64,000 nt of DNA from Candidatus Planktophila sp. (GTDB lineage Bacteria; Actinomycetota; Actinomycetes; Nanopelagicales; Nanopelagicaceae). This document shows, one piece after another, positions 1 to 64,000 of the stretch. Position 1 is the first letter of the stretch. The number at the start of each line of letters is the position of its first letter. The DNA lies in contig JAUSFN010000026.1 in NCBI GenBank assembly GCA_030649935.1, positions 186,001 through 250,000 of the forward strand. Direction: 5' to 3'. A program made the translations under genes and the position numbers. The notes under the pieces were generated by a model. It saw only the letters and a program-made list of their open reading frames with translations, was not told the DNA's origin and made no database searches.

Positions 1-564
1 GATAACTTAGATGGTGGCGCTGCTGGCACAGTCGCCGTTGTCACTTTAGGTATTTTCTATATCGCCTTTAACCAAGGCCAGGAATCAGTCAGCGCGCTCG
101 CAATCACCACTGCTGGTGCCACTCTCGGCTTTCTTATCTGGAACAAACAACCGGCCAAGATTTACATGGGCGATGCCGGTGCGCTGTTTCTGGGAGTGAT
201 CATTTCTGTTTTAACGATTCGCGTGGACCCCGGTATAAACCCGAGTTGGAAATCTTTAGCCCTCATGCCGATTTTGTTAGCCGTGCCAATTTTAGATACA
301 ACGGTTGCTGTAATATCGCGCATGTATCGCGGGATATCACCTTTGACTGGTGGCAAGGATCATTTGTCTCACCGTTTAGTGCGCAAAGGCGCAACCCATA
401 AAACCGCAGCTATTTTATTGTGGGCTGGTTCAGCTCTATTTGCCTTACTGGCCATAGGAATTTATAACTCCCCAGCAAATGTTGGGACTCCACTAATTTA
501 TCTCTCAGCAATTATTTGGGTAGGAGCTTTAATTTCTTTCCTACGAATCCCGTCTGAGGATTAA
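1..564 (+). CDS. Undecaprenyl-phosphate sugar-1-phosphate transferase (WecA/TagO/MraY family), 5' end missing
   Basis: The frame is open from base 1, so only the last 187 residues are present. Family motifs are clear: the Asp-rich DNLDG at the very start, PAKIYMGDAGALFLG near residues 51-65, and GGKDHLSHRLV near 116-126, which matches the cytoplasmic His motif of the polyprenyl-phosphate GlcNAc-1-P transferase family. Several hydrophobic segments fit a polytopic membrane enzyme. Members load a sugar-1-phosphate on undecaprenyl phosphate and start synthesis of wall teichoic acid, arabinogalactan-type linkers or O-glycans. It could prime the glycans made by the downstream locus, but it may equally be the core cell-wall enzyme next to which the island landed. 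Substrate is not readable from this fragment. Confidence 0.9.
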   Translation, partial: DNLDGGAAGTVAVVTLGIFYIAFNQGQESVSALAITTAGATLGFLIWNKQPAKIYMGDAGALFLGVIISVLTIRVDPGINPSWKSLALMPILLAVPILDTTVAVISRMYRGISPLTGGKDHLSHRLVRKGATHKTAAILLWAGSALFALLAIGIYNSPANVGTPLIYLSAIIWVGALISFLRIPSED

Positions 565-673
565 TTGAAGCAACAATTACAAACAATCTCGAGTTCGAAT
601 CTCCACCTACTAACATTTCTACCTTTAGGATTAGTAATTAGTCGCTTAAATGTGATATTGTTTTATCAAAGTT

Positions 674-727
674 CCAACCCACCAATAAGAGCCTCAGCGC
701 TCTTCCCGTAAGGGATAGGTGGGTTGG
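674..727 (+). ncRNA. Branched inverted repeat: terminator or small structured RNA
   Basis: A perfect 10-bp GC-rich stem (674-683 with 718-727) closes a loop that itself contains a perfect 6-bp hairpin (687-692 with 699-704) and a 3-bp hairpin (705-707 with 712-714), i.e. a three-way-junction layout. It is followed by a short T-rich tract. It lies 110 bases after the transferase gene. It could be an elaborate Rho-independent terminator, an element end, or an RNA; the sequence does not match a riboswitch I can name. Confidence 0.45.
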
Positions 728-854
728 TCATTTTAATAGTACTTATGGTAGCCATTTCTAAATATATTTAATTCCGTTGGCCGAAGTTTTGTTATCAATG
801 AACCCCAAGGACGTAATTCACTTCGTTCAAGTTCAACATATTTAGCCCACGAAA

Positions 855-860
855 TATAAT
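855..860 (+). promoter_or_regulatory. Candidate -10 box for the toxin-antitoxin operon
   Basis: Perfect TATAAT 69 bases before the toxin start. A -35 at about 832-837 (TTCAAC) is poor, so this rests on the -10 alone. Confidence 0.3.
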
Positions 861-928
861 CAGCTACTTGTCAGTGGCACTAGGTACTCTTTTTAGCAGA
901 GAAAAACTCTACTGAAAGGATCAACCCG

Positions 929-1357
929 ATGGCTCCTTGGTCTATCGAGGTTTTCACGGATTCAAATGGATACTCCCCTTTTACGAATTGGTTGGAGAAA
1001 GATTTAAGACCGGTGGAGGTCGAAGCGCTAGACATTGCAATTCAAAAAATATTGGCCCCAAACGGAAACTCACTAGCTTCGACCAAGTGGCTAACACCGT
1101 TGGGTCGAGGTCTCTATGAATTCCGAATCAGTCACACAGCAGATGAGATAGAAGGGTTCTACTCCCAGAAGGAGATAGGAAAAGGAAAAAAGCATCAAAA
1201 AATCTTGCTCCGGGTTTTTGTCCATTTTTACGGAAAGAAGGTTGTGTTGATCCTTGGCGGATATAACAAAGGGGCTCGCGACCAAACAAGATATCAACAG
1301 GAGCAGATTAGCCAAGCTCGAAAACTGTTAAAAAAGTGGAAATCTTACAAAGATTGA
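929..1357 (+). CDS. HigB/RelE-type toxin (phage Gp49-like family)
   Basis: A 142-residue protein that looks like the Gp49-like/HigB family of ribosome-dependent mRNA interferases: N-terminal strand IEVFTDSNGYSPFTNWL, central LGRGLYEFRI, then the basic core LLRVFVHFYGKKVVLILGG and a lysine-rich C-terminal helix. An AAAGGA Shine-Dalgarno sits 8 bases before the ATG. It is followed 50 bases later by an HTH antitoxin gene, the toxin-first order typical of higBA. The protein is somewhat longer than the usual 100-120 residues because of an insertion rich in Gly/Lys before the core. Assignment rests on pattern recognition of the family and the partner gene. Confidence 0.8.
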   Translation: MAPWSIEVFTDSNGYSPFTNWLEKDLRPVEVEALDIAIQKILAPNGNSLASTKWLTPLGRGLYEFRISHTADEIEGFYSQKEIGKGKKHQKILLRVFVHFYGKKVVLILGGYNKGARDQTRYQQEQISQARKLLKKWKSYKD

Positions 1358-1407
1358 CAGTATGTGTTTATCCACATATCATTGATTTCGATTGAAAGGA
1401 GATTCAA

Positions 1408-1803
1408 GTGGCAAAAAGTTTCGATGAAATTATGGCGCCTTATCGTGCCAATCGTTCGCTCGAGTCTAAGGAAGCGAATGAGGTCTTCTCGGCTGTCTAT
1501 ACCATAAGCGGCTCAATCATAGCTGCGCGTAAAATTCGAAAATTAACGCAGGTGCAACTGGCTCGCCTATCTGGAGTCCAGCAGGGTGATATCAGCCGTA
1601 TTGAAAATGGAAATCTTCTCCCAACGACTGCAACCCTTTCGAAATTACTTCTTGCCTTAGGTGCACGTATGAGTATTGAACTTGTAGATGAAAAATTAAT
1701 TCCAAACAAGCCTACTGTCGAATCAATTCAAGATGCTCGATCAAGTCTCACGAGTAAAACCAAAAACCCGCGTGAATTGCTCAAGAAGGTTAGTGCGAGA
1801 TGA
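1408..1803 (+). CDS. HigA-type XRE-family antitoxin
   Basis: A 131-residue DNA-binding protein with a Cro/C1-type helix-turn-helix around residues 37-90 (RKIRKLTQVQLARLSGV then ISRIENG). It starts at GTG with a strong AAGGAG site 7 bases upstream. It follows the toxin gene and should neutralise it and repress the shared promoter. The intergenic space carries a small inverted repeat (1361-1366 with 1373-1378) that overlaps a DnaA-box-like TTATCCACA; this could be an operator. The C-terminal 40 residues are polar and likely flexible, as in antitoxins. Confidence 0.85.
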   Translation: MAKSFDEIMAPYRANRSLESKEANEVFSAVYTISGSIIAARKIRKLTQVQLARLSGVQQGDISRIENGNLLPTTATLSKLLLALGARMSIELVDEKLIPNKPTVESIQDARSSLTSKTKNPRELLKKVSAR

Positions 1804-1817
1804 TTAAGGTTAGGTTA

Positions 1818-1874
1818 ATGACCCCTGGTGATCTACTACGAGAAGAATTCATGCGCCCGATAGGTATTAGTTAA
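1818..1874 (+). pseudogene. Stump of a second HigA/VapI-type antitoxin gene
   Basis: An 18-codon frame begins MTPGDLLREEFMRPIGIS and then hits TAA. This is a near-perfect match to the conserved N-terminus of HigA-1/VapI antitoxins, whose consensus runs (M)HPGEILREEFLKPLGLS. After the TAA the frame reads Ala-Leu, as the family would (GLSxxALA), but homology is lost within a few codons and the convergent methyltransferase gene ends at 1879. A nonsense change and a deletion or junction therefore removed the rest of the gene. Confidence 0.7.
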
Positions 1875-1878
1875 GCGC

Positions 1879-2835
1879 TCAAAAGGAGGAAGTATTTTTT
1901 TTATTTACAGTAAATGTCCAGAATGGTTCGATCTCGGAAAACTTCAACGATGATAAATCAAAATCGGCAGCACGCAGCATCTCCGTGATCTCGGCCTTGC
2001 TAAAGCGTTGTTCAAGAGATGTGCCAAAGCGATCCAGGGCATCATTTGCCAGCATCACAAAAGGCATGTCGGCATAATGATGTAATGGAAGGTTCGAAGT
2101 ATCTCTCCCAAGTTTACTTAATACTTTCGAAAGCCGTGCCAATGGCCAGTAAACAAGCGCGGCAATGACCGTGGCACTCAACCGCCTTACCTTTTGCGGT
2201 GACGCAGAAATAACTCGGCGCACTATATTCACACCCCTAAAAATCAATTTGTAATACGTCGGCTTATTTTCAAGGTTGTAATACAAATAGCAGAGAAATA
2301 AGCCTCCAGGTTTGATACTGCGCGATACATCCTTGATTGCCAACGCAGTATCGGGGATATGGTGCAGCACACCAAGTGACATTGCTAAATCCAATGAAGC
2401 GACCGGAATCGAATTAACCCCAACCGTTTCCTGCAAGACCACCACCTTCGGATCTCCCGTAAATTTTCTTTTTAAGACACTGCTCGCACCATCACTTGGT
2501 TCAAGGGCATACACCAGTGAAAAATAGAGTGCTAATCTCGAACTCCACCGCCCACTACCAGCACCAAAATCACCTGCCACCGATGTAGCTGGATTGAACT
2601 GCCCCAAATCTAACGGTGCGCAGTACGCGGCAAACTGAGCATCTAGCGCCTCGGCGGTTTCAGTTTCGGCGTAATCAAAGGCTGCCCATTCATGACCAAA
2701 GCCATCGATGACCCCTTGGTCAAGGTTTTCATCTTTGTCTCGTTGGCTCATAGATGGATTATATGTGAGTAACTCTTTCATTGAATCAAGAAGAAAGAAA
2801 TTAGCAAGCTTCAGAGTGTTTAATTCATTCTTCAC
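1879..2835 (-). CDS. Class I SAM-dependent methyltransferase
   Basis: A 318-residue protein with the SAM-binding glycine loop DFGAGSGRW near residue 90, an acidic strand end (ALEPSDG) near 115 and the post-motif LGVLHHIPD near 155, i.e. a UbiE/COQ5-like fold. The region after residue 190 is hydrophobic and basic (helices around VIAALVYWPLARL), seen in methyltransferases that act on membrane-bound or lipid-linked glycans. It is the last gene of the minus-strand colitose group and layout-wise resembles the methyltransferase at 38702-39658. Substrate unknown. Start may be the internal Met at about residue 29. Confidence 0.85.
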   Translation of the reverse strand: MKNELNTLKLANFFLLDSMKELLTYNPSMSQRDKDENLDQGVIDGFGHEWAAFDYAETETAEALDAQFAAYCAPLDLGQFNPATSVAGDFGAGSGRWSSRLALYFSLVYALEPSDGASSVLKRKFTGDPKVVVLQETVGVNSIPVASLDLAMSLGVLHHIPDTALAIKDVSRSIKPGGLFLCYLYYNLENKPTYYKLIFRGVNIVRRVISASPQKVRRLSATVIAALVYWPLARLSKVLSKLGRDTSNLPLHHYADMPFVMLANDALDRFGTSLEQRFSKAEITEMLRAADFDLSSLKFSEIEPFWTFTVNKKNTSSF

Positions 2836-2941
2836 CTTAAATCACTTTAAATTAACCCCTCACGAAACATTGCAGGGTAGGCCTTATGGAATTCGTCCTT
2901 GAGTGAAAACTCTAAGCGGAAAAGGCAAACTTGTTCCACAA

Positions 2942-3877
2942 TCAATTCCAGTCGCTATCTACAAAGTGCCAGGAAGGGTTTATTAAATCGTTTGGATCCT
3001 CCATTGATTTAAACCATTTTCTTGGTGCAATTATAAATTGTGAAGTTAAACTTAATTGGGCTGCCCAATAAGAAAAAGATGAGTTTGCGATTATATGCGC
3101 ATGCCCAAGCGACATCAACATTAGTGACTCTGCGGGATTTGAGTTCTGTGGTGGATTAATCCATAAAGTACTTATTGGAAGATCGTTTTCTAGAATTTGC
3201 TTTGCGACGCTAATATCATCAGAAAATACCCAAATAGGATTATTCCGTAGTTCTTTAGGAATCGCATTTAATGCATTTAAATAGTAGGTGCTTGATAAAA
3301 GTCCATAAATATCTTCGAGCGCTTGATAATCACCGCGCCTAACATGCATTATGACGGGTTGAGCTTCTCTGGCATACTCAGACATTTCACGATACCAAAT
3401 ACTTGGACTGTTTAGTTGTGGAACAAATGCATCCTCATCAATCAAAGTTTGAGCATATTTCCAAGTTTGAAAATAGCCTCGTATGGTAAGTGGATTTTTC
3501 ATGGCGCCTAAATTAGAGTCATATCCAATTTTCGGTGAGCGATATATTTTATAAAATTTAGTACAAAACCCATTAATTTGTTGATTTTTTCTTGCTAAGC
3601 GATTTAGTAAGCGGTCACTATTTTTCAAAATGTATTTAAATAGCCAAAATTGGTTCTGAGAAATATTGTCATGGAATTTAATCTCTGGAAAAATATTTGC
3701 CAAGTAAAACCCGTGATTAGTTTTTGCATTTCCAATATGCTTCAGGCTTATTAAAACCTCCGCATTGATTCTATTTGCTAGGTATTTTCCAGCGGCATAT
3801 TGGAATATAGTGTTACCTAATCCACCTTCGACCTCAACGATTACGTACTTTCTGTTTGGGAAAAATGAATATTTCAT
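2942..3877 (-). CDS. GT11-family glycosyltransferase (alpha-1,2-fucosyl/colitosyltransferase type)
   Basis: A 311-residue protein with the two hallmarks of family GT11: the N-terminal VEGGLGNTIFQYAAGKYLA (about 15-33) and the GDP-sugar-binding motif HVRRGDY (about 178-184), plus the C-terminal SFSYWAA motif. Family members transfer L-fucose from GDP-fucose. Here the gene lies 116 bases downstream of a GDP-colitose pathway and no GDP-fucose-specific gene set is seen, so colitose (3-deoxy-fucose) is the likely donor; GT11 enzymes that accept GDP-colitose are known in E. coli O-antigen systems. A second GT11 gene is at 28347. Confidence 0.88.
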   Translation of the reverse strand: MKYSFFPNRKYVIVEVEGGLGNTIFQYAAGKYLANRINAEVLISLKHIGNAKTNHGFYLANIFPEIKFHDNISQNQFWLFKYILKNSDRLLNRLARKNQQINGFCTKFYKIYRSPKIGYDSNLGAMKNPLTIRGYFQTWKYAQTLIDEDAFVPQLNSPSIWYREMSEYAREAQPVIMHVRRGDYQALEDIYGLLSSTYYLNALNAIPKELRNNPIWVFSDDISVAKQILENDLPISTLWINPPQNSNPAESLMLMSLGHAHIIANSSFSYWAAQLSLTSQFIIAPRKWFKSMEDPNDLINPSWHFVDSDWN

Positions 3878-3993
3878 AAAACTAGTCCTTCACTTGAGCC
3901 GCTTTGTTGGAATAGAAGCTGCCTGCGTTTCTATACAAAATATTTGCGTAGCATCGGCTTTCAAAAATTCCTTCATAAAAAATTAGCTTGAAC

Positions 3994-4971
3994 CTAACTG
4001 ACAGACTTAATATCAGCATCGACCATCAAGTCTGCTAGGTCCATCCAATGAGTTTTCGCTCGCCACCCTAGTACTCTTTCTACCTTTGATGGATCACCAA
4101 CAAGCGAGTTCACTTCCGTTGGGCGAAAGTATCGAGAATCCTCAACAACATGATCTTGCCATTGGAGGTTGGCTCGAGAAAAGGCACGCTCGCAAAATTG
4201 TCTTACCGTTGCCCCGACACCAGTTGCAACTACGTAGTCGTCAGGTTTGTCTAGCTGCAACATTAGCCACATAGTCTCCACATACTCTTTTGCATATCCC
4301 CAGTCGCGGATGGCATCAAGATTTCCAAGGTACAACTTTTCATCTGACCCACGTGCAATATTTGCGACGGCGCGAGTAATTTTGCGTGTCACGAAAGTTT
4401 CTCCTCTACGCGGGGATTCGTGATTGAAAAGAATCCCATTCGTTCCGTGAAGTCCATACGCATCTCGATAAGTAATAGTTGTCCAATAGGCATATAATTT
4501 TGCCGCCGCATAAGGGCTCCTCGGCCGAAAAGCACTGGTCTCATTTTGAGGCGGAGGAGTGGATCCAAATAATTCACTCGTACTCGCCTGGTAGAATCGT
4601 GTTTCTAACTTGCTAGAGCGGATGGCTTCAAGCAGAGTAATCGCTCCAACTGCATCAACTTGCGCGGTATAGGTCGGCATCGTGAATGAAACCATTACGT
4701 GACTTTGTGCGGCTAGATTGTAAACTTCATGTGGCTCTATTTCTCGAATAAGATTCGTTATTCCAGATGAATCGGTAATATCTCCGTAATGCAATATTAG
4801 GTTTGGTGAAGTTTGGTGCGGATCTTGAAAAAGATGATCAATTCTTGAAGTATTAAAAGTCGAAGCGCGTCGAATTAGTCCGTGAACTTCGTAGCCTTTT
4901 TCCAAAAGAAGTTCGGCCAGGTAAGAACCATCCTGACCAGTGATTCCAGTGATGAACGCCCTTTTCATCAA
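3994..4971 (-). CDS. gmd: GDP-mannose 4,6-dehydratase
   Basis: A 325-residue extended short-chain dehydrogenase. The N-terminal [20 protein letters not shown] (about 8-27) followed by HGLIRRAS is diagnostic for Gmd. The catalytic Tyr/Lys pair is in [12 protein letters not shown]. It converts GDP-D-mannose to GDP-4-keto-6-deoxymannose in the cytoplasm. Start overlaps the stop of the upstream colD-like gene by 4 bases, so the two are translationally coupled. Its product is the substrate of that neighbour. Confidence 0.95.
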
Positions 4972-6146
4972 TACCTCCTTGAGAAGTCCAAAAGCGTATT
5001 TGCCAAAAGGTCTAATTCTTTTGACATATCGTAATGGTGATTACCAACAAAAAGTCCATTGTCGTGCACTTCATCAGAGCTAGGAAGTGCGCCAATTGGT
5101 GCGTGATCTAAGTGCGTTACAACTGGATTGCGCGTAAAATTTCCAGTCACGATGGGTCTACTCTCAATACCCGCATCAGTCAGCGAAGTGAGAAGTTCAC
5201 GACGATAACCTCTCAATTTTCCATCAAGAATCAAAGAAAAACCAAACCAAGAGGATTCCCCGTGTTCTTTTTGCGTTTTAAATCCTTCAATTCCTCTCAA
5301 TAGATCCAAGAAACGAAGTGCATTGGCTCTCCTGACTTTAATGAACTCAGGCAGTTTTTTTAATTGTACAACGCCGATCGCAGCCTCTATTTCTAAGGGT
5401 CTAAGGTTGTAGCCTGGAAGGACAAACCTGTAAAAGTCATCCCAATTTTCACCTGACTTATTGTGTACATGATTTTTGTTTGGGAGGTCGCGCGTCCAAC
5501 CATGTGCACGTATTGATTTGAGCGTATGAAATAGCGGTTCGTCGTCAGTCAGAATTACTCCACCTTCCATTGTTGAAATATGGTGGCTGAAAAAGGTAGA
5601 AAATGTTCCACCAATGCCAAAAGTTCCTGCATTTTTTTCTTGTATCCGTGCTCCAAGGGACTCACAATTATCCTCCAGTAGTTGCAAATCATTTTCCGAC
5701 GCAATTGACTGTAGCGAATCCCAATCGGCGCAATTGCCAAGAAGGTTCACGGCAAAAATTGCTTTCGTTTTTGGTCCTATTGCTTCTTGTACTTTATTGA
5801 CATCAATGTTAAGTGAGTCCGGATCAATATCCACGAACTTAAGCGAAAAGCCAGCTTGATTTACAGGAAAATATGTAGTGCTCCATGAAACAGCCGGGAC
5901 AATTACTTCATCTCCCGGGGACAATAATTGAGGATTTCGATATCGAGCAGCAGTGAGAAGGGCTAAGTTGGCACTCGAGCCTGAATTAACCATAACTGCA
6001 TATTTGCCTCCAAGTTTTTTTGCGAACTCTGTTTCAAACTCTTCAACTCTTGCGCCCATTGTAAGTCGCCCAGATCGAATAACTGACTGAATGGCTTCAA
6101 TTTCTTCATCGCCCCAGGTTGAACTTGCCAGACCGTATCTATTCAT
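4968..6146 (-). CDS. colD: GDP-4-keto-6-deoxy-D-mannose 3-dehydratase (ColD-type, PLP enzyme)
   Basis: A 392-residue DegT/DnrJ/EryC1-fold enzyme. The lysine that normally anchors PLP in aminotransferases is replaced: the motif reads [12 protein letters not shown] with His at 188-189. This His-for-Lys swap is the signature of ColD and of the related E1 3-dehydratases, which remove the C3 hydroxyl instead of transaminating. With gmd directly downstream and a ColC-like reductase upstream (8-base overlap), ColD is preferred over E1 (which needs an E3 partner, absent here). The other PLP contacts ([16 protein letters not shown]) are intact. Confidence 0.9.
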
Positions 6147-7074
6147 CTGGGAAAATTATCCTATTAGTATTCAAATACCAATCGATTGTTGTAGCTAATC
6201 CAGAACTGATGCTAGTTTTGGGATTCCAGCCATGACTTCTTGCCACCGAGACATTAAGTAGTTTTTGAGACATACCCACGGGCTTAGATGAGTCCAAATT
6301 GAGTTCACCTCGTACATTGAGTGCATCCATGACCATGCCATAATATTCAGAAACGCTGTAATCAATCCCCGAGCCAACGTTCATCATAATGGGCATAGTC
6401 TCCAGTTTATCGAGTGATGCAATTGTAAATTCAGCTAAATCTTCCACAAAAGTGAACTCGCGACGGGCAAGACCATCACCCCACATATCTATACTCGTTG
6501 AACAATCGACTTTTGCCTCAACTACCTTTCTAATAATCGCCGCAATTAGGTGACTTCGCTCGAGCTCAAAATGATCACCAGGACCATACAGATTAGATGA
6601 AATAAAAACTTTCCAGTCCACCTTTTTAGTTTCTGATACATACTGCACGTGTTTTGCCCCAACAAGTTTGGCAAGTGCATAGCCCTCATTCGTCGGTTCC
6701 AATTTTCCTGAATAAAGTTGATCGACAGTCATTGGATTTGTTAGGTTTGTTGGATACATGCAGGAACTACCGAAGTAAATAAGGCGCTGCACCCCTATCT
6801 CATTGCATGACTGCAGAAGGTTGTTATCCATTCGAATATTTTCGCTCAAAAATTCAACTGGCTGCGCAATGTTTGCACTTATTCCACCAACCAATGCGGC
6901 CGAATGTATAACGGAATCTGGCCTATTCTCACTTAAAAATTCGCGTACTTGAAAGTTATCCCTTAGGTCTAGAACATTTCGGGGTGGAATAATGACGTCA
7001 ATTCCAGCTTGTATTGCGATTCGAGAAAGAGCAGACCCGAGCATCCCCGTGCCTCCGGTAATGAGTAATCGCAT
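6139..7074 (-). CDS. colC: GDP-L-colitose synthase-like epimerase/reductase (ColC; GDP-fucose synthase family)
   Basis: A 311-residue protein from the ATG at 7074 (a TTG ten codons upstream is in frame but less convincing). It has the NAD(P)-binding LLITGGTGMLGSAL, the SSCMYP motif and the YALAKL catalytic Tyr/Lys of the GDP-fucose synthase (Fcl) family. After Gmd and ColD the expected step is C5 epimerisation and C4 reduction to GDP-L-colitose, catalysed by the Fcl-like ColC. It is first in the colC-colD-gmd operon and overlaps colD. By sequence alone it could be Fcl, but the adjacent ColD makes ColC the better call. Confidence 0.82.
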   Translation of the reverse strand: MRLLITGGTGMLGSALSRIAIQAGIDVIIPPRNVLDLRDNFQVREFLSENRPDSVIHSAALVGGISANIAQPVEFLSENIRMDNNLLQSCNEIGVQRLIYFGSSCMYPTNLTNPMTVDQLYSGKLEPTNEGYALAKLVGAKHVQYVSETKKVDWKVFISSNLYGPGDHFELERSHLIAAIIRKVVEAKVDCSTSIDMWGDGLARREFTFVEDLAEFTIASLDKLETMPIMMNVGSGIDYSVSEYYGMVMDALNVRGELNLDSSKPVGMSQKLLNVSVARSHGWNPKTSISSGLATTIDWYLNTNRIIFPDE

Positions 7075-7174
7075 CTCGTCAGTATATTCATTTGGAATGA
7101 ACAATTTTCGAGAACCGGCCGCGATTTTTGACGTTGGTAATCTTTAAATGGAATCAACCGCGAGGTGGTACAGG

Positions 7175-7318
7175 CTAATTCGATTGATCAACTTGGACTT
7201 TGATTACGAATTCGTTTTCTCCTCGAAATTGAAAGCGATAAGCCACCATGAAACCGTTATTGAAATGCGGGTAAACCTTCTTAATTTTTACATCACGGGC
7301 ATCCACTGATATCTTCAT
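7175..7318 (-). CDS. Possible 47-residue small protein
   Basis: A short frame (start ATG at 7318, stop TAG at 7175) in the 320-base divergent gap between colC and the next gene. The product has alternating hydrophobic and charged residues (begins MKISVDARDV, ends VIKVQVDQSN) that look like a small beta-domain, but it contains no leucine and has no clear ribosome-binding site. It may be a chance frame or a remnant. Confidence 0.25.
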   Translation of the reverse strand: MKISVDARDVKIKKVYPHFNNGFMVAYRFQFRGENEFVIKVQVDQSN

Positions 7319-7398
7319 GGCTACCGATGAAAATCGCCTTAAAAGTGCAGCCCAAACAGAAGTTCCTTAATAGTAGCTCTTCCATTAGAATTGCCCGC

Positions 7399-8355
7399 AT
7401 GGCAAAGGTTGCGGTTACTGGTGGCGCTGGTTTCATTGGTTCGAACTTAACTCGCCGGCTGGTTTCCGAGGGCTACGACGTCGTAATTGTCGATGATCTT
7501 TCCACCGGACTTCTCTCAAACATAGACCAAGAAAAAACTGAGTTTCATCAGATTTCGATTACCGAGCCAAAAGCTCTCAGTGCCGCGCTCAAAGACTGCC
7601 AAACTATCTTTCACTTAGCCGCCCGTGGCTCAGTGCCTCGTTCAATCAAAAACCCCGTCGCCACGCATGATGTCAATGCAACGGGCACGCTGAATGTTCT
7701 AGAAGCCGCACGCACGAATGGTGCTCACGTAATCTTTTCCTCATCATCATCGGTGTACGGCCGCAATATGCAACTACCAAAAGATGAGTCAATGTGGCTC
7801 GGTCCAATGACTCCATATGCCGGCAGTAAGTTAGCGGCCGAAGGTTACGTCCAGGCTTATGCCGCGACCTACAATGTTCCCACAACACTTTTGCGTTTCT
7901 TTAACGTCTTCGGTCCGCGCCAACGCCCCGACCACGAATACGCCGCAGTTTTACCAAAGTGGATCTGGCTTGCAATGCAGGGCCAAGCCATTGACGTCTA
8001 CGGTGATGGCAGTGCATCTCGTGACTTCACATACGTCGACACGGTCTTAGATATTGCAATGACGGCTATGAAAGAGAAGGTATTAACCGAAGGCGCTATG
8101 AACTTGGCTTACGGCAACCGAATCTTCCTTAATGGAACCATTGAAATGCTAATGAAGCACTTTCCTGATTTACAGGTTAATTACAAAGCTGAACGCTTGG
8201 GCGATGTTAAAGAATCCCAAAATGCTCCAGTACTTCTAAAAAAACTCTTCCCCAATGTTCAACCCAAAGAGTTTGAAACCGCATTGTCTGAAACCGTTGA
8301 CTGGCTTAAAGAGTTTGGCCAAAGCGTTGCTAACGGCCCTGCGACCGAAGATTAA
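7399..8355 (+). CDS. NAD-dependent sugar epimerase/dehydratase (UDP-hexose 4-epimerase-like)
   Basis: Extended SDR of 318 residues counting from the ATG at 7399, where the conserved MAKVAVTGGAGFIGSNL begins; an upstream in-frame ATG at 7327 adds 24 unrelated residues. It has VDDLSTG after the second strand, the SSSSSVYG active-site Ser region, YAGSKLAAE catalytic Tyr/Lys, FFNVFGPRQ and YGDGSASRDF, all typical of UDP-glucose/UDP-GlcNAc 4-epimerases and relatives. It sits 11 bases before the asparagine-synthase-like gene, so both are probably co-expressed. Exact substrate is not resolvable. Confidence 0.85.
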   Translation: MAKVAVTGGAGFIGSNLTRRLVSEGYDVVIVDDLSTGLLSNIDQEKTEFHQISITEPKALSAALKDCQTIFHLAARGSVPRSIKNPVATHDVNATGTLNVLEAARTNGAHVIFSSSSSVYGRNMQLPKDESMWLGPMTPYAGSKLAAEGYVQAYAATYNVPTTLLRFFNVFGPRQRPDHEYAAVLPKWIWLAMQGQAIDVYGDGSASRDFTYVDTVLDIAMTAMKEKVLTEGAMNLAYGNRIFLNGTIEMLMKHFPDLQVNYKAERLGDVKESQNAPVLLKKLFPNVQPKEFETALSETVDWLKEFGQSVANGPATED

Positions 8356-8366
8356 ATACTGTACAC

Positions 8367-10208
8367 ATGTGTGGAATCACCGGCGGAATTGGGTCAAGTG
8401 CACCCAGCAAACAACTTTTAGATGCACAACTCATTTCTCTTGCGCACCGCGGCCCAGATGACAGTGGTACTTATGTAAACCAAGGTATTGGCTTGGGTAT
8501 GGGACGTCTAGCCATCGTCGAAATCGCAGCCGGTAAACAACCTGCATCCGATGCCAGTGAACAAATCACCATGGTTTTTAACGGCGAAATCTATAACTAT
8601 CGCGAATTACGACATGAGTTAGAACAAAGCGGAATCCACTGCCGTACATCAAGTGAATCTGAAGTAATAATTAATCTTTATCTAAAGTTTGGCCTAAATT
8701 TCATCGGCAAGCTCAATGGAATGTTTGCTATCGCCATCCACGATGCACGTGATAAATCTCTGCACTTAATCCGTGACCGTATGGGTAAAAAACCATTGTG
8801 GATCTCTCAATTAAGCGACGGTACTTTGCTCTTTGCATCCGAGGTCCGTGCCTTAATGTTGGCACGTCCTGATCGCACTTTGCGCACCGACATGGTGACA
8901 GAAGTCATGCAGTACGGCTACATTAATGCCCCTCACTCAGCATTTAATGAGATCACCCAACTGCCACCAGCATCAGTTCTGACTTGGCGCGAGGGAAGAA
9001 CGACCACCGCTAAATACTGGGAGCCAGATTTTGATACCAAAGTTCAAATCCCATACGAAGAAGCTCTAGAGATTACTAAAAAGTTAATTGAAGAATCGGT
9101 TTCGCGCCGCCTAGTTTCCGAGCGCCCCCTAGGTTCTTTCTTAAGCGGCGGATATGACTCAACAATTGTCACGGCATATATGGCCAAGTTAATGAGTGAG
9201 AATGTCCAAACTTATTCAATCGGTTTTCATAACGCCCAATTCAATGAGGCCCACCACGCCAAGCAAGTAGCCAATTACATCGGCACTAACCACCATGAAG
9301 AAATCCTTAGCCCTGACCCAGCACTTGTTGTTGAAAAGATCTCACATGTTTTAGATCAGCCCTTTGCCGACTCTTCAATAGTGCCAACATATTTACTAGC
9401 CAAATTCGCCCGCGAAAACTTGATTGTCGCTCTTGGCGGTGACGGCGGAGATGAAGTATTTGGTGGCTATGACCGCTACTTAGCAACCCCGGTCATGCAA
9501 AAACTAAATCCATTTTTGGGACTTGCTCGCTCTGGATTAAACTTTGTAGGTAAACAGTCTTTCGGTAATTCTCGAAAAATTAATCGAGTTGGCTCTCAGT
9601 TATCCTCAAAACCCTCGTTAGCCGCTAGATATAGTTCTATTTTATCTTTAACACAACCCCATGAATTATTAACACTACTTAACCCCAATTTCCAAACTAA
9701 GACCGCTGAAACTGCATATATACATCAATTCAACTCTGGCGCTATTACATCTTTTGATCGCATGTTTCGATCTGACTTTGATGCATATCTGCCAGGGGAT
9801 CTGCTTGTAAAAGTAGATATCGCAACCATGGCGAATGGCCTTGAACTCAGATCACCGATGTTAGATTTCAATGTCGTTGAATGGGGAGTTTCACTACCAC
9901 TCAAATACAAAATTAAAGGCTTTGAAACCAAGCACATCCTTAAAGACGTAGCCCGTTCATTGGTCCCAGCCAACTTAATTGATCGCCCAAAAATGGGTTT
10001 TGGAATTCCCCGTGCCGAATGGCTACGCACCGGAATGAAAGAAATGGTCATCGAGACTCTTACCGACTCAACGGCAAAGCAACGTGGCTGGTTTAATGCA
10101 GGTGAAGTTATGAAAGTGATAGATATTCACATGGCCGGTGAAGACAAAGACAATTTAATCTGGCCTATGTTGATGTTAGAGCTCTGGGCTAGGACTTGGC
10201 TCGACTAG
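8367..10208 (+). CDS. asnB: Glutamine-hydrolysing asparagine synthase-family amidotransferase
   Basis: A 613-residue two-domain protein. Cys2 of the class II glutaminase follows the start Met (MCGITGG), with RGPDDSG and NGEIYNY further on. The synthetase half has the ATP-binding PP-loop GSFLSGGYDSTIV (about residue 255) and LGGDGGDEVFGGYDRY. It would use glutamine ammonia and ATP to amidate a carboxylate. In sugar loci such proteins often amidate uronic or nonulosonic acids rather than aspartate; the UDP-sugar dehydrogenase two genes away would supply a uronic acid. Its 3' end overlaps the convergent glycosyltransferase by 20 bases. Housekeeping asparagine synthesis cannot be excluded. Confidence 0.88.
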   Translation: MCGITGGIGSSAPSKQLLDAQLISLAHRGPDDSGTYVNQGIGLGMGRLAIVEIAAGKQPASDASEQITMVFNGEIYNYRELRHELEQSGIHCRTSSESEVIINLYLKFGLNFIGKLNGMFAIAIHDARDKSLHLIRDRMGKKPLWISQLSDGTLLFASEVRALMLARPDRTLRTDMVTEVMQYGYINAPHSAFNEITQLPPASVLTWREGRTTTAKYWEPDFDTKVQIPYEEALEITKKLIEESVSRRLVSERPLGSFLSGGYDSTIVTAYMAKLMSENVQTYSIGFHNAQFNEAHHAKQVANYIGTNHHEEILSPDPALVVEKISHVLDQPFADSSIVPTYLLAKFARENLIVALGGDGGDEVFGGYDRYLATPVMQKLNPFLGLARSGLNFVGKQSFGNSRKINRVGSQLSSKPSLAARYSSILSLTQPHELLTLLNPNFQTKTAETAYIHQFNSGAITSFDRMFRSDFDAYLPGDLLVKVDIATMANGLELRSPMLDFNVVEWGVSLPLKYKIKGFETKHILKDVARSLVPANLIDRPKMGFGIPRAEWLRTGMKEMVIETLTDSTAKQRGWFNAGEVMKVIDIHMAGEDKDNLIWPMLMLELWARTWLD

Positions 10209-11415
10209 CAAGAAGCTTCTTGTACAGATCCTCATGATCATGCACTAAACGTTTAACTCCAAAGTTGGCCAAAGTAAACTCTTGTGCTGCGGTTCCCATT
10301 TGAGCCCATAATTCATTGCTATTGGCTAGTTTTTCAAGGGCATCAGCAATTTCCTGGACTTCCAAACTTGTAATAATCCCGGTGATGCCATCAAGAACAA
10401 CTTCAGGTACTGATCCAACTCTTGTCGTTACAACAGGTAACCGTGCCATCCCTGCCTGAATCAAACTCAGCGGTGTTCCTTCATTATCACTAGTGAGCAC
10501 GACAACATCGGCGGCGGCAAGGACTTTTTCAATATCGCTCTGCCACCCTAAAATCTTTACGGGTAAATCCTCGCCAGCAATTCTCTCTCGACTTGTTTCC
10601 AAGAACTCGCCATCCCCTGCCATAAAGAATTCAATGGCAACTCCACGATTCTTGATTTCACTAACAACGTCTAGAAATCTGTCGGGGCGTTTTATCCGCG
10701 TTACTCGCCCGATGAATGCACATTGTAAAGATGTGGTCGAAAGGCCGAAGGACATTTGAGATTCGCTCTTATTTGGCAACTCACCAATCTCTAATCCCGG
10801 AGGCATCAACCCAAATTTTTTAGAATTTCCAATTCCAGCGGCCAATAAGTCCTGTCGCACTTTGTCACCCACAGCCAATAATTGATGTGTAAATACCGCC
10901 AAAACTTTTTCCGCGATAACAACTAATGATCGCTTACACGAACCGAAGTATCCGTTGAGTAAATGACCATGAAAGGTATGCACACGGATAGATGGCTGCA
11001 AAGAAACAATCGACGCGATGCGACCTAAGAATCCAGCTTTAGCTGTGTGTGTATGAATGATGTGTGGTTTGAAACTTCTAATCTCTTTAATAAGTGAAAC
11101 AAAGGCTTTGACATCTCCGCCCAGACTCACGCGCCGCCCGAAACCTTTAATTCGAGTAGCTTTAACATCAGTGGCGACCGTATCTAGATAGTCAGCCTCA
11201 TCGACGGCGCAAAAACCGGTATACAAACGTTGGTCGAAATCGACGGAATTAAAACCTCGCATTAACCCCGAAACCTGAACGGCCGGTCCTCCTACATTCA
11301 TTCGGGCGATTATTCGCATGACCCTTATCGGGGTCGCATTAGATCGACTCACTCGCCAATCTTCCCTTATAAACCTCACTGGTGGCAGATTTGGATCTTC
11401 GTACGGACAGTGCAT
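10189..11415 (-). CDS. GT4-family glycosyltransferase
   Basis: GT-B glycosyltransferase, up to 408 residues. The N-terminal Rossmann half starts RIIARMNVGGPAVQVSGL, followed by PHIIHTHTAKAGFLGR; the C-terminal half has AFIGRVTRIKRPD and the EGTPLSLIQAG donor-nucleotide motif (E-x7-E type). Such enzymes retain configuration and use nucleotide sugars at the inner membrane face. The first 32 residues look atypical; an internal ATG at 11319 is preceded by AAGGG and could be the real start. It is divergent from the UDP-sugar dehydrogenase with only 33 bases between. Confidence 0.9.
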   Translation of the reverse strand: MHCPYEDPNLPPVRFIREDWRVSRSNATPIRVMRIIARMNVGGPAVQVSGLMRGFNSVDFDQRLYTGFCAVDEADYLDTVATDVKATRIKGFGRRVSLGGDVKAFVSLIKEIRSFKPHIIHTHTAKAGFLGRIASIVSLQPSIRVHTFHGHLLNGYFGSCKRSLVVIAEKVLAVFTHQLLAVGDKVRQDLLAAGIGNSKKFGLMPPGLEIGELPNKSESQMSFGLSTTSLQCAFIGRVTRIKRPDRFLDVVSEIKNRGVAIEFFMAGDGEFLETSRERIAGEDLPVKILGWQSDIEKVLAAADVVVLTSDNEGTPLSLIQAGMARLPVVTTRVGSVPEVVLDGITGIITSLEVQEIADALEKLANSNELWAQMGTAAQEFTLANFGVKRLVHDHEDLYKKLLASRAKS

Positions 11416-11448
11416 AGGAAATCACTCTGAGAGGTTAGGATTCCAACT

Positions 11449-12690
11449 ATGAGCGCTCAAAACTCCCGAATTCTGGCAATAATCGGCCAAGGCTACGTCG
11501 GCCTGCCTTTAGCTATGGCCGCCGTTGATGCGGGTTGGACCGTCATCGGGGTAGATAACTTTGAAGCTAAAGTGGCCCAGATTACCGGGGGCTCAAGTCC
11601 TGTTGAGGACATCTCTGATGCTCAACTACAAGCCGCGCTATCAAAAGGTGTTTACACAGCAACGACCGATTACTCGATAGTGGCAAAAGCATCGGTCATC
11701 ACTATCTGTGTTCCTACGCCTTTGGATGATAAGCGCGAACCAGATCTTGCACTTTTACGCAGCGCGGCCTCAGGTATCGCTCCGTATGTTTCAAATGAAA
11801 CTTTGGTCGTTAGCGAATCAACCTCATACCCAGGCACATTGCGAGACATTATTATTCCAATTGTTAACTCACTCAAACCAACTGAAACATCAGCGGTCTA
11901 CTTTGCAAGTGCACCCGAGCGTGTTAATCCGGGTGACCCAGTCTGGAATCAAAAAAATACTCCACGCCTTGTGGGTGCTATCGATGAAGAGTCACAAAAA
12001 CGAGCGCTCGCCTTTTACGAATCAATCTGCGATGCAGCCGTTTCTGTTTCATCCCCAGAGGTGGCAGAAGCGGCCAAACTTCTTGAAAATACCTTTCGCC
12101 TAGTAAACATTGCATTAATTAATGAATTCACTCAACTCTGTTCGGCAAGCGGTATTAATGTTCACGAAGTAATCGATGCTGCATCTTCCAAGCCATATGG
12201 CTTCATGCCTTTTAGACCTGGTGTTGGCGTCGGCGGACACTGCATTCCCGTAGATCCTTTGTACTTAACATGGTGGGCACGTCAAAATGGCGGCAAGGCT
12301 ACCTTTGTTGAATCCGCCGATTCAATTAATCACGAAATGCCAATATATGTGGCAGAACGTGCGCTTAATATGGTTGATCAAAGTATTAAAAACCCTAAAG
12401 TTTTAATTCTCGGTGTTGCATACAAGCCAGGTGTTGGTGATGTACGCGAAACTCCGGTTTCAGAACTCCGTGATTACTTGAAAGCGAAAGGAGTGGATGT
12501 TGCTTGGCACGATCCATTGGTGCCAGTTTGGGAGGGTTCAAGTCCAGTTGATTTGGACTGGAATTGTGATGTTGCAATCCTTGCAACGAAGCAGCCGGGT
12601 ATGGATCTGAATCAACTAATTACTAAGGGAATTCAAATTCTTGACTGCACAAACTCAATTACAGGCCAAGCGGGCGTTAGCTCGCTTTAA
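11449..12690 (+). CDS. UDP-N-acetyl-hexosamine/UDP-sugar 6-dehydrogenase (WbpA/VipA-like)
   Basis: A 413-residue nucleotide-sugar dehydrogenase. It has the NAD loop IIGQGYVGLPLA, VPTPLDDKREPD, the SAPERVNPGD motif found in WbpA/VipA-type enzymes, and the catalytic Cys in GVGGHCIPVDPLYL. The C-terminal domain includes LGVAYKPGVGDVRETP. It oxidises C6 of a UDP-sugar twice, giving a UDP-uronic acid. The next gene, convergent, is a UXS-like SDR, so its product could be decarboxylated or otherwise modified. The stop codons of the two genes overlap by 4 bases. Confidence 0.9.
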   Translation: MSAQNSRILAIIGQGYVGLPLAMAAVDAGWTVIGVDNFEAKVAQITGGSSPVEDISDAQLQAALSKGVYTATTDYSIVAKASVITICVPTPLDDKREPDLALLRSAASGIAPYVSNETLVVSESTSYPGTLRDIIIPIVNSLKPTETSAVYFASAPERVNPGDPVWNQKNTPRLVGAIDEESQKRALAFYESICDAAVSVSSPEVAEAAKLLENTFRLVNIALINEFTQLCSASGINVHEVIDAASSKPYGFMPFRPGVGVGGHCIPVDPLYLTWWARQNGGKATFVESADSINHEMPIYVAERALNMVDQSIKNPKVLILGVAYKPGVGDVRETPVSELRDYLKAKGVDVAWHDPLVPVWEGSSPVDLDWNCDVAILATKQPGMDLNQLITKGIQILDCTNSITGQAGVSSL

Positions 12691-13658
12691 TAACCCTTTT
12701 TCATTTCGATAGAAATATCGGCAATCATCGTTGACAGATCACGTTTAGGTTTCCAGCCAACAAGTTGATTAATCAAATCGATATTTGGAACGCGCCGTTC
12801 CATGTCTTCAAAGCCATCACCATACGCCTCTTCATAAGGAACATAAACTATTTCACTCTTTGACCCAGTTTCATTGGTAATCTTTTGCGCTAGACCATTG
12901 ATTGAGATTTCAAAATTGTTTCCAATATTGATTACTTTGCCAATCGTATTATCAGCAAAAGCAATTGCTATAACTGCATCCACAATGTCATAAACATGGG
13001 CGAAACAACGTGTTTGGTTACCGTCACCATAAATAGTAATCGGCTCATTGGCGAGCGCCGCCTTAACAAAACGAGGCACAACCATTCCATATGCACCCAA
13101 TTGTCGAGGCCCTACAGTGTTAAAGAATCTCACAATTCTTGTCTCTAACTGTTTTTCAACAAAGTAAGCATAAGCAAGTGACTCATCAATAGCTTTAGCT
13201 TCACTATAAGACCATCGCAAGGTGATTGGGCTCCCAAGAATACGATCATCGTTCTCTTTGAGAGAGTCCGAAATATTCTTTCCATAAACCTCACTACTGC
13301 TTGTTAGAAACACAGGAGTCTTAGTTGAATGAGCGGCCTCAAGAACATTTTCAGTTCCTCGAATATTTGTTAATAAGCTAGCTAGAGGATTGTTAACAAT
13401 GTTGAATACCCCAACGGCAGCAGCCAGATGGAAAACATAATCCACATCGTTAATCAAAGGAGTTAGTATCTCGGTATCTAGAATTGAACCCTCTACTAGA
13501 GTGAAATTATCGACACTTTTTAGGTTGACTAAATTCGAAGCCCTGCCAGTTGAAAAATTGTCGACAACTGTAACAGCGTGGCCATCTTTTATTAAGCGTT
13601 CACATAAATGAGAACCGATAAAGCCGGCTCCGCCAGTCACTAGAATTCGCATGTCCAT
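12687..13658 (-). CDS. Extended SDR, UDP-glucuronate decarboxylase/sugar 4,6-dehydratase-like
   Basis: A 323-residue NAD-dependent sugar enzyme with RILVTGGAGFIGSHLCE, VVDNFSTG, the TSSSEVYG loop, YSEAKAIDE (catalytic Tyr/Lys), FFNTVGPRQ and IYGDGNQTRCFAHV. The closest fold relatives I recognise are UDP-glucuronate decarboxylases and related dehydratases; the C-terminal DMERRVPNIDLI resembles the decarboxylase D-x-x-RR-x-PDI motif. Neighbouring UDP-sugar dehydrogenase makes a uronic acid substrate plausible. It follows the broken pseG on the same strand after 3 bases. Confidence 0.8.
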   Translation of the reverse strand: MDMRILVTGGAGFIGSHLCERLIKDGHAVTVVDNFSTGRASNLVNLKSVDNFTLVEGSILDTEILTPLINDVDYVFHLAAAVGVFNIVNNPLASLLTNIRGTENVLEAAHSTKTPVFLTSSSEVYGKNISDSLKENDDRILGSPITLRWSYSEAKAIDESLAYAYFVEKQLETRIVRFFNTVGPRQLGAYGMVVPRFVKAALANEPITIYGDGNQTRCFAHVYDIVDAVIAIAFADNTIGKVINIGNNFEISINGLAQKITNETGSKSEIVYVPYEEAYGDGFEDMERRVPNIDLINQLVGWKPKRDLSTMIADISIEMKKGY

Positions 13659-13661
13659 ATC

Positions 13662-14618
13662 TTAGAGGTTTGTTATGGCATCAACAATCCTGCTCGCACC
13701 TTTAAAGTCGAGGAGACCTTTAGCCTTTGCTATCAAGTCTCCTCTTAATTCGCTCGACGCAACAAGCGAATAGATCATTTCCTTATCGAGTTCCCAGTCC
13801 TTGTCTAAATTGCTTAACCCTATTTGAGCGGCAACAGCAAGTTCACCTAATGAGTTGTAATACTGTTCTTGATTATCGACCGAACATGCAATACCAACGC
13901 AAAGACCACGAGCTAAGAACTCCAAGCTGGACGTACTCGATGTTGTTAAAACTAAATCAACATTCTTTGTCAACTCATCAAGCTGGTGACCGACTTCTAA
14001 GACGTGAAATCGTTTATCTAAAGGTGAATCAAAAATGGAGTTTGAGAATAGAAAGACTTCAAATTGTTCTGGGAGCGTTAGAAAAATTCCTGCAATTTCA
14101 TGCACCAGTCCGTAGAGGTCTGAACCACTCGCAACAACTGCAATTTCTAATTTGTGCTGCTCCTGACTCGTCACATGCAAATTTATAGATAGAGAAGATC
14201 GAAATGGAATTTACTTAGGCCCGGCCAGAATTGGAACTTTTGAGTCCCCAACCCAATTCGAATCCAAACCAGGGTGAATCCTTAGAGTGCAACGATAACT
14301 GGGTGTAAGTTCATCTACCATGGCAACGATGTGAAGCCAATTTTCGGGAGCTAGGAAAACATTGTCTACTTCAATCTCATATGAGTCTAAGAGCAGCACG
14401 TCAGATTCAGGGTTTGAAATAAATTTACTTGGATTATTATGGATAAAAGAAAATCCGAGCGAAGCAATTCTTTCTTCAACCCAAGGCAAGCCAGAAATCT
14501 GGCCGACAAAAATAACACCCTCTCCCCGAGCGATTAACTCCACAGCGATGGCCGAGGAGCGCATGACATGCCCAGACCCAATAGATTGCGAAGCATCTGC
14601 CCGCAGGGCTTATCTCAT
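13662..14618 (-). pseudogene. pseG: pseG (UDP-linked nonulosonic acid precursor hydrolase), broken by two in-frame TAA codons
   Basis: Read from ATG at 14618 in one unbroken frame of 319 codons, the sequence gives a PseG-like protein: RADASQSIGSGHVMRSSA near the start, LLLDSYEIE, ILAGPK, then after a stop IPFRSS, VVASGSDLYG, and TTSSTSSLEFLARG near the end. Two TAA codons interrupt it, at 14612-14610 (codon 3) and 14213-14211 (directly after AGPK). At the second, PseG proteins have Tyr (GPKY), so TAT/TAC to TAA is the likely change. Nothing else is shifted, so the loss looks recent. It sits next to pseB and pseC, divergent from them. Two shorter translated pieces (14564-14211 and 14180-13662) remain. 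Confidence 0.8.
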
Positions 14619-14684
14619 AGTGGTTAAGGGTATGCTCCATCCATTGAGTTGTGGATACACCGCTCAGACACACAGGAGGCTCGG

Positions 14685-15662
14685 ATGTCTCAGTTAGATG
14701 GAGCTTCAGTACTGATTACTGGGGGTACTGGCTCATTAGGTAAATCCCTAGTTGAATATTTGCTGAAGGAAACGAAGATCCGCCGAATTGCTATTTTTTC
14801 GCGTGACGAACTCAAACAACAGCATCTGCGCATTCAATTCCAAGATGACCCGCGACTTCGCTGGTTCTTAGGCGATGTTCGAGATCTTGACCGCCTCAAG
14901 CGTGCATTCCATGGGGTGGATTACGTAATTCATGCCGCCGCCTTAAAGCAGGTAGATACTGGCGAATACAACCCAATGGAGTTCGTCAAAACTAATGTTC
15001 TTGGGAGCCAAAACGTTATAGATGCTTCTATTGATGCTGGTGTAAAACGTGTAGTCGCATTGTCAACCGATAAAGCCTCTTCACCTATCAACCTTTATGG
15101 TGCAACCAAGTTAACGGCCGATAAGCTTTTTGTAGCCGCCAATAACTACAGTTTCGCTTACGGTACAACGTTCTCGGTCGTTCGGTATGGAAATGTCATG
15201 GGTAGTCGCGGCTCAGTTATTCCTTTCTTTCAGGCAATCGCAGCCCAAGGAAAACCTCTTCCAGTCACAGACTTAAGAATGACAAGATTTTGGATCAGCA
15301 TTGAATCCGCTGTAAAATTCGTTATGGACTCCTTGGACATAATGGAGGGTGGGGAGTTGTATGTCCCAAAGATTCCAAGTATGAAAATTACTGATTTAGC
15401 ACGCGCAGTTGCCCCAAATGCGAAGTTAGTAGAGATTGGCATGCGCCCTGGTGAAAAACTTCATGAAGAGATGATCTCTGCAGACGATAGTCGTCGCACA
15501 ATCATTCTCGAAAATCGTTACGTAGTAACACCGGTTGTCGCTGAATGGGGTTATAAACAACCTAATGGGACTGTGATGCCCGAAGGGTTGGCATACAGGT
15601 CTGATACAAACGATTTATGGATGTCAGAATCAGATATTATGAACTTTATCAAGAACCTTTAA
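14685..15662 (+). CDS. pseB: UDP-N-acetylglucosamine 4,6-dehydratase (inverting), pseudaminic acid pathway
   Basis: 325 residues from the ATG at 14685, chosen because a strong AGGAGG-like site (14674-14679) lies just upstream; a longer in-frame GTG start at 14649 is unlikely. Motifs are those of PseB/FlaA1: VLITGGTGSLGKSLVE, FSRDELKQ, AAALKQVD, STDKASSPINLYGATK (Asp-Lys and Tyr-Lys catalytic residues) and RYGNVMGSRGSVIPFF. It converts UDP-GlcNAc to the 4-keto-L-altro intermediate, first step of pseudaminic acid. pseC starts 6 bases after its stop. Confidence 0.95.
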   Translation: MSQLDGASVLITGGTGSLGKSLVEYLLKETKIRRIAIFSRDELKQQHLRIQFQDDPRLRWFLGDVRDLDRLKRAFHGVDYVIHAAALKQVDTGEYNPMEFVKTNVLGSQNVIDASIDAGVKRVVALSTDKASSPINLYGATKLTADKLFVAANNYSFAYGTTFSVVRYGNVMGSRGSVIPFFQAIAAQGKPLPVTDLRMTRFWISIESAVKFVMDSLDIMEGGELYVPKIPSMKITDLARAVAPNAKLVEIGMRPGEKLHEEMISADDSRRTIILENRYVVTPVVAEWGYKQPNGTVMPEGLAYRSDTNDLWMSESDIMNFIKNL

Positions 15663-15668
15663 TCTGAA

Positions 15669-16793
15669 ATGATTCCTTATGGTCGTCATTCTATCAACGA
15701 GGATGATATTGCTGCGGTTGTAACTGCACTAAAAAGTGATTGGCTTACTACTGGTCCTCTCGTTGAAGAGTTTGAAGCAGCGCTAGAAAAAATTGTTGGC
15801 GCACCGTGTATCTCCGTAAGTTCAGGTACCGCCGCATTACATTGTGCATACGCTGCAATTGGCCTTGGACCAGGAGATGAAATAATTACCCCCCCTATTA
15901 CTTTTATCGCAACACAAGCCACAGCAGCATTATTTGGTGCAACGATCGTATTCGTGGACGTCCAGCCCGATACCGCCAACATTGATCCGCAGGCCGTGGA
16001 AGCTGCGATTACCCCGAGAACAAAGGCGATAGTGGCAGTTGATTATGCAGGACATCCCGCAGACCTTGATGAACTGCGAGCAATCGCCGACCGCCACGGG
16101 ATATTTCTCATAGAAGATGCAGCCCACAGCATCGGGTCGATCTATAAAGGTCGCCCGGTTGGTTCAATTGCTGATGTAACGGCCTTCTCCTTTTTCCCAA
16201 CTAAGAACCTAACAACATGTGAAGGTGGAGCGGTTTCATCGATTCACCCAGATTTGCTCTTGAAAGCAAAGAGATTCTCCCGGCAAGGTTTAATCAGGAA
16301 TCCTGAGGAATTTATAGTCAAGGGAGAAGGCCCTTGGCATCAGGAAGTTCACGAATTTGGATTGAATTATCGTTTGCCGGATGTACTTTGTGCCTTGGGA
16401 CTAAGCCAACTTAGCAGGCTTAAGGATATTAAGCGAGATAGAGATTTAGTTTTCGCAAGATACGTTGACGCATTTCAGGGTTCTGAAACTGTAACCTTAC
16501 CCGCGGTCAGAACTTATGTAGACCCAATTTGGCACTTGTTTCCAATTAGGGTACCACCAAATTCCCGAGAGGGGATTTTTATAAAATTGCGTGAGAAGGG
16601 TTTCGGGGTGCAAGTGAATTACTTTCCAGTTCACTTACAGCCAGTCTTTAGAAAAGATACAGACCGCAATCAAGTTTTTCCCAACGCAGAAGACTTTTAC
16701 GGTCAAGAGATTTCTTTACCAATGTGGCCAGGCTTACTTGATTTTGATGCAGGAATTTTCGATGCGATAGCTAAAGTCATACGAGATAATTGA
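15669..16793 (+). CDS. pseC: UDP-4-amino-4,6-dideoxy-N-acetyl-L-altrosamine transaminase
   Basis: 374-residue DegT-family aminotransferase with the PLP lysine intact (Lys179 in FFPTKNLTTCEGGAV), SSGTAALHCA, PGDEIITPPITF and EDAAHSIGS. Immediately after pseB, it is expected to place an amino group on C4 of the PseB product with glutamate as donor. In the standard pathway the next step is N-acetylation by PseH; no GNAT-type acetyltransferase is visible in the locus, and the next gene is a methyltransferase. Confidence 0.93.
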   Translation: MIPYGRHSINEDDIAAVVTALKSDWLTTGPLVEEFEAALEKIVGAPCISVSSGTAALHCAYAAIGLGPGDEIITPPITFIATQATAALFGATIVFVDVQPDTANIDPQAVEAAITPRTKAIVAVDYAGHPADLDELRAIADRHGIFLIEDAAHSIGSIYKGRPVGSIADVTAFSFFPTKNLTTCEGGAVSSIHPDLLLKAKRFSRQGLIRNPEEFIVKGEGPWHQEVHEFGLNYRLPDVLCALGLSQLSRLKDIKRDRDLVFARYVDAFQGSETVTLPAVRTYVDPIWHLFPIRVPPNSREGIFIKLREKGFGVQVNYFPVHLQPVFRKDTDRNQVFPNAEDFYGQEISLPMWPGLLDFDAGIFDAIAKVIRDN

Positions 16794-16805
16794 CTTCTGA
16801 GGATT

Positions 16806-17537
16806 TTGTTGGTTGAGTTAACTATGGACTATGAGAATAACATAAATTACTGGGATGGCAGATACTACGCCCCAAATGTCGAGAGTTTCATTTTTCGTTT
16901 TTATGGTCGAGTTTTGAAACACGATTTTGGAATTGACGGATCAAACCAAGAAAAAGTATTTGATTTTGGATGTGGCGAGGGGGGAGCTCTCAATTTCTTT
17001 CATGAAAAAGGCTTTGACGTTTATGGTGTAGATATTGCTGAAAATGACATCAACCAGGCAAAACTTTCCCTGGCCCGTAAAACAAGGAAAGAACCAGTTG
17101 GAAGAGCACATTTTGAATTGATTGATCCGCACCCTCGCGCGAATCAACGCTACTTCGAATCTATCCACAATGGAACAGAGTGGATTGACGTTGCAATTTC
17201 AATTCAAACTCTAGATTTTTTGTCTGATACTGACTGTGAAATTGTGTTGCAGAATATTTATAACCAGATGAAACCAGGATCTGTCATATTTGCATCCTTC
17301 AACGGATACCAAATGTACTATCGGAATCATGGTCAATATATAGGTGATGGCCTGTGGCACATTAAATTTGCCAATGATCGCGTGAGTTATGACCTCAATC
17401 TTAACTTTATTGAGAGCAAAGAAAAATTAGCTCAGAAGTTTCATATGTTTACGCCAAAGTACATGGATTACTACGATTCGTCCTTTAGGAATGAAGGTTC
17501 GGAATTTCGTTGGACTTTTACAGGGACTAAAGAGTGA
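16806..17537 (+). CDS. Class I SAM-dependent methyltransferase in the nonulosonic acid operon
   Basis: 243 residues with SAM motif I VFDFGCGEGGALNFF near residues 53-67 and VYGVDIAEND following. It lies 12 bases after pseC in the same direction and so is likely co-transcribed. The start is uncertain: TTG at 16806 or 16809 near a GAGG, or ATG at 16824. It occupies the place where pseH usually lies and might methylate the amino or hydroxyl group of the UDP-sugar intermediate or the finished nonulosonic acid; this is inference from position only. Confidence 0.8.
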   Translation: MLVELTMDYENNINYWDGRYYAPNVESFIFRFYGRVLKHDFGIDGSNQEKVFDFGCGEGGALNFFHEKGFDVYGVDIAENDINQAKLSLARKTRKEPVGRAHFELIDPHPRANQRYFESIHNGTEWIDVAISIQTLDFLSDTDCEIVLQNIYNQMKPGSVIFASFNGYQMYYRNHGQYIGDGLWHIKFANDRVSYDLNLNFIESKEKLAQKFHMFTPKYMDYYDSSFRNEGSEFRWTFTGTKE

Positions 17538-17551
17538 CAAAAGTAAATACA

Positions 17552-18226
17552 TCAAATCTCAAGTTCTATTCGCTTCCAAATCTCTTTAAAAGTATATTTT
17601 GAGACGGAGTGTTTGTTTTCTAATTGACTTAAGAAATACAAATCCTCTTGCGTATCAACTGAAAAATTTAGATTCTTCGATCTGTTGTATTGGGCAAATT
17701 GAAGATTTGTAACTCTTAATTCCCCACTTGAATACATCCAAGGAGTAACGTGTTCTTTATCGTATGTGTTTTCTGTAAGAAAATCAGTCCGTAGGAGTAC
17801 CTCAGTTCTGAATATTTCTATGTCAAATCCTTTAGGGTAGGAATTTAGATTGCAATTTGCAGTGTAATCGGATCGCTCGGCTTCGTGAACGATCATCATT
17901 TCGTCAACTAGTTCAGGACACACCAGGGGGCAGTCAGCTGTAATTCTTACAATATTTTGTGGAGTGTACTTTTTTCCCAGCTCGATAAAACGTGAACGAA
18001 CATCAAGCAAATCACCTCTAAAAATTTTGTGATCCCGAATGTACTCCACAAGCACATCATCGGAAGGGTCTAAAGAAGTTGCAATGGTGATTTCATCGAG
18101 GGACTTGCTCATTGCTAGCCGAGAAAGTAGAACCTTTATAACAGTTGAGTCGCCCAAGGGTGCCAAAACTTTCCCAGGGAACCTGGTGGAGGACATACGC
18201 GCTTGGACTATACATAAGTTGCGCAT
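17552..18226 (-). CDS. pseF: SpsF/PseF-type acylneuraminate cytidylyltransferase
   Basis: 224 residues with the CMP-sugar transferase start CIVQARMSSTRFPGKVLAPL (about 4-23), where Arg and Lys bind CTP, RITADCPLV (about 113-121), and PKGFDIEIF. This belongs to the SpsF/COG1861 group rather than the longer NeuA group. It should activate the nonulosonic acid as CMP-sugar. It is 34 bases downstream of pseI on the same strand. Confidence 0.85.
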   Translation of the reverse strand: MRNLCIVQARMSSTRFPGKVLAPLGDSTVIKVLLSRLAMSKSLDEITIATSLDPSDDVLVEYIRDHKIFRGDLLDVRSRFIELGKKYTPQNIVRITADCPLVCPELVDEMMIVHEAERSDYTANCNLNSYPKGFDIEIFRTEVLLRTDFLTENTYDKEHVTPWMYSSGELRVTNLQFAQYNRSKNLNFSVDTQEDLYFLSQLENKHSVSKYTFKEIWKRIELEI

Positions 18227-18260
18227 AACTTAGGCTCTTTCGCTCCGACTCATTGGCAGA

Positions 18261-19298
18261 TCAACTAATTTTAGGCGTAGGGAAACCTTCACCTTTACGC
18301 AAACTAAATTCGCTAGGACTATTAATTAATTCATTAAAAAATATAGGGTCAGCCCCTAAAGAAGGCCGCCGAATTCCAATGTTAATTCGAGACAAAGTCT
18401 CACCGATAGCAATATCTGTGAGAGCGATGATTGACGGACGCTCCCAAAGTGAAGCTGTCTCCGAAGGTGTTGGCGAGAAGTCAAAGTCCCCGAGCGCATT
18501 AAAAGCATTCCAAATGGTTTCAACATAATTTTTAAACTGAAATTCATTCATCGAAAACTCAGAATCTAAAGTATTTATATCCATTAGCGTAATGTGCTTT
18601 TCAAATATGAGCGCCCCTTTACCAATCGCCAATATTGCTGCAGTCGGATCTAATGTATGATCTGAGTACCCAGTTACAAATCCAAATGACTTAAGTAGGT
18701 CATGTCGATTAATGTTGACGTCCTGAACCGAGCAGGGATAAGAACTTGTGCACTGCAGAAATGCGGTTGTAGACTTTTTGTGGGTAAAAATCTCAGATGC
18801 CTTATTTATCTCCGTCGTTTTTGACATCCCGGTCGATATTATAACCAGGACATCACGTTTTGCTAGATAATCCAAGAGGGGAATGTTGATCAAGTCAAAA
18901 GACGAAACTTTAATTGCCTTGATACCAGATTGTTCGAGGAAAATGGCAGCATCAATATCATATGCTGTGCTAAATACCTCAAGCCCAAGAGAATTTGCAT
19001 ACCCAAATAACTCTTCATGCCAAACTAATGGTGTTTCAGCTTCCTTCATTAACGACCATAAATTCCGCCCCCCCCATAAATTGCTTGAATCTGGAATTAA
19101 GAAATTTGTTTCATTCGAATTCACGGTAATAGTGTCAGCTGTGAAAGTCTGAAGCTTGACCGCATCAGCCCCTGCATTCTTAGCAGCCATAATAAGCGAC
19201 TTTGCATTTTCTAAGGCACCACCATGATTGGCCGAAATCTCAGCAATAACGTAAGGTCTAATTTCTTCCTTCGCTAAAATTCTACGCAATGTTTGCAT
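18261..19298 (-). CDS. pseI: Pseudaminic acid synthase/NeuB-family nonulosonic acid synthase
   Basis: 345 residues: the NeuB TIM-barrel (YVIAEISANHGGALENAK, AVKLQTFTADTITV, STGMSKTTEI, CTSSYPC, GYSDHT) and a C-terminal SAF/antifreeze-like domain from about residue 285 (RPSIIALTDIAIGETLSRIN). The enzyme condenses phosphoenolpyruvate with a 6-carbon diamino sugar to give a 9-carbon acid. The sequence GGALENAK and WERPS fit PseI better than LegI, agreeing with pseB/pseC here. It is divergent from the amidinotransferase gene across 49 bases. Confidence 0.92.
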   Translation of the reverse strand: MQTLRRILAKEEIRPYVIAEISANHGGALENAKSLIMAAKNAGADAVKLQTFTADTITVNSNETNFLIPDSSNLWGGRNLWSLMKEAETPLVWHEELFGYANSLGLEVFSTAYDIDAAIFLEQSGIKAIKVSSFDLINIPLLDYLAKRDVLVIISTGMSKTTEINKASEIFTHKKSTTAFLQCTSSYPCSVQDVNINRHDLLKSFGFVTGYSDHTLDPTAAILAIGKGALIFEKHITLMDINTLDSEFSMNEFQFKNYVETIWNAFNALGDFDFSPTPSETASLWERPSIIALTDIAIGETLSRINIGIRRPSLGADPIFFNELINSPSEFSLRKGEGFPTPKIS

Positions 19299-19347
19299 AG
19301 TGCTATTGTATGCTTACATTACTTAAATCGATTTTTGCGGGGGTACT

Positions 19348-20496
19348 TTGTCTAGTTATTCAGAATACTCATCATTGCGGAAAGTGATACTTGGAAGCGT
19401 GGACGATTATAAACCTTCATGTTGGGCCTGGAAAGGAGACCCAGGAGTAACAGCCGAAAATTTTTTGAAAGCAAGAGAATTTTGTGATTCAGCAATACCA
19501 GCTCAGATTCTTGAGGAAGTTTCTGAGGATTTGGCTGACTATGCGAGTGCACTAAAAGAATTTGGAGTTGAGGTAATTCGTCCACCAAGAATATCAGAAG
19601 AGCCAGTTTATGAAACAGAATTCTTCTATTCATATGGTCGAGATTTCTACAACATGCGCGACTTGCACATAGTTTTGGGAAAGAAAATGTTATCTTCTTC
19701 CCCCTCTCAACCCAATCGAATATTGGAAATAAATGAGATGAGTGAATTTATATCCAAAGTTTCGAAAGAATCGGACCTGGAATTCACTGGTAGTCCGGAG
19801 CCACAATTGAAAACTAACCCTGTCCACCCAAATATTAGAAATGCTTCTGGAGATTTAGTTTCCGCAGAAGAGTCTCTTGGGCAAATTTTGGGTTCAGTCA
19901 CTCAAGAAATTTGGCATCGTTTAGCGGAAGACGAGATTCTTTTTGATGCAGCCAATATAGTTCGTTACGACGGGTATGCCCTATATTTGGTATCAAGTAC
20001 TGGAAATTTAAAGGCTTTTGATTGGCTTAATTCGAGTGATACAGATTTCGATTTTCAGCAAACCGATGTCTACCGATCTTCCCATATCGATTCGACAATT
20101 CTTCCGCTAGATCAAGATACCTTTTTAGTTAATTCGGTGAGAGTGAATCCTATGAATCTTCCAGCTAGCATTAGGGACAGGAGGATTTTATATTTCAAGG
20201 ATGTTGCCAGAATTCCTCAATCTGAAATTGCCTTTCATCAGGAATATCGGGCAACGGCCGCGGCACAAATCGAAAAAGTTGGGTTTCAAACTAACTTACA
20301 AGAGATGAGCAGTCCCTGGGCGGGTATGAATGTTCTTTCGATTGACGAAAAAAACGTTATGGTCGAATCGAATCAGTTACAATTAATCCTTTATTTAGAG
20401 TCAAGTGGGTATAACGTGATTCCAATCAGGATGAGACACGCTTATACAATGCTTGGTGGGCTACACTGCACCACACTTGATTTAATAAGGGTCTGA
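19348..20496 (+). CDS. Amidinotransferase (glycine/inosamine amidinotransferase family)
   Basis: 382 residues. The arginine:glycine amidinotransferase fold is suggested by MRDLHIVLG (about 103-111), FDAANIVRYDGYALYLVSS (about 199-217, AGAT FDAAD-type), HIDSTILPL (His246, Asp248) and a C-terminal GGLHCTTLDLIRV with the catalytic Cys374. The family moves an amidino group from arginine to an amine, e.g. glycine or the inosamine of streptomycin (StrB1). The start is TTG after a G-rich stretch. It is coupled (2 bases apart) to a PseG-like hydrolase, so its acceptor may be the free 4-amino group of a UDP-sugar or the derived nonulosonic acid, giving a guanidino sugar. That function is inference. 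Confidence 0.8.
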   Translation: MSSYSEYSSLRKVILGSVDDYKPSCWAWKGDPGVTAENFLKAREFCDSAIPAQILEEVSEDLADYASALKEFGVEVIRPPRISEEPVYETEFFYSYGRDFYNMRDLHIVLGKKMLSSSPSQPNRILEINEMSEFISKVSKESDLEFTGSPEPQLKTNPVHPNIRNASGDLVSAEESLGQILGSVTQEIWHRLAEDEILFDAANIVRYDGYALYLVSSTGNLKAFDWLNSSDTDFDFQQTDVYRSSHIDSTILPLDQDTFLVNSVRVNPMNLPASIRDRRILYFKDVARIPQSEIAFHQEYRATAAAQIEKVGFQTNLQEMSSPWAGMNVLSIDEKNVMVESNQLQLILYLESSGYNVIPIRMRHAYTMLGGLHCTTLDLIRV

Positions 20497-20498
20497 AA

Positions 20499-21491
20499 TT
20501 GAATTTAAAAGTACTCCTGTATTTGGATTACGATGAGCAATCTGGATTGGGCCACATTTCCCGCTCCAGAGCAATTATTGAGGCAGTTTCTAATTACGCG
20601 ACCGAGATATTCCTTAGCAGTAAATTGAATCCTTTGGAAATTGAATCTCAAATAGATTTCCTTAACCAAACCAAGTGGATTTCCCATCAAGAAGCAGAAT
20701 TACTGCATTTTAATTTGGTTTATGTAGATACATATAGCTTTGATATACTCAATAAAGTTGAACACTTACCTATAGAGCGCAAAATATTACTCATTGATAG
20801 CAATTATACCCAAAGACTTCCAAATTGGGCGGATATAATCATAGACCTTGAACGGTCAACTCCTAGGAATTGTAAATTTGGAGGGACATATTTATTCGGC
20901 GACATCCTAGTCCACTCAGAGCTTGAATCAACCAGACGAAGTAGAGAAGAGTATGGAGTTAGAAAAAGTGCTTGTTCAAATCTAACGGCATTAGTCAATT
21001 TTGGCGGCTCAATCAAGATTGAACCATATTTGAGGCAACTCGAATCAACGTTTTTTTATAACATGGATATTCTTTATGTTGTTTATTGCCCATTTATTTT
21101 GCTAGAGAGCCTCAAAACCTATTTTCGGTACTACAAAAATGTTGAAATTAAGCCTTTTAGTCCGAATTATCTACAAGATCTTGCCACATGTGATTTCTTG
21201 GTCACCAACTCAGGTACAAGTTTCATTGAGGGATTGTTTGTCGATGTGCCAATGGTTATCTTTAATTTATTTCCCAATGCGCAGCTTAATTTTGAAAAGC
21301 TGCGCTACAGCAAACAAGTGATTTATTCCGGATTGGCAACCGAATTGGAAAGCGACTGGCAAAGTAATGTTCTCCACTCTCTCCAGTTGGGAGGCGATTT
21401 GCTTAAGTTCGAGTCAGATGATGACCCGAAGATTGAAATTTTGGACGAAGGTATTCTCAAAGTTGCATTAAGTGCACTGTGTTTCACATAA
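20499..21491 (+). CDS. PseG-like nucleotide-sugar hydrolase/GT-B protein
   Basis: 330 residues with the PseG/SpsG pattern: SGLGHISRSRAI near residue 15-26 (PseG G-x-GH-x-x-R), VYVDTYSFD, ALVNFGGS near 166 and TNSGTSFIEGLF near 245, followed by FNLFPNAQLNF. PseG cuts UDP from the trideoxy-diamino sugar before PseI acts. The start is TTG with AAGGG 8 bases upstream, and it is probably translationally coupled to the amidinotransferase. With the pseG at 13662-14618 broken, this gene may supply the hydrolase step, perhaps for a modified substrate. Confidence 0.75.
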   Translation: MNLKVLLYLDYDEQSGLGHISRSRAIIEAVSNYATEIFLSSKLNPLEIESQIDFLNQTKWISHQEAELLHFNLVYVDTYSFDILNKVEHLPIERKILLIDSNYTQRLPNWADIIIDLERSTPRNCKFGGTYLFGDILVHSELESTRRSREEYGVRKSACSNLTALVNFGGSIKIEPYLRQLESTFFYNMDILYVVYCPFILLESLKTYFRYYKNVEIKPFSPNYLQDLATCDFLVTNSGTSFIEGLFVDVPMVIFNLFPNAQLNFEKLRYSKQVIYSGLATELESDWQSNVLHSLQLGGDLLKFESDDDPKIEILDEGILKVALSALCFT

Positions 21492-21918
21492 AATACTTTA
21501 AGTACATGGTACTAATAATTCTAATTCGACTCTACTTTATTCATAGTCTAATTTCCTTCGAACCTGTAGAGATTTAAGGTTGGATTAGTGTAGAGATGAC
21601 CAACACCAAAGTCTCGCGGATTGGTTTGAGGTGCTTTTGACTAAATTTGCATATCTTAAAAAGTCGATTGGGAGTTGAAGGCACGAACTCTAGCAATGTC
21701 ATGTTCTAACACTTTTTCTGCTATTTCGCGCCAAGCTACTTTTGGGTCCCACCTAATCAATTATGCGCTTTGCCCGAATCACAGCAATGCAAGTTCCTGG
21801 CTATTTGCCTAAAAGAACTATTCCAACTCAGAATGCAACGTGAGAGTTTGTATCTGATTACAATATACTCAGCAATTACACGCCGTATATATACACGTGA
21901 ATCGTTAGGAGCAGGAAA
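21492..21918 (-). pseudogene. Degenerate stretch with two possible minus-strand gene fragments
   Basis: No intact gene. On the minus strand two short protein-like frames end in stops: 21760-21656 (WDPKVAWREIAEKVLEHD then more, 34 codons) and about 21643-21557 (contains DFGVGHLYTNPTLNLYRF, 29 codons). Both read like eroded pieces of coding sequence, possibly C-terminal parts of transferases, but I cannot name a parent family. The plus strand carries an AGGAG site for the next gene. Confidence 0.25.
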
Positions 21919-22947
21919 TTGCCAGAGGTTAAGTTTTCAAGAATCGAGCAAACACTAAAGATTCCAGACAAAGTAGCAAAATTTGTAAATCTGCACACAT
22001 CCAGTGGCGATTATATGAGAAATATGTTTAGTGAGCAGTTCGGTTATGGGCATAGGGAAATACTTTTGAAATATTGTGGGCTCGATTTTTCAACACAACT
22101 ATTAGGAAACTTGCAGCACGGCGTTATGCTGCACCACTCATATTTAGATTTTAGAACCCCAAGATATTTTGGAATGAGAAAGTCTCAGTTCTGGGTTTTC
22201 TCTAAAGAATATGAAAAACTTGGTCGTTCATTAGGCAATGAGAATGTCACCGCAATTGGTGCCCCTTGGTTATATTTACGTGATTCAGTGGAGTGTGAGC
22301 CGCAACCCGTTCAAAAACCAGAGGGTATTTTAGTGATGCCGGGACACTCATCCGGCCCCTATAACTCAATCGCTTCAGTTCAACAAAAAAGGGCTAGAGC
22401 AAAAGCTTTTCGGCAAATTGTTGGAACACAGAAAGCCACCGTCTGTCTGCACGCAACAGACTTTTGTAATCCCGATACGACCGAAGCTTTTCTAGATGAG
22501 GGATTCAAAGTGATTTGTCCTGGATCATCAAATGTATTGCCTTATTGGGCAGAATCTGGGAATAGAGCTCGTACTTTACATAAAATAATGAGTCTCATGA
22601 ATTCACACACACACCTGCTCACCGATCGATTTGGAACTCATATTTTTTACGCCATTGATATGGGTCTAAAAATTGGAATTTTTCCAGAGATAAGCGAACT
22701 TTCCCCGACTAGAGATCTTTCTGGTAGAAAGCACGTTGTTGATTTTTCAATAACAGACAAAGAAGAATTTAATTACTTAAGGGAAAATATTCCAGAGGCA
22801 ATCAATCAATTCACAGAGTCACAAAAGTATCAAGAAATCTCAAATCTCGTATTAGGAAGAGATGCAGTTATGAGCCCTGAAAATCTCCTAGAGACCTTAG
22901 ACTATCGAAAGCACGTGTATCCAATAAGTGACATCCAGCCCTGGTAA
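21919..22947 (+). CDS. Unrecognised glycan-locus protein, GT-B-like
   Basis: 342 residues, TTG start behind an AGGAG-type site. I do not recognise a named family. Features: GYGHREILLKYCGLD (about 40-54), GNLQHGVMLHH (about 63-73), where a Gly/His pair resembles the HG element of CDP-glycerol/Kdo/polysialyl-type GT-B enzymes, VFSKEYEKLGRSLG and GILVMPGHSSGP in the middle, and FGTHIFYAIDMGLKIGIFPE near the C-terminus, which sits where GT-B enzymes bind the donor. A role in transferring or polymerising a CMP-linked nonulosonic acid is possible from context but not shown. Confidence 0.6.
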   Translation: MPEVKFSRIEQTLKIPDKVAKFVNLHTSSGDYMRNMFSEQFGYGHREILLKYCGLDFSTQLLGNLQHGVMLHHSYLDFRTPRYFGMRKSQFWVFSKEYEKLGRSLGNENVTAIGAPWLYLRDSVECEPQPVQKPEGILVMPGHSSGPYNSIASVQQKRARAKAFRQIVGTQKATVCLHATDFCNPDTTEAFLDEGFKVICPGSSNVLPYWAESGNRARTLHKIMSLMNSHTHLLTDRFGTHIFYAIDMGLKIGIFPEISELSPTRDLSGRKHVVDFSITDKEEFNYLRENIPEAINQFTESQKYQEISNLVLGRDAVMSPENLLETLDYRKHVYPISDIQPW

Positions 22948-23049
22948 TGACCTGATGCATCTGAATTTAGTGAAGAAATTCAAACACCAATTGTTTGCAC
23001 TTAAAAGAGAATTCATCGACATCTCACAATACGCACAGTGTGCGGCCAT

Positions 23050-23937
23050 ATGACATCACGATTAGTGCTGGGTGCAGCCAATTATGGAAAATTGACCCAG
23101 ATTGAAGTTAACAAACTACTCGGGACCTCCTTTGAGCAGGGAATAAATAGGATTGACACAGCTCACGGGTATGAAGGCTCAGAAGAAAAAATTGGAGTTT
23201 TTCTGAAAACCAACAAAGACTATCAAGTCAATACAAAAGTTGGACTTCCGGACCCAGTAGTGTTCACGCCATCTGGAATTAAATTATCCATCGAGGAAAG
23301 CCTTAAAAGACTTGACTTAGAAAGTTTAGGAACGCTTTTTGTTCACTCTCTCCCGGCCAAGCATCTAACTGATGAGAATATTGCGGCAATGATCTCACTA
23401 AAAACGGAAGGCAAGATAAAGAGAATTGGCTATGCTGGCGACGGCGATAACTTAAGATCTGCAGTTGGAATTGCTGCATTTGATGATTTCTTAGCGACGT
23501 TTAATATTATCGACCAATCAAATTCTAAGGAAATCAAGAAGGCATCAGAAAAGTCGGAGATTTATTACAAACTAGTGATGGGCCAAGCAGTTTGGACGAG
23601 CCTAGAATGGAAAAGGCGCGTCAAGAGTCACAAATTAATGCGGTTTCTATTTAATAAACCGCCAGTTCCGGAGACTTGGGCTGATTACTGTGCGCGCTTT
23701 AATAGTCTTAAATCAGAAATAGATAACAGAGACTTTGCTACGGCATTCCTGAAATTTGCGCTTTTTTCAGGGTCTTCCAGGCAATTGGTGGTTCTAGGTA
23801 CTAACAGCCCCAAACATATTCAGGATGCAATTAAAGTCGAGTCAGAACAGCTAGATGCTGAATCAATAGAAATTACTAGGTACGAGGATTTGTGGTTAAA
23901 GAAAAGCTCTCCAGGATGGAAGGCGCATGTTGGATAA
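23050..23937 (+). CDS. Aldo/keto reductase family protein
   Basis: 295 residues from the ATG at 23050 (a GTG four codons earlier is also possible). MTSRLVLGAANYG is the usual first strand, then NRIDTAHGYEGSEEKIG with the catalytic Asp and Tyr, VNTKVG with the Lys, and LGTLFVHSLP where the His follows. The C-terminal half is less conserved. It probably reduces a keto group on a sugar or a related small molecule with NAD(P)H. Similar reductases occur in nonulosonic acid loci, but the substrate is unknown. Confidence 0.8.
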   Translation: MTSRLVLGAANYGKLTQIEVNKLLGTSFEQGINRIDTAHGYEGSEEKIGVFLKTNKDYQVNTKVGLPDPVVFTPSGIKLSIEESLKRLDLESLGTLFVHSLPAKHLTDENIAAMISLKTEGKIKRIGYAGDGDNLRSAVGIAAFDDFLATFNIIDQSNSKEIKKASEKSEIYYKLVMGQAVWTSLEWKRRVKSHKLMRFLFNKPPVPETWADYCARFNSLKSEIDNRDFATAFLKFALFSGSSRQLVVLGTNSPKHIQDAIKVESEQLDAESIEITRYEDLWLKKSSPGWKAHVG

Positions 23938-24034
23938 GACCCGGAATTAGCAAACTTTCGATTCGGACGCTCTACGTTACAGTAGGATCGTTAGGGACCT
24001 AGGAGCAGGTAGATTTGCATGAGGGGGCCCAGAA

Positions 24035-25162
24035 TTGAAGAAGATATGCGACAAACTCAAGGATCAAACCATCTTCCTTGAAAACTCCACTGGAAAGCCC
24101 GAAATTGTTTTAATATTCCCCATTACTCGTGATGTTGAAAAAAGTTCCGACAAATGGATGACTGTTTTAGAGTTCGTTGCAAGTTTTGAGATTAGTACTC
24201 TTCTCGTAATAGATAAAACAGAGCAAGGTTCTGCAACAGATTACTTCATGGATCATTTTGAAATCGAGAAGAAGAGGCTATTTGTTTTACCGCGAAGTAT
24301 TAAAGATACGCTTTTTGACACTGTGGGTGAAATAGTCCTCGATAAGAATATGTGGATAATCCAACTCCATGATGATGATCATTGGAGTGGTAAGATCACT
24401 TTGCCAGAATCAGTCAACGCTGGCACGGTATATTTTTCGGACTTTTACCTGTACTCAGATACAAAAGGTTCGATTCAAATTGACGACTATTCAATGCCCA
24501 ATCGAATCGTATTTTCACTAGTTCCTTCAATGATTTGGAATAGATTTGCTAAGTTAGTACAGGACCAGAGATATCATGTTGCTGGTTCATTCGACTTCAC
24601 ACTAAATATGATGGCTCAATTGGCCTGCAAATTTGATTATCAGCCAGGGTTTAAGTATTACTGGAAAGACGATAACTGGGATACGTCGAAAAATGCAATT
24701 GCGCATTTAACTAGATTGGCAGAAAGTGATGGGTGGGAAGGGTGGTCATCTCCGGAAATTGCCAACTTTAATCGCTCGATTGACAGTTTGGCTTCCCTGA
24801 AATATGTAAAGGACCTTCTAAATCCTACGGAGATTGAAAAAGAAATAGGGCATCTCATTAAAGGATTACGCCCTAGTTATAGAAAAAGACTTAAATACGG
24901 ATTCTATATTTCAGCAATGTATTCAATAGTGGAAATCCGAAAATTAATTTTCAAGGCCGGAGGAGCAATTGACATAAGATCACTCAGATTACTTAATCGA
25001 TTGAGTCTTTACCGACTTATTGTAAAAACTTGGCGCTTAGAGTCGATTGAAAATATCATTGATTTGATTGTCTATATTGAATCGCAAAATCGCTTTGAGA
25101 AATTGCAAGTTAGATTCCAATTTTGGAAGCAAGCCCTTGCAGAGTTAAACAAGGAGTTTTAG
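24035..25162 (+). CDS. Putative GT-A-like glycosyltransferase
   Basis: 375 residues, probably from TTG at 24035 with a G-rich region upstream. The N-terminal half has alternating strands and ends in IIQLHDDDHW (Asp113-115), a DxD-like metal/nucleotide site after a hydrophobic strand, as in GT-A transferases. The C-terminal half is helical and basic. It is directly joined to the following GT4 gene (stop and next ATG are adjacent), which supports a sugar-transfer role. I could not place it in a named GT family. Confidence 0.6.
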   Translation: MKKICDKLKDQTIFLENSTGKPEIVLIFPITRDVEKSSDKWMTVLEFVASFEISTLLVIDKTEQGSATDYFMDHFEIEKKRLFVLPRSIKDTLFDTVGEIVLDKNMWIIQLHDDDHWSGKITLPESVNAGTVYFSDFYLYSDTKGSIQIDDYSMPNRIVFSLVPSMIWNRFAKLVQDQRYHVAGSFDFTLNMMAQLACKFDYQPGFKYYWKDDNWDTSKNAIAHLTRLAESDGWEGWSSPEIANFNRSIDSLASLKYVKDLLNPTEIEKEIGHLIKGLRPSYRKRLKYGFYISAMYSIVEIRKLIFKAGGAIDIRSLRLLNRLSLYRLIVKTWRLESIENIIDLIVYIESQNRFEKLQVRFQFWKQALAELNKEF

Positions 25163-26284
25163 ATGAGCGTTAAGATGAAACCACTGCGCCGGGTATTAAT
25201 GATTTTTTCCAATAGTTACGATGGTGCTTATCCGCGCGATCTCGCTCACGGTTTTTTCGACGCCGGAATAGAAATTGGCTTTATATCTCTCTCAAAAGCA
25301 GCAGTGCCACAATGGATTAATAATCATTCTGCAAAGGAGTTCTCTGCGTCATTTGGCGCAGATATCTCATTAGCAAGAAAAGTTTTACGAACCATTTCTG
25401 TCATAAGAGAGTTCAAGCCTGACATAATTCAAGCTCACCTTTTTCTGGGAGGAATTGTAGGATTAATCGCAGGTAAAATAATGGGGATACCAGTTATTCA
25501 CACTCGGCACCACATTGATGAGCATTATCAATCAGGAACATTTGTGCACAGGTGGATAGATCGAGTGGTAGCAAAAAGGTCCAATCATGTCGTAGTCTGT
25601 TCTACCGCTGCTGAGAGATGGCTAATCGATGTTGAAGGCGTAAAGGAAAAACATGTTACCGTGATTAACCAGGGTTTCGATTTTAGTTATCTAAGCCCCA
25701 GTGTTGAAGCTATAGAAAAGGCTAAATTAGATCTCGGTTTTTCAGAAGAAAGATTAAACATTGTTTGTGTTGCTCGATACTCCAAAGCAAAAGGTCAAAA
25801 CTACTTATTGCTCGCACTTGCTGAGCTAGTTAAAACTATTCCAAATATTTCTTTAACTCTTATGGGTCCAGGGGAAAGTCAATGGCTAGTCAAGTTAGTA
25901 GGTGAGCTTGGCCTAGAACAGAATGTCCTGATTCTTCCCTCACGCGATGACGTCCCTGCTTGCATAGCAGCAGCAGACATGACTATCCATCCATCACTTG
26001 CCGATTCATTTAGTCAATTAGTCATAGAGGCACAGGCTGTGGGCGGGCTTCTTATTTCTAGCGATATAGCGGCAGTTCGAGAACAGATAATCGATGGCGT
26101 AACTGGAGTAATTGTCCGACCTCGTGATTCACAAGCGATAGCAAATACTGTTTTGTATCTTGTGAATAATCCAGACATAGCATTATCTATGCGTAAAAAT
26201 GGTCCCCTTCACGTACGAGAAAAATTCACCTGGCAGAGAATGGTGGATGAGGAGATTACGTGCCTGTCAAGATATGTAGTTTGA
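25163..26284 (+). CDS. GT4-family glycosyltransferase
   Basis: 373 residues with GT-B/GT4 features: DIIQAHLFLGGIVGLIAG, VIHTRHHIDE, NIVCVARYSKAKGQNYLL (strand starting the donor domain near residue 195), and ADSFSQLVIEAQAVGG (E-x7-E-type motif near 288-303). The ATG follows the previous stop with no gap and has an AAGGAG site inside the upstream gene, so the two are translationally linked. It likely adds one sugar to the lipid-linked glycan. Confidence 0.92.
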   Translation: MSVKMKPLRRVLMIFSNSYDGAYPRDLAHGFFDAGIEIGFISLSKAAVPQWINNHSAKEFSASFGADISLARKVLRTISVIREFKPDIIQAHLFLGGIVGLIAGKIMGIPVIHTRHHIDEHYQSGTFVHRWIDRVVAKRSNHVVVCSTAAERWLIDVEGVKEKHVTVINQGFDFSYLSPSVEAIEKAKLDLGFSEERLNIVCVARYSKAKGQNYLLLALAELVKTIPNISLTLMGPGESQWLVKLVGELGLEQNVLILPSRDDVPACIAAADMTIHPSLADSFSQLVIEAQAVGGLLISSDIAAVREQIIDGVTGVIVRPRDSQAIANTVLYLVNNPDIALSMRKNGPLHVREKFTWQRMVDEEITCLSRYVV

Positions 26285-26290
26285 ATTAAC

Positions 26291-26345
26291 TCCCTAAAAT
26301 CCAATTGAAATTCAATGTGTTCTTACAAGAATCAAAAATTAGGGA
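26291..26345. terminator. Possible bidirectional terminator between convergent genes
   Basis: An inverted repeat (TCCCTAA at 26291-26297 with TTAGGGA at 26339-26345) frames a smaller hairpin (ATTGAA / TTCAAT) in the 62-base gap between convergent genes. AT-rich flanks on both sides. Stem is only 7 bp. Confidence 0.3.
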
Positions 26346-26346
26346 T

Positions 26347-27258
26347 TTATCGATTTTTTAATTGTCGCATTAGCTTTTTCAAATTGTATAGATTAAATAA
26401 TTGCAAAAACAAATAATTCGCAAATCTAATTGGGATAATCACGAGTCTGACTATCCCTCTCACTAATCGCACTTGGAGAAATTTACTTGTGCGAGGGTAT
26501 TTCTTAATTCTGTTATCCGATAGGTAGTCCCAGGAGATCCAGTCATAAGAGGCACGTAAAAAACTTTGCATCGCTCCATCACTTGTATATCGAAAGTCAG
26601 TCGCGTTATTCCTGCTTCCATCGTTTTCAATTCTTTGAGTAGAAGTAGATAAACTCCGATTCACATGGAGAACACATATACCGGCAAAAAATTCTATTGA
26701 ATGCACCGAGCTTGAGAAAATATCTTTCTTGATATTTAATTCATCGCTTCTTGCATTTAACGAATTAATTTTATCTTTTAAAAAGTTGACAAATGAATAC
26801 TTTTGAAAATTCTCAAACTTCATGAAACTCGTTTGTGTATCTTCAATGATAATCAACCCGCCATCAAGAATATGAGGCAAGGCACACCTAGTTGTAATTA
26901 TTTGTTGATCGTTACGATGACCCCCATCATCCAAAAGCACATGGATATCACCAATCTCTTTAAAAAAGTCACTCCAAAAAAGTGAGTTTGACTGGTCGCC
27001 AATGAATATTTCGAACCCATGCTCGCGCCATTTAGTGGCTTCGGGATTCAAATCCACTCCTATGATTCGAGCGTTTTTGCCCAAAAAATCTCGCCACATA
27101 AATAGTGACCCACCATCAAGAATGCCAATCTCTACAAACGTAATGGTTTCCCCAACGAACTTGGCGAGAAGTTGGTCATAAACATCGAAATAATTCGTGT
27201 GTTTAATAGAAAAATATCGTGAGTCCATAAATGAACGATATGTTGATTTGTTTTCCAT
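26347..27258 (-). CDS. Class I SAM-dependent sugar O-methyltransferase (MycE/cephalosporin-hydroxylase-like fold)
   Basis: 303 residues. SAM motif I FVEIGILDGGSLFMW (about 38-52), acidic IIGVDLNPEA, and HVLLDDGGHRND (about 106-117) with metal-binding acidic residues. This pattern is seen in metal-dependent sugar O-methyltransferases of the MycE type and in CmcI-like proteins. The C-terminal 60 residues are basic and hydrophobic, perhaps a membrane anchor. Substrate not determinable. Confidence 0.75.
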   Translation of the reverse strand: MENKSTYRSFMDSRYFSIKHTNYFDVYDQLLAKFVGETITFVEIGILDGGSLFMWRDFLGKNARIIGVDLNPEATKWREHGFEIFIGDQSNSLFWSDFFKEIGDIHVLLDDGGHRNDQQIITTRCALPHILDGGLIIIEDTQTSFMKFENFQKYSFVNFLKDKINSLNARSDELNIKKDIFSSSVHSIEFFAGICVLHVNRSLSTSTQRIENDGSRNNATDFRYTSDGAMQSFLRASYDWISWDYLSDNRIKKYPRTSKFLQVRLVRGIVRLVIIPIRFANYLFLQLFNLYNLKKLMRQLKNR

Positions 27259-27344
27259 AATACTTGATTGTAACCTACCTATTTCTAGTTCCCTCGTAAT
27301 TTATGGTGATTCTTTGCTTCTGAATCATTAAAACTAAGCTAATT

Positions 27345-28208
27345 CTAGAAAACTAAATCTTGAAAACAATCGCCTGGCCTGTCGGGAGTTGAAGAAGATT
27401 GATTTTCCTTTGCGAGAAGAAAGAATCCACTATTTTTTGTCTCCATATGGTCATGGAACGCGTAGTCATCGAAGAGAATCTTTCCGCCTGGAAGGATTTT
27501 TTCATAGAAATACTCAAGAGTGGCGCCCGTTGGGGTAGCGGCATTTAGGTCGATATGCAACCATACAATCTCTGCTGGGTTAATAGATGTTACAAATGAT
27601 TCTGGGATATAGCCCTTATTGAAAACGGCATCTGGAGCAAACTCATTGAGCTTCTCAGTAGTAGTTTTCAGATCTAGATAGTTATACATTCCTGACTTAG
27701 ATTTTTCATTTTCTAGCAAATCATCTTCTTTCATGGCTTCCCAGGAATCGTACATGTAACATTTAAAATCTACGCCAAGATCTCTTAATGCCGACATTGC
27801 AAAGTAAGCAGTTAACCCATCACAAGTCCCTGCCTCTACTAAATTTTTAGTGCCATGTCGAGTAGCCTTTGCAGCACTTAGAGCACTCCAATAGACAATG
27901 TAATGTCTCCATGCTAAAACTTGCAAAGCTGTTGATTGCAATGGGAGATGTGCAAATTGGGATAAAATAAACTTCTTTCCATCAAGAAGTGATTTTAAAG
28001 TCTCATTTGTCTGCTTGAATCCAATAGCACTATCCACCTCTGCACCTTCAATTAGACTAGCCCACGGCGGAGTCGTGGAACTGTCCGTATACATTCCCAA
28101 CCGGAAAATGTGAATCTGCCTCGTGATATTCGAACGATTCTCCAAATGGTTAGCGCACGAGGTAAATTCTTTCCAATGAATTCCTTTATTCTCATGGCTC
28201 GCACCCAA
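27345..28208 (-). CDS. TylF/macrocin-type O-methyltransferase with C-terminal frameshift
   Basis: 287 residues. NLVEAGTCDGLTAYFAMSAL is the SAM loop; WLHIDLNAATPTGATLEYFY and PGGKILFDDYAF are typical of the TylF/macrocin O-methyltransferase family with the metal-binding Asp pair. Family members end with a strand like LPTGQG-hydrophobic. Here the reading frame ends SSSTPDRPGDCFQDLVF, while LQLPTGQAIVFKI is encoded in another minus-strand frame at about 27394-27353. A single-base indel near 27395-27405 therefore replaced the last ~15 residues. Start may be TTG at 28208 or ATG at 28094. Confidence 0.75.
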   Translation of the reverse strand: MGASHENKGIHWKEFTSCANHLENRSNITRQIHIFRLGMYTDSSTTPPWASLIEGAEVDSAIGFKQTNETLKSLLDGKKFILSQFAHLPLQSTALQVLAWRHYIVYWSALSAAKATRHGTKNLVEAGTCDGLTAYFAMSALRDLGVDFKCYMYDSWEAMKEDDLLENEKSKSGMYNYLDLKTTTEKLNEFAPDAVFNKGYIPESFVTSINPAEIVWLHIDLNAATPTGATLEYFYEKILPGGKILFDDYAFHDHMETKNSGFFLLAKENQSSSTPDRPGDCFQDLVF

Positions 28209-28346
28209 ATACTTTCTAATATGTAATTATATTCAGAGGCTGAAATCCTAACCCATTTGTTGAGAGCTACAACTTCAACCACGCGGCATTTACTCATAAG
28301 ACTTTGAGGCAGCACGATTTGTCAAAATATTGAATATGATAATCAA

Positions 28347-29300
28347 ATGGACATTCAATCCCCAGTCGTTTTGAAGCTTGAAGGCGGACTCGGAAATCAA
28401 TTGTTCGAATTGGCGGCAGGGTATTACTTGGCTGCCAAATTAGATTCTGAGTTACATCTCGATCAGTACTCGATTCCACTGACGACGGTGCATGGCGAGA
28501 CTGGATGCGGCTTTGAACCTTTTGGAGCCCTCCAACTTCCAAATTCAAGAAGTGTGCGATTGTTGCCAGAGCTGCCAAGCAGTTTTATTATCAACTTGGC
28601 AAAACGAAGCACATTTATAAAAAGATCAGCCATAAAAATGCGACTTTTCCGCAGCAATCCAAACAAACTTAAGCTATTTCTTGAGTCAAATGAAGCAAGA
28701 TCTACTGCAGAGTTTTTTGAGATTGACACTCCTATGAAACTTCACGGGAACTTTCAATCTTGGGAAATCGTGGAAAGAGCAGCCCAATGCGGATTTCCGC
28801 GAATATTTCGATTGAGAAACACACCTCAGTGGATAATCGAGCTTGAAAATACCGTAGATTTCAAGAATTCGATTGTCTTGCATTTTCGCGTGGGTGATGA
28901 CACTCGAACTAATCATAATTTCAGACAACCTGAAATTGGCTATTATTTGGAGGCTCTCAGAATAATAAAGTCGAAAAGGAAAGTCAGTAACATCTACATT
29001 TTGAGTGACGACATACCAAGAGTCAAGGAAATGTATGGCGATAAATTTGGTGAAGATTTTCATTACCTAGAAATGCCAAATGAATCGTCGGCGGGAGATC
29101 GACTTTATGTTTTGAGTTTATTCGGCGGGATTGTTTGTGCGAATAGCACGTTTTGCGGTTGGGCAGCTTGGTCAATCTATAATTCTGGTGGTGAGGTAGT
29201 TGTTCCGGTCCCGTATTCTGATGGTCCCGTTTTGGGATCCAGAGATTTCCCCTCTAAATGGCACCAGCTAGACAAGAATTTGGGGACAATCGTTGCTTGA
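28347..29300 (+). CDS. Second GT11-family glycosyltransferase
   Basis: 317 residues. LEGGLGNQLFELAAGYYLA (about 11-29) is the GT11 N-terminal signature, and NSTFCGWAAW near 265 matches the C-terminal motif. The donor motif reads LHFRVGDD rather than the usual HxRRGDY, so one Arg is replaced by Val. It may use GDP-colitose or GDP-fucose, or a changed donor. It is divergent from the TylF-like gene and followed 42 bases later by an RmlB-like gene. Confidence 0.85.
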   Translation: MDIQSPVVLKLEGGLGNQLFELAAGYYLAAKLDSELHLDQYSIPLTTVHGETGCGFEPFGALQLPNSRSVRLLPELPSSFIINLAKRSTFIKRSAIKMRLFRSNPNKLKLFLESNEARSTAEFFEIDTPMKLHGNFQSWEIVERAAQCGFPRIFRLRNTPQWIIELENTVDFKNSIVLHFRVGDDTRTNHNFRQPEIGYYLEALRIIKSKRKVSNIYILSDDIPRVKEMYGDKFGEDFHYLEMPNESSAGDRLYVLSLFGGIVCANSTFCGWAAWSIYNSGGEVVVPVPYSDGPVLGSRDFPSKWHQLDKNLGTIVA

Positions 29301-29342
29301 ATTAGGCAATATGATTGCCCAAAGCGAAATTAGGGGTAATTA

Positions 29343-30383
29343 ATGAAAGTGTTATTAACAGGCGCTGGCGGTTTTGTTGGTCACCACACTTTGGCGCACT
29401 TATTAAAGACTACCGATTGGGATATTGTCGCTACTGATTCTTTTAGACACTTCGGAATTTCAGCAAGAATTAGGGCGGTTTTTGAAGAATTACCTAGTGA
29501 AGCCTCCCGTGTGAAGGTCGTTACTCATGACCTCGCTACGCCGATTGATTCAATCACAGCTAGAGAATTTGGTGACCCTGATGTCATCATAAATATGGCA
29601 AGTGATTCTCATGTGGATCGCTCAATCACAGATCCAAGACCCTTTGTTGAGAACAACGTAGCATTGGCATTGACGCTTTTAGATTACGCTAGGACTCTGC
29701 CATATTTAAAAACTTTTATCCAAATCGGGACGGATGAAGTTTATGGACCTGCACCTGAAGGTGTTAATCACCCCGAATGGAGTCCACAAGTACCATCGAA
29801 TCCCTACTCAGCCAGCAAGAGTGCTCAAGAGGCAATCGCAATTTCATATTGGAGAACTTTTAACGTCCCAGTAATCTTGACAAATACGATGAATATTATT
29901 GGAGAACGGCAGGACGTTGAGAAATTTGTGCCATTGATAATTAATATGCTCCAGCAGGGAAAGCCAGTTCCCGTGCACGCAGTGGAAAAAAATGGCCAGT
30001 GGATGTCAGGAAGTCGATTCTATCTCCATGCACGCAATCAAGCGGATGCACTGAGATTCTTGATTACACACTTCGTGGACACGCCGCATAAATACACTGA
30101 CGGACTTGAACGTCCCGAGAGGTTTAATGTTAGAGGTGAGACTGAAATAAGCAATGACGAGATGGTCGTTTTAATAGCCAAATTCCTAGGAAAATCAAAA
30201 CCAAAGAATGAACTCGTAAAGTTTACAAATGTTGAGGGAACTCGGCCAGGGCATGATTTAAGATATGCTCTTGATGGGGACAAGTTAATGGGAATGGGTT
30301 GGAAACCGCCTGTTGCCTTTGAAAAATCACTAGAGCGAACAGTTAATTGGACAGTTAAGAATCCAATTTGGATTTCTCTTTAA
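29343..30383 (+). CDS. dTDP-glucose 4,6-dehydratase-like SDR
   Basis: 346 residues of extended SDR: VLLTGAGGFVGHHTLAHLL, then DVIINMASDSHVDRSI with the RmlB-type ASxSHVDRSI, IGTDEVYGPAPEG with the catalytic Asp-Glu of 4,6-dehydratases, NPYSASKSAQEA with Tyr/Lys, and NTMNIIGERQDVEKFVP. RmlB removes water from dTDP-glucose to give the 4-keto-6-deoxy sugar. The substrate nucleotide is not certain; no thymidylyltransferase is in the window. Its 3' end overlaps the ABC transporter frame by 16 bases if the TTG start of the latter is used. Confidence 0.82.
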   Translation: MKVLLTGAGGFVGHHTLAHLLKTTDWDIVATDSFRHFGISARIRAVFEELPSEASRVKVVTHDLATPIDSITAREFGDPDVIINMASDSHVDRSITDPRPFVENNVALALTLLDYARTLPYLKTFIQIGTDEVYGPAPEGVNHPEWSPQVPSNPYSASKSAQEAIAISYWRTFNVPVILTNTMNIIGERQDVEKFVPLIINMLQQGKPVPVHAVEKNGQWMSGSRFYLHARNQADALRFLITHFVDTPHKYTDGLERPERFNVRGETEISNDEMVVLIAKFLGKSKPKNELVKFTNVEGTRPGHDLRYALDGDKLMGMGWKPPVAFEKSLERTVNWTVKNPIWISL

Positions 30384-30388
30384 TTGTA

Positions 30389-32212
30389 ATGAACCGCTTG
30401 GGAAACAGTCCATTAAGTAGGGCAATCAAGGTTCTCTCTCGAGCTGATCGGCGCAAAATAATTGCAATCACCTTTCTGCAGATTTTAATGGGTGGCCTAG
30501 ATTTATTGGGCGTAATCGCAATTGGTCTATTGGGAGCACTTTCAGTAACTGGGTTGCAATCTAGCAATCCAGGGAATCGCGTCAGTGCTGCACTTAAAAT
30601 TTTACACATTCAAGACGCAACATTTCAAAAGCAAGCTGTCATTTTGGGAATCAGTGCAGTAATACTTTTGGTGGGGCGAACTATATTGTCAATCTTTTTT
30701 ACACGCAGAACATTGTTTTTCTTGAGCCGAAGAGGAGCAAAGATTTCAGCGGATCTTATTTCAAGACTCTTGTCTCAGCCTCTTTTAATCGTCCAATCAA
30801 GAACTACTCAAGAAACAGTTTATGCTGTCACGACAGGCGTTGAGCGAATTGTCTTACAAGTATTAGCAACCGCGGTTGTCTGGATCGCAGATCTTGCTCT
30901 TTTAGTTGTGATGATGGTCGGGTTGTTAGTAGTGGACCCAGTCACTGCCATATCAACCTTTCTTGTTTTCTTGTTGGTTGGATATTTCTTATACAAGTTC
31001 ATGCATGTTCGTGCTGGAAATCTTGGTGTCGAAAATTCCACACTGAGTATCAAGAGTAATGAAAAGATAGTTGAAGTCTTTGCCTCATATCGCGAATCGG
31101 TTGTACGGAACCGCCGAGATTATTATGCAAGAGAAATGGGACACCTAAGGTACTCATTAGCAAACACTTCTGCGGAACTGGCATTTCTACCATACGTAAG
31201 TAAATATGTGATTGAAACGACCGTGGTAGTGGGGGCAGTCCTCATCGGAGCTGCACAGTTCTTCTTCCAAGACGCTTCCCATGCCATAGCAACTTTGGCA
31301 ATATTTCTTGCGGCGGGTACCCGCATAGCACCAGCAATACTGCGACTCCAACAGGGAACAATTACCATTAAAAGTGGCTTGGGAGTAGGTTCGCCAACCT
31401 TGGATTTAATAGAGGCTTTAGGTACTGCGCCAATGACCGAGAACATAGATGACAGGGTTGATGTAATTCACGAGGGATTCATTTCTGAAATAGATATTGA
31501 GGATGTTTCTCTTACCTATCCAAATAAAATTGTGCCAGCGATCGCTAATGTTTCTCTTACGATTCCAGCCGGCACTTCTATAGCATTCGTAGGGCCGTCG
31601 GGTGCAGGCAAAACGACAATGATTGATGTTTTGCTAGGCGTCTTAAATCCTGATAGCGGCTCAGTTTTAGTATCGGGTTTACCTCCATTGCTTGCCGTGG
31701 CAAAATGGCCGGGGTCAGTGTCATACGTACCCCAGGATGTGGTGATTGCCGCCGGCACAATTCGCGAGAATATTGCCCTCGGTTACCCAATGGAGGAAGC
31801 CACGGACGAATTAGTTATGGGCGCACTAAAAGTGGCCCATCTTGATAAATTTGTTGCAAGTTTGCCAGAGGGCATTGATACCCAGGTAGGTGAACGAGGA
31901 GCCAGAATCAGCGGTGGACAGAGGCAAAGGCTGGGCATTGCACGAGCCATGTTTACGCGCCCGCACCTGTTAGTCCTAGATGAAGCAACTAGTTCATTAG
32001 ATGGTGAAACGGAGGCAAGCATTTCTGACGCGATTCATGCACTGCGAGGTTCAACAACTGTTGTCATAATTGCTCACCGCTTATCTACTGTTAGAAATGC
32101 AGACAAGGTCGTATATCTTTCTAACGGTAAAGTGCTGGCAACCGGAACATTTGATGAGGTCCGAAAAACTGTACCTGATTTTGACCGTCAAGCAAAAATT
32201 ATGGGACTTTAG
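30389..32212 (+). CDS. ABC transporter, PglK/MsbA-type lipid-linked glycan flippase
   Basis: About 607 residues from the ATG at 30389; TTG at 30368 would add 7. A half-transporter: N-terminal membrane domain with about six helices (residues 25-310), then an ATPase domain with Walker A VGPSGAGKTTM near 405, Q-loop SYVPQDV, signature ISGGQRQRLGIARAM near 510 and Walker B LLVLDEATSSLD. In glycan loci this class (PglK) flips polyprenyl-diphosphate oligosaccharides across the membrane, which fits here where no Wzx-type flippase is evident. Confidence 0.9.
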   Translation: MNRLGNSPLSRAIKVLSRADRRKIIAITFLQILMGGLDLLGVIAIGLLGALSVTGLQSSNPGNRVSAALKILHIQDATFQKQAVILGISAVILLVGRTILSIFFTRRTLFFLSRRGAKISADLISRLLSQPLLIVQSRTTQETVYAVTTGVERIVLQVLATAVVWIADLALLVVMMVGLLVVDPVTAISTFLVFLLVGYFLYKFMHVRAGNLGVENSTLSIKSNEKIVEVFASYRESVVRNRRDYYAREMGHLRYSLANTSAELAFLPYVSKYVIETTVVVGAVLIGAAQFFFQDASHAIATLAIFLAAGTRIAPAILRLQQGTITIKSGLGVGSPTLDLIEALGTAPMTENIDDRVDVIHEGFISEIDIEDVSLTYPNKIVPAIANVSLTIPAGTSIAFVGPSGAGKTTMIDVLLGVLNPDSGSVLVSGLPPLLAVAKWPGSVSYVPQDVVIAAGTIRENIALGYPMEEATDELVMGALKVAHLDKFVASLPEGIDTQVGERGARISGGQRQRLGIARAMFTRPHLLVLDEATSSLDGETEASISDAIHALRGSTTVVIIAHRLSTVRNADKVVYLSNGKVLATGTFDEVRKTVPDFDRQAKIMGL

Positions 32213-33345
32213 CCTTTCATATTCAAGATTCGAGAGTACAAGTTAAGGTATTTATTCGCGCCAACGTCCATGCTGAAATATTTCTCTGCTAGTGCCCTAC
32301 ATCTAACGGGAGTCTCGGAATCTGAAAGCAAACTAGCTAACCTTGTCGCACTTTCTACTAGATTGGTTGGTGTTCCATCTAAAATCACGCCGGCATTAAA
32401 CTCCTTAAGAAACTGGTCCATATCACCTAAGCCTCTATTTACAACTATTGGCCTGCCGCACGCCAAAAATTCACCTATTTTTGTCGGCATGGCCGCAGAT
32501 AACGAAGGACCCGCGTCCATTTTACAAACAGAAACACCAAAACTGTAGTCCGGAATTAAATTGGCCATTCCAGTCTGTGTTGAAGGGAATACTTTGCTTT
32601 CTCCAACGCCAATATGAGATTTGTTTGATTCTGCAGGTCGTGCCCAATGTGTATCAACCACAAAGAGTTTTCGAAACTCTTCCATAAATAATCTACTTAA
32701 ATTTAAGTCGTAATATTCATTGTAGGTGCCAGAGAAAAGTGCTTGAGCCTTTGGTGGCATCATCGGATTTAACTTAAAATAATCTAAATCAACGGCAGTA
32801 GGTACAACCGTTCGCAATAGTGGAAGGCGTTTATGTCTTTGTTCCAAAATAGGGACTACAGCACTGGTTAAAGTAGACATCCCGATACTCCTACTTGCGG
32901 CGATACTTTCTAACCCCCGATAAATGCCGTACAAAGTTTTATTAACCAGGTTTTCTTGGATCATTACTTTTTGATCTGCCCACAGACTTCGAACATCCCA
33001 TAAAACAGGCGCCTGGCGCGAGGCGATGGCTGAAACGGCGGGAATATCACTCCGCGCATGGATCAAGTTTGTTTTTGGTATTTCTTGTCTCAAGTTATTG
33101 AGTCTCGCAACACCACCCATTAAACCGTTTGATCCAAAGTTTCGAAAATTCCATTCAACTCCAACAGATTTAAAGTAAGCGACCAGTTCCGAATTGGGAT
33201 TCGATTTTTCATAGCTAATCAAATTAATCTTCAAGCCTGATTTACTTAGGCGGGAAATTAGAGGTGTAATTTGACTGCTTCCTACACCCTCCGAAAGGGA
33301 ATCTATTGTTACGTAAGCTAAATCGAAACTGTCATATTTTTTCAT
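32209..33345 (-). CDS. GT-B glycosyltransferase (GT4-like)
   Basis: 378 residues. N-terminal domain with LAYVTIDSLSEGVGSSQITPLI and LIHARSDIPAVSAI; the donor half has VVPTAVDLDYF, KMDAGPSLSAAMPTKIGEFLACG and RPIVVNRGLGD, as in GT4 transferases (Glu in KIGEFLACG). It is convergent with the flippase gene (4-base overlap) and 3 bases downstream of the next GT-B gene on the same strand, so the run from 37.1 to 32.2 kb forms one operon. Confidence 0.85.
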   Translation of the reverse strand: MKKYDSFDLAYVTIDSLSEGVGSSQITPLISRLSKSGLKINLISYEKSNPNSELVAYFKSVGVEWNFRNFGSNGLMGGVARLNNLRQEIPKTNLIHARSDIPAVSAIASRQAPVLWDVRSLWADQKVMIQENLVNKTLYGIYRGLESIAASRSIGMSTLTSAVVPILEQRHKRLPLLRTVVPTAVDLDYFKLNPMMPPKAQALFSGTYNEYYDLNLSRLFMEEFRKLFVVDTHWARPAESNKSHIGVGESKVFPSTQTGMANLIPDYSFGVSVCKMDAGPSLSAAMPTKIGEFLACGRPIVVNRGLGDMDQFLKEFNAGVILDGTPTNLVESATRLASLLSDSETPVRCRALAEKYFSMDVGANKYLNLYSRILNMKG

Positions 33346-33348
33346 TAT

Positions 33349-34419
33349 TTAACCCATCACAGACTCAAAAGCCAAGTCCCACTTTTTGAGCAAAATAGTT
33401 TGATTGTGATTTTCACGCAAGTAATTTTGCCCCGCCATAATTTCATCAAAGGCAAAACCTGGGTTGCTTAAAAGTCTATTGAAATTTACAAACCAATCGT
33501 CGAGAGTATTGCAAACGGCGATAACTCCTGCTTGGCGCGCAACACGAACATATGCTGGACTCGGTGAAGTTAAACAGGGAAGTCCCAGTCGCCACATGAT
33601 CAAGAGCCTATTTTCTGGCTTCAATCTCTGCATAGGCACTGACAAATCGATGGGAATCATCGCAATTGAACTCACCTTAGCGCATTCAACTAAGTTCTTG
33701 GGAGTCCAAGGAATAATATTTACGTGATCTATAAGTTGGCCTAAATCCTTTTCTAGTAGACCACGAGTACTTCTCGCGATATATTTATTTAGAAATTGGA
33801 AGTATTTCTCATCTGTAACAAAGTTTAAACTCAAGGTAGTAGTTTTTGAGAGTCTTGAAAGAGCTGGAGAAATAATCTTGACACCGCCAATTGTTGCAGG
33901 TTGACCTTCCCAAAGAATCTGATTTGTATGAGATATCGAGGTCCCGGATTTCAGTGGATCGATAAATGGAATTTCATGATGCGAGTCCAAGATGACATGC
34001 GTATTGGTGTTATAGCGCTTAATTATTTCCTCTTGCTCACTAGATGAACAAATCACAGCGCTTGAATTGACACAGAAATCCCTAACATGATGGCTAAATG
34101 GTTTAACGCCACCGCTTAAATGACCGGTAATCCTTTTCGCCAAACCGCGCGCAAGATCATCAAAAGAATTTAGCGGAGAAAGGTAGGCATCAACTAGGTC
34201 AAGAACAATTGGAACTTGTTTTCGAGCAAAATATGGAGAATTAAAATCTGAGTTCTCGCTTGCAACTATGACATCTACACTTTGGTTTAAGTCAGTAACG
34301 ATGGTATGACCCCTTGCCTGGGCCCAAAAAACGAGTCGGCGTCGGTCCCCCGCCGAAGTAAAAGTTGGTGACAGTGGCCAATAGCCAATATTGAGCTTCC
34401 TCAAGGGCTCAGTACCCAT
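33349..34419 (-). CDS. Putative GT-B glycosyltransferase
   Basis: 356 residues. The N-terminus NIGYWPLSPTFTSAGDRRRLVFWAQARG with an acceptor-domain glycine/arginine region, PIVLDLVDAYLSP, VICSSSEQEEIIKRYN and, in the C-terminal half, IIPWTPKNLVECAKVSSIAMIPI then KPENRLLIMWRLGLPCLTS, where KPENR may be the phosphate-binding part of the donor site. GT4 signature motifs are weaker than in neighbours. The start overlaps the upstream SDR gene by 19 bases. A sugar-transfer role is inferred from fold pattern and position. Confidence 0.7.
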   Translation of the reverse strand: MGTEPLRKLNIGYWPLSPTFTSAGDRRRLVFWAQARGHTIVTDLNQSVDVIVASENSDFNSPYFARKQVPIVLDLVDAYLSPLNSFDDLARGLAKRITGHLSGGVKPFSHHVRDFCVNSSAVICSSSEQEEIIKRYNTNTHVILDSHHEIPFIDPLKSGTSISHTNQILWEGQPATIGGVKIISPALSRLSKTTTLSLNFVTDEKYFQFLNKYIARSTRGLLEKDLGQLIDHVNIIPWTPKNLVECAKVSSIAMIPIDLSVPMQRLKPENRLLIMWRLGLPCLTSPSPAYVRVARQAGVIAVCNTLDDWFVNFNRLLSNPGFAFDEIMAGQNYLRENHNQTILLKKWDLAFESVMG

Positions 34420-35270
34420 TCCAAGCCTGTAATTAAAGAGTCCTTCGGTGACCAGCCAGATATAAAAAGCGGGGAAGTTTTACCTGCTACGAAAACCTCA
34501 CTATGTCCAAAATTATGCATCTCCCACGCTGGTAGTTGATTAGTGGTTTGCAACAGTTCTTCAAGGGTTACTAATAGTTCAAGATTCGTAAAACCGAAAG
34601 AAGTGCCTACATCTATTTCCGTTGGAAGTTCGTTGTTGATAGCCCACGATATCGCTGAAGCAATATCTCTCGTAGTAATCCAATCATGAATCGAAGAAGT
34701 ATCATCCAGAACGACAGGTTCTCCATTTTTAAGGGAGCGAATTAGGTGTGGAATTAATCGCTTTTGATCCTGATTAGGGCCGTAAGGGTAAAAAATACGT
34801 GCCCAAGTAAATCTCATATCGGAACCTCGCATTAACTCTTTTACTGAGTTCAAGGCAACTACTTTTTGTTCAGCATATAGAGTACTGGGAGCGAGATTCG
34901 TAATTCCGGCCGTACTCAGCCCACTCTGAAATCCATATTCAGCACAAGTCCCCAAAATTATTAAGTGCTCAACGTCAGAGTGGGCAATGTATTTAGCTAA
35001 ATCAGTTGTAAACTTCGAATATTTGAAGTTCGAGAGATCATTCCTATAAACCCCCGGCTTAGTTATCCATGCAGTATGGACAATAATCTGAGGTTTCCAA
35101 TCAAGAACCTTTATAAATTCTTCAAAGTGAAATATGTCACCTAAAACCTGCTTGCAATTAATCCCTTCACGCGGCGTTCGTGAAAAAGCCAGGAGTTCAT
35201 GACCTTCGGACTGCAGCCTCTTGACTACGGAAGTTGCTATAAATCCATTTCCGATTACTAGAATTTTCAT
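34401..35270 (-). CDS. NDP-4-keto-sugar reductase (RmlD/NovS-like SDR)
   Basis: 289 residues. ILVIGNGFIATSVVKRL is a dinucleotide-binding loop with a slight change (GNGFIA instead of GxxGFLG), IIVHTAWITKPG, LGTCAEYG, LYAEQKVVA (Tyr/Lys) and WARIFYPYGPNQD. It follows an epimerase and a C-methyltransferase on the same strand, 6 bases after the epimerase, so a final C4-keto reduction of a branched deoxysugar is the likely job. Confidence 0.78.
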   Translation of the reverse strand: MKILVIGNGFIATSVVKRLQSEGHELLAFSRTPREGINCKQVLGDIFHFEEFIKVLDWKPQIIVHTAWITKPGVYRNDLSNFKYSKFTTDLAKYIAHSDVEHLIILGTCAEYGFQSGLSTAGITNLAPSTLYAEQKVVALNSVKELMRGSDMRFTWARIFYPYGPNQDQKRLIPHLIRSLKNGEPVVLDDTSSIHDWITTRDIASAISWAINNELPTEIDVGTSFGFTNLELLVTLEELLQTTNQLPAWEMHNFGHSEVFVAGKTSPLFISGWSPKDSLITGLEWVLSP

Positions 35271-35276
35271 TACATA

Positions 35277-35864
35277 CTAACCGTTAAGTGACTCAGCATA
35301 TTTTTGTGCCGCATATGCTAACGATACGCCCTGTGCATCCTTTTCAGAGATTGAGAGCTCTTTCAGTGGCCATTCGAAGCCAAGATCACCGAAAGGATGT
35401 ATTGAGTATGAAGATTCAGGAGAATACTGAGATGTAAGAAAATATTGCACAATTGTGTCAGGCATTAACGTTTGGAAGCCATGTGCAACACCCTTTGGCA
35501 AGTAAACTTGATTGGAGTTCTCCCGAGATAATTCAAAAGTGGCAATTTTTGCAAAACTCTTTGATTTTGGGCGAATATCGATAATTACTTCAAATGTCGA
35601 ACCTTGTATGCATGTCACTATTTTTTCTTCAGCGAATGGTTCAATTTGAAAATGTATTCCCCGAATAGTTCCGGCCTTGGGGTTAATCGATACCGCTACA
35701 GAATCCAGCTTAGCGTGCAAAAAATTTTCAGGATGAAACTTAATAAATAGACCGCGCGAATCACTTGAAGAAACGGCTTGAACTAACTTTACGCCCTCTA
35801 TATCGCTGAGATCGATATACGACACTAGATTTCGACCTGATGCATTTTGGGTATCGCGCACCAT
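35277..35864 (-). CDS. RmlC-family deoxysugar 3-/5-epimerase
   Basis: 195 residues of the cupin-fold RmlC family: SRGLFIKF, TIRGIHFQ (active-site His), VIIDIRPKSK, LPKGVAHGFQTL and the C-terminal PFGDLGFEWP. The usual length is 180-200. It starts at ATG 35864 with AAGGAG 8 bases before, so it overlaps the methyltransferase by 40 bases; a GTG at the stop of that gene is a weaker alternative. It should epimerise C3, C5 or both on an NDP-4-keto-6-deoxy sugar. Being paired with a C-methyltransferase suggests a NovW-like single epimerase. Confidence 0.88.
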   Translation of the reverse strand: MVRDTQNASGRNLVSYIDLSDIEGVKLVQAVSSSDSRGLFIKFHPENFLHAKLDSVAVSINPKAGTIRGIHFQIEPFAEEKIVTCIQGSTFEVIIDIRPKSKSFAKIATFELSRENSNQVYLPKGVAHGFQTLMPDTIVQYFLTSQYSPESSYSIHPFGDLGFEWPLKELSISEKDAQGVSLAYAAQKYAESLNG

Positions 35865-37096
35865 AATCGAACTCCTTCACCCAAATTCGCGCGTAAGTAA
35901 TTCGCAATCTCGGACTTGATATTCCAAGGGAAAATCACAACATCCGTTGGCTTTTCAGTGAACAATTGCTGCGGAGAAATTATTTTGATTCCATGAGGAG
36001 GCATGAAGCGATCTTGCTTTTCTAGGCTTGCATCAGCTATTGCTGTTATCAAGCCTTCTTCAAGGTTAATAGAATTTAAAATCGTACTTGCTTTCGCTGC
36101 AGCACCATAACCGTAAATTTTCAAGCCTTTTTCAGTACTTTCACTCAACCATGTGCGAAAGTCCTGCAATATTTTAAACACTTTCAGCGAATAATGTTTC
36201 CATTCACTTGCTTCAAATAAACCAGACTCTCTCTCATGTTTGACGACCGAACCAACCGATGGATCAACCAGGCCACTATCCGATAATGAGCGTAACCAAT
36301 AACGGTTAGATCCTCCATGAATAGATAGTTCGTCCACTTTGAACAAATGAAGGCCGTTATTCTTACTGATCGTTGCTACGGCAGAGGCTGACAAATATGA
36401 ATAATGCTCATGATAAATCGTGTCGAATTGCATCCCAATTAATATATTTGCTAGTGATGGATTTTCGATACTTATTTGTGTTTCCGCACCGCACAATATG
36501 GCTAGTCCTTTTATAAAATCTATTAAATCAGGGACATGAGCCATAACGTTATTGGCTATAATCAATTTGGGGTATCCGTACTTGGTCAGCAGCTCTATTG
36601 CTAAGCGACTTGAAAAGAACTCTGAAATAGTATGAATTCCCAAGCCCCTTGAAATCTCAGCCACATTTTCTGCGGGTTCAACTCCAATAGTCATAATCCC
36701 AAAGGGTAAAAAATTCTTTAAAAGATAACCATCATTGCTGGCAATTTCGAGTACCCAGTCACCGGGTGAAAACACCCCTTCCTGGACTCTCTGATTGACA
36801 AAATCCGAAGCATGTTGCAAAAAGGTTGTGCTCATCGAGGAAAGATAACGGTAGTCCCTAAAAATCCGTTCAGGAGTTACCACATCTGCCACTTGGCCTA
36901 GCCCACATTCTGAGCAGACTCTCAAATGGAGCGGAAATTTCTCTAGGCTACCCTCACTAGATTTGAGAAGTTCGTTAGCTATCGGAAGCTCGCCGAGATC
37001 TAGCCCCGAAAAAAGATTTCTCCCCAAACATCCGCGGCAAAAAAAACCACCCCGACCTTCGATAAACGGAAGCGAAGCGACAATTTCGTTATTCAC
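35825..37096 (-). CDS. NDP-4-keto-6-deoxyhexose C-methyltransferase (TylC3/NovU/EvaC type)
   Basis: 423 residues with three-part layout of the sugar C-methyltransferases: an N-terminal zinc-binding part (FFCRGCLGRNLF, then RVCSECGLGQ), a SAM domain with VLEIASNDGYLLKNF near residue 105 and VEPAENVAE, FDTIYHEHYSYLS with the catalytic HEHY pair, and a C-terminal GYGAAAKASTILN Rossmann-like domain near residue 330. Such enzymes add a methyl to C3 or C5 of a 4-keto sugar. It is first in an operon with an epimerase and a reductase. Confidence 0.92.
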   Translation of the reverse strand: MNNEIVASLPFIEGRGGFFCRGCLGRNLFSGLDLGELPIANELLKSSEGSLEKFPLHLRVCSECGLGQVADVVTPERIFRDYRYLSSMSTTFLQHASDFVNQRVQEGVFSPGDWVLEIASNDGYLLKNFLPFGIMTIGVEPAENVAEISRGLGIHTISEFFSSRLAIELLTKYGYPKLIIANNVMAHVPDLIDFIKGLAILCGAETQISIENPSLANILIGMQFDTIYHEHYSYLSASAVATISKNNGLHLFKVDELSIHGGSNRYWLRSLSDSGLVDPSVGSVVKHERESGLFEASEWKHYSLKVFKILQDFRTWLSESTEKGLKIYGYGAAAKASTILNSINLEEGLITAIADASLEKQDRFMPPHGIKIISPQQLFTEKPTDVVIFPWNIKSEIANYLRANLGEGVRLWCAIPKMHQVEI

Positions 37097-37156
37097 CTTA
37101 GGTCCCTTTCGATAAAATCTGTCGAGCCAATACCTATTAAAGCCATGTGGAGCAAG

Positions 37157-37162
37157 TATAAT
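37157..37162 (+). promoter_or_regulatory. Candidate -10 box before the Wzy-like gene
   Basis: Perfect TATAAT in the 122-base divergent gap, 57 bases before the TTG start. The -35 is not recognisable. Confidence 0.3.
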
Positions 37163-37218
37163 CGCCCTTTAACGAGTGAAGAGTACTATGCGAATTCTTA
37201 AACCTGGAGGCTAAAAAG

Positions 37219-38649
37219 TTGGTTATTTCAGGTATTTTTAGTCGGGTAATGATATGTATTAAACAAAACAAATTGATTACTGCTTTTATCATCACACACA
37301 CCCTTTTTGCGGTCTTTCTAGGGCGGTTATTTGCCCTAGCGCCAGATGAAGGTGGCTACATCTTTGCCTTCAATACCATCTATCAATTACCAATTTCAAC
37401 AACAGGACAGTCCGGAAGCGGATGGATTACAGCTCCGACGATATTTCTTTGGATAGTATATTTGCCAGCCAAGATTCTAAACATATTCGGGGTTCCGGAT
37501 TATTTATCAATCCGGATGCTCTCAATATTACTTACAGCAATCACTTTGTATTTACTTTTGGGAATACAAAGACAAAGTAAATCTGACAGCAAAATATTTC
37601 AGAAAACTATCTTTCTAGCCTTTTTTATTCCGTCGGTTTTCCTTTGGACCTCGGTTGGACTTCGTGAATCTTTCATAATTGCCGAGATGATGGCATTTCT
37701 TGCCGGCCTTAACTTCTTAATGAGGGGTAGAGGGGGTAAAGGAGCGATTCTTCTCTTTTTGGGCTCGTACGGATTAGTATCCACGAAAAATTACCTTTGG
37801 GTTTGCTTGATGGTGGCTCTAATTCTCAGCTCTGTGATTTTTCTTATTCAAGGAATTGCGCGCCGGCAGATTATTAAATTTGTTGCCGCTGGTTTTTTGG
37901 TACCCCTTATCGCATTCGCAAGTACAACTTCGGCATATGCTCTCGATTTCATTTTACATGGAGGTATTACAGAGGTTGGTGCTCGATCAGGCGACTCGAT
38001 AAGTCAAGTCTATGTAGATAGGCCCGGTACTGGAACAGGTACTGGAACAGGTACACCAGAAGAAACAGTAAAAGAACTCATTACTTTTCACGGTGACTAC
38101 ACTCTGATTGCATTGCGCTTCTATTTAATTGATAACCCTAATGCGCTTTTTAGCAAAATTTCCAGAGCGATTCACTTGGACAAAAAGATTGAAAGTATTT
38201 GGAATGAAAAAGTCGCCTTGGGATTGGTTCATAAAGATAAACAGGTTGGCACTGATACATCCTCGCTTAATGGTCATATTCTTGAACCAGCAAAGATAAG
38301 TGAGCCGCTTTCATTGTTATGGCCGGCATTTGTATTCCTTTGCGGCCCATTTCCATTTATTGGAAATCCAGGAATCGCGGTGACTATCTCCTCTTTCGAA
38401 TCACCTTTGTGGTGGGCGCTATATGCCTTAGTAATATTTCAATTCATAAGATTTCGGAAGATTAAGTTCATGCAGGATCCTCAAATTATCTTTACGCTCA
38501 TTTTTCTTGCTGGTGAAATCGCTTTTAGTGCACTAGTTGAAGTAAATCTCGGAACCTCCTTTAGACACCGATCAATTCTGTTGGTGCCTTTAGTGTTCTT
38601 GTTTGTTCGACTAGCTCAGAGGGCAAAAGAGCAGATAGGTATAGATTAG
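37219..38649 (+). CDS. Polytopic membrane protein, Wzy-like polymerase or GT-C transferase
   Basis: 476 residues from TTG, supported by GGAGG 9 bases upstream. About ten hydrophobic segments; the first loop has FALAPDEGGYIFAFN, with an acidic DE pair as in polymerase or GT-C active sites. A large non-membrane loop (about residues 255-370) contains a Gly-Thr run GTGTGTGTGTP coded by a 12-base tandem repeat at 38026-38054. The cluster has no other obvious polymerase up to the ligase-like protein at 47161, so a glycan polymerase role is plausible. No family motif is diagnostic. Confidence 0.6.
   Translation: MVISGIFSRVMICIKQNKLITAFIITHTLFAVFLGRLFALAPDEGGYIFAFNTIYQLPISTTGQSGSGWITAPTIFLWIVYLPAKILNIFGVPDYLSIRMLSILLTAITLYLLLGIQRQSKSDSKIFQKTIFLAFFIPSVFLWTSVGLRESFIIAEMMAFLAGLNFLMRGRGGKGAILLFLGSYGLVSTKNYLWVCLMVALILSSVIFLIQGIARRQIIKFVAAGFLVPLIAFASTTSAYALDFILHGGITEVGARSGDSISQVYVDRPGTGTGTGTGTPEETVKELITFHGDYTLIALRFYLIDNPNALFSKISRAIHLDKKIESIWNEKVALGLVHKDKQVGTDTSSLNGHILEPAKISEPLSLLWPAFVFLCGPFPFIGNPGIAVTISSFESPLWWALYALVIFQFIRFRKIKFMQDPQIIFTLIFLAGEIAFSALVEVNLGTSFRHRSILLVPLVFLFVRLAQRAKEQIGID
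38026..38054 (+). repeat. 12-bp tandem repeat in coding sequence
   Basis: The unit GGTACTGGAACA occurs twice in full and once in part and encodes alternating Gly-Thr. A unit of 12 bases keeps the frame, so copy number can vary without breaking the protein. Confidence 0.9.
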
Positions 38650-38701
38650 AAGTTATCTAAACACTGGTAGATTCTATGTGTAGCGTTTTTCGTTCAAATC
38701 C

Positions 38702-39658
38702 TTAGATCCTTTTGAATCTCATTGTTCCAGGATTTGATTCAGCTTCGAGCCGACTCACCTCAATTTTGGAGGCTGAAATCCATTGAAGGATTTCTATTTT
38801 CTTGATTGGTCTATCAAATGAAGGTGAAAGCATATCGAAAGTGTCCAAGATTGCTTCTGCCCTCGCATCTTGATTTCGTGCATAAGAAAACTCTACATAG
38901 TTTGCAATCGGAATTATAAAACGAAAAAACCGCGAAAGTGGTCCGGGAAGACGAAATAAGAGATTAGTTACAGGGAACCAAACTGAAGAAGTGCTATCTA
39001 TGAAATTTAGCAGGAATTTATTTGGTAGCCTTTTTGTTACCGGCCGGATTAAGTACTTTGCGTAGAATCTAACATGCCACGATGAATTCTCATAGAATGT
39101 TAGAGTAATTTCGCCACCTGGTTTAAGACAACGAAGAAGCTCCGCAACTATTCTTTCTGGGTTCCTAGTGTGCTGCAAGACGCCAATGCAGTAGATAAAA
39201 TCAAGTGATTCATCTGGTATCGGAAGGATTGCCAAATCACCTTGCGCAATTAACAGATTATCAGAGTTTAGATTTTCAGAGGCAGCATCAACTGCGCTTG
39301 AATAGTCAATAGCAATAAGTCTTGCACCCAGCCCTAATGCTATTTCGGAAAATCTTCCTGACCCACAGCCAGCATCAAGTACTAATTTTCCTTTTAGCTG
39401 CTCTGCATTCCACAGAGTTTCACGAATAAAACGATTCTTAGAACGATTAGTTCCAAGTGCAGAATCTAATTGTGTTCTAGCAAAGCGATTCCACTGTAAA
39501 CCAAAACTGTCTGCATAATTCTCACTAGGAACAAAGCGAGGTATCCCGCGTAGAACAGGAAAATTTGAGACACAGACTGGACAATTAAGGAGGTCGCCTC
39601 CAATCTGAAGTACTGATTTGCAGGTTGGGCACACAAGTGCTGTAAGCAGGCTGGTCAT
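38702..39658 (-). CDS. Methyltransferase with N-terminal Trm112-like zinc ribbon
   Basis: 318 residues. Four cysteines in an N-terminal ribbon (LVCPTCKS, LNCPVCVS) precede RGIPRFV, a common arrangement in glycan-locus SAM methyltransferases. Then VLDAGCGSGRFSEIAL near residue 92, AIDYSSAVD, and CIGVLQHTRNPE. The C-terminal half has a hydrophobic, basic stretch similar to the methyltransferase at 1879-2835. It is the last gene of the island before the tRNA cluster. Confidence 0.87.
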   Translation of the reverse strand: MTSLLTALVCPTCKSVLQIGGDLLNCPVCVSNFPVLRGIPRFVPSENYADSFGLQWNRFARTQLDSALGTNRSKNRFIRETLWNAEQLKGKLVLDAGCGSGRFSEIALGLGARLIAIDYSSAVDAASENLNSDNLLIAQGDLAILPIPDESLDFIYCIGVLQHTRNPERIVAELLRCLKPGGEITLTFYENSSWHVRFYAKYLIRPVTKRLPNKFLLNFIDSTSSVWFPVTNLLFRLPGPLSRFFRFIIPIANYVEFSYARNQDARAEAILDTFDMLSPSFDRPIKKIEILQWISASKIEVSRLEAESNPGTMRFKRI

Positions 39659-39953
39659 TTCGTTGGTTCCTTTGGGCGAGGGATGAGTGAAGGCTATCGT
39701 CTCCGGCGGGGGTTATTTTCATTTAAAACCCTTTAATTCTGCCTCAGTCCACTTCGATCTATTATTCGAATAATTAAACTGAATTTGCAAAGATACCAGA
39801 CACAGCACAATACCTTTTAGTACTTTTTGCGAAAACAATTAGTAAAACTCTAAGCCTAAGAGTCCAGGCAAAACATATTGAATGAAATATCTAAATCTTT
39901 TCATTGAGTTCACCCTTGACCCACGAGGAAAATTTCTTTACTAGAAACTACGG
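39659..39953. other. AT-rich gap between glycan island and tRNA cluster
   Basis: About 295 bases without a supported gene, repeat or hairpin. It forms the border between the variable glycan genes and conserved tRNA genes. Confidence 0.5.
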
Positions 39954-40027
39954 TGGCTTGGGCCGGGATCGAACCGGCGACCTAACGATTTTCAGTCGTT
40001 CGCTCGTACCAACTGAGCTACCAAGCC
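39954..40027 (-). tRNA. tRNA-Phe (GAA)
   Basis: 74 bases. Acceptor GGCTTGG pairs with CCAAGCC; anticodon arm has GAA within a 5-bp AACGA/TCGTT stem; T-arm GCCGG-TTCGATC-CCGGC is perfect. The encoded 3' end after the discriminator is CC then G, so the terminal A of CCA is added after transcription. Confidence 0.97.
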
Positions 40028-40077
40028 AAACAAGGTTCTAACACCGGCCTTGAAAAAGTACGACACCAAAACCTTTG

Positions 40078-40151
40078 CGACCCGGACGGGACTTGAACCC
40101 GCGACCTCCGCCGTGACAGGGCGGCGCGCTAACCAACTGCGCTACCGGGCC
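40078..40151 (-). tRNA. tRNA-Asp (GTC)
   Basis: 74 bases. Acceptor GGCCCGG pairs with CCGGGTC (one G-U); anticodon stem CCGCC/GGCGG around GTC; T-arm CGGG-TTCAAGT-CCCG. CCA is not encoded. It lies 50 bases upstream of tRNA-Phe in the same transcript direction. Confidence 0.97.
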
Positions 40152-40234
40152 TTGATTAAAACCTGTCACATAAGTGGCCCTTATGTCACCGTCAAAGCCT
40201 TTACTACTTTTACTTCCGTCTTACTTGTCGTGCG

Positions 40235-40307
40235 TGCCCCCAACGGGATTCGAACCCGTGTTACCGCCGTGAAAGGGCGATGTCCTAGGCCCCTAGACGA
40301 TGGGGAC
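40235..40307 (-). tRNA. tRNA-Glu (TTC)
   Basis: 73 bases. Acceptor GTCCCCA pairs with TGGGGGC (one G-U); anticodon TTC in CGCCCT-TTC-ACGGCG; T-arm ACGGG-TTCGAAT-CCCGT. CCA is not encoded. First of the Glu-Asp-Phe cluster. Confidence 0.97.
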
Positions 40308-40380
40308 GTTTGAGGCTTGGCAATCGTACCTGCCATTGAGCGCGCGACCAAACTCAAGTTTTCAAAGATGGGGCAACAAA

Positions 40381-40432
40381 AAATAAGAGCCCCAATGTCT
40401 AAGGTTTAGCCTAGAGATCGGAGCTCTTATTT
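40381..40432. terminator. Rho-independent terminator downstream of the SIMPL gene
   Basis: Perfect 10-bp stem AAATAAGAGC (40381-40390) with GCTCTTATTT (40423-40432). Read on the minus strand it lies 15 bases past the stop of the SIMPL gene and ends in a T-rich tract; the A/T-rich arms make it usable in both directions, also shielding the tRNA cluster. Confidence 0.75.
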
Positions 40433-40446
40433 GTAGCAGTGAATAA

Positions 40447-41172
40447 TTATCCAATCGCCCAGCGTACAGAGACCGAAACAGAGACTTTCTGTTGACCTAA
40501 ATCAATCTGAGTTGCTGAATCTTCAGCCTTTCCTGAAACTGAGTATATTGGGTAGGAAATTGGTGATGATGTCTCTTCAAGGAAAATCACTTTTCCAAGC
40601 TTTATACCAAGAAGTTTTGCATATGAGTTTGCCTTGGCCTTTGCTCGGTTAACTGCAAGTCCACGGGCTACATCGATTGCCTTGTCATCATTTATGACAA
40701 AAGGGCTCACGCTATTTACCATTAAATTATTTCCACCCGCATCAACGATTGCATCAATTACAGCGCCTGCTGTCGAAGCAGCGCGCACTGTAATACTAAA
40801 ACTCTGTGATGCCCGGTAACCAGCTAATACTGGCGCACTTCCATCTTGTGGATATGAATACTCTGGATAAACAGTCGCTGACGTTGTTGCAAGATCCTTT
40901 GTAGCAATTTTTGCTGCAACCAATGCTCGGCGAACAGCTGATGCAGATGTCGATGCTGCCGCAAGTGCTTCTTTAGTAGTTTTAGCAAGTACCGAAACGG
41001 TGGCATCAATCCGCACTGCATCTGGAACGACCAAGGTGGTTCCGGTAGCACTGACTGCTATATATCGAGTCGTGGGTTCAGCTGCCATCGCGGGCATAGC
41101 AAGAGTTACGCCTCCGATGAGTGAGAAAGCAATGGTTAGGGCTGCGATTCTTCGAAATGATTTAGTTTTCAT
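40447..41172 (-). CDS. Exported SIMPL-domain (DUF541) protein
   Basis: 241 residues. A signal peptide (basic MKTKSFRR, hydrophobic core to about residue 24, then MPAMAAEP) precedes a SIMPL domain: YIAVSATGTTLVVPDAVRI, LATTSATVYPEYSY, GYRASQSFSITVR, then AVNRAKAKANSYAKLLGIKLG. DUF541 proteins are periplasmic or cell-surface beta-alpha proteins of poorly known role, linked to oxidative stress in some bacteria. Single gene with its own terminator, divergent from TsaC. Confidence 0.9.
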   Translation of the reverse strand: MKTKSFRRIAALTIAFSLIGGVTLAMPAMAAEPTTRYIAVSATGTTLVVPDAVRIDATVSVLAKTTKEALAAASTSASAVRRALVAAKIATKDLATTSATVYPEYSYPQDGSAPVLAGYRASQSFSITVRAASTAGAVIDAIVDAGGNNLMVNSVSPFVINDDKAIDVARGLAVNRAKAKANSYAKLLGIKLGKVIFLEETSSPISYPIYSVSGKAEDSATQIDLGQQKVSVSVSVRWAIG

Positions 41173-41240
41173 GTATTAAGTATCGTGTATTGGTTGTAAA
41201 GAGCGTTAATTATTCCTGAGAAAAGTGGGAGAATTTGTAA

Positions 41241-42209
41241 GTGAACCAATCTCAATATGTATCTAATTGCACTGCCGATGCATTGCGTGGCGCCGCAGGA
41301 AATATTCTTGCGGGAAATTTAGTAGCTTTTCCAACTGAAACGGTCTACGGATTGGGCGCTGATGCTTGCAATGCTGATGCCGTTGCACGCCTTTATTCGG
41401 TAAAAGGCAGGCCGTCGGATCACCCTTTAATTGTGCATGTGTCATCAATGCAGAGCTTGGAAGATTGGGCAAAGGAAATTCCGGTGTATGCAATTTCACT
41501 AGCTCGCGATTTTTGGCCAGGACCTATGACGCTTGTATTAAAGCGAAGCGCATTGGCAGAAGATTTTATTACAGGAGGGCAAGAAACTGTAGGAATACGA
41601 GTACCAGATCACGTTGTCGCATTAGCGTTGCTCGAGGCTTTTGAAAGTATTGGCGGTAAAGGTATTGCAGCGCCTAGCGCTAATCGCTTTGGTCAAGTTT
41701 CCCCTACAACTGCAGCAGCAGTGGCAGAAGAAATCGGAGAGTTTTTAGATTCTGCCGATCAGATAATCGATGGCGGGGCTTGCATAGTTGGTGTTGAATC
41801 TACGATTATTGATTGCACGAGTGATGCGCCACGAATATTGCGCCCAGGTGCAATCACCGTTGAAATGATTGAACAATCGACAGGATTAGATGTTCTTGAA
41901 GTTGGAAGAAATGCAATTCGTGTCAGTGGTTCGCTTGAAAATCACTATGCCCCAGCCGCTAAAGTAATTCTTGATGTTGCGCCGATTGAAGGACAGGGCT
42001 TTATTGCATTGGCTGAGGTTGAGACACCGGCAGGTGTCATTCGTTTAGCCGCCCCAAAGAGCGATCGCGAATTCGCACAAGTCTTATATGCCGCGCTTCG
42101 TCGTGCCGATGCCGATGGATTGTCCGACGTGGTTGTGCATCAGCCGACTGGGGATGGCATAGCAGTTGCGATCCGAGATCGTTTAGCCAGAGCTGCCAAC
42201 GGGCGGTAG
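41241..42209 (+). CDS. tsaC: L-threonylcarbamoyladenylate synthase (Sua5/YwlC/TsaC)
   Basis: 322 residues from GTG with GGGAG upstream. The YrdC domain has GNLVAFPTETVYGLGADA, SVKGRPSDHPLIVHV and KGIAAPSANRFGQVSPT; the C-terminal Sua5 domain follows PGAITVEMI. It makes threonylcarbamoyl-AMP from threonine, bicarbonate and ATP for the t6A modification of ANN-reading tRNAs. A universal housekeeping gene, supporting the view that this section is conserved chromosome. Confidence 0.95.
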   Translation: MNQSQYVSNCTADALRGAAGNILAGNLVAFPTETVYGLGADACNADAVARLYSVKGRPSDHPLIVHVSSMQSLEDWAKEIPVYAISLARDFWPGPMTLVLKRSALAEDFITGGQETVGIRVPDHVVALALLEAFESIGGKGIAAPSANRFGQVSPTTAAAVAEEIGEFLDSADQIIDGGACIVGVESTIIDCTSDAPRILRPGAITVEMIEQSTGLDVLEVGRNAIRVSGSLENHYAPAAKVILDVAPIEGQGFIALAEVETPAGVIRLAAPKSDREFAQVLYAALRRADADGLSDVVVHQPTGDGIAVAIRDRLARAANGR

Positions 42210-42322
42210 CTACATTTACACTTGCATGGATTTTTGAGTTATTAGACTTTGATTGTTTTCAGTACACACCCATTTACCCATTGTGGGTCTATCCCATATA
42301 ATGTTTAATCAAAGGGGGTGCC

Positions 42323-42580
42323 ATGACAACCACTCATTTAATAGAAGTCGATCAACGTGGTCGGGCAACATTGGGTAAGAATAAAGTTACCGCAGGCATT
42401 TATTTGCTAGAAATTGACGATAGAGGAGTCATTTCATTGCACCCTGCTCAAGTCGTAAAGAATGCACAGGAGCGATTGGATGAGCGACCCGGACTCATGC
42501 AATCGATAGATACTTTGTCCGCGACAAAGAATTTAGCCCCTAGTAAACGCGGAAGGCCAAAGAGGTCAATTAAGAGTTGA
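42323..42580 (+). CDS. Small AbrB/antitoxin-like DNA-binding protein
   Basis: 85 residues with a good AAAGGGGG site. The N-terminal half (THLIEVDQRGRATLGK, then AGIYLLEIDDRGVISLHPA) looks like a swapped-hairpin AbrB/MazE-type fold. The C-terminus ends in the basic, AT-hook-like SKRGRPKRSIKS. Antitoxins of this type usually have a toxin gene directly after; the following 160 bases contain none, so it is an orphan or a regulator. Confidence 0.6.
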   Translation: MTTTHLIEVDQRGRATLGKNKVTAGIYLLEIDDRGVISLHPAQVVKNAQERLDERPGLMQSIDTLSATKNLAPSKRGRPKRSIKS

Positions 42581-42744
42581 TTCGTGAGCTTAGATTCACT
42601 TTATTGGCGAGCTGTAGTTCAAGGTTCTTCAAAAATCTCAAGCCTGAAGTAAGGATCAGAAGGCCGTCGAGTCCGCTAGGATTGCGCTTCGCGACTTGCA
42701 ATGAAGGTACAGGATTGCTTTATTAATCAATCGCGTGTGCAGTG

Positions 42745-42817
<73 letters not shown>

Positions 42818-42840
42818 CTATTCCCTTGTGCTACTTAGCC

Positions 42841-42932
42841 AGATACTTGACGAAGTAGCACCGTCTGATCCTTTACATCTATTCGCCTGATCCTTGACAG
42901 TGTATTCGGCTGATGGTTGACGTTTCATATTC
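42841..42932 (-). mobile_element. Tandem imperfect repeats resembling an IS21-type terminal region (remnant)
   Basis: Three to four copies of a ~22-base unit around CTGATCCTTGAC (starting at about 42841, 42863, 42885 and 42908) with the spacer TATTC. Multiple terminal repeats containing TGTCAAGGATCAG (seen here on the minus strand) are a habit of IS21-family ends. No istA/istB coding sequence is present, so this would be only a leftover end beside tRNA-Lys. Confidence 0.4.
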
Positions 42933-42955
42933 ATCTAGGGCAAAGGGCTTAATAT

Positions 42956-43246
42956 GTGGTCATGGAAAATCAGGATGGTCAGATCAACGGATTAAACCTT
43001 CACTTGGATTTAAAAGATGTCGGTGGCGTGTGGGCAAATTTCGCTGCGATCAAACACAGCGATTATGAGTTCACAATTGACTTCGCCAGGCTGGACTTCA
43101 CCCCAGAGGGGGCTAATGGCGTAGTTGTGTCACGAGTGAATATCTCACCCTTGTTTGTCCTACAGTTGATTCAAGCCCTTGAGACCAACTGGTCCGAATA
43201 CTCTAAAAAAGCTATGCCTCCAGAGGTCCGCGACAACGAGGGTTAA
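42956..43246 (+). CDS. DUF3467-family small protein
   Basis: 96 residues, starting at GTG 42956 or ATG 42962; AAGGG lies upstream. The pattern VWANFAAIKHSDYEFTIDFARLD followed by VVSRVNISPLFVLQLIQALETNWSEYS matches DUF3467, a small family of unknown function resembling viral or phage-like structural proteins. It stands alone between tRNA-Lys repeats and the sigma-factor gene. Confidence 0.8.
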   Translation: MVMENQDGQINGLNLHLDLKDVGGVWANFAAIKHSDYEFTIDFARLDFTPEGANGVVVSRVNISPLFVLQLIQALETNWSEYSKKAMPPEVRDNEG

Positions 43247-43555
43247 ACCTCAGACATTCTGCCTTCTTCGGTACCACTTCACCAACACGCTCATAACTCT
43301 CAATGTCAACATTAGGCTTGGGCAGCCGTTAGACTTGGCAACTTCCAACCCACAGGCAATTCCCAAGGTATTTATGTAATATTGCCAGTACATCAGAGCA
43401 AATAAAGAAGAAATCTGCCATATCTCACTTATTCCGACCAAATTTATGAGAACCAGAGAAATATTCGCTAGGGCAACAACATTTGGCGCTCGGCGGTGTC
43501 TTAACTAGTAGAGGGCAAGACGTTGCCTTCGTTTATAACTCGCGGGAGTATTCAC
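43247..43555. other. Leader region of the sigma-factor gene
   Basis: About 309 bases without a supported gene. A minus-strand frame of 63 codons exists but has no ribosome-binding site or recognisable domain. I could not identify a clear promoter; the GGGAG site for the next gene is at 43544-43548. Confidence 0.4.
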
Positions 43556-45058
43556 ATGGCGTTATTAAAGTCAAAGGCAGCGAAAGCAGCTGCAATGACT
43601 GATGCCACCCGCCAACTGAACTCCGCTACCGCAACGGATTCAGCGTTTGAAGTATCTACAACCCCTGGTTCAACCGCTGATTGGTCGATTTCACAGCTTT
43701 CAGCGATCTACAAAGAGCACCGGACACAGCTTGTCTCGCAAGCACGCCGAATCACCCGCGACGAGGCCGAAGCTAACGAGGTTGTTCAAGAGGCGTTCCT
43801 TAAGTTCATGCTCGCATCGCCAGAGCTCGATACTGCTGATCGTGCGCTTGCATATCTTCGTACCTCGGTCACCAACCTATCCCTGAACGTCATCCGCGCT
43901 CGCGGTGCACGTCCTAACTTGGTTGCAATCGATGCCGATACGACGCAAGAGCGCTTGAACGAGATCGCATCTGAGAATCACGTCGATCTCGATACAACTA
44001 TTGCCGCTGCCGAAGATGCCGCGATTATTCGAGAAGCTCTCTCCCGCCTGACATCAGATCAGCGCACCGCTTTGGTTATGTGGGAAATGGAGGGCCGCAG
44101 CACGCAAGAGATTGCATCTGCCCTTAACACCAACCCAGCAAATGTTCGCCACATCTTGATCCGCGCTCGCAAATCAATGGTCCGCGTTCTTGAAGACTGG
44201 GTCATCGACGAGGCAACTGGTCTGACTGCACTTAACGCGCTTTCAACGACATACAAGAAGGCTGCGAAGATTGCTCAGAAGTCCAGCAAAGCTGCCCTCT
44301 CACTTCTCCTTGTTATTACAGCCTTCCTTGGCTTTAACTCAATGTCGGGTAATGAAGGATCACCACTTGCCATTCTCTCTCCAGAGATTGCAGTAGTTAC
44401 TCCAGTTTCACCACAGGAGTCAGTGAGCCAAACACCAACCGCAATCGCATCAGCCGCCGCAACCGCTAAAGCAACGGCCGCCGCAACCGCTAAAGCAAAG
44501 ACCGCTGCGACCATAGCGGCAGCAGCTGCTACTAAGAGGGCACAAACCGCTGCCCTTAGTATGAAGATCGCCGCACTTTCATTCTTTGGTCTAGATAAAG
44601 ATGGTCTACCAACTGCCTTCACAGTAACTGATTCAGAGAACATCGAAGGTATTGCTCGTCTAACAAAAGGAACTTCATCGGTTGGATCAGGTGGAATTGT
44701 CATTAACAATCAGTTCATAACTGGCTCAGTTGGTCCAAATGTTTTGATTAATCAAGTACTTACAATTGATGGCACAGGTACGCGCTATTCTGCCAACAGC
44801 ATTAACATCGGTTGGGCAGGCAATTGGAACTCAGTTGAAGTTAAGTCAAATGACACTTCAATTGATCGTTTATCAAATGGTAAGTACTTGATTACTTCAA
44901 CCTTTACCATTGGATTACTCAATGAATCAATTTTCTCGGTCCCCACGGGAGGCCGCGGCTATGACCTAGCCGATGCGCCAAAGTCCATCACGACGCGCAT
45001 TCTCCTGAATGCAGGCAAGACCACCTTCCTTGCGCAAGCGGTGCAGGTGAATAACTAA
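43556..45058 (+). CDS. Membrane-tethered ECF sigma factor with C-terminal extracytoplasmic domain
   Basis: 500 residues from ATG 43556 (GGGAG 7 bases upstream; the in-frame TTG at 43523 is less likely). Residues about 45-118 match sigma-70 region 2 (LSAIYKEHRTQLVSQARRI, then AFLKFM and LAYLRTSVTNLSLN); 158-215 match region 4 with a helix-turn-helix (LTSDQRTALVMWEMEGRS, then ALNTNPANVRHILIRARK). A hydrophobic helix follows at about 246-262 (AALSLLLVITAFLGF). Then comes an Ala/Thr/Lys-rich linker (295-340) and a ~155-residue beta-like domain lacking Cys. The expected topology is sigma inside, C-terminus outside. It precedes the surface protein gene and may control it. Confidence 0.85.
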   Translation: MALLKSKAAKAAAMTDATRQLNSATATDSAFEVSTTPGSTADWSISQLSAIYKEHRTQLVSQARRITRDEAEANEVVQEAFLKFMLASPELDTADRALAYLRTSVTNLSLNVIRARGARPNLVAIDADTTQERLNEIASENHVDLDTTIAAAEDAAIIREALSRLTSDQRTALVMWEMEGRSTQEIASALNTNPANVRHILIRARKSMVRVLEDWVIDEATGLTALNALSTTYKKAAKIAQKSSKAALSLLLVITAFLGFNSMSGNEGSPLAILSPEIAVVTPVSPQESVSQTPTAIASAAATAKATAAATAKAKTAATIAAAAATKRAQTAALSMKIAALSFFGLDKDGLPTAFTVTDSENIEGIARLTKGTSSVGSGGIVINNQFITGSVGPNVLINQVLTIDGTGTRYSANSINIGWAGNWNSVEVKSNDTSIDRLSNGKYLITSTFTIGLLNESIFSVPTGGRGYDLADAPKSITTRILLNAGKTTFLAQAVQVNN

Positions 45059-45066
45059 ATAGGTTT

Positions 45067-45204
45067 CCACATTGAGTCCGGATACTCAATGTGGGATTTG
45101 ATGAATCAGCACGTGCGATTCATCGAACCGGGTGAAAGAGTTTCTTTCGTGAAATGTGAAAGAAACTTTGATCCCAAGCCGGCTCTCGGATCGTCCGAGA
45201 ACCG
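45067..45204 (+). promoter_or_regulatory. Structured leader: four consecutive hairpins before the surface-protein gene
   Basis: Four stems in a row within the 165-base gap: 45067-45077 with 45084-45094 (11 bp, perfect, 6-base loop); 45100-45107 with 45117-45124 (8 bp, perfect); 45139-45148 with 45158-45167 (10 bp, perfect); 45184-45190 with 45194-45200 (7 bp, extended by 3 pairs across one mismatch). None is followed by a T-run, so they are not simple terminators except perhaps the first. The last stem ends 19 bases before the start codon and leaves the AAAGGA site free. This looks like an mRNA-stabilising or regulatory leader. Confidence 0.75.
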
Positions 45205-45223
45205 ACTAATCGAAAGGATATAA

Positions 45224-47050
45224 ATGTCTACAAAGACAACTTACAAGCGCATAGCGCTTGTAGCAGTTGCGGCTTTGGGCTTTGGTCTTCTGTCAGTAGC
45301 GCCTTCATCGGCTACTGTACAGTCAGATACATTGACTCTAGGAGCAACCGCAACTTCGGTTACAGCAGGAACTGCCGCCACCACCACGGTGACGCAGACT
45401 TTCCTTGCTCAGAACTCTGAAACAATGACAGTGACCGCATCACTTGTAAGTGGACCTAGCGGAAACACTGTAATTCCAACACTTACTGCAAATGTCCAGA
45501 ACGGTGCTAATGGAACTCCAACAGCATCTGGCTTAGTTGGAACCATGATTGATACTGTTACCGCAACGGGTGGTGTTTATGGTTTAGCATCTGCAACATG
45601 GAATCTTTCATTACCAAGTACTGCAATTGCAGGAACTTACACAATTAAGGTTACGCCTGCCATTACCGGCGGGGCGACACCAGTTGCTGCTGCAGTTACA
45701 TGGACTGTCACCGTAAATGCTGTTGTGCTGACTGTTGCTGACTCATCGTCAACATCAATTCTAAATGCAGCAAGTGTTGCTACAGGGTCAGCAGATGCTT
45801 CGATTACAGTTGCTGCTGCAAACGGTGCAGCGGCTGCTGCGACAATTGTAGTAACACCAAAAGCAGCAGGCGCTGCAACTACAGGATCAACAGTCGTTAC
45901 AGCGACTATCACAGGTCCTGGAACTGTAACTGCATCTGCCTCAAGCACTGCAGCCTCGTCAACTGGCCTTAAGTCAATAACCTTTGCAAGTACCACAGCA
46001 GGCGTAGCTTATGTACACGTCTACGGTGATGGCACAGCTGGTGTTTCAACAATTACCATCACGATTGGTGGAGTAACTGTTGGTACAGAGATAGTTACCT
46101 TCTCTGGAGTAGCAGCATCTGCAGTAGCAACAGTTGTAATCCCAGTAATCAATTCTGGATCAGGTGCAACTTCTACCAGCGCAGTAACTGCAATCGTTAA
46201 GGATGCAGCTGGAAACGTTGTTTCAGGCAAGGCTATGTTTGCAGTCTCAGGAACAACGACTGTATTTGCTAGCGCAACAGCAACAACTGATGCAACCGGT
46301 AAGGCAACATTTGCCTTTATTGGTCTTACAGCTGGAACTTCTACAGTGACAGTACAAGACGTTGCTGCTGGTTCAACTGCTGGCTTCGCAGCAGCAGCGG
46401 TTTCAGTGCGTGCAGGTACAATTACTCCATCTACTGTAACAATGTCGCTAGACAAGGCAACTTATACTCCAGGAGAAGCAGCAGTATTGACAATAGTGGT
46501 TAAGGATGCAGCTGGAAATGCAGTCGCTGACGGAACCGCAACTGTCTTTGCAACTGGCGGAGTTACGAGTTCTCGTGCTCTGACAGTAAGTACGTTGCCA
46601 ACAGGAACTACGTTGACTACTGGTTCATCAACTGGAACATTGAAGTACGCTATCAACGTTCCAAGCACACAGGGTGACTTCACACTCTCAGCTACAGGTG
46701 CGACAGGCATTACTGGCACACTTTCAGTAACAGCAAATGTTGGCCAGTCAGCAGCTGAGGCAGCTAATGCAGAAGCAATCGCAGCAGCAGCAGATGCAGC
46801 AGCAGAAGCAACTGATGCAGCTAATGCAGCAACTGATGCAGCTAACGCTGCAGCAGAGGCAGCAGATGCAGCAACAGCAGCGGCACAAGATGCAGCTGAT
46901 GCAGTTGCAGCATTGTCTGTTCAAGTTGAGGAATTGGTCGCAGGCCTAGTTGCTCAGATCACAGCTCAAAAGGCAGCGATCCGTGCTCTAACAAACCTAG
47001 TAATCAAGATCCAGAAGAGGATAGCGACGATACTCAAGAAGTTGAGTTAG
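45224..47050 (+). CDS. Secreted Ig-like-repeat surface protein with C-terminal coiled coil (S-layer-like)
   Basis: 608 residues, strong AAAGGA site. Signal peptide residues 1-30 (basic start, ALVAVAALGFGLLSV core, SSA cleavage site). The body is very rich in Ala, Thr, Val and Ser with almost no Cys, Trp or His, and has bacterial Ig-like repeats; two share VKDAAGNxV and are coded by near-identical DNA at 46195 and 46498. Residues ~505-570 form an Ala/Asp/Glu heptad-like coiled coil (AADAAAEATDAANAATDA type) followed by a basic helix ending KRIATILKKLS. It could be the main surface-layer protein and, given its Ser/Thr content, a glycosylation target. No sortase motif or LPXTG. Confidence 0.82.
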   Translation: MSTKTTYKRIALVAVAALGFGLLSVAPSSATVQSDTLTLGATATSVTAGTAATTTVTQTFLAQNSETMTVTASLVSGPSGNTVIPTLTANVQNGANGTPTASGLVGTMIDTVTATGGVYGLASATWNLSLPSTAIAGTYTIKVTPAITGGATPVAAAVTWTVTVNAVVLTVADSSSTSILNAASVATGSADASITVAAANGAAAAATIVVTPKAAGAATTGSTVVTATITGPGTVTASASSTAASSTGLKSITFASTTAGVAYVHVYGDGTAGVSTITITIGGVTVGTEIVTFSGVAASAVATVVIPVINSGSGATSTSAVTAIVKDAAGNVVSGKAMFAVSGTTTVFASATATTDATGKATFAFIGLTAGTSTVTVQDVAAGSTAGFAAAAVSVRAGTITPSTVTMSLDKATYTPGEAAVLTIVVKDAAGNAVADGTATVFATGGVTSSRALTVSTLPTGTTLTTGSSTGTLKYAINVPSTQGDFTLSATGATGITGTLSVTANVGQSAAEAANAEAIAAAADAAAEATDAANAATDAANAAAEAADAATAAAQDAADAVAALSVQVEELVAGLVAQITAQKAAIRALTNLVIKIQKRIATILKKLS

Positions 47051-47087
47051 TCTTAATTGCTTCAATTCTTCTGGTAAATATCTAGAA

Positions 47088-47134
47088 CCGAAACCCGGTT
47101 CCCACTTCGGTGGGGGTCGGGTTTCGGCCTTTCT
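47088..47134 (+). terminator. Rho-independent terminator of the surface-protein gene
   Basis: Stem CCGAAACCCG (47088-47097) with CGGGTTTCGG (47118-47127), 10 perfect pairs, topped by CCCAC-TTCG-GTGGG (47101-47114) with a stable TTCG-type loop, then CCTTTCT. A strong structure that fits the end of a highly expressed transcript. Confidence 0.88.
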
Positions 47135-47160
47135 AAAGAGTTATTAAGTACTCTTGTCTC

Positions 47161-48855
47161 ATGTTGGATACACGAAGTAAGAAATTATTAGGGACTATAA
47201 CATTGGCCGCTCTCGCGGCTGTCACCTTGGTGGTGGCACCTTATACATTGATTGACCCAATAAATCTTCCTAAACTCTCGGCCTTGGCCTTTTTTTCAAT
47301 AGTTGCACTTTCGCTTTTAGTTCCAACTATAAAACACCTGTTCAATTCCGAATTTAAAATACTTGTCATACTTATTTCCCTCTTTGCTTTCCAGATTGTT
47401 CTAGTCCTCTTATTTTCTGGAGCTAACTTTGGCGGACAGATATATGGAACTTTTGGGCGCAATACTGGGGCATTGGCATATCTCTCTTTAACTGTACTTT
47501 TGATGAGTTCTGCATTAATTGCCGATGGGGAGTTCATTAAGAAATTTCTTCGAGTTACCGTGATTGTCGGCGTTATTCTTATCGTATATGGCAATATTCA
47601 ATATTTTAATTTGGACCCACTTCCATTTGTAACTGCCTATACAGTTAACGCGCCTGTCGGAACGCTTGGGAACTCTAATTTCCAATCAGCATTTATGGGA
47701 ATAATTACTGTTGTAGCGTTTACCATGGCATTAAATAAGTCATTTAGAGCCGCAATACGAGTTGGATTAGCGATAGTAGGATTCGCGGCGGTAGTAGTTA
47801 TATATGAGACTCTCGCCAAGCAGGGATATTTTGCACTTTTGGCGGGTGCTCTAGTCGTAGTGATTCTTTGGCTGTTTATGAATAATCGAAAAACTCTGGG
47901 AGTCGCTGTCTCTGGATTTGGGGCGATAGGCGCGGGCTTAGTCTTCTTGGGTCTAATTAATTTTGGGCCATTAGCTAGTTTTCTGTATAAAAGTTCGTTG
48001 GAGGCGCGCGGATATTATTGGCGGGCTGCAATAAACATGCTCATAGACCACCCCTTCTTCGGTGTAGGTATGGATGGATACATTGACTGGTTTCGGCGGT
48101 CGCGGCCGAGCAGTTTTTATGAAAATGGATTCTTCTCGTTTTCAAACTCAGCCCACAACGTCTATTTAGATATAGCTTCAAACGGTGGTGCTCCATTGAT
48201 TCTGGTTTATTTTGCCATAATCGCACTTGTAATCCTCTCAATATTTCGGGTCGTCAAGAGAAACTCCGGCTTTGATATTCACTTCGTAGTGATAGTTGGC
48301 GCATGGGCTGCCTATCAGGCTCAATCAATTGTCAGCATCAATCAACTAGGGCTAGCAATTTGGGGATGGGTTTTAACTGGTCTGATTATTGGATATGAAA
48401 TCAATACAAGAGATGTAAAGATTGAGAAAGATTTGGGAGTAAAAAATAAACAGCCCCAACGAAAAGCCAAAGTCGTGACGCAACAACTTTCCTCAGCGAC
48501 AATTTTGAGGGTTTTTGGCGGAGTGATGGTCGGTGCAATTGTCGTCATACCACTCTATTATGCAAATGCTAGTTTTTTCTCGGCTTTGAAGTCCGGCGAT
48601 ATTAAAGCAGTGCAGACAGCTGCATACTTAAAGCCAATTGATGAGAGACGCCTTCTTCATGTGGCAACGATTCTTCGTGATGATAAAATGGATTCGGAGG
48701 CGATCGCTGTACTCCGTGATGCTACTAAGGGCTATCCAGATTCCTTCGATTTCTGGCAGTTGTGGACAACTATTCCGACGGCAGCGCCGGCAGATATTGC
48801 AGCGGCAAAAGCCGAAATGATGCGCTTAGATCCTTTTAATCCCGATATCAGGTAA
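47161..48855 (+). CDS. O-antigen ligase/Wzy-family membrane protein (possible protein O-oligosaccharyltransferase)
   Basis: 564 residues with about ten to twelve transmembrane helices and a large loop containing SSLEARGYYWRAAINMLIDH and PFFGVGMDGYIDWFRR, then SNSAHNVYLDIASNGG near residue 325-340. This is the Wzy_C/WaaL signature (Arg in the YYWRAA stretch and His in AHN). After residue 470 a soluble segment with TPR-like helices (DERRLLHVATILRDDKMDSEAIAVL motif) occurs, as in bacterial O-oligosaccharyltransferases. Placed after the surface protein gene, it could transfer glycans to that protein; a polymerase function is the alternative. Confidence 0.85.
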   Translation: MLDTRSKKLLGTITLAALAAVTLVVAPYTLIDPINLPKLSALAFFSIVALSLLVPTIKHLFNSEFKILVILISLFAFQIVLVLLFSGANFGGQIYGTFGRNTGALAYLSLTVLLMSSALIADGEFIKKFLRVTVIVGVILIVYGNIQYFNLDPLPFVTAYTVNAPVGTLGNSNFQSAFMGIITVVAFTMALNKSFRAAIRVGLAIVGFAAVVVIYETLAKQGYFALLAGALVVVILWLFMNNRKTLGVAVSGFGAIGAGLVFLGLINFGPLASFLYKSSLEARGYYWRAAINMLIDHPFFGVGMDGYIDWFRRSRPSSFYENGFFSFSNSAHNVYLDIASNGGAPLILVYFAIIALVILSIFRVVKRNSGFDIHFVVIVGAWAAYQAQSIVSINQLGLAIWGWVLTGLIIGYEINTRDVKIEKDLGVKNKQPQRKAKVVTQQLSSATILRVFGGVMVGAIVVIPLYYANASFFSALKSGDIKAVQTAAYLKPIDERRLLHVATILRDDKMDSEAIAVLRDATKGYPDSFDFWQLWTTIPTAAPADIAAAKAEMMRLDPFNPDIR

Positions 48856-48943
48856 CAGGGGCTATAGAAGAGTAGGTATTTACTCCATTTATTAACGGCA
48901 ATCAATTATTGTTTACCTATAAGTTTTACTGATTGGGGATGTT

Positions 48944-51007
48944 GTGTTCACACTCGTGGCTATTACCTTTGCCATATTAGGTATCGCACTAGTTTTGGGC
49001 TTTGTCCCAGGCTCCATCATCACTTCTGCAATTTCTGGTGGTTCTAAAAATCGGGGTCCAGTTGCATTAGGTCTTTCAATTGGAATCGGCTTCGCAGTTT
49101 CTAGTATCGCCGTGGCTTGGGCTTTTGGGTTATTTGGCGCAGATAGTTACTTAACTATTTTAATCGTACTAATTGTTATCTCACTCGGGTTACTGATTGT
49201 TCCGAAGTTTAGAGAGACGTTGGCGGTATGGAAAGAGTTTGGACGTATAGATGCCCTACTACTTCTGGTTCCCTTTGTAACCGCTTTTTACAGCAAGCCA
49301 TATTGGGAAGGCACTACTTCGCTTAAAATAACGGCAGGTAGCGGTCCAGATATTCCGCAGAATTTAATGACCGCGTTAGCTCAACCTGGGGTTGGTTCTA
49401 CATGGGCGCAAGGCCGAGATAATTTTTTAGCTTTCTTAGGGGATAAAAACTTAGGTGAGGCTATTTATCACTTGTATCAACTGCCTTCGATGCAACAACA
49501 AGCGGGTTTCGACTATCTAATCTATGGCACTCGATGGGGTTTGAGTATACCCTTTGCACAGATTTTACGTCTTGATTCATCACTTCTGATTATTGGTCAG
49601 GGTTTAACAATATCTGCAGGAATCGCGGCGCTTGGATTTATTATCTATTCATTTTCTCGTTTGGTTTTTGTTCGTTACTCATTATCGTTCTTGCTTTTAA
49701 TTGCATCAATTTCATCAGCGCCAATAATGGTTCAAGTTTTCAATGGCGGAATGGCACAAGCATGGGCCTTGCCAGGTATCGGATTACTCTCAAGTACTTT
49801 GCTTCTTACGCTCTATTTAAAAACTAAAGATGAGTTAACACCGAAAGCATTTAAGGGTTTGATTGCACTCTCAGCCTCTGGATGGCTCGCAAATGCAGTG
49901 ACGTATATAGATTCAAGTATGACTTTGGCGGTAGTATTTGCAATTTCTGCTGTCTTCTTAGGAATTTTGGCTAAAGGCGATTTGAGTCTTTCGCTAGTTA
50001 AAACCATGTTTCTCGGTGGGGTTATTGCAGCGATAATTGTTGCGCCATATACCTACGCCGCGATTACGACTATGAGTATTCGATTAAAACTCGCTTCCGG
50101 CACTGGATTTCTTTTTAATCACTGGCCATTGCCATCTGAGATGCTTGGGGTAATTAATATCTGGACAGGAACGGCCGGTACTCCACGAGATCCTTTAGTG
50201 ATGCTCATAGGAGTTCTGTTATCGGCTGCAATTATCTGGCTAGTGTTGCGTGGAGTTACGAGTAAGGTTACATGGGATAAGTCAGTGTCTATCCTGGGCT
50301 TATCGATTGTGATTGTTTGTGGAGCAGTTGCCTTCTGGGCAAAAAATACTAGTTTGGGTAGCAATTACTCATATGTGAAAGTAGCAACATATGTCGGTCC
50401 TCTTTTCTTGCTAATAATTGGCGAGAGAATGTCGCAGAATTTGAAAGTGAAAGTGGGAAAGAAAGCTAAGAATTCAAAAAATGATTCACATATTTTACTT
50501 CGAATGATTACACCGGTGACCTACGTAGTGATTATGGTAGTTTCCGTGATCTCCACTAACTCTGGTTTAGTAAAACAGCAAGAGTATTCCTATCCATCGG
50601 CAATGACGGCAATTCTAAATGATGATGCGGCGCAAGCTGAACTACGTAACTTTAATTATTTAACTTCATATCGGTCGTTAAGTAACGCACTTGGTTTTGT
50701 GGGCGATACGTATTGGATCGCTAAAGCTCCAAATGATATTTTGTTGGAAACACGAATGAACAATGAACTGCGAATTATCTGCTTCGTGGGTGATGCGGCC
50801 TGTGTTCCTAAAACACCTGAGATTACTGGAAACGTCTTGAATAAATATAGTTTAAAGGTCTATCAATCCCCCATCACTACGGCGCAGTTCGCAGCCCTAA
50901 AGCCACTGGATCGCTTCTATGCAGCGATGGATGCAGTCGGACAACCACGATTTGATGTTCCTGATCGATTCGTTGGCGGAAATCCTCTTCTTAAACCAAA
51001 TACATGA
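48944..51007 (+). CDS. Large polytopic membrane protein, GT-C-like
   Basis: 687 residues from GTG behind GGGGA. About 13 hydrophobic segments, an early extracytoplasmic loop with YSKPYWEGTTSL and GPDIPQNLMTAL and a C-terminal soluble part of about 130 residues after residue 530. The layout (many helices, acidic loop, soluble tail) resembles GT-C glycosyltransferases that use lipid-phosphate sugars, but no catalytic motif can be named. The stop overlaps the next ATG by four bases, so it is translationally coupled with an SDR enzyme. Confidence 0.6.
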   Translation: MFTLVAITFAILGIALVLGFVPGSIITSAISGGSKNRGPVALGLSIGIGFAVSSIAVAWAFGLFGADSYLTILIVLIVISLGLLIVPKFRETLAVWKEFGRIDALLLLVPFVTAFYSKPYWEGTTSLKITAGSGPDIPQNLMTALAQPGVGSTWAQGRDNFLAFLGDKNLGEAIYHLYQLPSMQQQAGFDYLIYGTRWGLSIPFAQILRLDSSLLIIGQGLTISAGIAALGFIIYSFSRLVFVRYSLSFLLLIASISSAPIMVQVFNGGMAQAWALPGIGLLSSTLLLTLYLKTKDELTPKAFKGLIALSASGWLANAVTYIDSSMTLAVVFAISAVFLGILAKGDLSLSLVKTMFLGGVIAAIIVAPYTYAAITTMSIRLKLASGTGFLFNHWPLPSEMLGVINIWTGTAGTPRDPLVMLIGVLLSAAIIWLVLRGVTSKVTWDKSVSILGLSIVIVCGAVAFWAKNTSLGSNYSYVKVATYVGPLFLLIIGERMSQNLKVKVGKKAKNSKNDSHILLRMITPVTYVVIMVVSVISTNSGLVKQQEYSYPSAMTAILNDDAAQAELRNFNYLTSYRSLSNALGFVGDTYWIAKAPNDILLETRMNNELRIICFVGDAACVPKTPEITGNVLNKYSLKVYQSPITTAQFAALKPLDRFYAAMDAVGQPRFDVPDRFVGGNPLLKPNT

Positions 51008-51960
51008 GAGTTTTCGTCACTGGATCATCAGGTTTTCTAGGTTCGTGGATTTGTAGAGTTTTATCGGCAGGGCACGAGGTTATTGCCCTTGTCCGCCCGA
51101 GCTCGGATACGTATCGGCTTACCGATATTGATGGGTTGCAGATTGAGCGCCGAGAAAGCGATGGTTGGGCAGGCTTCATATCGGCTGAAAAACCCGATGT
51201 CTTGATTCTTGCCGATTGGTGGGGCGTCGGAAATCACGATAGAAATGATGCGCGACAGTTCGAGAATATAGAGCGCATGGAAATCATAGCCGTGGCGGCT
51301 AGAGATGCCGGCGTTGGTCTTGTAATCGGCGTGGGTAGCCAGGCCGAGTTAGGACCAGTCTCGAACCGAATCACCGAGGATCTACCCGATAACCCAACTA
51401 CTGAATATGGTAAGGCGAAGGTTACTGCACGAAAAATTATCCAGAGTTCACTTGTCGAATCGAAAACACGTTTTGCGTGGTTGCGAATTTTTTCTACATA
51501 TGGACCTTGCGACACCGATACGTGGTTGATTCCGCAGTTAATCGATACTTTAACAAAGGGTGAGGTTATGAATTTAACAAAGGGCGAACAAGAGTGGAGC
51601 TATCTACATGCCTTTGATTTAGCCCGAGCCTTTGAGGCCGTTATCGAAAGTGAGGCAATGTCAGGTGTTGTCAATGTTGGAAATCCGCAGACCGTTATTT
51701 TGAAGGAAGCGGTACACGTTGTCGCAGATCAATTAGGAGCCCAAGGTTTACTCGGTTTTGGAAATTTAGCGTATCGCCCAGATCAAGTAATGAAGTTAGA
51801 ACCGGCCTGTGAATCGTTGACCTCGATTGGTTGGAAGCCAATAGTTTCTTTTGAAAATGGAATTGCGCAGACGATTCAGTGGCGACACCGCGAAACGCTT
51901 ACTCCATTGCATTGTGAAGATGGTCAGGAAGTTGTATTTACATTACCTTCAAGGCGTTAA
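51004..51960 (+). CDS. NAD-dependent sugar epimerase/reductase (extended SDR)
   Basis: 318 residues. MRVFVTGSSGFLGSWICRVL, DVLILADWWGVGN, GVGSQAELGP, TEYGKAKVTARK (Tyr/Lys catalytic) and WLRIFSTYGPCDTD. Similar in plan to the reductase at 34401-35270. It is joined to the upstream membrane protein by an ATGA overlap and is convergent with the transketolase pair (23-base overlap). Perhaps the C4 reductase for the CDP-sugar made by rfbG nearby; this is context-based. Confidence 0.8.
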   Translation: MRVFVTGSSGFLGSWICRVLSAGHEVIALVRPSSDTYRLTDIDGLQIERRESDGWAGFISAEKPDVLILADWWGVGNHDRNDARQFENIERMEIIAVAARDAGVGLVIGVGSQAELGPVSNRITEDLPDNPTTEYGKAKVTARKIIQSSLVESKTRFAWLRIFSTYGPCDTDTWLIPQLIDTLTKGEVMNLTKGEQEWSYLHAFDLARAFEAVIESEAMSGVVNVGNPQTVILKEAVHVVADQLGAQGLLGFGNLAYRPDQVMKLEPACESLTSIGWKPIVSFENGIAQTIQWRHRETLTPLHCEDGQEVVFTLPSRR

Positions 51961-52855
51961 ATTTCGCAATAATATTATCAACGTTAATTCCATTGGCAGT
52001 ACGCAAAAAACTTTGGTCACCAATCTGCGAAAGATTATTTTGATCGGCTGCGATTAAACCAATGGCCCCATGCAGATTTGCCGCGTTCGTAGCCTCGAGA
52101 ACGGCGGCGCCTACGCCGCCACGGTATGAGTGCTCTTCAATTACAATGACCGGGCCAATGCGCAACGCTTTTTCAAGGTAATCGATATCTATCGTAGATA
52201 TATATGGCATTGAGGCAACGGCAACTGAAATTCCCTGTGCCGCCAAGGCATTCGCTGCAGCAACTGCAACTGTGCCGACTGAGCCGGCAAAGATTAAAGT
52301 TCCAGAGGTGCCAGGGGTTATTTCATTGATTTTCCCATGTGTGGGTTTTGGTCTAGTTGTATGAATAGTTGGTTCGCCACTCTTGCCCAAGCGCAGGTAT
52401 GTAGGCTTTTTTGAAGCGATTATTATGGTGGTTAGTTCGGCCGTTTCGGCTGGATCTGCCGGCACGATTACCTCCATGTTAGGAAGTGCCCGCAGCACTG
52501 CAATATCTTCAAGGGCGTGATGGGTGTAGCCCTGACTGCCATATGCATATCCGGCGCCGACGGAGACAATTACAACTGGGTTGTTCATCAGGCATACATC
52601 GTTTCGAATCTGTTCAAGGCACCTAAGCGTTGGAAAATTACCGATGCTATAAACAAAAACTCTTTTTCCAGTAGATGCATACCCAGCAGCCATTCCCATC
52701 ATGGCCTGTTCGTTAACACCAGAGTTGATGAACTGGTCGGGTAGTTCCCTTTCGAAGGTATCAAGGACGCCATACCCCAAATCACCGGTCATCAAAATAA
52801 TATTTTTATCTTTTTTAGCCACCTCCAGCAAAGTTGCAACAAAGGTATCGCGCAT
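51938..52855 (-). CDS. Transketolase, C-terminal subunit (split form)
   Basis: 305 residues. The pyrimidine-binding and C-terminal domains: VNEQAMMGMAAGYASTGKRVFVYSI (catalytic Glu region), YGSQGYTHHALEDIAVLRALPNMEV, then a second domain with GSVGTVAVAAANALAAQGI. The partner N-terminal subunit overlaps its start by one base. Split transketolases in sugar loci transfer two-carbon units to non-standard acceptors. Confidence 0.9.
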   Translation of the reverse strand: MRDTFVATLLEVAKKDKNIILMTGDLGYGVLDTFERELPDQFINSGVNEQAMMGMAAGYASTGKRVFVYSIGNFPTLRCLEQIRNDVCLMNNPVVIVSVGAGYAYGSQGYTHHALEDIAVLRALPNMEVIVPADPAETAELTTIIIASKKPTYLRLGKSGEPTIHTTRPKPTHGKINEITPGTSGTLIFAGSVGTVAVAAANALAAQGISVAVASMPYISTIDIDYLEKALRIGPVIVIEEHSYRGGVGAAVLEATNAANLHGAIGLIAADQNNLSQIGDQSFLRTANGINVDNIIAKFNALKVM

Positions 52856-53676
52856 CAGTAGCTCTCACTTAACTGCTCGAAAGCTTTGGCGACATCTTCG
52901 GCCGTCGGTGGTTTGTAATGCCACAGGACGCTGTTCTCCATAAAGTCCACACCTTTACCTTTAGTGGTATCGGCGATGATGCACTTAGGACCAGTTTGTG
53001 TTGAGAGTGATTCGGCCAAGAGAGAATATCCATGGCCCGAAATCGTTTGCGTCTGCCATCCGAAGGCGATCCACTTATCGGCAAAAGGCTCAAGCCTTAA
53101 CGTATCCTCGGTAAAGGTCAGTGATTGAATCTTGTTGCGATCAACGATTACAACTAAGTTATCTAGCTCGTGGTGATTAGCGATCATCGCTGATTCCCAT
53201 GTTGTGCCTTCATCGCACTCACCATCTGACATCACAACGAATACGCGGCCCTTTGCTCCGCTTTTTTTGCGCGACATAGCAATGCCTAGGCCGTAGGGCA
53301 GACCGTGGCCAAGAGAGCCAGTAGAAAGCTCAACACCGGGCACGCCCTTTGAAGTCACGTGGCCACCGAGAGGGGCATCGTTGTTGCAGTATTGTGCGAG
53401 CCAATCCATTGGAAAAAATCCCTGAAGCGCCAAAACAGAGTACAGCGCGGAGGCGGAGTGGCCCTTAGATAAAATGACAATGTCACGATCGGCGGCGCCC
53501 ATATTTGCCGGCGAAATATTGGCCGCTCCGGTATAGAGAACACTTAAAATATCAACGACCGAAAGCGCCGATGCCACATGGGATGCTTTTGCAGTACTGG
53601 TCATTGAAATGATTTCTCGCCGAGCCGCGAGAGCTAATTCGGCGGCTTTGGTGAAGGGTGTTACGGCATCAGACAA
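52855..53676 (-). CDS. Transketolase, N-terminal subunit (split form)
   Basis: 273 residues with the thiamine diphosphate motif: GDGEC in VVMSDGECDEGTTWESAMIANHH, preceded by STGSLGHGLPYGLGIA and ILSKGHSASALYSVL. It forms an enzyme with the C-terminal subunit encoded directly downstream. Located divergent from rfbF (130-base gap), which suggests it acts on the CDP-sugar pathway or supplies a branch group rather than the pentose phosphate pathway. Confidence 0.9.
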   Translation of the reverse strand: MSDAVTPFTKAAELALAARREIISMTSTAKASHVASALSVVDILSVLYTGAANISPANMGAADRDIVILSKGHSASALYSVLALQGFFPMDWLAQYCNNDAPLGGHVTSKGVPGVELSTGSLGHGLPYGLGIAMSRKKSGAKGRVFVVMSDGECDEGTTWESAMIANHHELDNLVVIVDRNKIQSLTFTEDTLRLEPFADKWIAFGWQTQTISGHGYSLLAESLSTQTGPKCIIADTTKGKGVDFMENSVLWHYKPPTAEDVAKAFEQLSESY

Positions 53677-53806
53677 CGTTCTACCCCTTTAACTCGATTA
53701 CATATACGGGCAAGGATAGTAATATAGGGCTCTAAATACCGCTTCCATAATCCTTGGGAGTTCGTGCCGTTAGACTTTGGCTCTAATCTCTTTAAGGGGG
53801 AATTTC

Positions 53807-54577
53807 GTGAAAGCGGTAATTCTTGCAGGTGGTTTAGGAACGCGTCTTCGTGAAGAGACCGAGTTTCGTCCAAAGCCGATGGTTGAAATCGGTGGACGGC
53901 CAATTCTCTGGCACATTATGAAGACCCTTTCAACGCAGGGCATCAACGAGTTTGTAATCTGCCTAGGCTATAAGGGTGATTACATTAAGGATTTCTTCAT
54001 CAATTATGAGGCCCGTACTCATGACATCACCGTAAAGCTAGGTGAAAATGAAGGGCTAGTTCAGCATGCTAAATCGAACAAGGAAAATTGGACGGTAACT
54101 CTTGCGAACACTGGCTTAACCACAATGACGGGCGGACGAATCCACACCATAAAACAGTATGTTGAGGGCGAAAAATTCCTCTGTACATATGGCGATGGCG
54201 TTGCCGATATCGATTTAAAAGCTTTAACTAGCTTCCACGAATCTCATGGCAAGATCGCCACTGTAACAGCGGTGCGCCCAACAAATCGATTTGGGGCGAT
54301 GCAGATAGATGAGACCGAGACGGTCACAGAGTTTGCAGAAAAGCCGCAGGCTGAAAAGTGGGTAAATGGCGGCTACTTTATCTTTGAGCCAGGAATCTTT
54401 GACTACCTAGATTCCGAGTGCGTGTTAGAGAAAGGGCCACTTGAAAAGCTTTCAAAGAAAGGTGAGTTGAAATCCTATAAGCACGAGGGTTTCTGGCAGC
54501 CAATGGATACTTTCCGTGAATCCCAAGAGCTCAATGAACTGTGGAGCAACAACGAGGCCCCTTGGAAAATTTGGTGA
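53807..54577 (+). CDS. rfbF: Glucose-1-phosphate cytidylyltransferase
   Basis: 256 residues from GTG 53807 behind AAGGGGG; a TTG ten codons upstream is unlikely since the conserved MKAVILAGGLGTRLREET starts here. RPKPMVEIGGRPILWHIMKTL is specific for the RfbF type, with CTYGDGVADID and the C-terminal GFWQPMDTFRE. It makes CDP-glucose from CTP and glucose-1-phosphate. rfbG follows 9 bases later. Confidence 0.95.
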   Translation: MKAVILAGGLGTRLREETEFRPKPMVEIGGRPILWHIMKTLSTQGINEFVICLGYKGDYIKDFFINYEARTHDITVKLGENEGLVQHAKSNKENWTVTLANTGLTTMTGGRIHTIKQYVEGEKFLCTYGDGVADIDLKALTSFHESHGKIATVTAVRPTNRFGAMQIDETETVTEFAEKPQAEKWVNGGYFIFEPGIFDYLDSECVLEKGPLEKLSKKGELKSYKHEGFWQPMDTFRESQELNELWSNNEAPWKIW

Positions 54578-54586
54578 TCTAGTTCT

Positions 54587-55648
54587 ATGGCTAATTTTTT
54601 AAAGGATTACTCGGGAAAAAAAATTCTGGTAACCGGGCACACGGGCTTTAAAGGTGCATGGTTATCTAGAATTTTAGTTTTAGCAGGTGCCGATGTTTTC
54701 GGTTTAGCACTTGAGGCAGAAACTAACTCACTCTTCGATGTTGCTGGCGATTTAGGGCTTAAAGAAAGTACCATCCTAGATATTCGCGATTGCAACGCGG
54801 TAGAGAATTACTTTTCGACTCATCAATTCGATGGAATTTTTCACCTTGCTGCACAGCCTTTAGTGCGCCGTTCATATAAAGAGCCGATTGAAACTTTTGA
54901 TACAAATGTCATGGGAACCGCGCATGTACTTAACGCTGCCGTGAGCAATAAGGCTACGCACTGGGTAGTGGCGATTACCACGGACAAGGTCTATAGAAAC
55001 GTTGAAAAACTAGGTGGATATTCTGAGGATGAACCACTCGGCGGGAAAGATCCATATAGCGCCAGCAAGGCCGCTACCGAAATGGTCGTTTCAGCATGGC
55101 AGACGATTGCAAGCCATAGCGATGAGAAAATTTCTATTTGCTCGGCGCGCGCTGGAAATGTAATCGGTGGCGGGGATACTGCAGAGGATCGATTAATTCC
55201 CGATTTGATTAGAGGTTTTCATGCCGGCGAAAAAACCATTATTCGAAACCCTGAATCTATTAGGCCGTGGCAACATGTTTTAGATCCACTTAACGGGTAC
55301 TTAACCATGGGATCTGCTTTAATGGCAGGTCGTGAAATAGCACCTGCATATAATTTCGGTCCGGGTGAGGAATCTAAGTTAACCGTTGAAGAGATGGCAA
55401 ACAGTGCCTGCACGCAGTGGGAAGGCTCAAAAGGGATCGATATTCAGATTGACCTATCGTCCCCACACGAGGCAGGGCTGTTGTGGCTCTCATCAGAGTT
55501 AGCCACCAAAGAGTTAGGCTGGCAGAATCGATTTGAAGCCCATGAAGCAATCCGCTGGACTATTGATTGGGAGAAAGAGTCAATGCAGAGCTCGCCATTA
55601 GCGGCTTTAGATCGACAAATATTCGAATTCTACGGAGCACAGCGATGA
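54587..55648 (+). CDS. rfbG: CDP-glucose 4,6-dehydratase
   Basis: 353-residue extended SDR: KKILVTGHTGFKGAWLSRIL (the GHTGFKG form typical for RfbG), GIFHLAAQPLVRRSYKEP, TTDKVYRNVE with the catalytic Asp/Lys, DPYSASKAATE with Tyr/Lys and RAGNVIGGGD. It makes CDP-4-keto-6-deoxyglucose. Downstream E1/E3 deoxygenases are absent, so the product probably goes to C-methylation, epimerisation or reduction, possibly by the trio at 34.4-37.1 kb. Confidence 0.95.
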   Translation: MANFLKDYSGKKILVTGHTGFKGAWLSRILVLAGADVFGLALEAETNSLFDVAGDLGLKESTILDIRDCNAVENYFSTHQFDGIFHLAAQPLVRRSYKEPIETFDTNVMGTAHVLNAAVSNKATHWVVAITTDKVYRNVEKLGGYSEDEPLGGKDPYSASKAATEMVVSAWQTIASHSDEKISICSARAGNVIGGGDTAEDRLIPDLIRGFHAGEKTIIRNPESIRPWQHVLDPLNGYLTMGSALMAGREIAPAYNFGPGEESKLTVEEMANSACTQWEGSKGIDIQIDLSSPHEAGLLWLSSELATKELGWQNRFEAHEAIRWTIDWEKESMQSSPLAALDRQIFEFYGAQR

Positions 55649-56589
55649 AAAAACTTTCAGTCATCACGCCTTGCTATAACGAAGAGGTAAATGTAGAAAT
55701 CTGCGCGCACGAGTTAAAGAAGATTATGCAGGAGCAGTTGCCACATTACGACTACGAACATATTTTTGCCGACAACGCTTCAACTGATTCAACGCTAATC
55801 AAGCTTCGTGAAATTGCCTCTGCAGATGAGCATGTAAAAGTCATCTCCAACAGTCGCAACGTTGGTCCATTTAGAAATATGTGGAACGCTATGAAGAGCG
55901 CAACGGGAGATATCGTTGTCCCTCAATTAGCCGCGGATTTGCAGGACCCGCCATCGGTAATCCCAGAGCTGGTTAAAAATTGGGAGGCGGGGTTCTTAGT
56001 TACTTACGGAGTTCGAGCCAAACGTGAAGAATCGCTCGTTATGCGTTTTGCCCGCGGGCTGTATTACCGAATTATCAAAAAATTCGCCGCCGCCGTTATC
56101 CCACTTAACTCAGGAGAGTTTCTGCTTGCAGATAAGAAAGTAATTGACTCGATTTTGGTCGTTGATGACCAGTATCCATATATCAGAGGGTTAATCGCTC
56201 AAACCGGAGTGAAGAGCACATCGGTTTCTTATACGTGGGTCAAGCGCGAACGTGGCAAATCAAAGAACAGTTTTATCTCCTTAATCGATCAGGCAATAAA
56301 TGGCTTCGTTTCAACTTCGCGTGTTCCGGCGCGTCTGGCCTTATTAGGTGGCTTTATTCTGTCGTTTTTTGGTTTTGCTTACGCTCTATTTACTGTAATT
56401 ATGGTTCTGACTTCCGGAGGAAACGTGCCGGTTGGGATTCCAACAATCATCGTCGGAATCTTTTTGATGGGCGGCGTTCAACTTCTTTTCTTAGGACTTA
56501 TTGGAGAATATATTTTGAGTATTCATGGACAAGTACGTCGAACGCCACCGATGTTTGAAATCGAGCGTATTAATTTCAAGGAGAGATAA
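55645..56589 (+). CDS. GT2 family polyprenyl-phosphate glycosyltransferase (GtrB/ArnC-like)
   Basis: 314 residues from the ATG at 55645, which overlaps the rfbG stop (ATGA). GT-A start KLSVITPCYNEEVNVEICAHELKK, FADNASTDST, LAADLQDPP with the metal-binding D-x-Q-D-like motif, and two C-terminal membrane helices (LALLGGFILSFFGFAYALF and IPTIIVGIFLMGG). This design is that of enzymes that put a sugar on undecaprenyl phosphate. The partner GT-C enzyme using it may be one of the large membrane proteins (48944 or 56589). Confidence 0.9.
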   Translation: MKKLSVITPCYNEEVNVEICAHELKKIMQEQLPHYDYEHIFADNASTDSTLIKLREIASADEHVKVISNSRNVGPFRNMWNAMKSATGDIVVPQLAADLQDPPSVIPELVKNWEAGFLVTYGVRAKREESLVMRFARGLYYRIIKKFAAAVIPLNSGEFLLADKKVIDSILVVDDQYPYIRGLIAQTGVKSTSVSYTWVKRERGKSKNSFISLIDQAINGFVSTSRVPARLALLGGFILSFFGFAYALFTVIMVLTSGGNVPVGIPTIIVGIFLMGGVQLLFLGLIGEYILSIHGQVRRTPPMFEIERINFKER

Positions 56590-58622
56590 TGGCTAAGAAA
56601 AAATATGTTGCACCTAAAGCCGTTGCTCAAGAGACATTCCCAACACCTATTGCCTTGGGCATCAAAGCCTTTGCCATTACTGGCTCACTTATTTTTATTA
56701 TTCAACTTCTTCGCGGCTCGGCGCAGAGTGAAGCCCCTGACAAGGCAATTTACTTATTAGCAATTCTTATCGCCGGAGTATTCCTTCTTCTAGGTTTTTC
56801 AAAGTTAAGTAAGTCAACCGGCAAATACCTTCATGGCTCGTTAGCTTTTATCGTTACTGCCATTGGTATTGCCGGAATCGAAGAGCATGAACCGATTAAT
56901 GGAGTCGTTCTCTCGGATCGACTGTGGTTAGGTTTTGGCCCTTACGTGTTGCTTCTGGCAGTGTTAATAACGCCAATCGTTTTCAAAATTATTGAATGGC
57001 GAACTTTAAATATCGCTTGGAAAGCGATTTTATCCACGTTATTTCTCATAAATGCAGTTTTAGTAATTCCCAGTTTCTGGCAGAGCGCAGCAGCGGTTAT
57101 TGATGCAGATCACTCTGAGTATGTAATTAACGAACTATTGGCTCCAGTTGTTGGGTATTGGCCATACTCAGACTTCATCCCGCAGTACCAAAGTTTTTAT
57201 GGATTCTTCCTGAAGCCATTTGTAGGTGGAATGAATGCCAGTCAAATATCAGAAGTAGCTTTTATAGCTCTGACTCTCTTAAGTTTTGCCACGCTAATTC
57301 TGGGTGTTTTTATTGCTTGGAACGCAATTGATCGCAGATCTGTAGTTTTAGCAATAGGTCTAGTAATTCCCTTCACCGCTTTAACTCAGTTTCCTACGCG
57401 CGAAGGATATCTTGGCTCAATTGCCGCCTTGCTTTCAGGCCTATCTATCCGAATATTTCCCGGACTCGTCTTAATTGGTTTGTTAATCCTCCTGCTTCGG
57501 AAGAGATCAGAGAAATCAACGGTTAAGCAAACAATTGCTTTTCTGGCATTCGGATTTATATCTGGGCTAACTACGTGGCAGTCTCAAGATTTCGGTATTG
57601 CGGCGGTGGTGACCTCATTCTTGGTTATCGCGTATGCCAGTAGCACGCGATTGTTGGAGATTAAAAATACTGGTATAGCATTAATTGGATTTATTTCAGG
57701 GTTTGCACTGTATCCAATCATTGCCGGTGTGGCCGGTAAAACGATCGACTTTAAATACTTTTTATTCTTCGCTCGACAATTTGGATCTGGTTTCGGAGCT
57801 GAGCGAATTCGGACACCTGGCCCGGTTCTCTTTATTTTGCCGTTAATAGTGTTACTTGTAGTAGTGCATGGAATTTATGTCTATCGCTCTAAGAAGAGCG
57901 CGAGTGAAATCGGTGACTACTCACTAAACGCCTTGATTGGCTTTTCTTTTGGACTCTGGTCGTTATTTGGTTTCACGTATTACCTCAACAGATCTTATGC
58001 ATCGGGACAGATGCAGATTCTCTTTTTACCACTGAGTATTTCTCTTGCAGCATTTGTTGGAATTTTAATTAAGGATCCAATTCGAAATCTAGTATTTGGA
58101 AATTTACAGAAAGGCTTTCTATTCTCACCACGTGCGATGAAAGAGAAGAACTTTGCCTGGGTTCTTCCGTTGCTTCTGATTATTTCTATCCCTTTTGCCT
58201 CCCTTTTGCTCACTCCTAATCCAAGCGTTGAGATGAAACGAATTGATGAATCGAAAACTGCACCGAGATGGCCAAAGGCAACTATTGTTGCCTCAGTTGC
58301 CGATGCGAGAATTGCAGCGAAGTATGCAAAAGATCAGGGTCTGACTATTGGTTTCTTCGGGGCATCTTCTTATTACGTTGAAAAGGAGAGTGGAGTTCAA
58401 TCGTTATCAATTTTAAACTCTCCTTTTGATTTATTTATGAGTCAGACTACGGCGCAAACTTCGTGCGACTATATAAACACAATTAATCCAGATGTCATTG
58501 TCGTCAGCGATGAGGGTACTAATCTCTTTCAGTTCGAAGGTAAAACGCTTTGTAATACCTATATTCAACAAGATATCCCAGGGGTTCGAAGTGGGCATTT
58601 TGCCGTCAAAGTTGCAAAGTAA
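56589..58622 (+). CDS. Large polytopic membrane protein, likely GT-C transferase
   Basis: 677 residues, more than ten hydrophobic segments, starts at the stop of the GT2 gene (1-base overlap). A large extracytoplasmic loop after the first helices holds DADHSEYVINELLAPV and then YWPYSDFIPQYQSFYGFFLKP, acidic and aromatic, as in GT-C active-site loops. The last ~130 residues are soluble. GT2 plus GT-C pairs add side-branch sugars outside the membrane from a polyprenyl-phosphate donor. Confidence 0.7.
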   Translation: MAKKKYVAPKAVAQETFPTPIALGIKAFAITGSLIFIIQLLRGSAQSEAPDKAIYLLAILIAGVFLLLGFSKLSKSTGKYLHGSLAFIVTAIGIAGIEEHEPINGVVLSDRLWLGFGPYVLLLAVLITPIVFKIIEWRTLNIAWKAILSTLFLINAVLVIPSFWQSAAAVIDADHSEYVINELLAPVVGYWPYSDFIPQYQSFYGFFLKPFVGGMNASQISEVAFIALTLLSFATLILGVFIAWNAIDRRSVVLAIGLVIPFTALTQFPTREGYLGSIAALLSGLSIRIFPGLVLIGLLILLLRKRSEKSTVKQTIAFLAFGFISGLTTWQSQDFGIAAVVTSFLVIAYASSTRLLEIKNTGIALIGFISGFALYPIIAGVAGKTIDFKYFLFFARQFGSGFGAERIRTPGPVLFILPLIVLLVVVHGIYVYRSKKSASEIGDYSLNALIGFSFGLWSLFGFTYYLNRSYASGQMQILFLPLSISLAAFVGILIKDPIRNLVFGNLQKGFLFSPRAMKEKNFAWVLPLLLIISIPFASLLLTPNPSVEMKRIDESKTAPRWPKATIVASVADARIAAKYAKDQGLTIGFFGASSYYVEKESGVQSLSILNSPFDLFMSQTTAQTSCDYINTINPDVIVVSDEGTNLFQFEGKTLCNTYIQQDIPGVRSGHFAVKVAK

Positions 58623-58637
58623 AGGGAGCAAGAGTTA

Positions 58638-59534
58638 ATGGAGATCGCAACCGAGTGTCCAATCTGCGAGAGTTTGGGAAATTCCGTGCCTGTCTACCCA
58701 TCAAATGTTGATGCAAGTAGTTTTTCAACAGAGATCTTTTCGGCTCGTAGATTGCCAGATCGACGTCACTATCAATGGGTGCGTTGCAATAAGTGCACAC
58801 TTCTGCGCTCTGATCCGGTTTTAGATGTTGATTTGGAAAAACTATATGTCGAATCAACTTTCGATTATTCAACTGAGGTTGCTGGATTGAAAAAGACATA
58901 TTTCAACTTAGTAAAAAAGGCTTTAGCGGGAAAGAAGTTCAAGAAATCTATCTTTGAAGTTGGTGGCGGAAATGGATTTTTCCTGGAAGCAGCTAAAGAT
59001 GGTGGCTTTGCTAATGTCGCCGGTGTTGAGCCAAGTACTGAGGCGATTGCTGCGGCACGTTCTGATATAAAGCCACACATGATAGCCAGCATGATGAAGG
59101 CCGGCGTTCTTGCTGACAACTCATTTGAAGTTGGAACTATGTTTCACACCTTAGATCATTTAACAGATCCCGTTTCAACGTTAAATGACTGTAAGAACGC
59201 TTTGCAAAAAGGTGGGGTATTTATTGTGGCAATCCATAATGAGCGCTCGTGGTCGGCGCGTTTAATGGGAGAGCGCTCACCGATTATCGATGTTGAGCAC
59301 ACCCATTTATATACCCGGAAATCTGGCGAGGCGTTATTTAAGAAGGTTGGTTTTATCGATGTGCGCTCTGGTGCATATAACAACCACTATTCACTTGCTT
59401 ATATTTTACATTTGATTCCGATATCGCGAACTTTCCGCAAGCGCGTTTTAGAAAGCTCTGTTGGAACATTGCTTGGAAAAATTAAAGTTGTGGTGCCACT
59501 TGGGAACATGTGGGTTGCGGGGACCAAACCCTAA
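58638..59534 (+). CDS. Class I SAM methyltransferase with N-terminal zinc motif
   Basis: 298 residues. N-terminal CPICES and RCNKCTLL may bind zinc; SAM loop FEVGGGNGFFLEAAKD near 97, GVEPSTEAIAAAR, then FHTLDHLTDPVSTLNDC and DVEHTHLYTRKSGEALFKKVGF. It lies 15 bases downstream of the GT-C-like gene and is probably the last gene of the rfbF-to-methyltransferase operon. A sugar-methylation role is likely. Confidence 0.85.
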   Translation: MEIATECPICESLGNSVPVYPSNVDASSFSTEIFSARRLPDRRHYQWVRCNKCTLLRSDPVLDVDLEKLYVESTFDYSTEVAGLKKTYFNLVKKALAGKKFKKSIFEVGGGNGFFLEAAKDGGFANVAGVEPSTEAIAAARSDIKPHMIASMMKAGVLADNSFEVGTMFHTLDHLTDPVSTLNDCKNALQKGGVFIVAIHNERSWSARLMGERSPIIDVEHTHLYTRKSGEALFKKVGFIDVRSGAYNNHYSLAYILHLIPISRTFRKRVLESSVGTLLGKIKVVVPLGNMWVAGTKP

Positions 59535-59580
59535 ATTCACAATCCTTCCCGACTACACCCAGCGCTTTCTCAGCAAAAGG

Positions 59581-60942
59581 GTGTCTAATTGCACTGTGAC
59601 CCAGCCAACTCGTATCTATAAGCATTCAAGTGCCGGAACCGATTGGGCGGCACTACTGCTGGGTGGCGGACTTGGTTTAACTCTGGCATTGCAATTAACC
59701 ACTGTGCGCAAGAGCGACTTTATGACGGTCTATGCAAATATCGTTTCGCTCTCAAGGCTTCTTGCCCTAGTCGGTACGTATTTTGCATTGATTGGAATAT
59801 TGTTAGTCGCTCGAATTCCATGGGTAGAACGCGGCGTAGGGCATGATCGATTGGTGACCTGGCACCGAAAATTAGGACCGTGGTCATTGTATGCAATCGG
59901 TGCCCATGTTTTGCTGGTCATAATTTCTTTTGCGGGTCAAGATTCAATCCCTTTGTATAAAGAGTTATGGGAAATACTTCAGACATTTGACTGGATGTGG
60001 TTCGCACTCTCCGGATTTGTTTTAATGATTTTTGCTGGTGTGACATCGTATAAAAAAGCGCGAGCAAAGATGAGCTATGAGACGTGGTGGCTCGTTCATA
60101 TGTATACCTACTTTGCAATGGCTGCAGCCTTTATGCATCAAATTCTTAATGGCCAAATGTTTATTGGCCATCCACTGAATCGTGCATATTGGATTTCACT
60201 CTATGTGTTTGTGGCATTCTCAATTATCTACTGGCGTTTTGGTGTGCCGCTAGTTCGCTCGATGAAAGTTAATTTAAAAATTGAAAAAGTTGTTATTGAA
60301 GGCCCTGGAGTAATCTCAGTCATTATGAAGGGGCGTAACTTACATAAGTTAGGTGCCCAAGGAGGCCAGTTCTTCGGTTGGCGCTTTTTAGCTCGTGGAC
60401 ACTTCTTGATGTCTCATCCTTATTCGCTTTCGGCCGCACCTACCGAGCATTTTATGCGAATCACTGTAAAGGATCTTGGCGATCATTCGCGTTACTTAGC
60501 TTTCCTTAAACCGGGCACACGAGTATTCGTGGAAGGTCCTTACGGTGCATTTACAGCGGGGAGAAGCACGAGACCACATGTTGTTTTGGTCGGCGGTGGA
60601 GTAGGAATCACCCCAGTGCGTGCATTAATCGATGAATTTAATGGTGGAGTTCAGATGGATTTGATTTATCGCGCGTCAAGGCAGGAGGATTTAGTTCTTC
60701 GCGAGGAGTTGGATTACTTGGCCTTTAATAGCGGCGGATCTATTCGTATTCACTACTTGGTCGGCTCTCGAACTGAGCATCCGATGGATGCTGACTCACT
60801 GACCGCTCTGGTGCCTCAGTTCGCCGATTCAGATATATACATCTGTGGACCGCAAGCATTAGTTAGTGCGGTGCGAAAGGCTGCAGAGGATTCTGGGGTT
60901 CCAAAGAACCGTTTCCACGATGAATCCTTCTCCTTTAGTTAA
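59581..60942 (+). CDS. Ferric-reductase-like membrane flavoprotein (NOX/FRE type)
   Basis: About 453 residues from GTG 59581 (AAAGG adjacent; GTG 59596 is an alternative). The open frame extends back into the methyltransferase gene, but its upstream part is not conserved-looking. A membrane half with six or so helices carries His residues in VTWHRKLGPWSLYAIGAHVLLV and WWLVHMYTYF-x-MHQI, probable haem ligands. Then an FNR-type half: HPYSLSAAP (FAD), VEGPYGAFT, LVGGGVGITPVRAL (NADPH) and DIYICGPQALVSAV. It would take electrons from cytoplasmic NAD(P)H across the membrane, to the FMN-bind protein encoded nearby. Confidence 0.87.
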   Translation: MSNCTVTQPTRIYKHSSAGTDWAALLLGGGLGLTLALQLTTVRKSDFMTVYANIVSLSRLLALVGTYFALIGILLVARIPWVERGVGHDRLVTWHRKLGPWSLYAIGAHVLLVIISFAGQDSIPLYKELWEILQTFDWMWFALSGFVLMIFAGVTSYKKARAKMSYETWWLVHMYTYFAMAAAFMHQILNGQMFIGHPLNRAYWISLYVFVAFSIIYWRFGVPLVRSMKVNLKIEKVVIEGPGVISVIMKGRNLHKLGAQGGQFFGWRFLARGHFLMSHPYSLSAAPTEHFMRITVKDLGDHSRYLAFLKPGTRVFVEGPYGAFTAGRSTRPHVVLVGGGVGITPVRALIDEFNGGVQMDLIYRASRQEDLVLREELDYLAFNSGGSIRIHYLVGSRTEHPMDADSLTALVPQFADSDIYICGPQALVSAVRKAAEDSGVPKNRFHDESFSFS

Positions 60943-61030
60943 TAGAGCCTCCTACCGAAGGTGAGAAGAAGCGGCAGAAATCCGCAGCTGCAGTTACGGT
61001 AAGGGTTTGTTAGTTTTTTGTTTTTTCATG

Positions 61031-61059
61031 TTATCCACAATTTCCCCATAATTATGGGG
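61031..61059. promoter_or_regulatory. DnaA-box-like site and 16-bp perfect palindrome
   Basis: TTATCCACA (61031-61039) matches the DnaA box consensus; five bases later CCCCATAATTATGGGG (61044-61059) is a perfect palindrome 36 bases before the ribbon-helix-helix gene. The palindrome is a good candidate for that protein's own operator. A single DnaA box is not evidence of an origin. Confidence 0.5.
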
Positions 61060-61095
61060 TACACAATTATCGCTGTCGGTATTAGACTCTAAATC

Positions 61096-61410
61096 ATGGT
61101 AAAAAAGATGGCCGCAAAAGTAAAGACCAAGTACATCGTTGGCCCTGATGTTGATCTAAATCGCGAAGTAATTCGCTTAAAGAATGGCAAGCGGCTAACT
61201 AATGCCCTTGCCGCGAAAATGGCTGAAGAAGCAGTTAAACATGCCGTAGGCCGGCCATCGTTATCGGCGAAATCGGTCGAATCTCCTCAAATTAAAGCCA
61301 GGGTCCCTGTAAAGCTCAAGAAGGCGCTTGATAAAGAGGCAAAGCGCCGAGGGGAAACCTCTTCGGCAATTATTCGTGAAGCCCTAGAGAAATATTTAAG
61401 GTCGGCCTAA
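61096..61410 (+). CDS. Ribbon-helix-helix (CopG/Arc-type) regulator
   Basis: 104 residues (or 100 from the ATG at 61108). The C-terminal part (about 65-104) is a ribbon-helix-helix: QIKARVPVKLKKALDKEAKRRG then ETSSAIIREALEKYL. The N-terminal part is basic and unrecognised (YIVGPDVDLNREVIRLKNGKRLT). It lies between genes for the electron-transfer module and has a palindrome in its promoter, so autorepression is likely. No toxin gene follows, so it may be a stand-alone regulator. Confidence 0.8.
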   Translation: MVKKMAAKVKTKYIVGPDVDLNREVIRLKNGKRLTNALAAKMAEEAVKHAVGRPSLSAKSVESPQIKARVPVKLKKALDKEAKRRGETSSAIIREALEKYLRSA

Positions 61411-61529
61411 AGAGGCAAAAAGCAGTTATTTTCCTTGGAGGCTCTGTGGCCGTTCTCAGAAACTCCTCAGGTAAGTGGGCTTATATATGAGATGCAAATC
61501 CATCGTGGGATTTCGAATCGAGGCATCAG

Positions 61530-62192
61530 ATGAAGCGCGGATTATTAATCGCAGGAGGCACACTTGGCGGTCTAGGTGCGGTCATGTCTATTACTCCACC
61601 GCAGTTTTCAACCACCGATTCCATGTCTATGGCCGGCATAGGTGCGATCAGTAGCGGGGCGGTTCCTGCAACGCCATCAACCTCGGCAACGTCGGCAACG
61701 TCATCATCCTCTCCTGCCAACTCAAGTAGCGCCACTGCTACACCAAGACAGAGTGCAACTAAGGCTGCGACACCAACACAGAGTGCAACGAAAGCTGCGG
61801 CAACGAAAACTACGGCAAACTCCAATTCAAATAGCAACTCGAACACGGGAAACACGGCAACTAATCCAACTCCTGCCGCCGTAGCTACAACTGCAGCGCC
61901 GACACCAGCACCAGCCGGTGTGAGTGGAACATTTGTTGGTCCAAGCGTTTTTGTTCAGTATGGAAACGTGCAAGTTCGAGTAACCGTTGTAAATGGTCGA
62001 ATCACCGATGCGCAGGCGATCGTGGCACCGACTGGAAAGAATGATCGCTATACAAATATGGCAGTGCCCGTGTTAAAGAAGCAGACTTTGGTGGCGCAAA
62101 GCGCCAACATCCAAGGGGCATCTGGTGCTTCATATACCTCGTATGGGTGGTTTAAATCTCTGCAAGGTGCGCTCGCTAACGCAGGTATGTAA
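61530..62192 (+). CDS. Exported FMN-binding-domain protein
   Basis: 220 residues. N-terminal membrane anchor or signal (GLLIAGGTLGGLGAVMSI), then a ~95-residue Ser/Thr/Ala/Asn linker made of low-complexity repeats, then a C-terminal FMN-bind domain (from about residue 130) with VQYGNVQVRVTVVNGRITDAQAI and the flavinylation motif SGASYTS near 198-204, where Thr/Ser receives FMN. The linker would let the flavin domain cross the cell wall. Upstream GAGG site. Directly followed by apbE, the enzyme that attaches the FMN. Confidence 0.9.
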   Translation: MKRGLLIAGGTLGGLGAVMSITPPQFSTTDSMSMAGIGAISSGAVPATPSTSATSATSSSSPANSSSATATPRQSATKAATPTQSATKAAATKTTANSNSNSNSNTGNTATNPTPAAVATTAAPTPAPAGVSGTFVGPSVFVQYGNVQVRVTVVNGRITDAQAIVAPTGKNDRYTNMAVPVLKKQTLVAQSANIQGASGASYTSYGWFKSLQGALANAGM

Positions 62193-62213
62193 AGCGATAG
62201 GTAGGCTCGAACC

Positions 62214-62975
62214 ATGAATCATGTGCGCTCGCAGTTTCCCGTGTGGGGCACGGTGGTGGATGTGGATTGTTCATCAGCTTTTGTCAGTGGAGCCGATTTA
62301 AGTAACGGTATGCAAAAAATAGTTGAGTTTTGTAGATTCGTTGATGAGGATTTTTCTACCTACATTGATGGTTCGTGGGTGTCGCGTTTGCGCCGTGGTA
62401 AAACCGTGATTGCAGAGTGCCCTGCCGATGTGCGGGAGGTGTGGGAATTATGCGAACGGGCCAAGTATTTAAGCGATGGAGCATTTGACCCATGGGCCGT
62501 GGTCGGTGGTTTTGATCCATCGGGTTTAGTTAAAGGATGGGCGGCTGATATTTGCGCCGATATGTTGGTGGCGGCAGGGGCGCAGCACGTTCAAGTAAAT
62601 GCTGCTGGGGATTTATCTCTGCGGGGTGGATGGTTTGATTCGACTGATTCAACCGTTAAGCCATGGAAAATCGGCGTTGTGAATCCCGATAATCGCCAAG
62701 AGATTCTGAAAATATTTGAAATCACCGATGGAGCAATTGCTACGTCTGGAACGTATGAGCGCGGAGCACACATCAACGATCCATTTACGGGGATGATTGC
62801 CATCGGTGCTAAGTCGGCAACGATTGTTGGCGCCGAAGGCTGGCTATGCGATGCACTGGCAACTGCCGTTATGGTCGCTGGCGCTGATGCCGCGCACTGG
62901 TTTACTCACATGGAATTATCTGGTTATCAAGTTTGGGCGATTGATCGCCATGAAAATACTTCGTGGAGCATCTAG
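62214..62975 (+). CDS. apbE: FAD:protein FMN transferase
   Basis: 253 residues of the ApbE family: FDPWAVVGGFDPSGLVKGWA (substrate loop), VNAAGDLSLRGG, TDGAIATSGTYERGAHINDP and DALATAVMVAGADAA near the C-terminus. It moves FMN from FAD onto Ser/Thr of the FMN-bind motif in the preceding gene, 21 bases upstream. There is no signal peptide or lipobox, unlike many ApbE proteins, and the protein is shorter than average (about 300-350); actinobacterial forms are often like this. Confidence 0.93.
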   Translation: MNHVRSQFPVWGTVVDVDCSSAFVSGADLSNGMQKIVEFCRFVDEDFSTYIDGSWVSRLRRGKTVIAECPADVREVWELCERAKYLSDGAFDPWAVVGGFDPSGLVKGWAADICADMLVAAGAQHVQVNAAGDLSLRGGWFDSTDSTVKPWKIGVVNPDNRQEILKIFEITDGAIATSGTYERGAHINDPFTGMIAIGAKSATIVGAEGWLCDALATAVMVAGADAAHWFTHMELSGYQVWAIDRHENTSWSI

Positions 62976-63036
62976 TGGCACTGACGTATAAAGTACGGCT
63001 CGTGATAATTAACGCTGCCACTAAGGGAAGCACTCC

Positions 63037-64000
63037 ATGAAGAGAATTGCACTTGTAACTGCGGCGCTTTTTGGTCTAGCAACTCTTGGGTTAACTCCTG
63101 CATTTGCAGTAGATGAGCGGGTTATAGATATCGTTTCAGTAAGTTGGGCAGGAGCAGCCCCATTGCCTTCAGATGTTAAAGCGTTAGAGATCTTAGTTAA
63201 CACTAAAGTCAACGCAAGCTGGAAGTCATTTACAACGCTCAATGGAGATACCCGAGATCGCGCAATCTCTTTTGTCGCGGGAAAAACTTTAGCCGAGCCG
63301 ATTCTCTTGAACTCGAAGATGCCATGTGTTGGCACGGCATCCATGAGTTTCATAAACTCTATGCGCTCCGAGGCGTATCGGCGTTTAGGTATAACTGACG
63401 ATAGCAACCGCTACTTAATAATCACCGCGCCAAAAGCGGGCTGCATTTGGTCAGGGCGTGCACAACTTGGGACTCCACAATCAACAAGCGGAACTTTAGT
63501 CCTACACGACACCGATGACTCGTTCGTGATTGTTCACGAACTAGGACACACTTTTGGTTTAGGCCACACTAATTTTTTACGTTGTAGCGATGGCAAAAAA
63601 GATGGGGCATGGGGCGAAACTTGTAAGGCAGTGGAGTACGGTGGGGTAATCGATGTCATGGGTAACGTCGACACAAAATCACCCCTCAATACTTATCACC
63701 AATGGCGAATTGGTTTACTTGATCATTCACAAGTTAAACAAGTGTGGCAAACGCAAACGTTGACGCTTGCTCCTTCGGATTTTGCAAATGGCCTACGCGC
63801 TATTTATGTTCGCGATGGTTCAGCGGCCTATTGGGTTGAATATCGCAGAACTCTAAACGGCGTCGGTTATAAGCCCGGGTTAGTAATTTTTCGAATTGAT
63901 CCACCACCAATTTCATCAGTTGTGTCTATCAATCCTGAAGATGCGACTGCCAATGAATTCAAAGATGATATAGGCACTGATCTATGGATGCTCAATCTCG
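63037..64000 (+). CDS. Secreted zinc metalloprotease (gametolysin-like), 3' end missing
   Basis: The ATG at 63037 follows AAGGGA; 321 residues are visible and the frame is still open at the window end. Signal peptide at the start (KRIALVTAALFGLATLG, PAFA). The zinc site is HELGHTFGLGH near residue 170-180, i.e. the HEXXHXXGXXH metzincin motif. Preceded by TLVLHDTDDSFVIV and followed by VIDVMGN, with the Met that forms the Met-turn. This order matches gametolysin/M11-like peptidases. It is likely exported and may process surface proteins. Confidence 0.87.
   Translation, partial: MKRIALVTAALFGLATLGLTPAFAVDERVIDIVSVSWAGAAPLPSDVKALEILVNTKVNASWKSFTTLNGDTRDRAISFVAGKTLAEPILLNSKMPCVGTASMSFINSMRSEAYRRLGITDDSNRYLIITAPKAGCIWSGRAQLGTPQSTSGTLVLHDTDDSFVIVHELGHTFGLGHTNFLRCSDGKKDGAWGETCKAVEYGGVIDVMGNVDTKSPLNTYHQWRIGLLDHSQVKQVWQTQTLTLAPSDFANGLRAIYVRDGSAAYWVEYRRTLNGVGYKPGLVIFRIDPPPISSVVSINPEDATANEFKDDIGTDLWMLNL

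Follow-up and report, generated by a model that had tools for sequence, protein, structure and literature searches.

An amidinotransferase linked to nonulosonic acid genes as a candidate for guanidino sugar biosynthesis in Candidatus Planktophila

Analysis of a 64-kb stretch of DNA from Candidatus Planktophila sp. (hereafter, the window) revealed a pseudaminic acid (Pse)-type locus in which a putative amidinotransferase (AmT) replaces pseH. We propose, with a probability of roughly 0.6 and without any biochemistry, that AmT is dedicated to nonulosonic acid (NulO) biosynthesis and makes a guanidino NulO, which here is probably 5-acetamido-7-guanidino-pseudaminic acid. NulOs are acidic surface sugars. 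The proposal starts from the observed gene content, the replacement of pseH in the locus, intact catalytic residues in AmT, its placement in a separate clade, and the conserved linkage of that clade to NulO genes.

Gene content of the locus

The initial annotation had described a NulO locus with pseB, pseC, an amidinotransferase gene, and a PseG-like hydrolase gene at positions 14685–21491, and both this observation and its coordinates proved right. The genes there are pseB, a pseC-like gene, a methyltransferase gene, an SpsF-type cytidylyltransferase gene, a pseI-like gene, AmT, and a divergent pseG-like gene. Together with the flanks, the features are as follows:

13662–14648, (−) strand: pseG remnant (UDP-sugar hydrolase gene), a single frame with two in-frame TAA codons, divergent from pseB
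14685–15662, (+) strand: PseB, UDP-GlcNAc 4,6-dehydratase (inverting); TIGR03589, 474 bits, passing the cut-off of 408
15669–16793, (+) strand: PseC-like aminotransferase; TIGR03588, 398 bits, below the cut-off of 423.5 and the best family by far
16806–17537, (+) strand: SAM methyltransferase; Pfam methyltransferase domains
17552–18226, (−) strand: SpsF-type cytidylyltransferase; PF02348, 94.9 bits
18261–19298, (−) strand: PseI-like nonulosonic acid synthase with Glu286; TIGR03586, 299 bits, below the cut-off of 340
19348–20496, (+) strand: AmT, putative nonulosonic acid amidinotransferase; catalytic Asp200/His246/Cys374, StrB1-type solved relatives
20499–21491, (+) strand: PseG2, divergent PseG-like UDP-sugar hydrolase directly after AmT; TIGR03590, only 25.7 bits versus a cut-off of 153.6
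23038–23937, (+) strand: aldo/keto reductase; PF00248, 85 bits

The pseG remnant, read through its stops, shares 47% identity over 328 aa with an intact PseG in the equivalent place of the same-genus locus L213; it sits just beyond the range of the initial annotation and was overlooked there. PseG2 retains the GLGH motif and matched a profile of eight PseG proteins with 97.2% probability (E = 4.7e-11). For the SpsF-type enzyme, which we propose to be the CMP-sugar synthetase, no PseF (TIGR03584) was among the matches listed at E ≤ 0.01; relatives of it are present in L038, L040, and L041 and adjoin PseI in L212 and L214. The SAM methyltransferase, a possible tailoring enzyme, is 55.6% identical to the methyltransferase immediately downstream of AmT in L037. 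The aldo/keto reductase possibly belongs to the pathway as well, and aldo/keto reductase genes with 27% identity to it adjoin PseI or an SpsF-type gene in L212, L214, and L041.

Replacement of pseH

The same-genus locus L213 consists of PseG beside PseB-PseC-PseH-PseI-PseF-HisH-HisF-PseA, and its flanking genes are syntenic with those of the window. PseB and PseC are 91% and 72% identical between the two loci. Where L213 has PseH, the window has AmT, and its canonical pseG has decayed; PseG, PseI, and the CMP-synthetase were exchanged along with PseH. At the corresponding locus, other relatives carry PseH (L215), a formyltransferase-like gene (L211), a PseH-PseG fusion (L212), or WbqC (L214).

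In keeping with the initial annotation, which saw no acetyltransferase, searches of the 64-kb window with 12 query proteins turned up no relative at E < 0.01; the queries comprised two PseH and a further GNAT, a pair of formyltransferases, NeuD, WbqC, a PIG-L deacetylase, PseA, HisH, HisF, and PseF. This absence rests on those queries and not on a Pfam scan of each ORF; with PseA, HisH, and HisF among them, the acetamidino (PseA-type) route is also without a relative, in the window only. A PseH elsewhere in the genome had been named beforehand as a finding that would refute the proposal, and a search of the 99.95%-complete genome yielded none over the curated cut-off of 93.1 bits. Three GNATs fell far below it (31.9, 27.7, and 22 bits) and, judging from their neighboring genes, none adjoins glycan genes. 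Even the PseH-like genes within the pse loci of relatives reach just 48.6 and 44.9 bits, and a diverged PseH at an unlinked site thus cannot be ruled out. Moreover, a PseH profile, whose seed rows came from L040, L212, L213, and L215 (making those four matches a matter of construction), detected PseH in just 6 of the 17 PseI loci from Nitrospirota. Because it is not unusual for a nearby PseH to be lacking, its absence alone is weak evidence, and we rejected it as a stand-alone test.

AmT as a StrB1-type enzyme

The best solved relative of AmT is StrB1 (1bwd; E = 2.8e-30); others are HsvA, SxtG, and AGAT. StrB1, an inosamine-phosphate amidinotransferase, transfers the amidino group to an amine on a carbohydrate-like ring. 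Cys374 and His246 had both been picked out correctly as the active site in the initial annotation, and the third member of the triad is Asp200. Loss of the key AGAT residues had been named there as a further refuting finding; the catalytic residues of the AGAT/StrB1 family are, however, retained in 11 of 11 clade members, five of which have Glu in place of Asp200, as are Arg104, Asp105, and Asp248. Foldseek, run on a structure model of moderate quality (pLDDT 68.7, pTM 0.72), ranked StrB1, SxtG, HsvA, and AGAT (1bwd at E = 2.1e-17, 6u1r, 5wpi, and 1jdw) well above DDAH and ADI.

Identity to aligned members of the amidinotransferase family does not exceed about 31%, and in the tree AmT forms a separate clade (support 100/99) apart from 13 StrB1/AGAT-type rows. 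Unlike StrB1, SxtG, HsvA, and AGAT, with which it has its fold and catalytic residues in common, AmT is associated with NulO genes instead of aminoglycoside or toxin clusters. Relatives from plasmids and phages were dropped as other amidinotransferases, with at most about 30% identity over the full length. The window AmT and the window PseI are both long-branched in their trees.

Linkage of the AmT clade to NulO genes

The clade comprises 11 members found, in records titled Xanthobacteraceae, Rhodospirillaceae, Staskawiczbacteria, Nitrospiraceae, Deltaproteobacteria, Pelagibacteraceae, and Lentisphaerae. Single-sequence protein scans of genome and viral contigs with the window AmT returned no relative; a profile scan did. 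AmT is sparse at E ≤ 1e-60 (1 of 73, 4 of 217, and 1 of 192 genomes in three sets, query genomes included), and none of 295 further genomes from the organism's order has it.

The initial annotation had suggested searching for a conserved pairing of this family with pse genes, and such a pairing exists: NeuB/PseI (tblastn, E < 1e-8) lies in the examined flank of six of the eight AmT-clade loci first compared and of none of 72 other amidinotransferase loci (Fisher, 9e-8). Presence of NeuB in the genome (9/9 AmT genomes) was discarded as uninformative, since 9 of 14 control genomes carry it too. The coupling of AmT to a PseG-like hydrolase holds in the window, where AmT ends at 20496 and the PseG2 start codon is at 20499, but not elsewhere; PseI is the recurrent neighbor. 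The linkage in unrelated bacteria points to a natural sugar type that we do not know to have been described.

Individual loci point both ways. L039, a Nitrospiraceae locus, reads PseB-PseC-PseF-PseG-PseI-radical SAM-AmT with no GNAT seen in the locus, and its genome has no PseH match at E ≤ 1e-3. Counting against the proposal, the AmT cluster of L040 contains a PseG-PseH fusion and the L040 genome a further PseH-like match, which we attribute to L040 having two PseI genes; in L037/L220, no PseC is seen, and a hexapeptide domain lies within a large ligase; and L039 and L040 also have HisH/HisF/PseA-like genes beside AmT.

A PseI residue that tracks AmT

Glu286 occurs in six of six PseI proteins linked to AmT subclade A, the window's own, and in none of 48 others, 24 of which come from one phylum. 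One residue away is the position equivalent to Phe288 of Neisseria meningitidis NeuB, part of the lining of the catalytic site according to the available part of PMC6795526. Other positions that initially seemed to separate the groups faded with more sequences, and that of Glu286 alone persisted. The Glu286 rows are related: a single origin was not rejected (AU, p = 0.448), and a single clade of AmT-linked PseI was neither shown nor rejected. The window PseI carries the Pse-type motifs KVSSFD and CTSSYP, onto which we mapped, by motif, the synthase markers described in an excerpt of PMC7371886 (Phe in KIASFE, Ser in CTS.YP); L211–L215 have Met or Leu at the place of the Phe. The linked PseI of L036, L038, and L039 pass the TIGR03586 cut-off, whereas that of the window (299 versus 340 bits) does not.

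Members with a deacetylase

The family proved wider in scope than the initial annotation had it. In L041, L042, L043, and L277, a NodB-type deacetylase lies within one gene of AmT together with an N-capping candidate, whereas 0 of 72 control amidinotransferase loci match these deacetylases; such members probably amidinate another amine. The window, L036, L038, and L039 have neither a deacetylase relative nor an N-cap in the stretches examined, so only the C4/C7 amine would be free there. For L036 and L038, the absence of an N-cap is only local, because each of the two is a complete contig about 8.3 kb long. Over nine loci, the cap/deacetylase pattern was 4/1/0/4 (one-sided Fisher, 0.040), a small, post hoc count that excludes L037/L220 and L278 as unclear; with L278 counted as uncapped, the value is 0.024. 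A prior prediction of a deacetylase in two new members was borne out by L277 but not by L278. Both layouts, AmT replacing the cap and a deacetylase with a separate N-cap, would leave one free amine, and in L041, L042, L043, and L277, AmT would act on the other nitrogen, at C5 of the NulO.

Proposed pathway and alternatives

In the proposed route, PseB and PseC would yield UDP-4-amino-4,6-dideoxy-L-AltNAc with its 4-amine left free. In place of acetylation by PseH, AmT, using His246 and Asp200, would take up arginine's amidino group on Cys374 before passing it to the 4-amine, giving a 4-guanidino sugar. PseG2 would then take off UDP, leaving a sugar for the Glu286-type PseI to condense with PEP. 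The product, 5-acetamido-7-guanidino-pseudaminic acid, would be activated by the SpsF-type enzyme for transfer onto a surface glycan. The pairing and the position of AmT at the PseH place of L213 support the 7-guanidino NulO suggested in the initial annotation; the acceptor, position C7, the order of AmT and PseG2, the amidino transfer from arginine, and the product remain inferred. For the clade as a whole, we put at a little better than even the odds of a horizontally spread NulO amidinotransferase family giving rise to a natural class of guanidino sialic acid-like sugars, modified at C7 where AmT replaces the N-acetyltransferase and at C5 where a deacetylase is present.

AmT could also serve NulO biosynthesis without ever acting at C7, with the amidino group going in all members to the C5 amine, to the finished sugar, or to its CMP-activated form. 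The loci with a deacetylase and an N-cap beside AmT fit a C5 amine, and C5 acetamidino NulOs are known (Pse5Am7Ac and Leg5Am7Ac, in the available part of PMC3958885). We nevertheless consider this unlikely, given the four loci in which neither gene was seen in the stretches examined and the tie between Glu286 and the PseI proteins linked to AmT, a hint that the sugar already carries the group when it is condensed. Quite improbable, in our estimate, is that AmT makes a small guanidino compound, such as guanidinoacetate, that is later attached to a NulO or glycan as an acyl group. AGAT, whose triad is identical, does use glycine, and NulOs with amino-acyl-type substituents exist (GlnAc on Pse, from an excerpt of PMC3958885); however, no N-acyl ligase or acyltransferase was recognized between the window's pse genes, and the AmT clade is separate from AGAT-like rows.

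We hold it very improbable that the locus makes ordinary diacetylated pseudaminic acid by way of a diverged, unlinked acetyltransferase, with AmT an unrelated neighbor. The three weak GNATs and the low scores of the relatives' PseH genes leave room for this, but it accounts neither for an AmT-NulO linkage that recurs across unrelated phyla (6/8 versus 0/72) nor for the swap of PseG, PseI, and the CMP-synthetase along with PseH. An arginine deiminase-type hydrolase supplying ammonia or citrulline to another step is scarcely credible: the sole Pfam match of AmT is indeed the ADI family (PF02274), at 18.7 bits under a gathering score of 22.8 and over only the C-terminal 57 residues, whereas the nearest solved sequences are all amidinotransferases and the Foldseek ranking agrees with them.

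Relation to known systems

Like the canonical CMP-pseudaminic acid pathway (PseB-C-H-G-I-F), the window has PseB, PseC-like, PseI-like, and PseG-like proteins and a cytidylyltransferase, with Pse-type motifs in PseI; it differs in that no PseH was found, the canonical PseG is broken, and AmT, PseG2, the Glu286-type PseI, and the SpsF-type enzyme stand instead. In the acetamidino NulOs of Campylobacter (PseA/Ptm amidotransferase route), too, a NulO nitrogen bears a cationic group of the amidine type, and genes for that route (PseA-like, HisH, HisF) are in the corresponding locus of L213. PseA-type enzymes are ATP-dependent amidotransferases that act on an acylated nitrogen and are unrelated to AmT, a pentein enzyme that would convert a free amine into a guanidine. 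A guanidino group on a sialic acid scaffold is found in zanamivir (4-guanidino-Neu5Ac2en; available parts of PMC9840695 and PMC11531459), a synthetic drug that differs from the proposed product in ring, position, and unsaturation.

A guanidino group would make a NulO zwitterionic and arginine-like and could change recognition by phages, lectins, and grazers. If the proposal is true, NulO pathways gain an arginine-dependent branch, and guanidino sugars of the zanamivir kind gain a biocatalyst. The clade also provides a simple annotation rule, namely AmT next to NeuB, whether a deacetylase is present or not. The computed mass of 5-acetamido-7-guanidino-pseudaminic acid exceeds that of Pse5Ac7Ac by 11.2 mDa (33.5 ppm; [M+H]+ 335.1561 versus 335.1449), a difference so small that the guanidino form could have been missed in low-resolution mass spectra and that, if the proposal holds, NulO identities assigned at unit mass resolution may be mistaken.

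An amidinotransferase in a nonulosonic acid gene cluster

The source genome of the window (1.8 Mb, 42 contigs) is 99.95% complete. The cluster runs in the order pseG remnant, pseB, pseC-like gene, methyltransferase, SpsF-type cytidylyltransferase (minus strand), pseI-like gene (minus strand), amidinotransferase (AmT, with a proposed role in nonulosonic acid [NulO] biosynthesis) and pseG2, with a gap of two bases between the last two genes.

13662-14648, minus strand, pseG remnant with two in-frame TAA codons, adjoining pseB; an intact relative occupies the same place in L213, a locus of the same genus
19348-20496, plus strand, AmT
20499-21491, plus strand, PseG2, a second, divergent PseG-like gene

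Behind pseG2 lie two ORFs without a Pfam match (21919-22947 and 24035-25162), which are candidates for NulO transferases. Aldo/keto reductase genes (window 23038-23937; L212, L214 and L041) recurrently adjoin SpsF-type cytidylyltransferases or PseI, and a passage of PMC7371886 mentions a Pse cluster of Vibrio in which these reductase and cytidylyltransferase domains are fused.

Judged by its sequence, AmT is an amidinotransferase in a clade of its own. Among solved structures (phmmer), it matched amidinotransferases only, namely StrB1 (1bwd; 2.8e-30), HsvA, SxtG and AGAT; its catalytic residues align with those of solved amidinotransferases, and a moderate AlphaFold model (pLDDT 68.7, 9 sequences) had StrB1 as its best match. 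A scan with a profile, covering one genome for each species, yielded 395 relatives. Among the best 80 of these, the top eight (34-41% identity, E-value no worse than 3e-68) are clearly separated from the others, which reach at most 30% identity in their best segment, or at most 32% across part of their length, with E-values of 7e-42 or weaker. After a later search had added two members, a tree of 11 clade members and 13 other amidinotransferases supported the clade (100/99) and a subclade A of the window AmT with L036-L040 (99/99), while branching among the other five members remained partly unresolved. Amidinotransferases of another clade occur in four phage records (Campylobacter, Synechococcus; hits H21-H24) and 35 viral contigs (L122-L156). 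A Rahnella plasmid operon (L034:8540-13825) combines a gntA-like gene, an SDR, an amidinotransferase relative and a LysE-type exporter, and perhaps makes a guanidino metabolite.

Linkage to nonulosonic acid genes

Queried with PseI of the window (E < 1e-8), six of eight AmT clade loci contained a NeuB-family gene, versus none of 72 other amidinotransferase loci. One of the two misses, L037, begins with the final 78 codons of a PseI (E-value of 9e-6), the first part of which is found at the end of a second contig from that assembly (L220); in the other, L042, the contig stops 1.7 kb behind AmT and a NeuB lies on a different contig of its genome.

Gene order in AmT clade loci and in L213
L036: PseG-PseI-AmT
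L037 with L220: PseB...PseF-PseG-PseI-AmT-methyltransferase
L038: PseB-PseC-cytidylyltransferase-PseI-AmT
L039: PseB-PseC-PseF-PseG-PseI-radical SAM-AmT-HisH-HisF-PseA-like
L040: full Pse set including a PseG-PseH fusion, then a second, split PseI, then AmT
L041: LegB-LegC-NeuC-NeuB-formyltransferase-nucleotidyltransferase-PseF-PtmA-methyltransferase-deacetylase-AmT
L278: LegB-LegC-NeuB-NeuC-methyltransferase-AmT-cytidylyltransferase-nucleotidyltransferase
L213: intact PseG divergent from PseB, PseC, then PseH-like GNAT, PseI, PseF, HisH, HisF, PseA-like

The methyltransferases of two AmT loci, the window (16806-17537; actinobacterium) and L037 (1586-2269; alphaproteobacterial MAG), share 55.6% identity, and other methyltransferases adjoin AmT in L041, L277 and L278; it is possible that they methylate the product. 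The radical SAM/SPASM gene of L039, at 9033-9998, separates PseI from AmT; in the second AmT locus, a PhyH gene adjoins one for an AMP-ligase/hexapeptide protein (L220:2595-6167).

All six PseI proteins linked to subclade A (window residue 286; L036-L040) carry Glu three residues before a conserved serine, compared with no Glu or Asp among 48 other NeuB-family proteins, which have Phe, Tyr, His, aliphatic or small residues there. These six sequences are not independent of one another, and the data do not reject one origin for them. Loci of the deacetylase type have a residue other than Glu in their NeuB (Val in L041, Ala in L043, Gln in L185), as does L278 (Thr). By our own count on the alignment, the position equals Ala289 of Neisseria meningitidis NeuB, next to Phe288, which PMC6795526 lists among the residues lining the catalytic site. 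A link of Glu286 to the C4 nitrogen is only a guess, because positions 70-85 are named as the main determinants of C4-C6 specificity in a comparison of NeuB active sites (PMC7371886, section 7).

The corresponding locus in relatives

L213 shares 91% (PseB) and 72% (PseC) identity with the window, and the epimerase, asnB, glycosyltransferase and UDP-sugar dehydrogenase adjoining its cluster are 80-87% identical to the window's. At the corresponding locus, the window has AmT, the broken PseG, PseG2, a different PseI type and a different cytidylyltransferase; relatives of the PseF or PseA-type genes of L213 were not found in the window. In other pse loci of the order, the PseH place is taken by a PseH-like GNAT in L215, by a PseH-PseG fusion in L212 or, adjoining PseC, by a formyltransferase-like gene (L211:8466-9251) or a WbqC-family gene (L214:1517-2233). 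L215 additionally carries a PIG-L deacetylase and a formyltransferase-like gene. The step treating the 4-amine thus varies between loci, and the comparison indicates what AmT displaced in the window. The L214 arrangement suggests that WbqC proteins take part in 4-amine capping, and the three genes side by side in L215 (7411-9283) look as if they exchange the N-acyl group at C5.

A second layout with a deacetylase

Homologous NodB-type deacetylases lie directly beside AmT or one gene off in L041, L042, L043 and L277, with no match in subclade A loci or in the control loci (0/72). Each of the four also has another gene potentially capping the 4-amine: formyltransferases (L041, L042), NeuD (L043; 208 bits, cut-off 160.8) or a GNAT of unknown target (L277). 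This pairing suggests that the target of AmT is whichever nitrogen remains free. The deacetylase expectation, written down before the two new members were obtained, was met in L277 and failed in L278. L277, however, has PseB and PseC nearby, no NeuB in the 17.7-kb stretch analysed and two NeuB on other contigs; the L278 gene run contains no N-capping gene, and a WcaF-like O-acetyltransferase, 3.4 kb upstream, is the sole candidate.

Weighing the proposed role

Nothing here shows AmT enzyme activity, and its role is inferred only. Against the proposed role, L040 retains a PseH, PseA-like genes of unassigned target lie near AmT in L039 and L040, and the window AmT, PseI and PseG2 are fast-evolving copies. 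Our own profile detected PseH-like genes in just 6 of the 17 PseI loci from Nitrospirota, and therefore absence of PseH alone proves little. For the Campylobacter products of the PseA-type route, some sources write Pse5Ac7Am, not Pse5Am7Ac. One review names them as Pse5Am7Ac and Leg5Am7Ac (PMC3958885), and on that naming C7 would be left for AmT beside the PseA-like genes.

Among the matches listed in a full-text search of the open-access literature, outside which most subscription journals fall, we found no paper on a guanidino NulO, and the term amidinotransferase was absent from the listed papers related to nonulosonic, pseudaminic or legionaminic acid. Two papers with both guanidino and nonulosonic acid concern zanamivir (PMC9840695, PMC11531459). 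We judge the system to be a NulO pathway whose new N-substituent comes from an enzyme of known fold. The computed mass of the expected product, C12H22N4O7, is 334.1488 versus 334.1376 for Pse5Ac7Ac.
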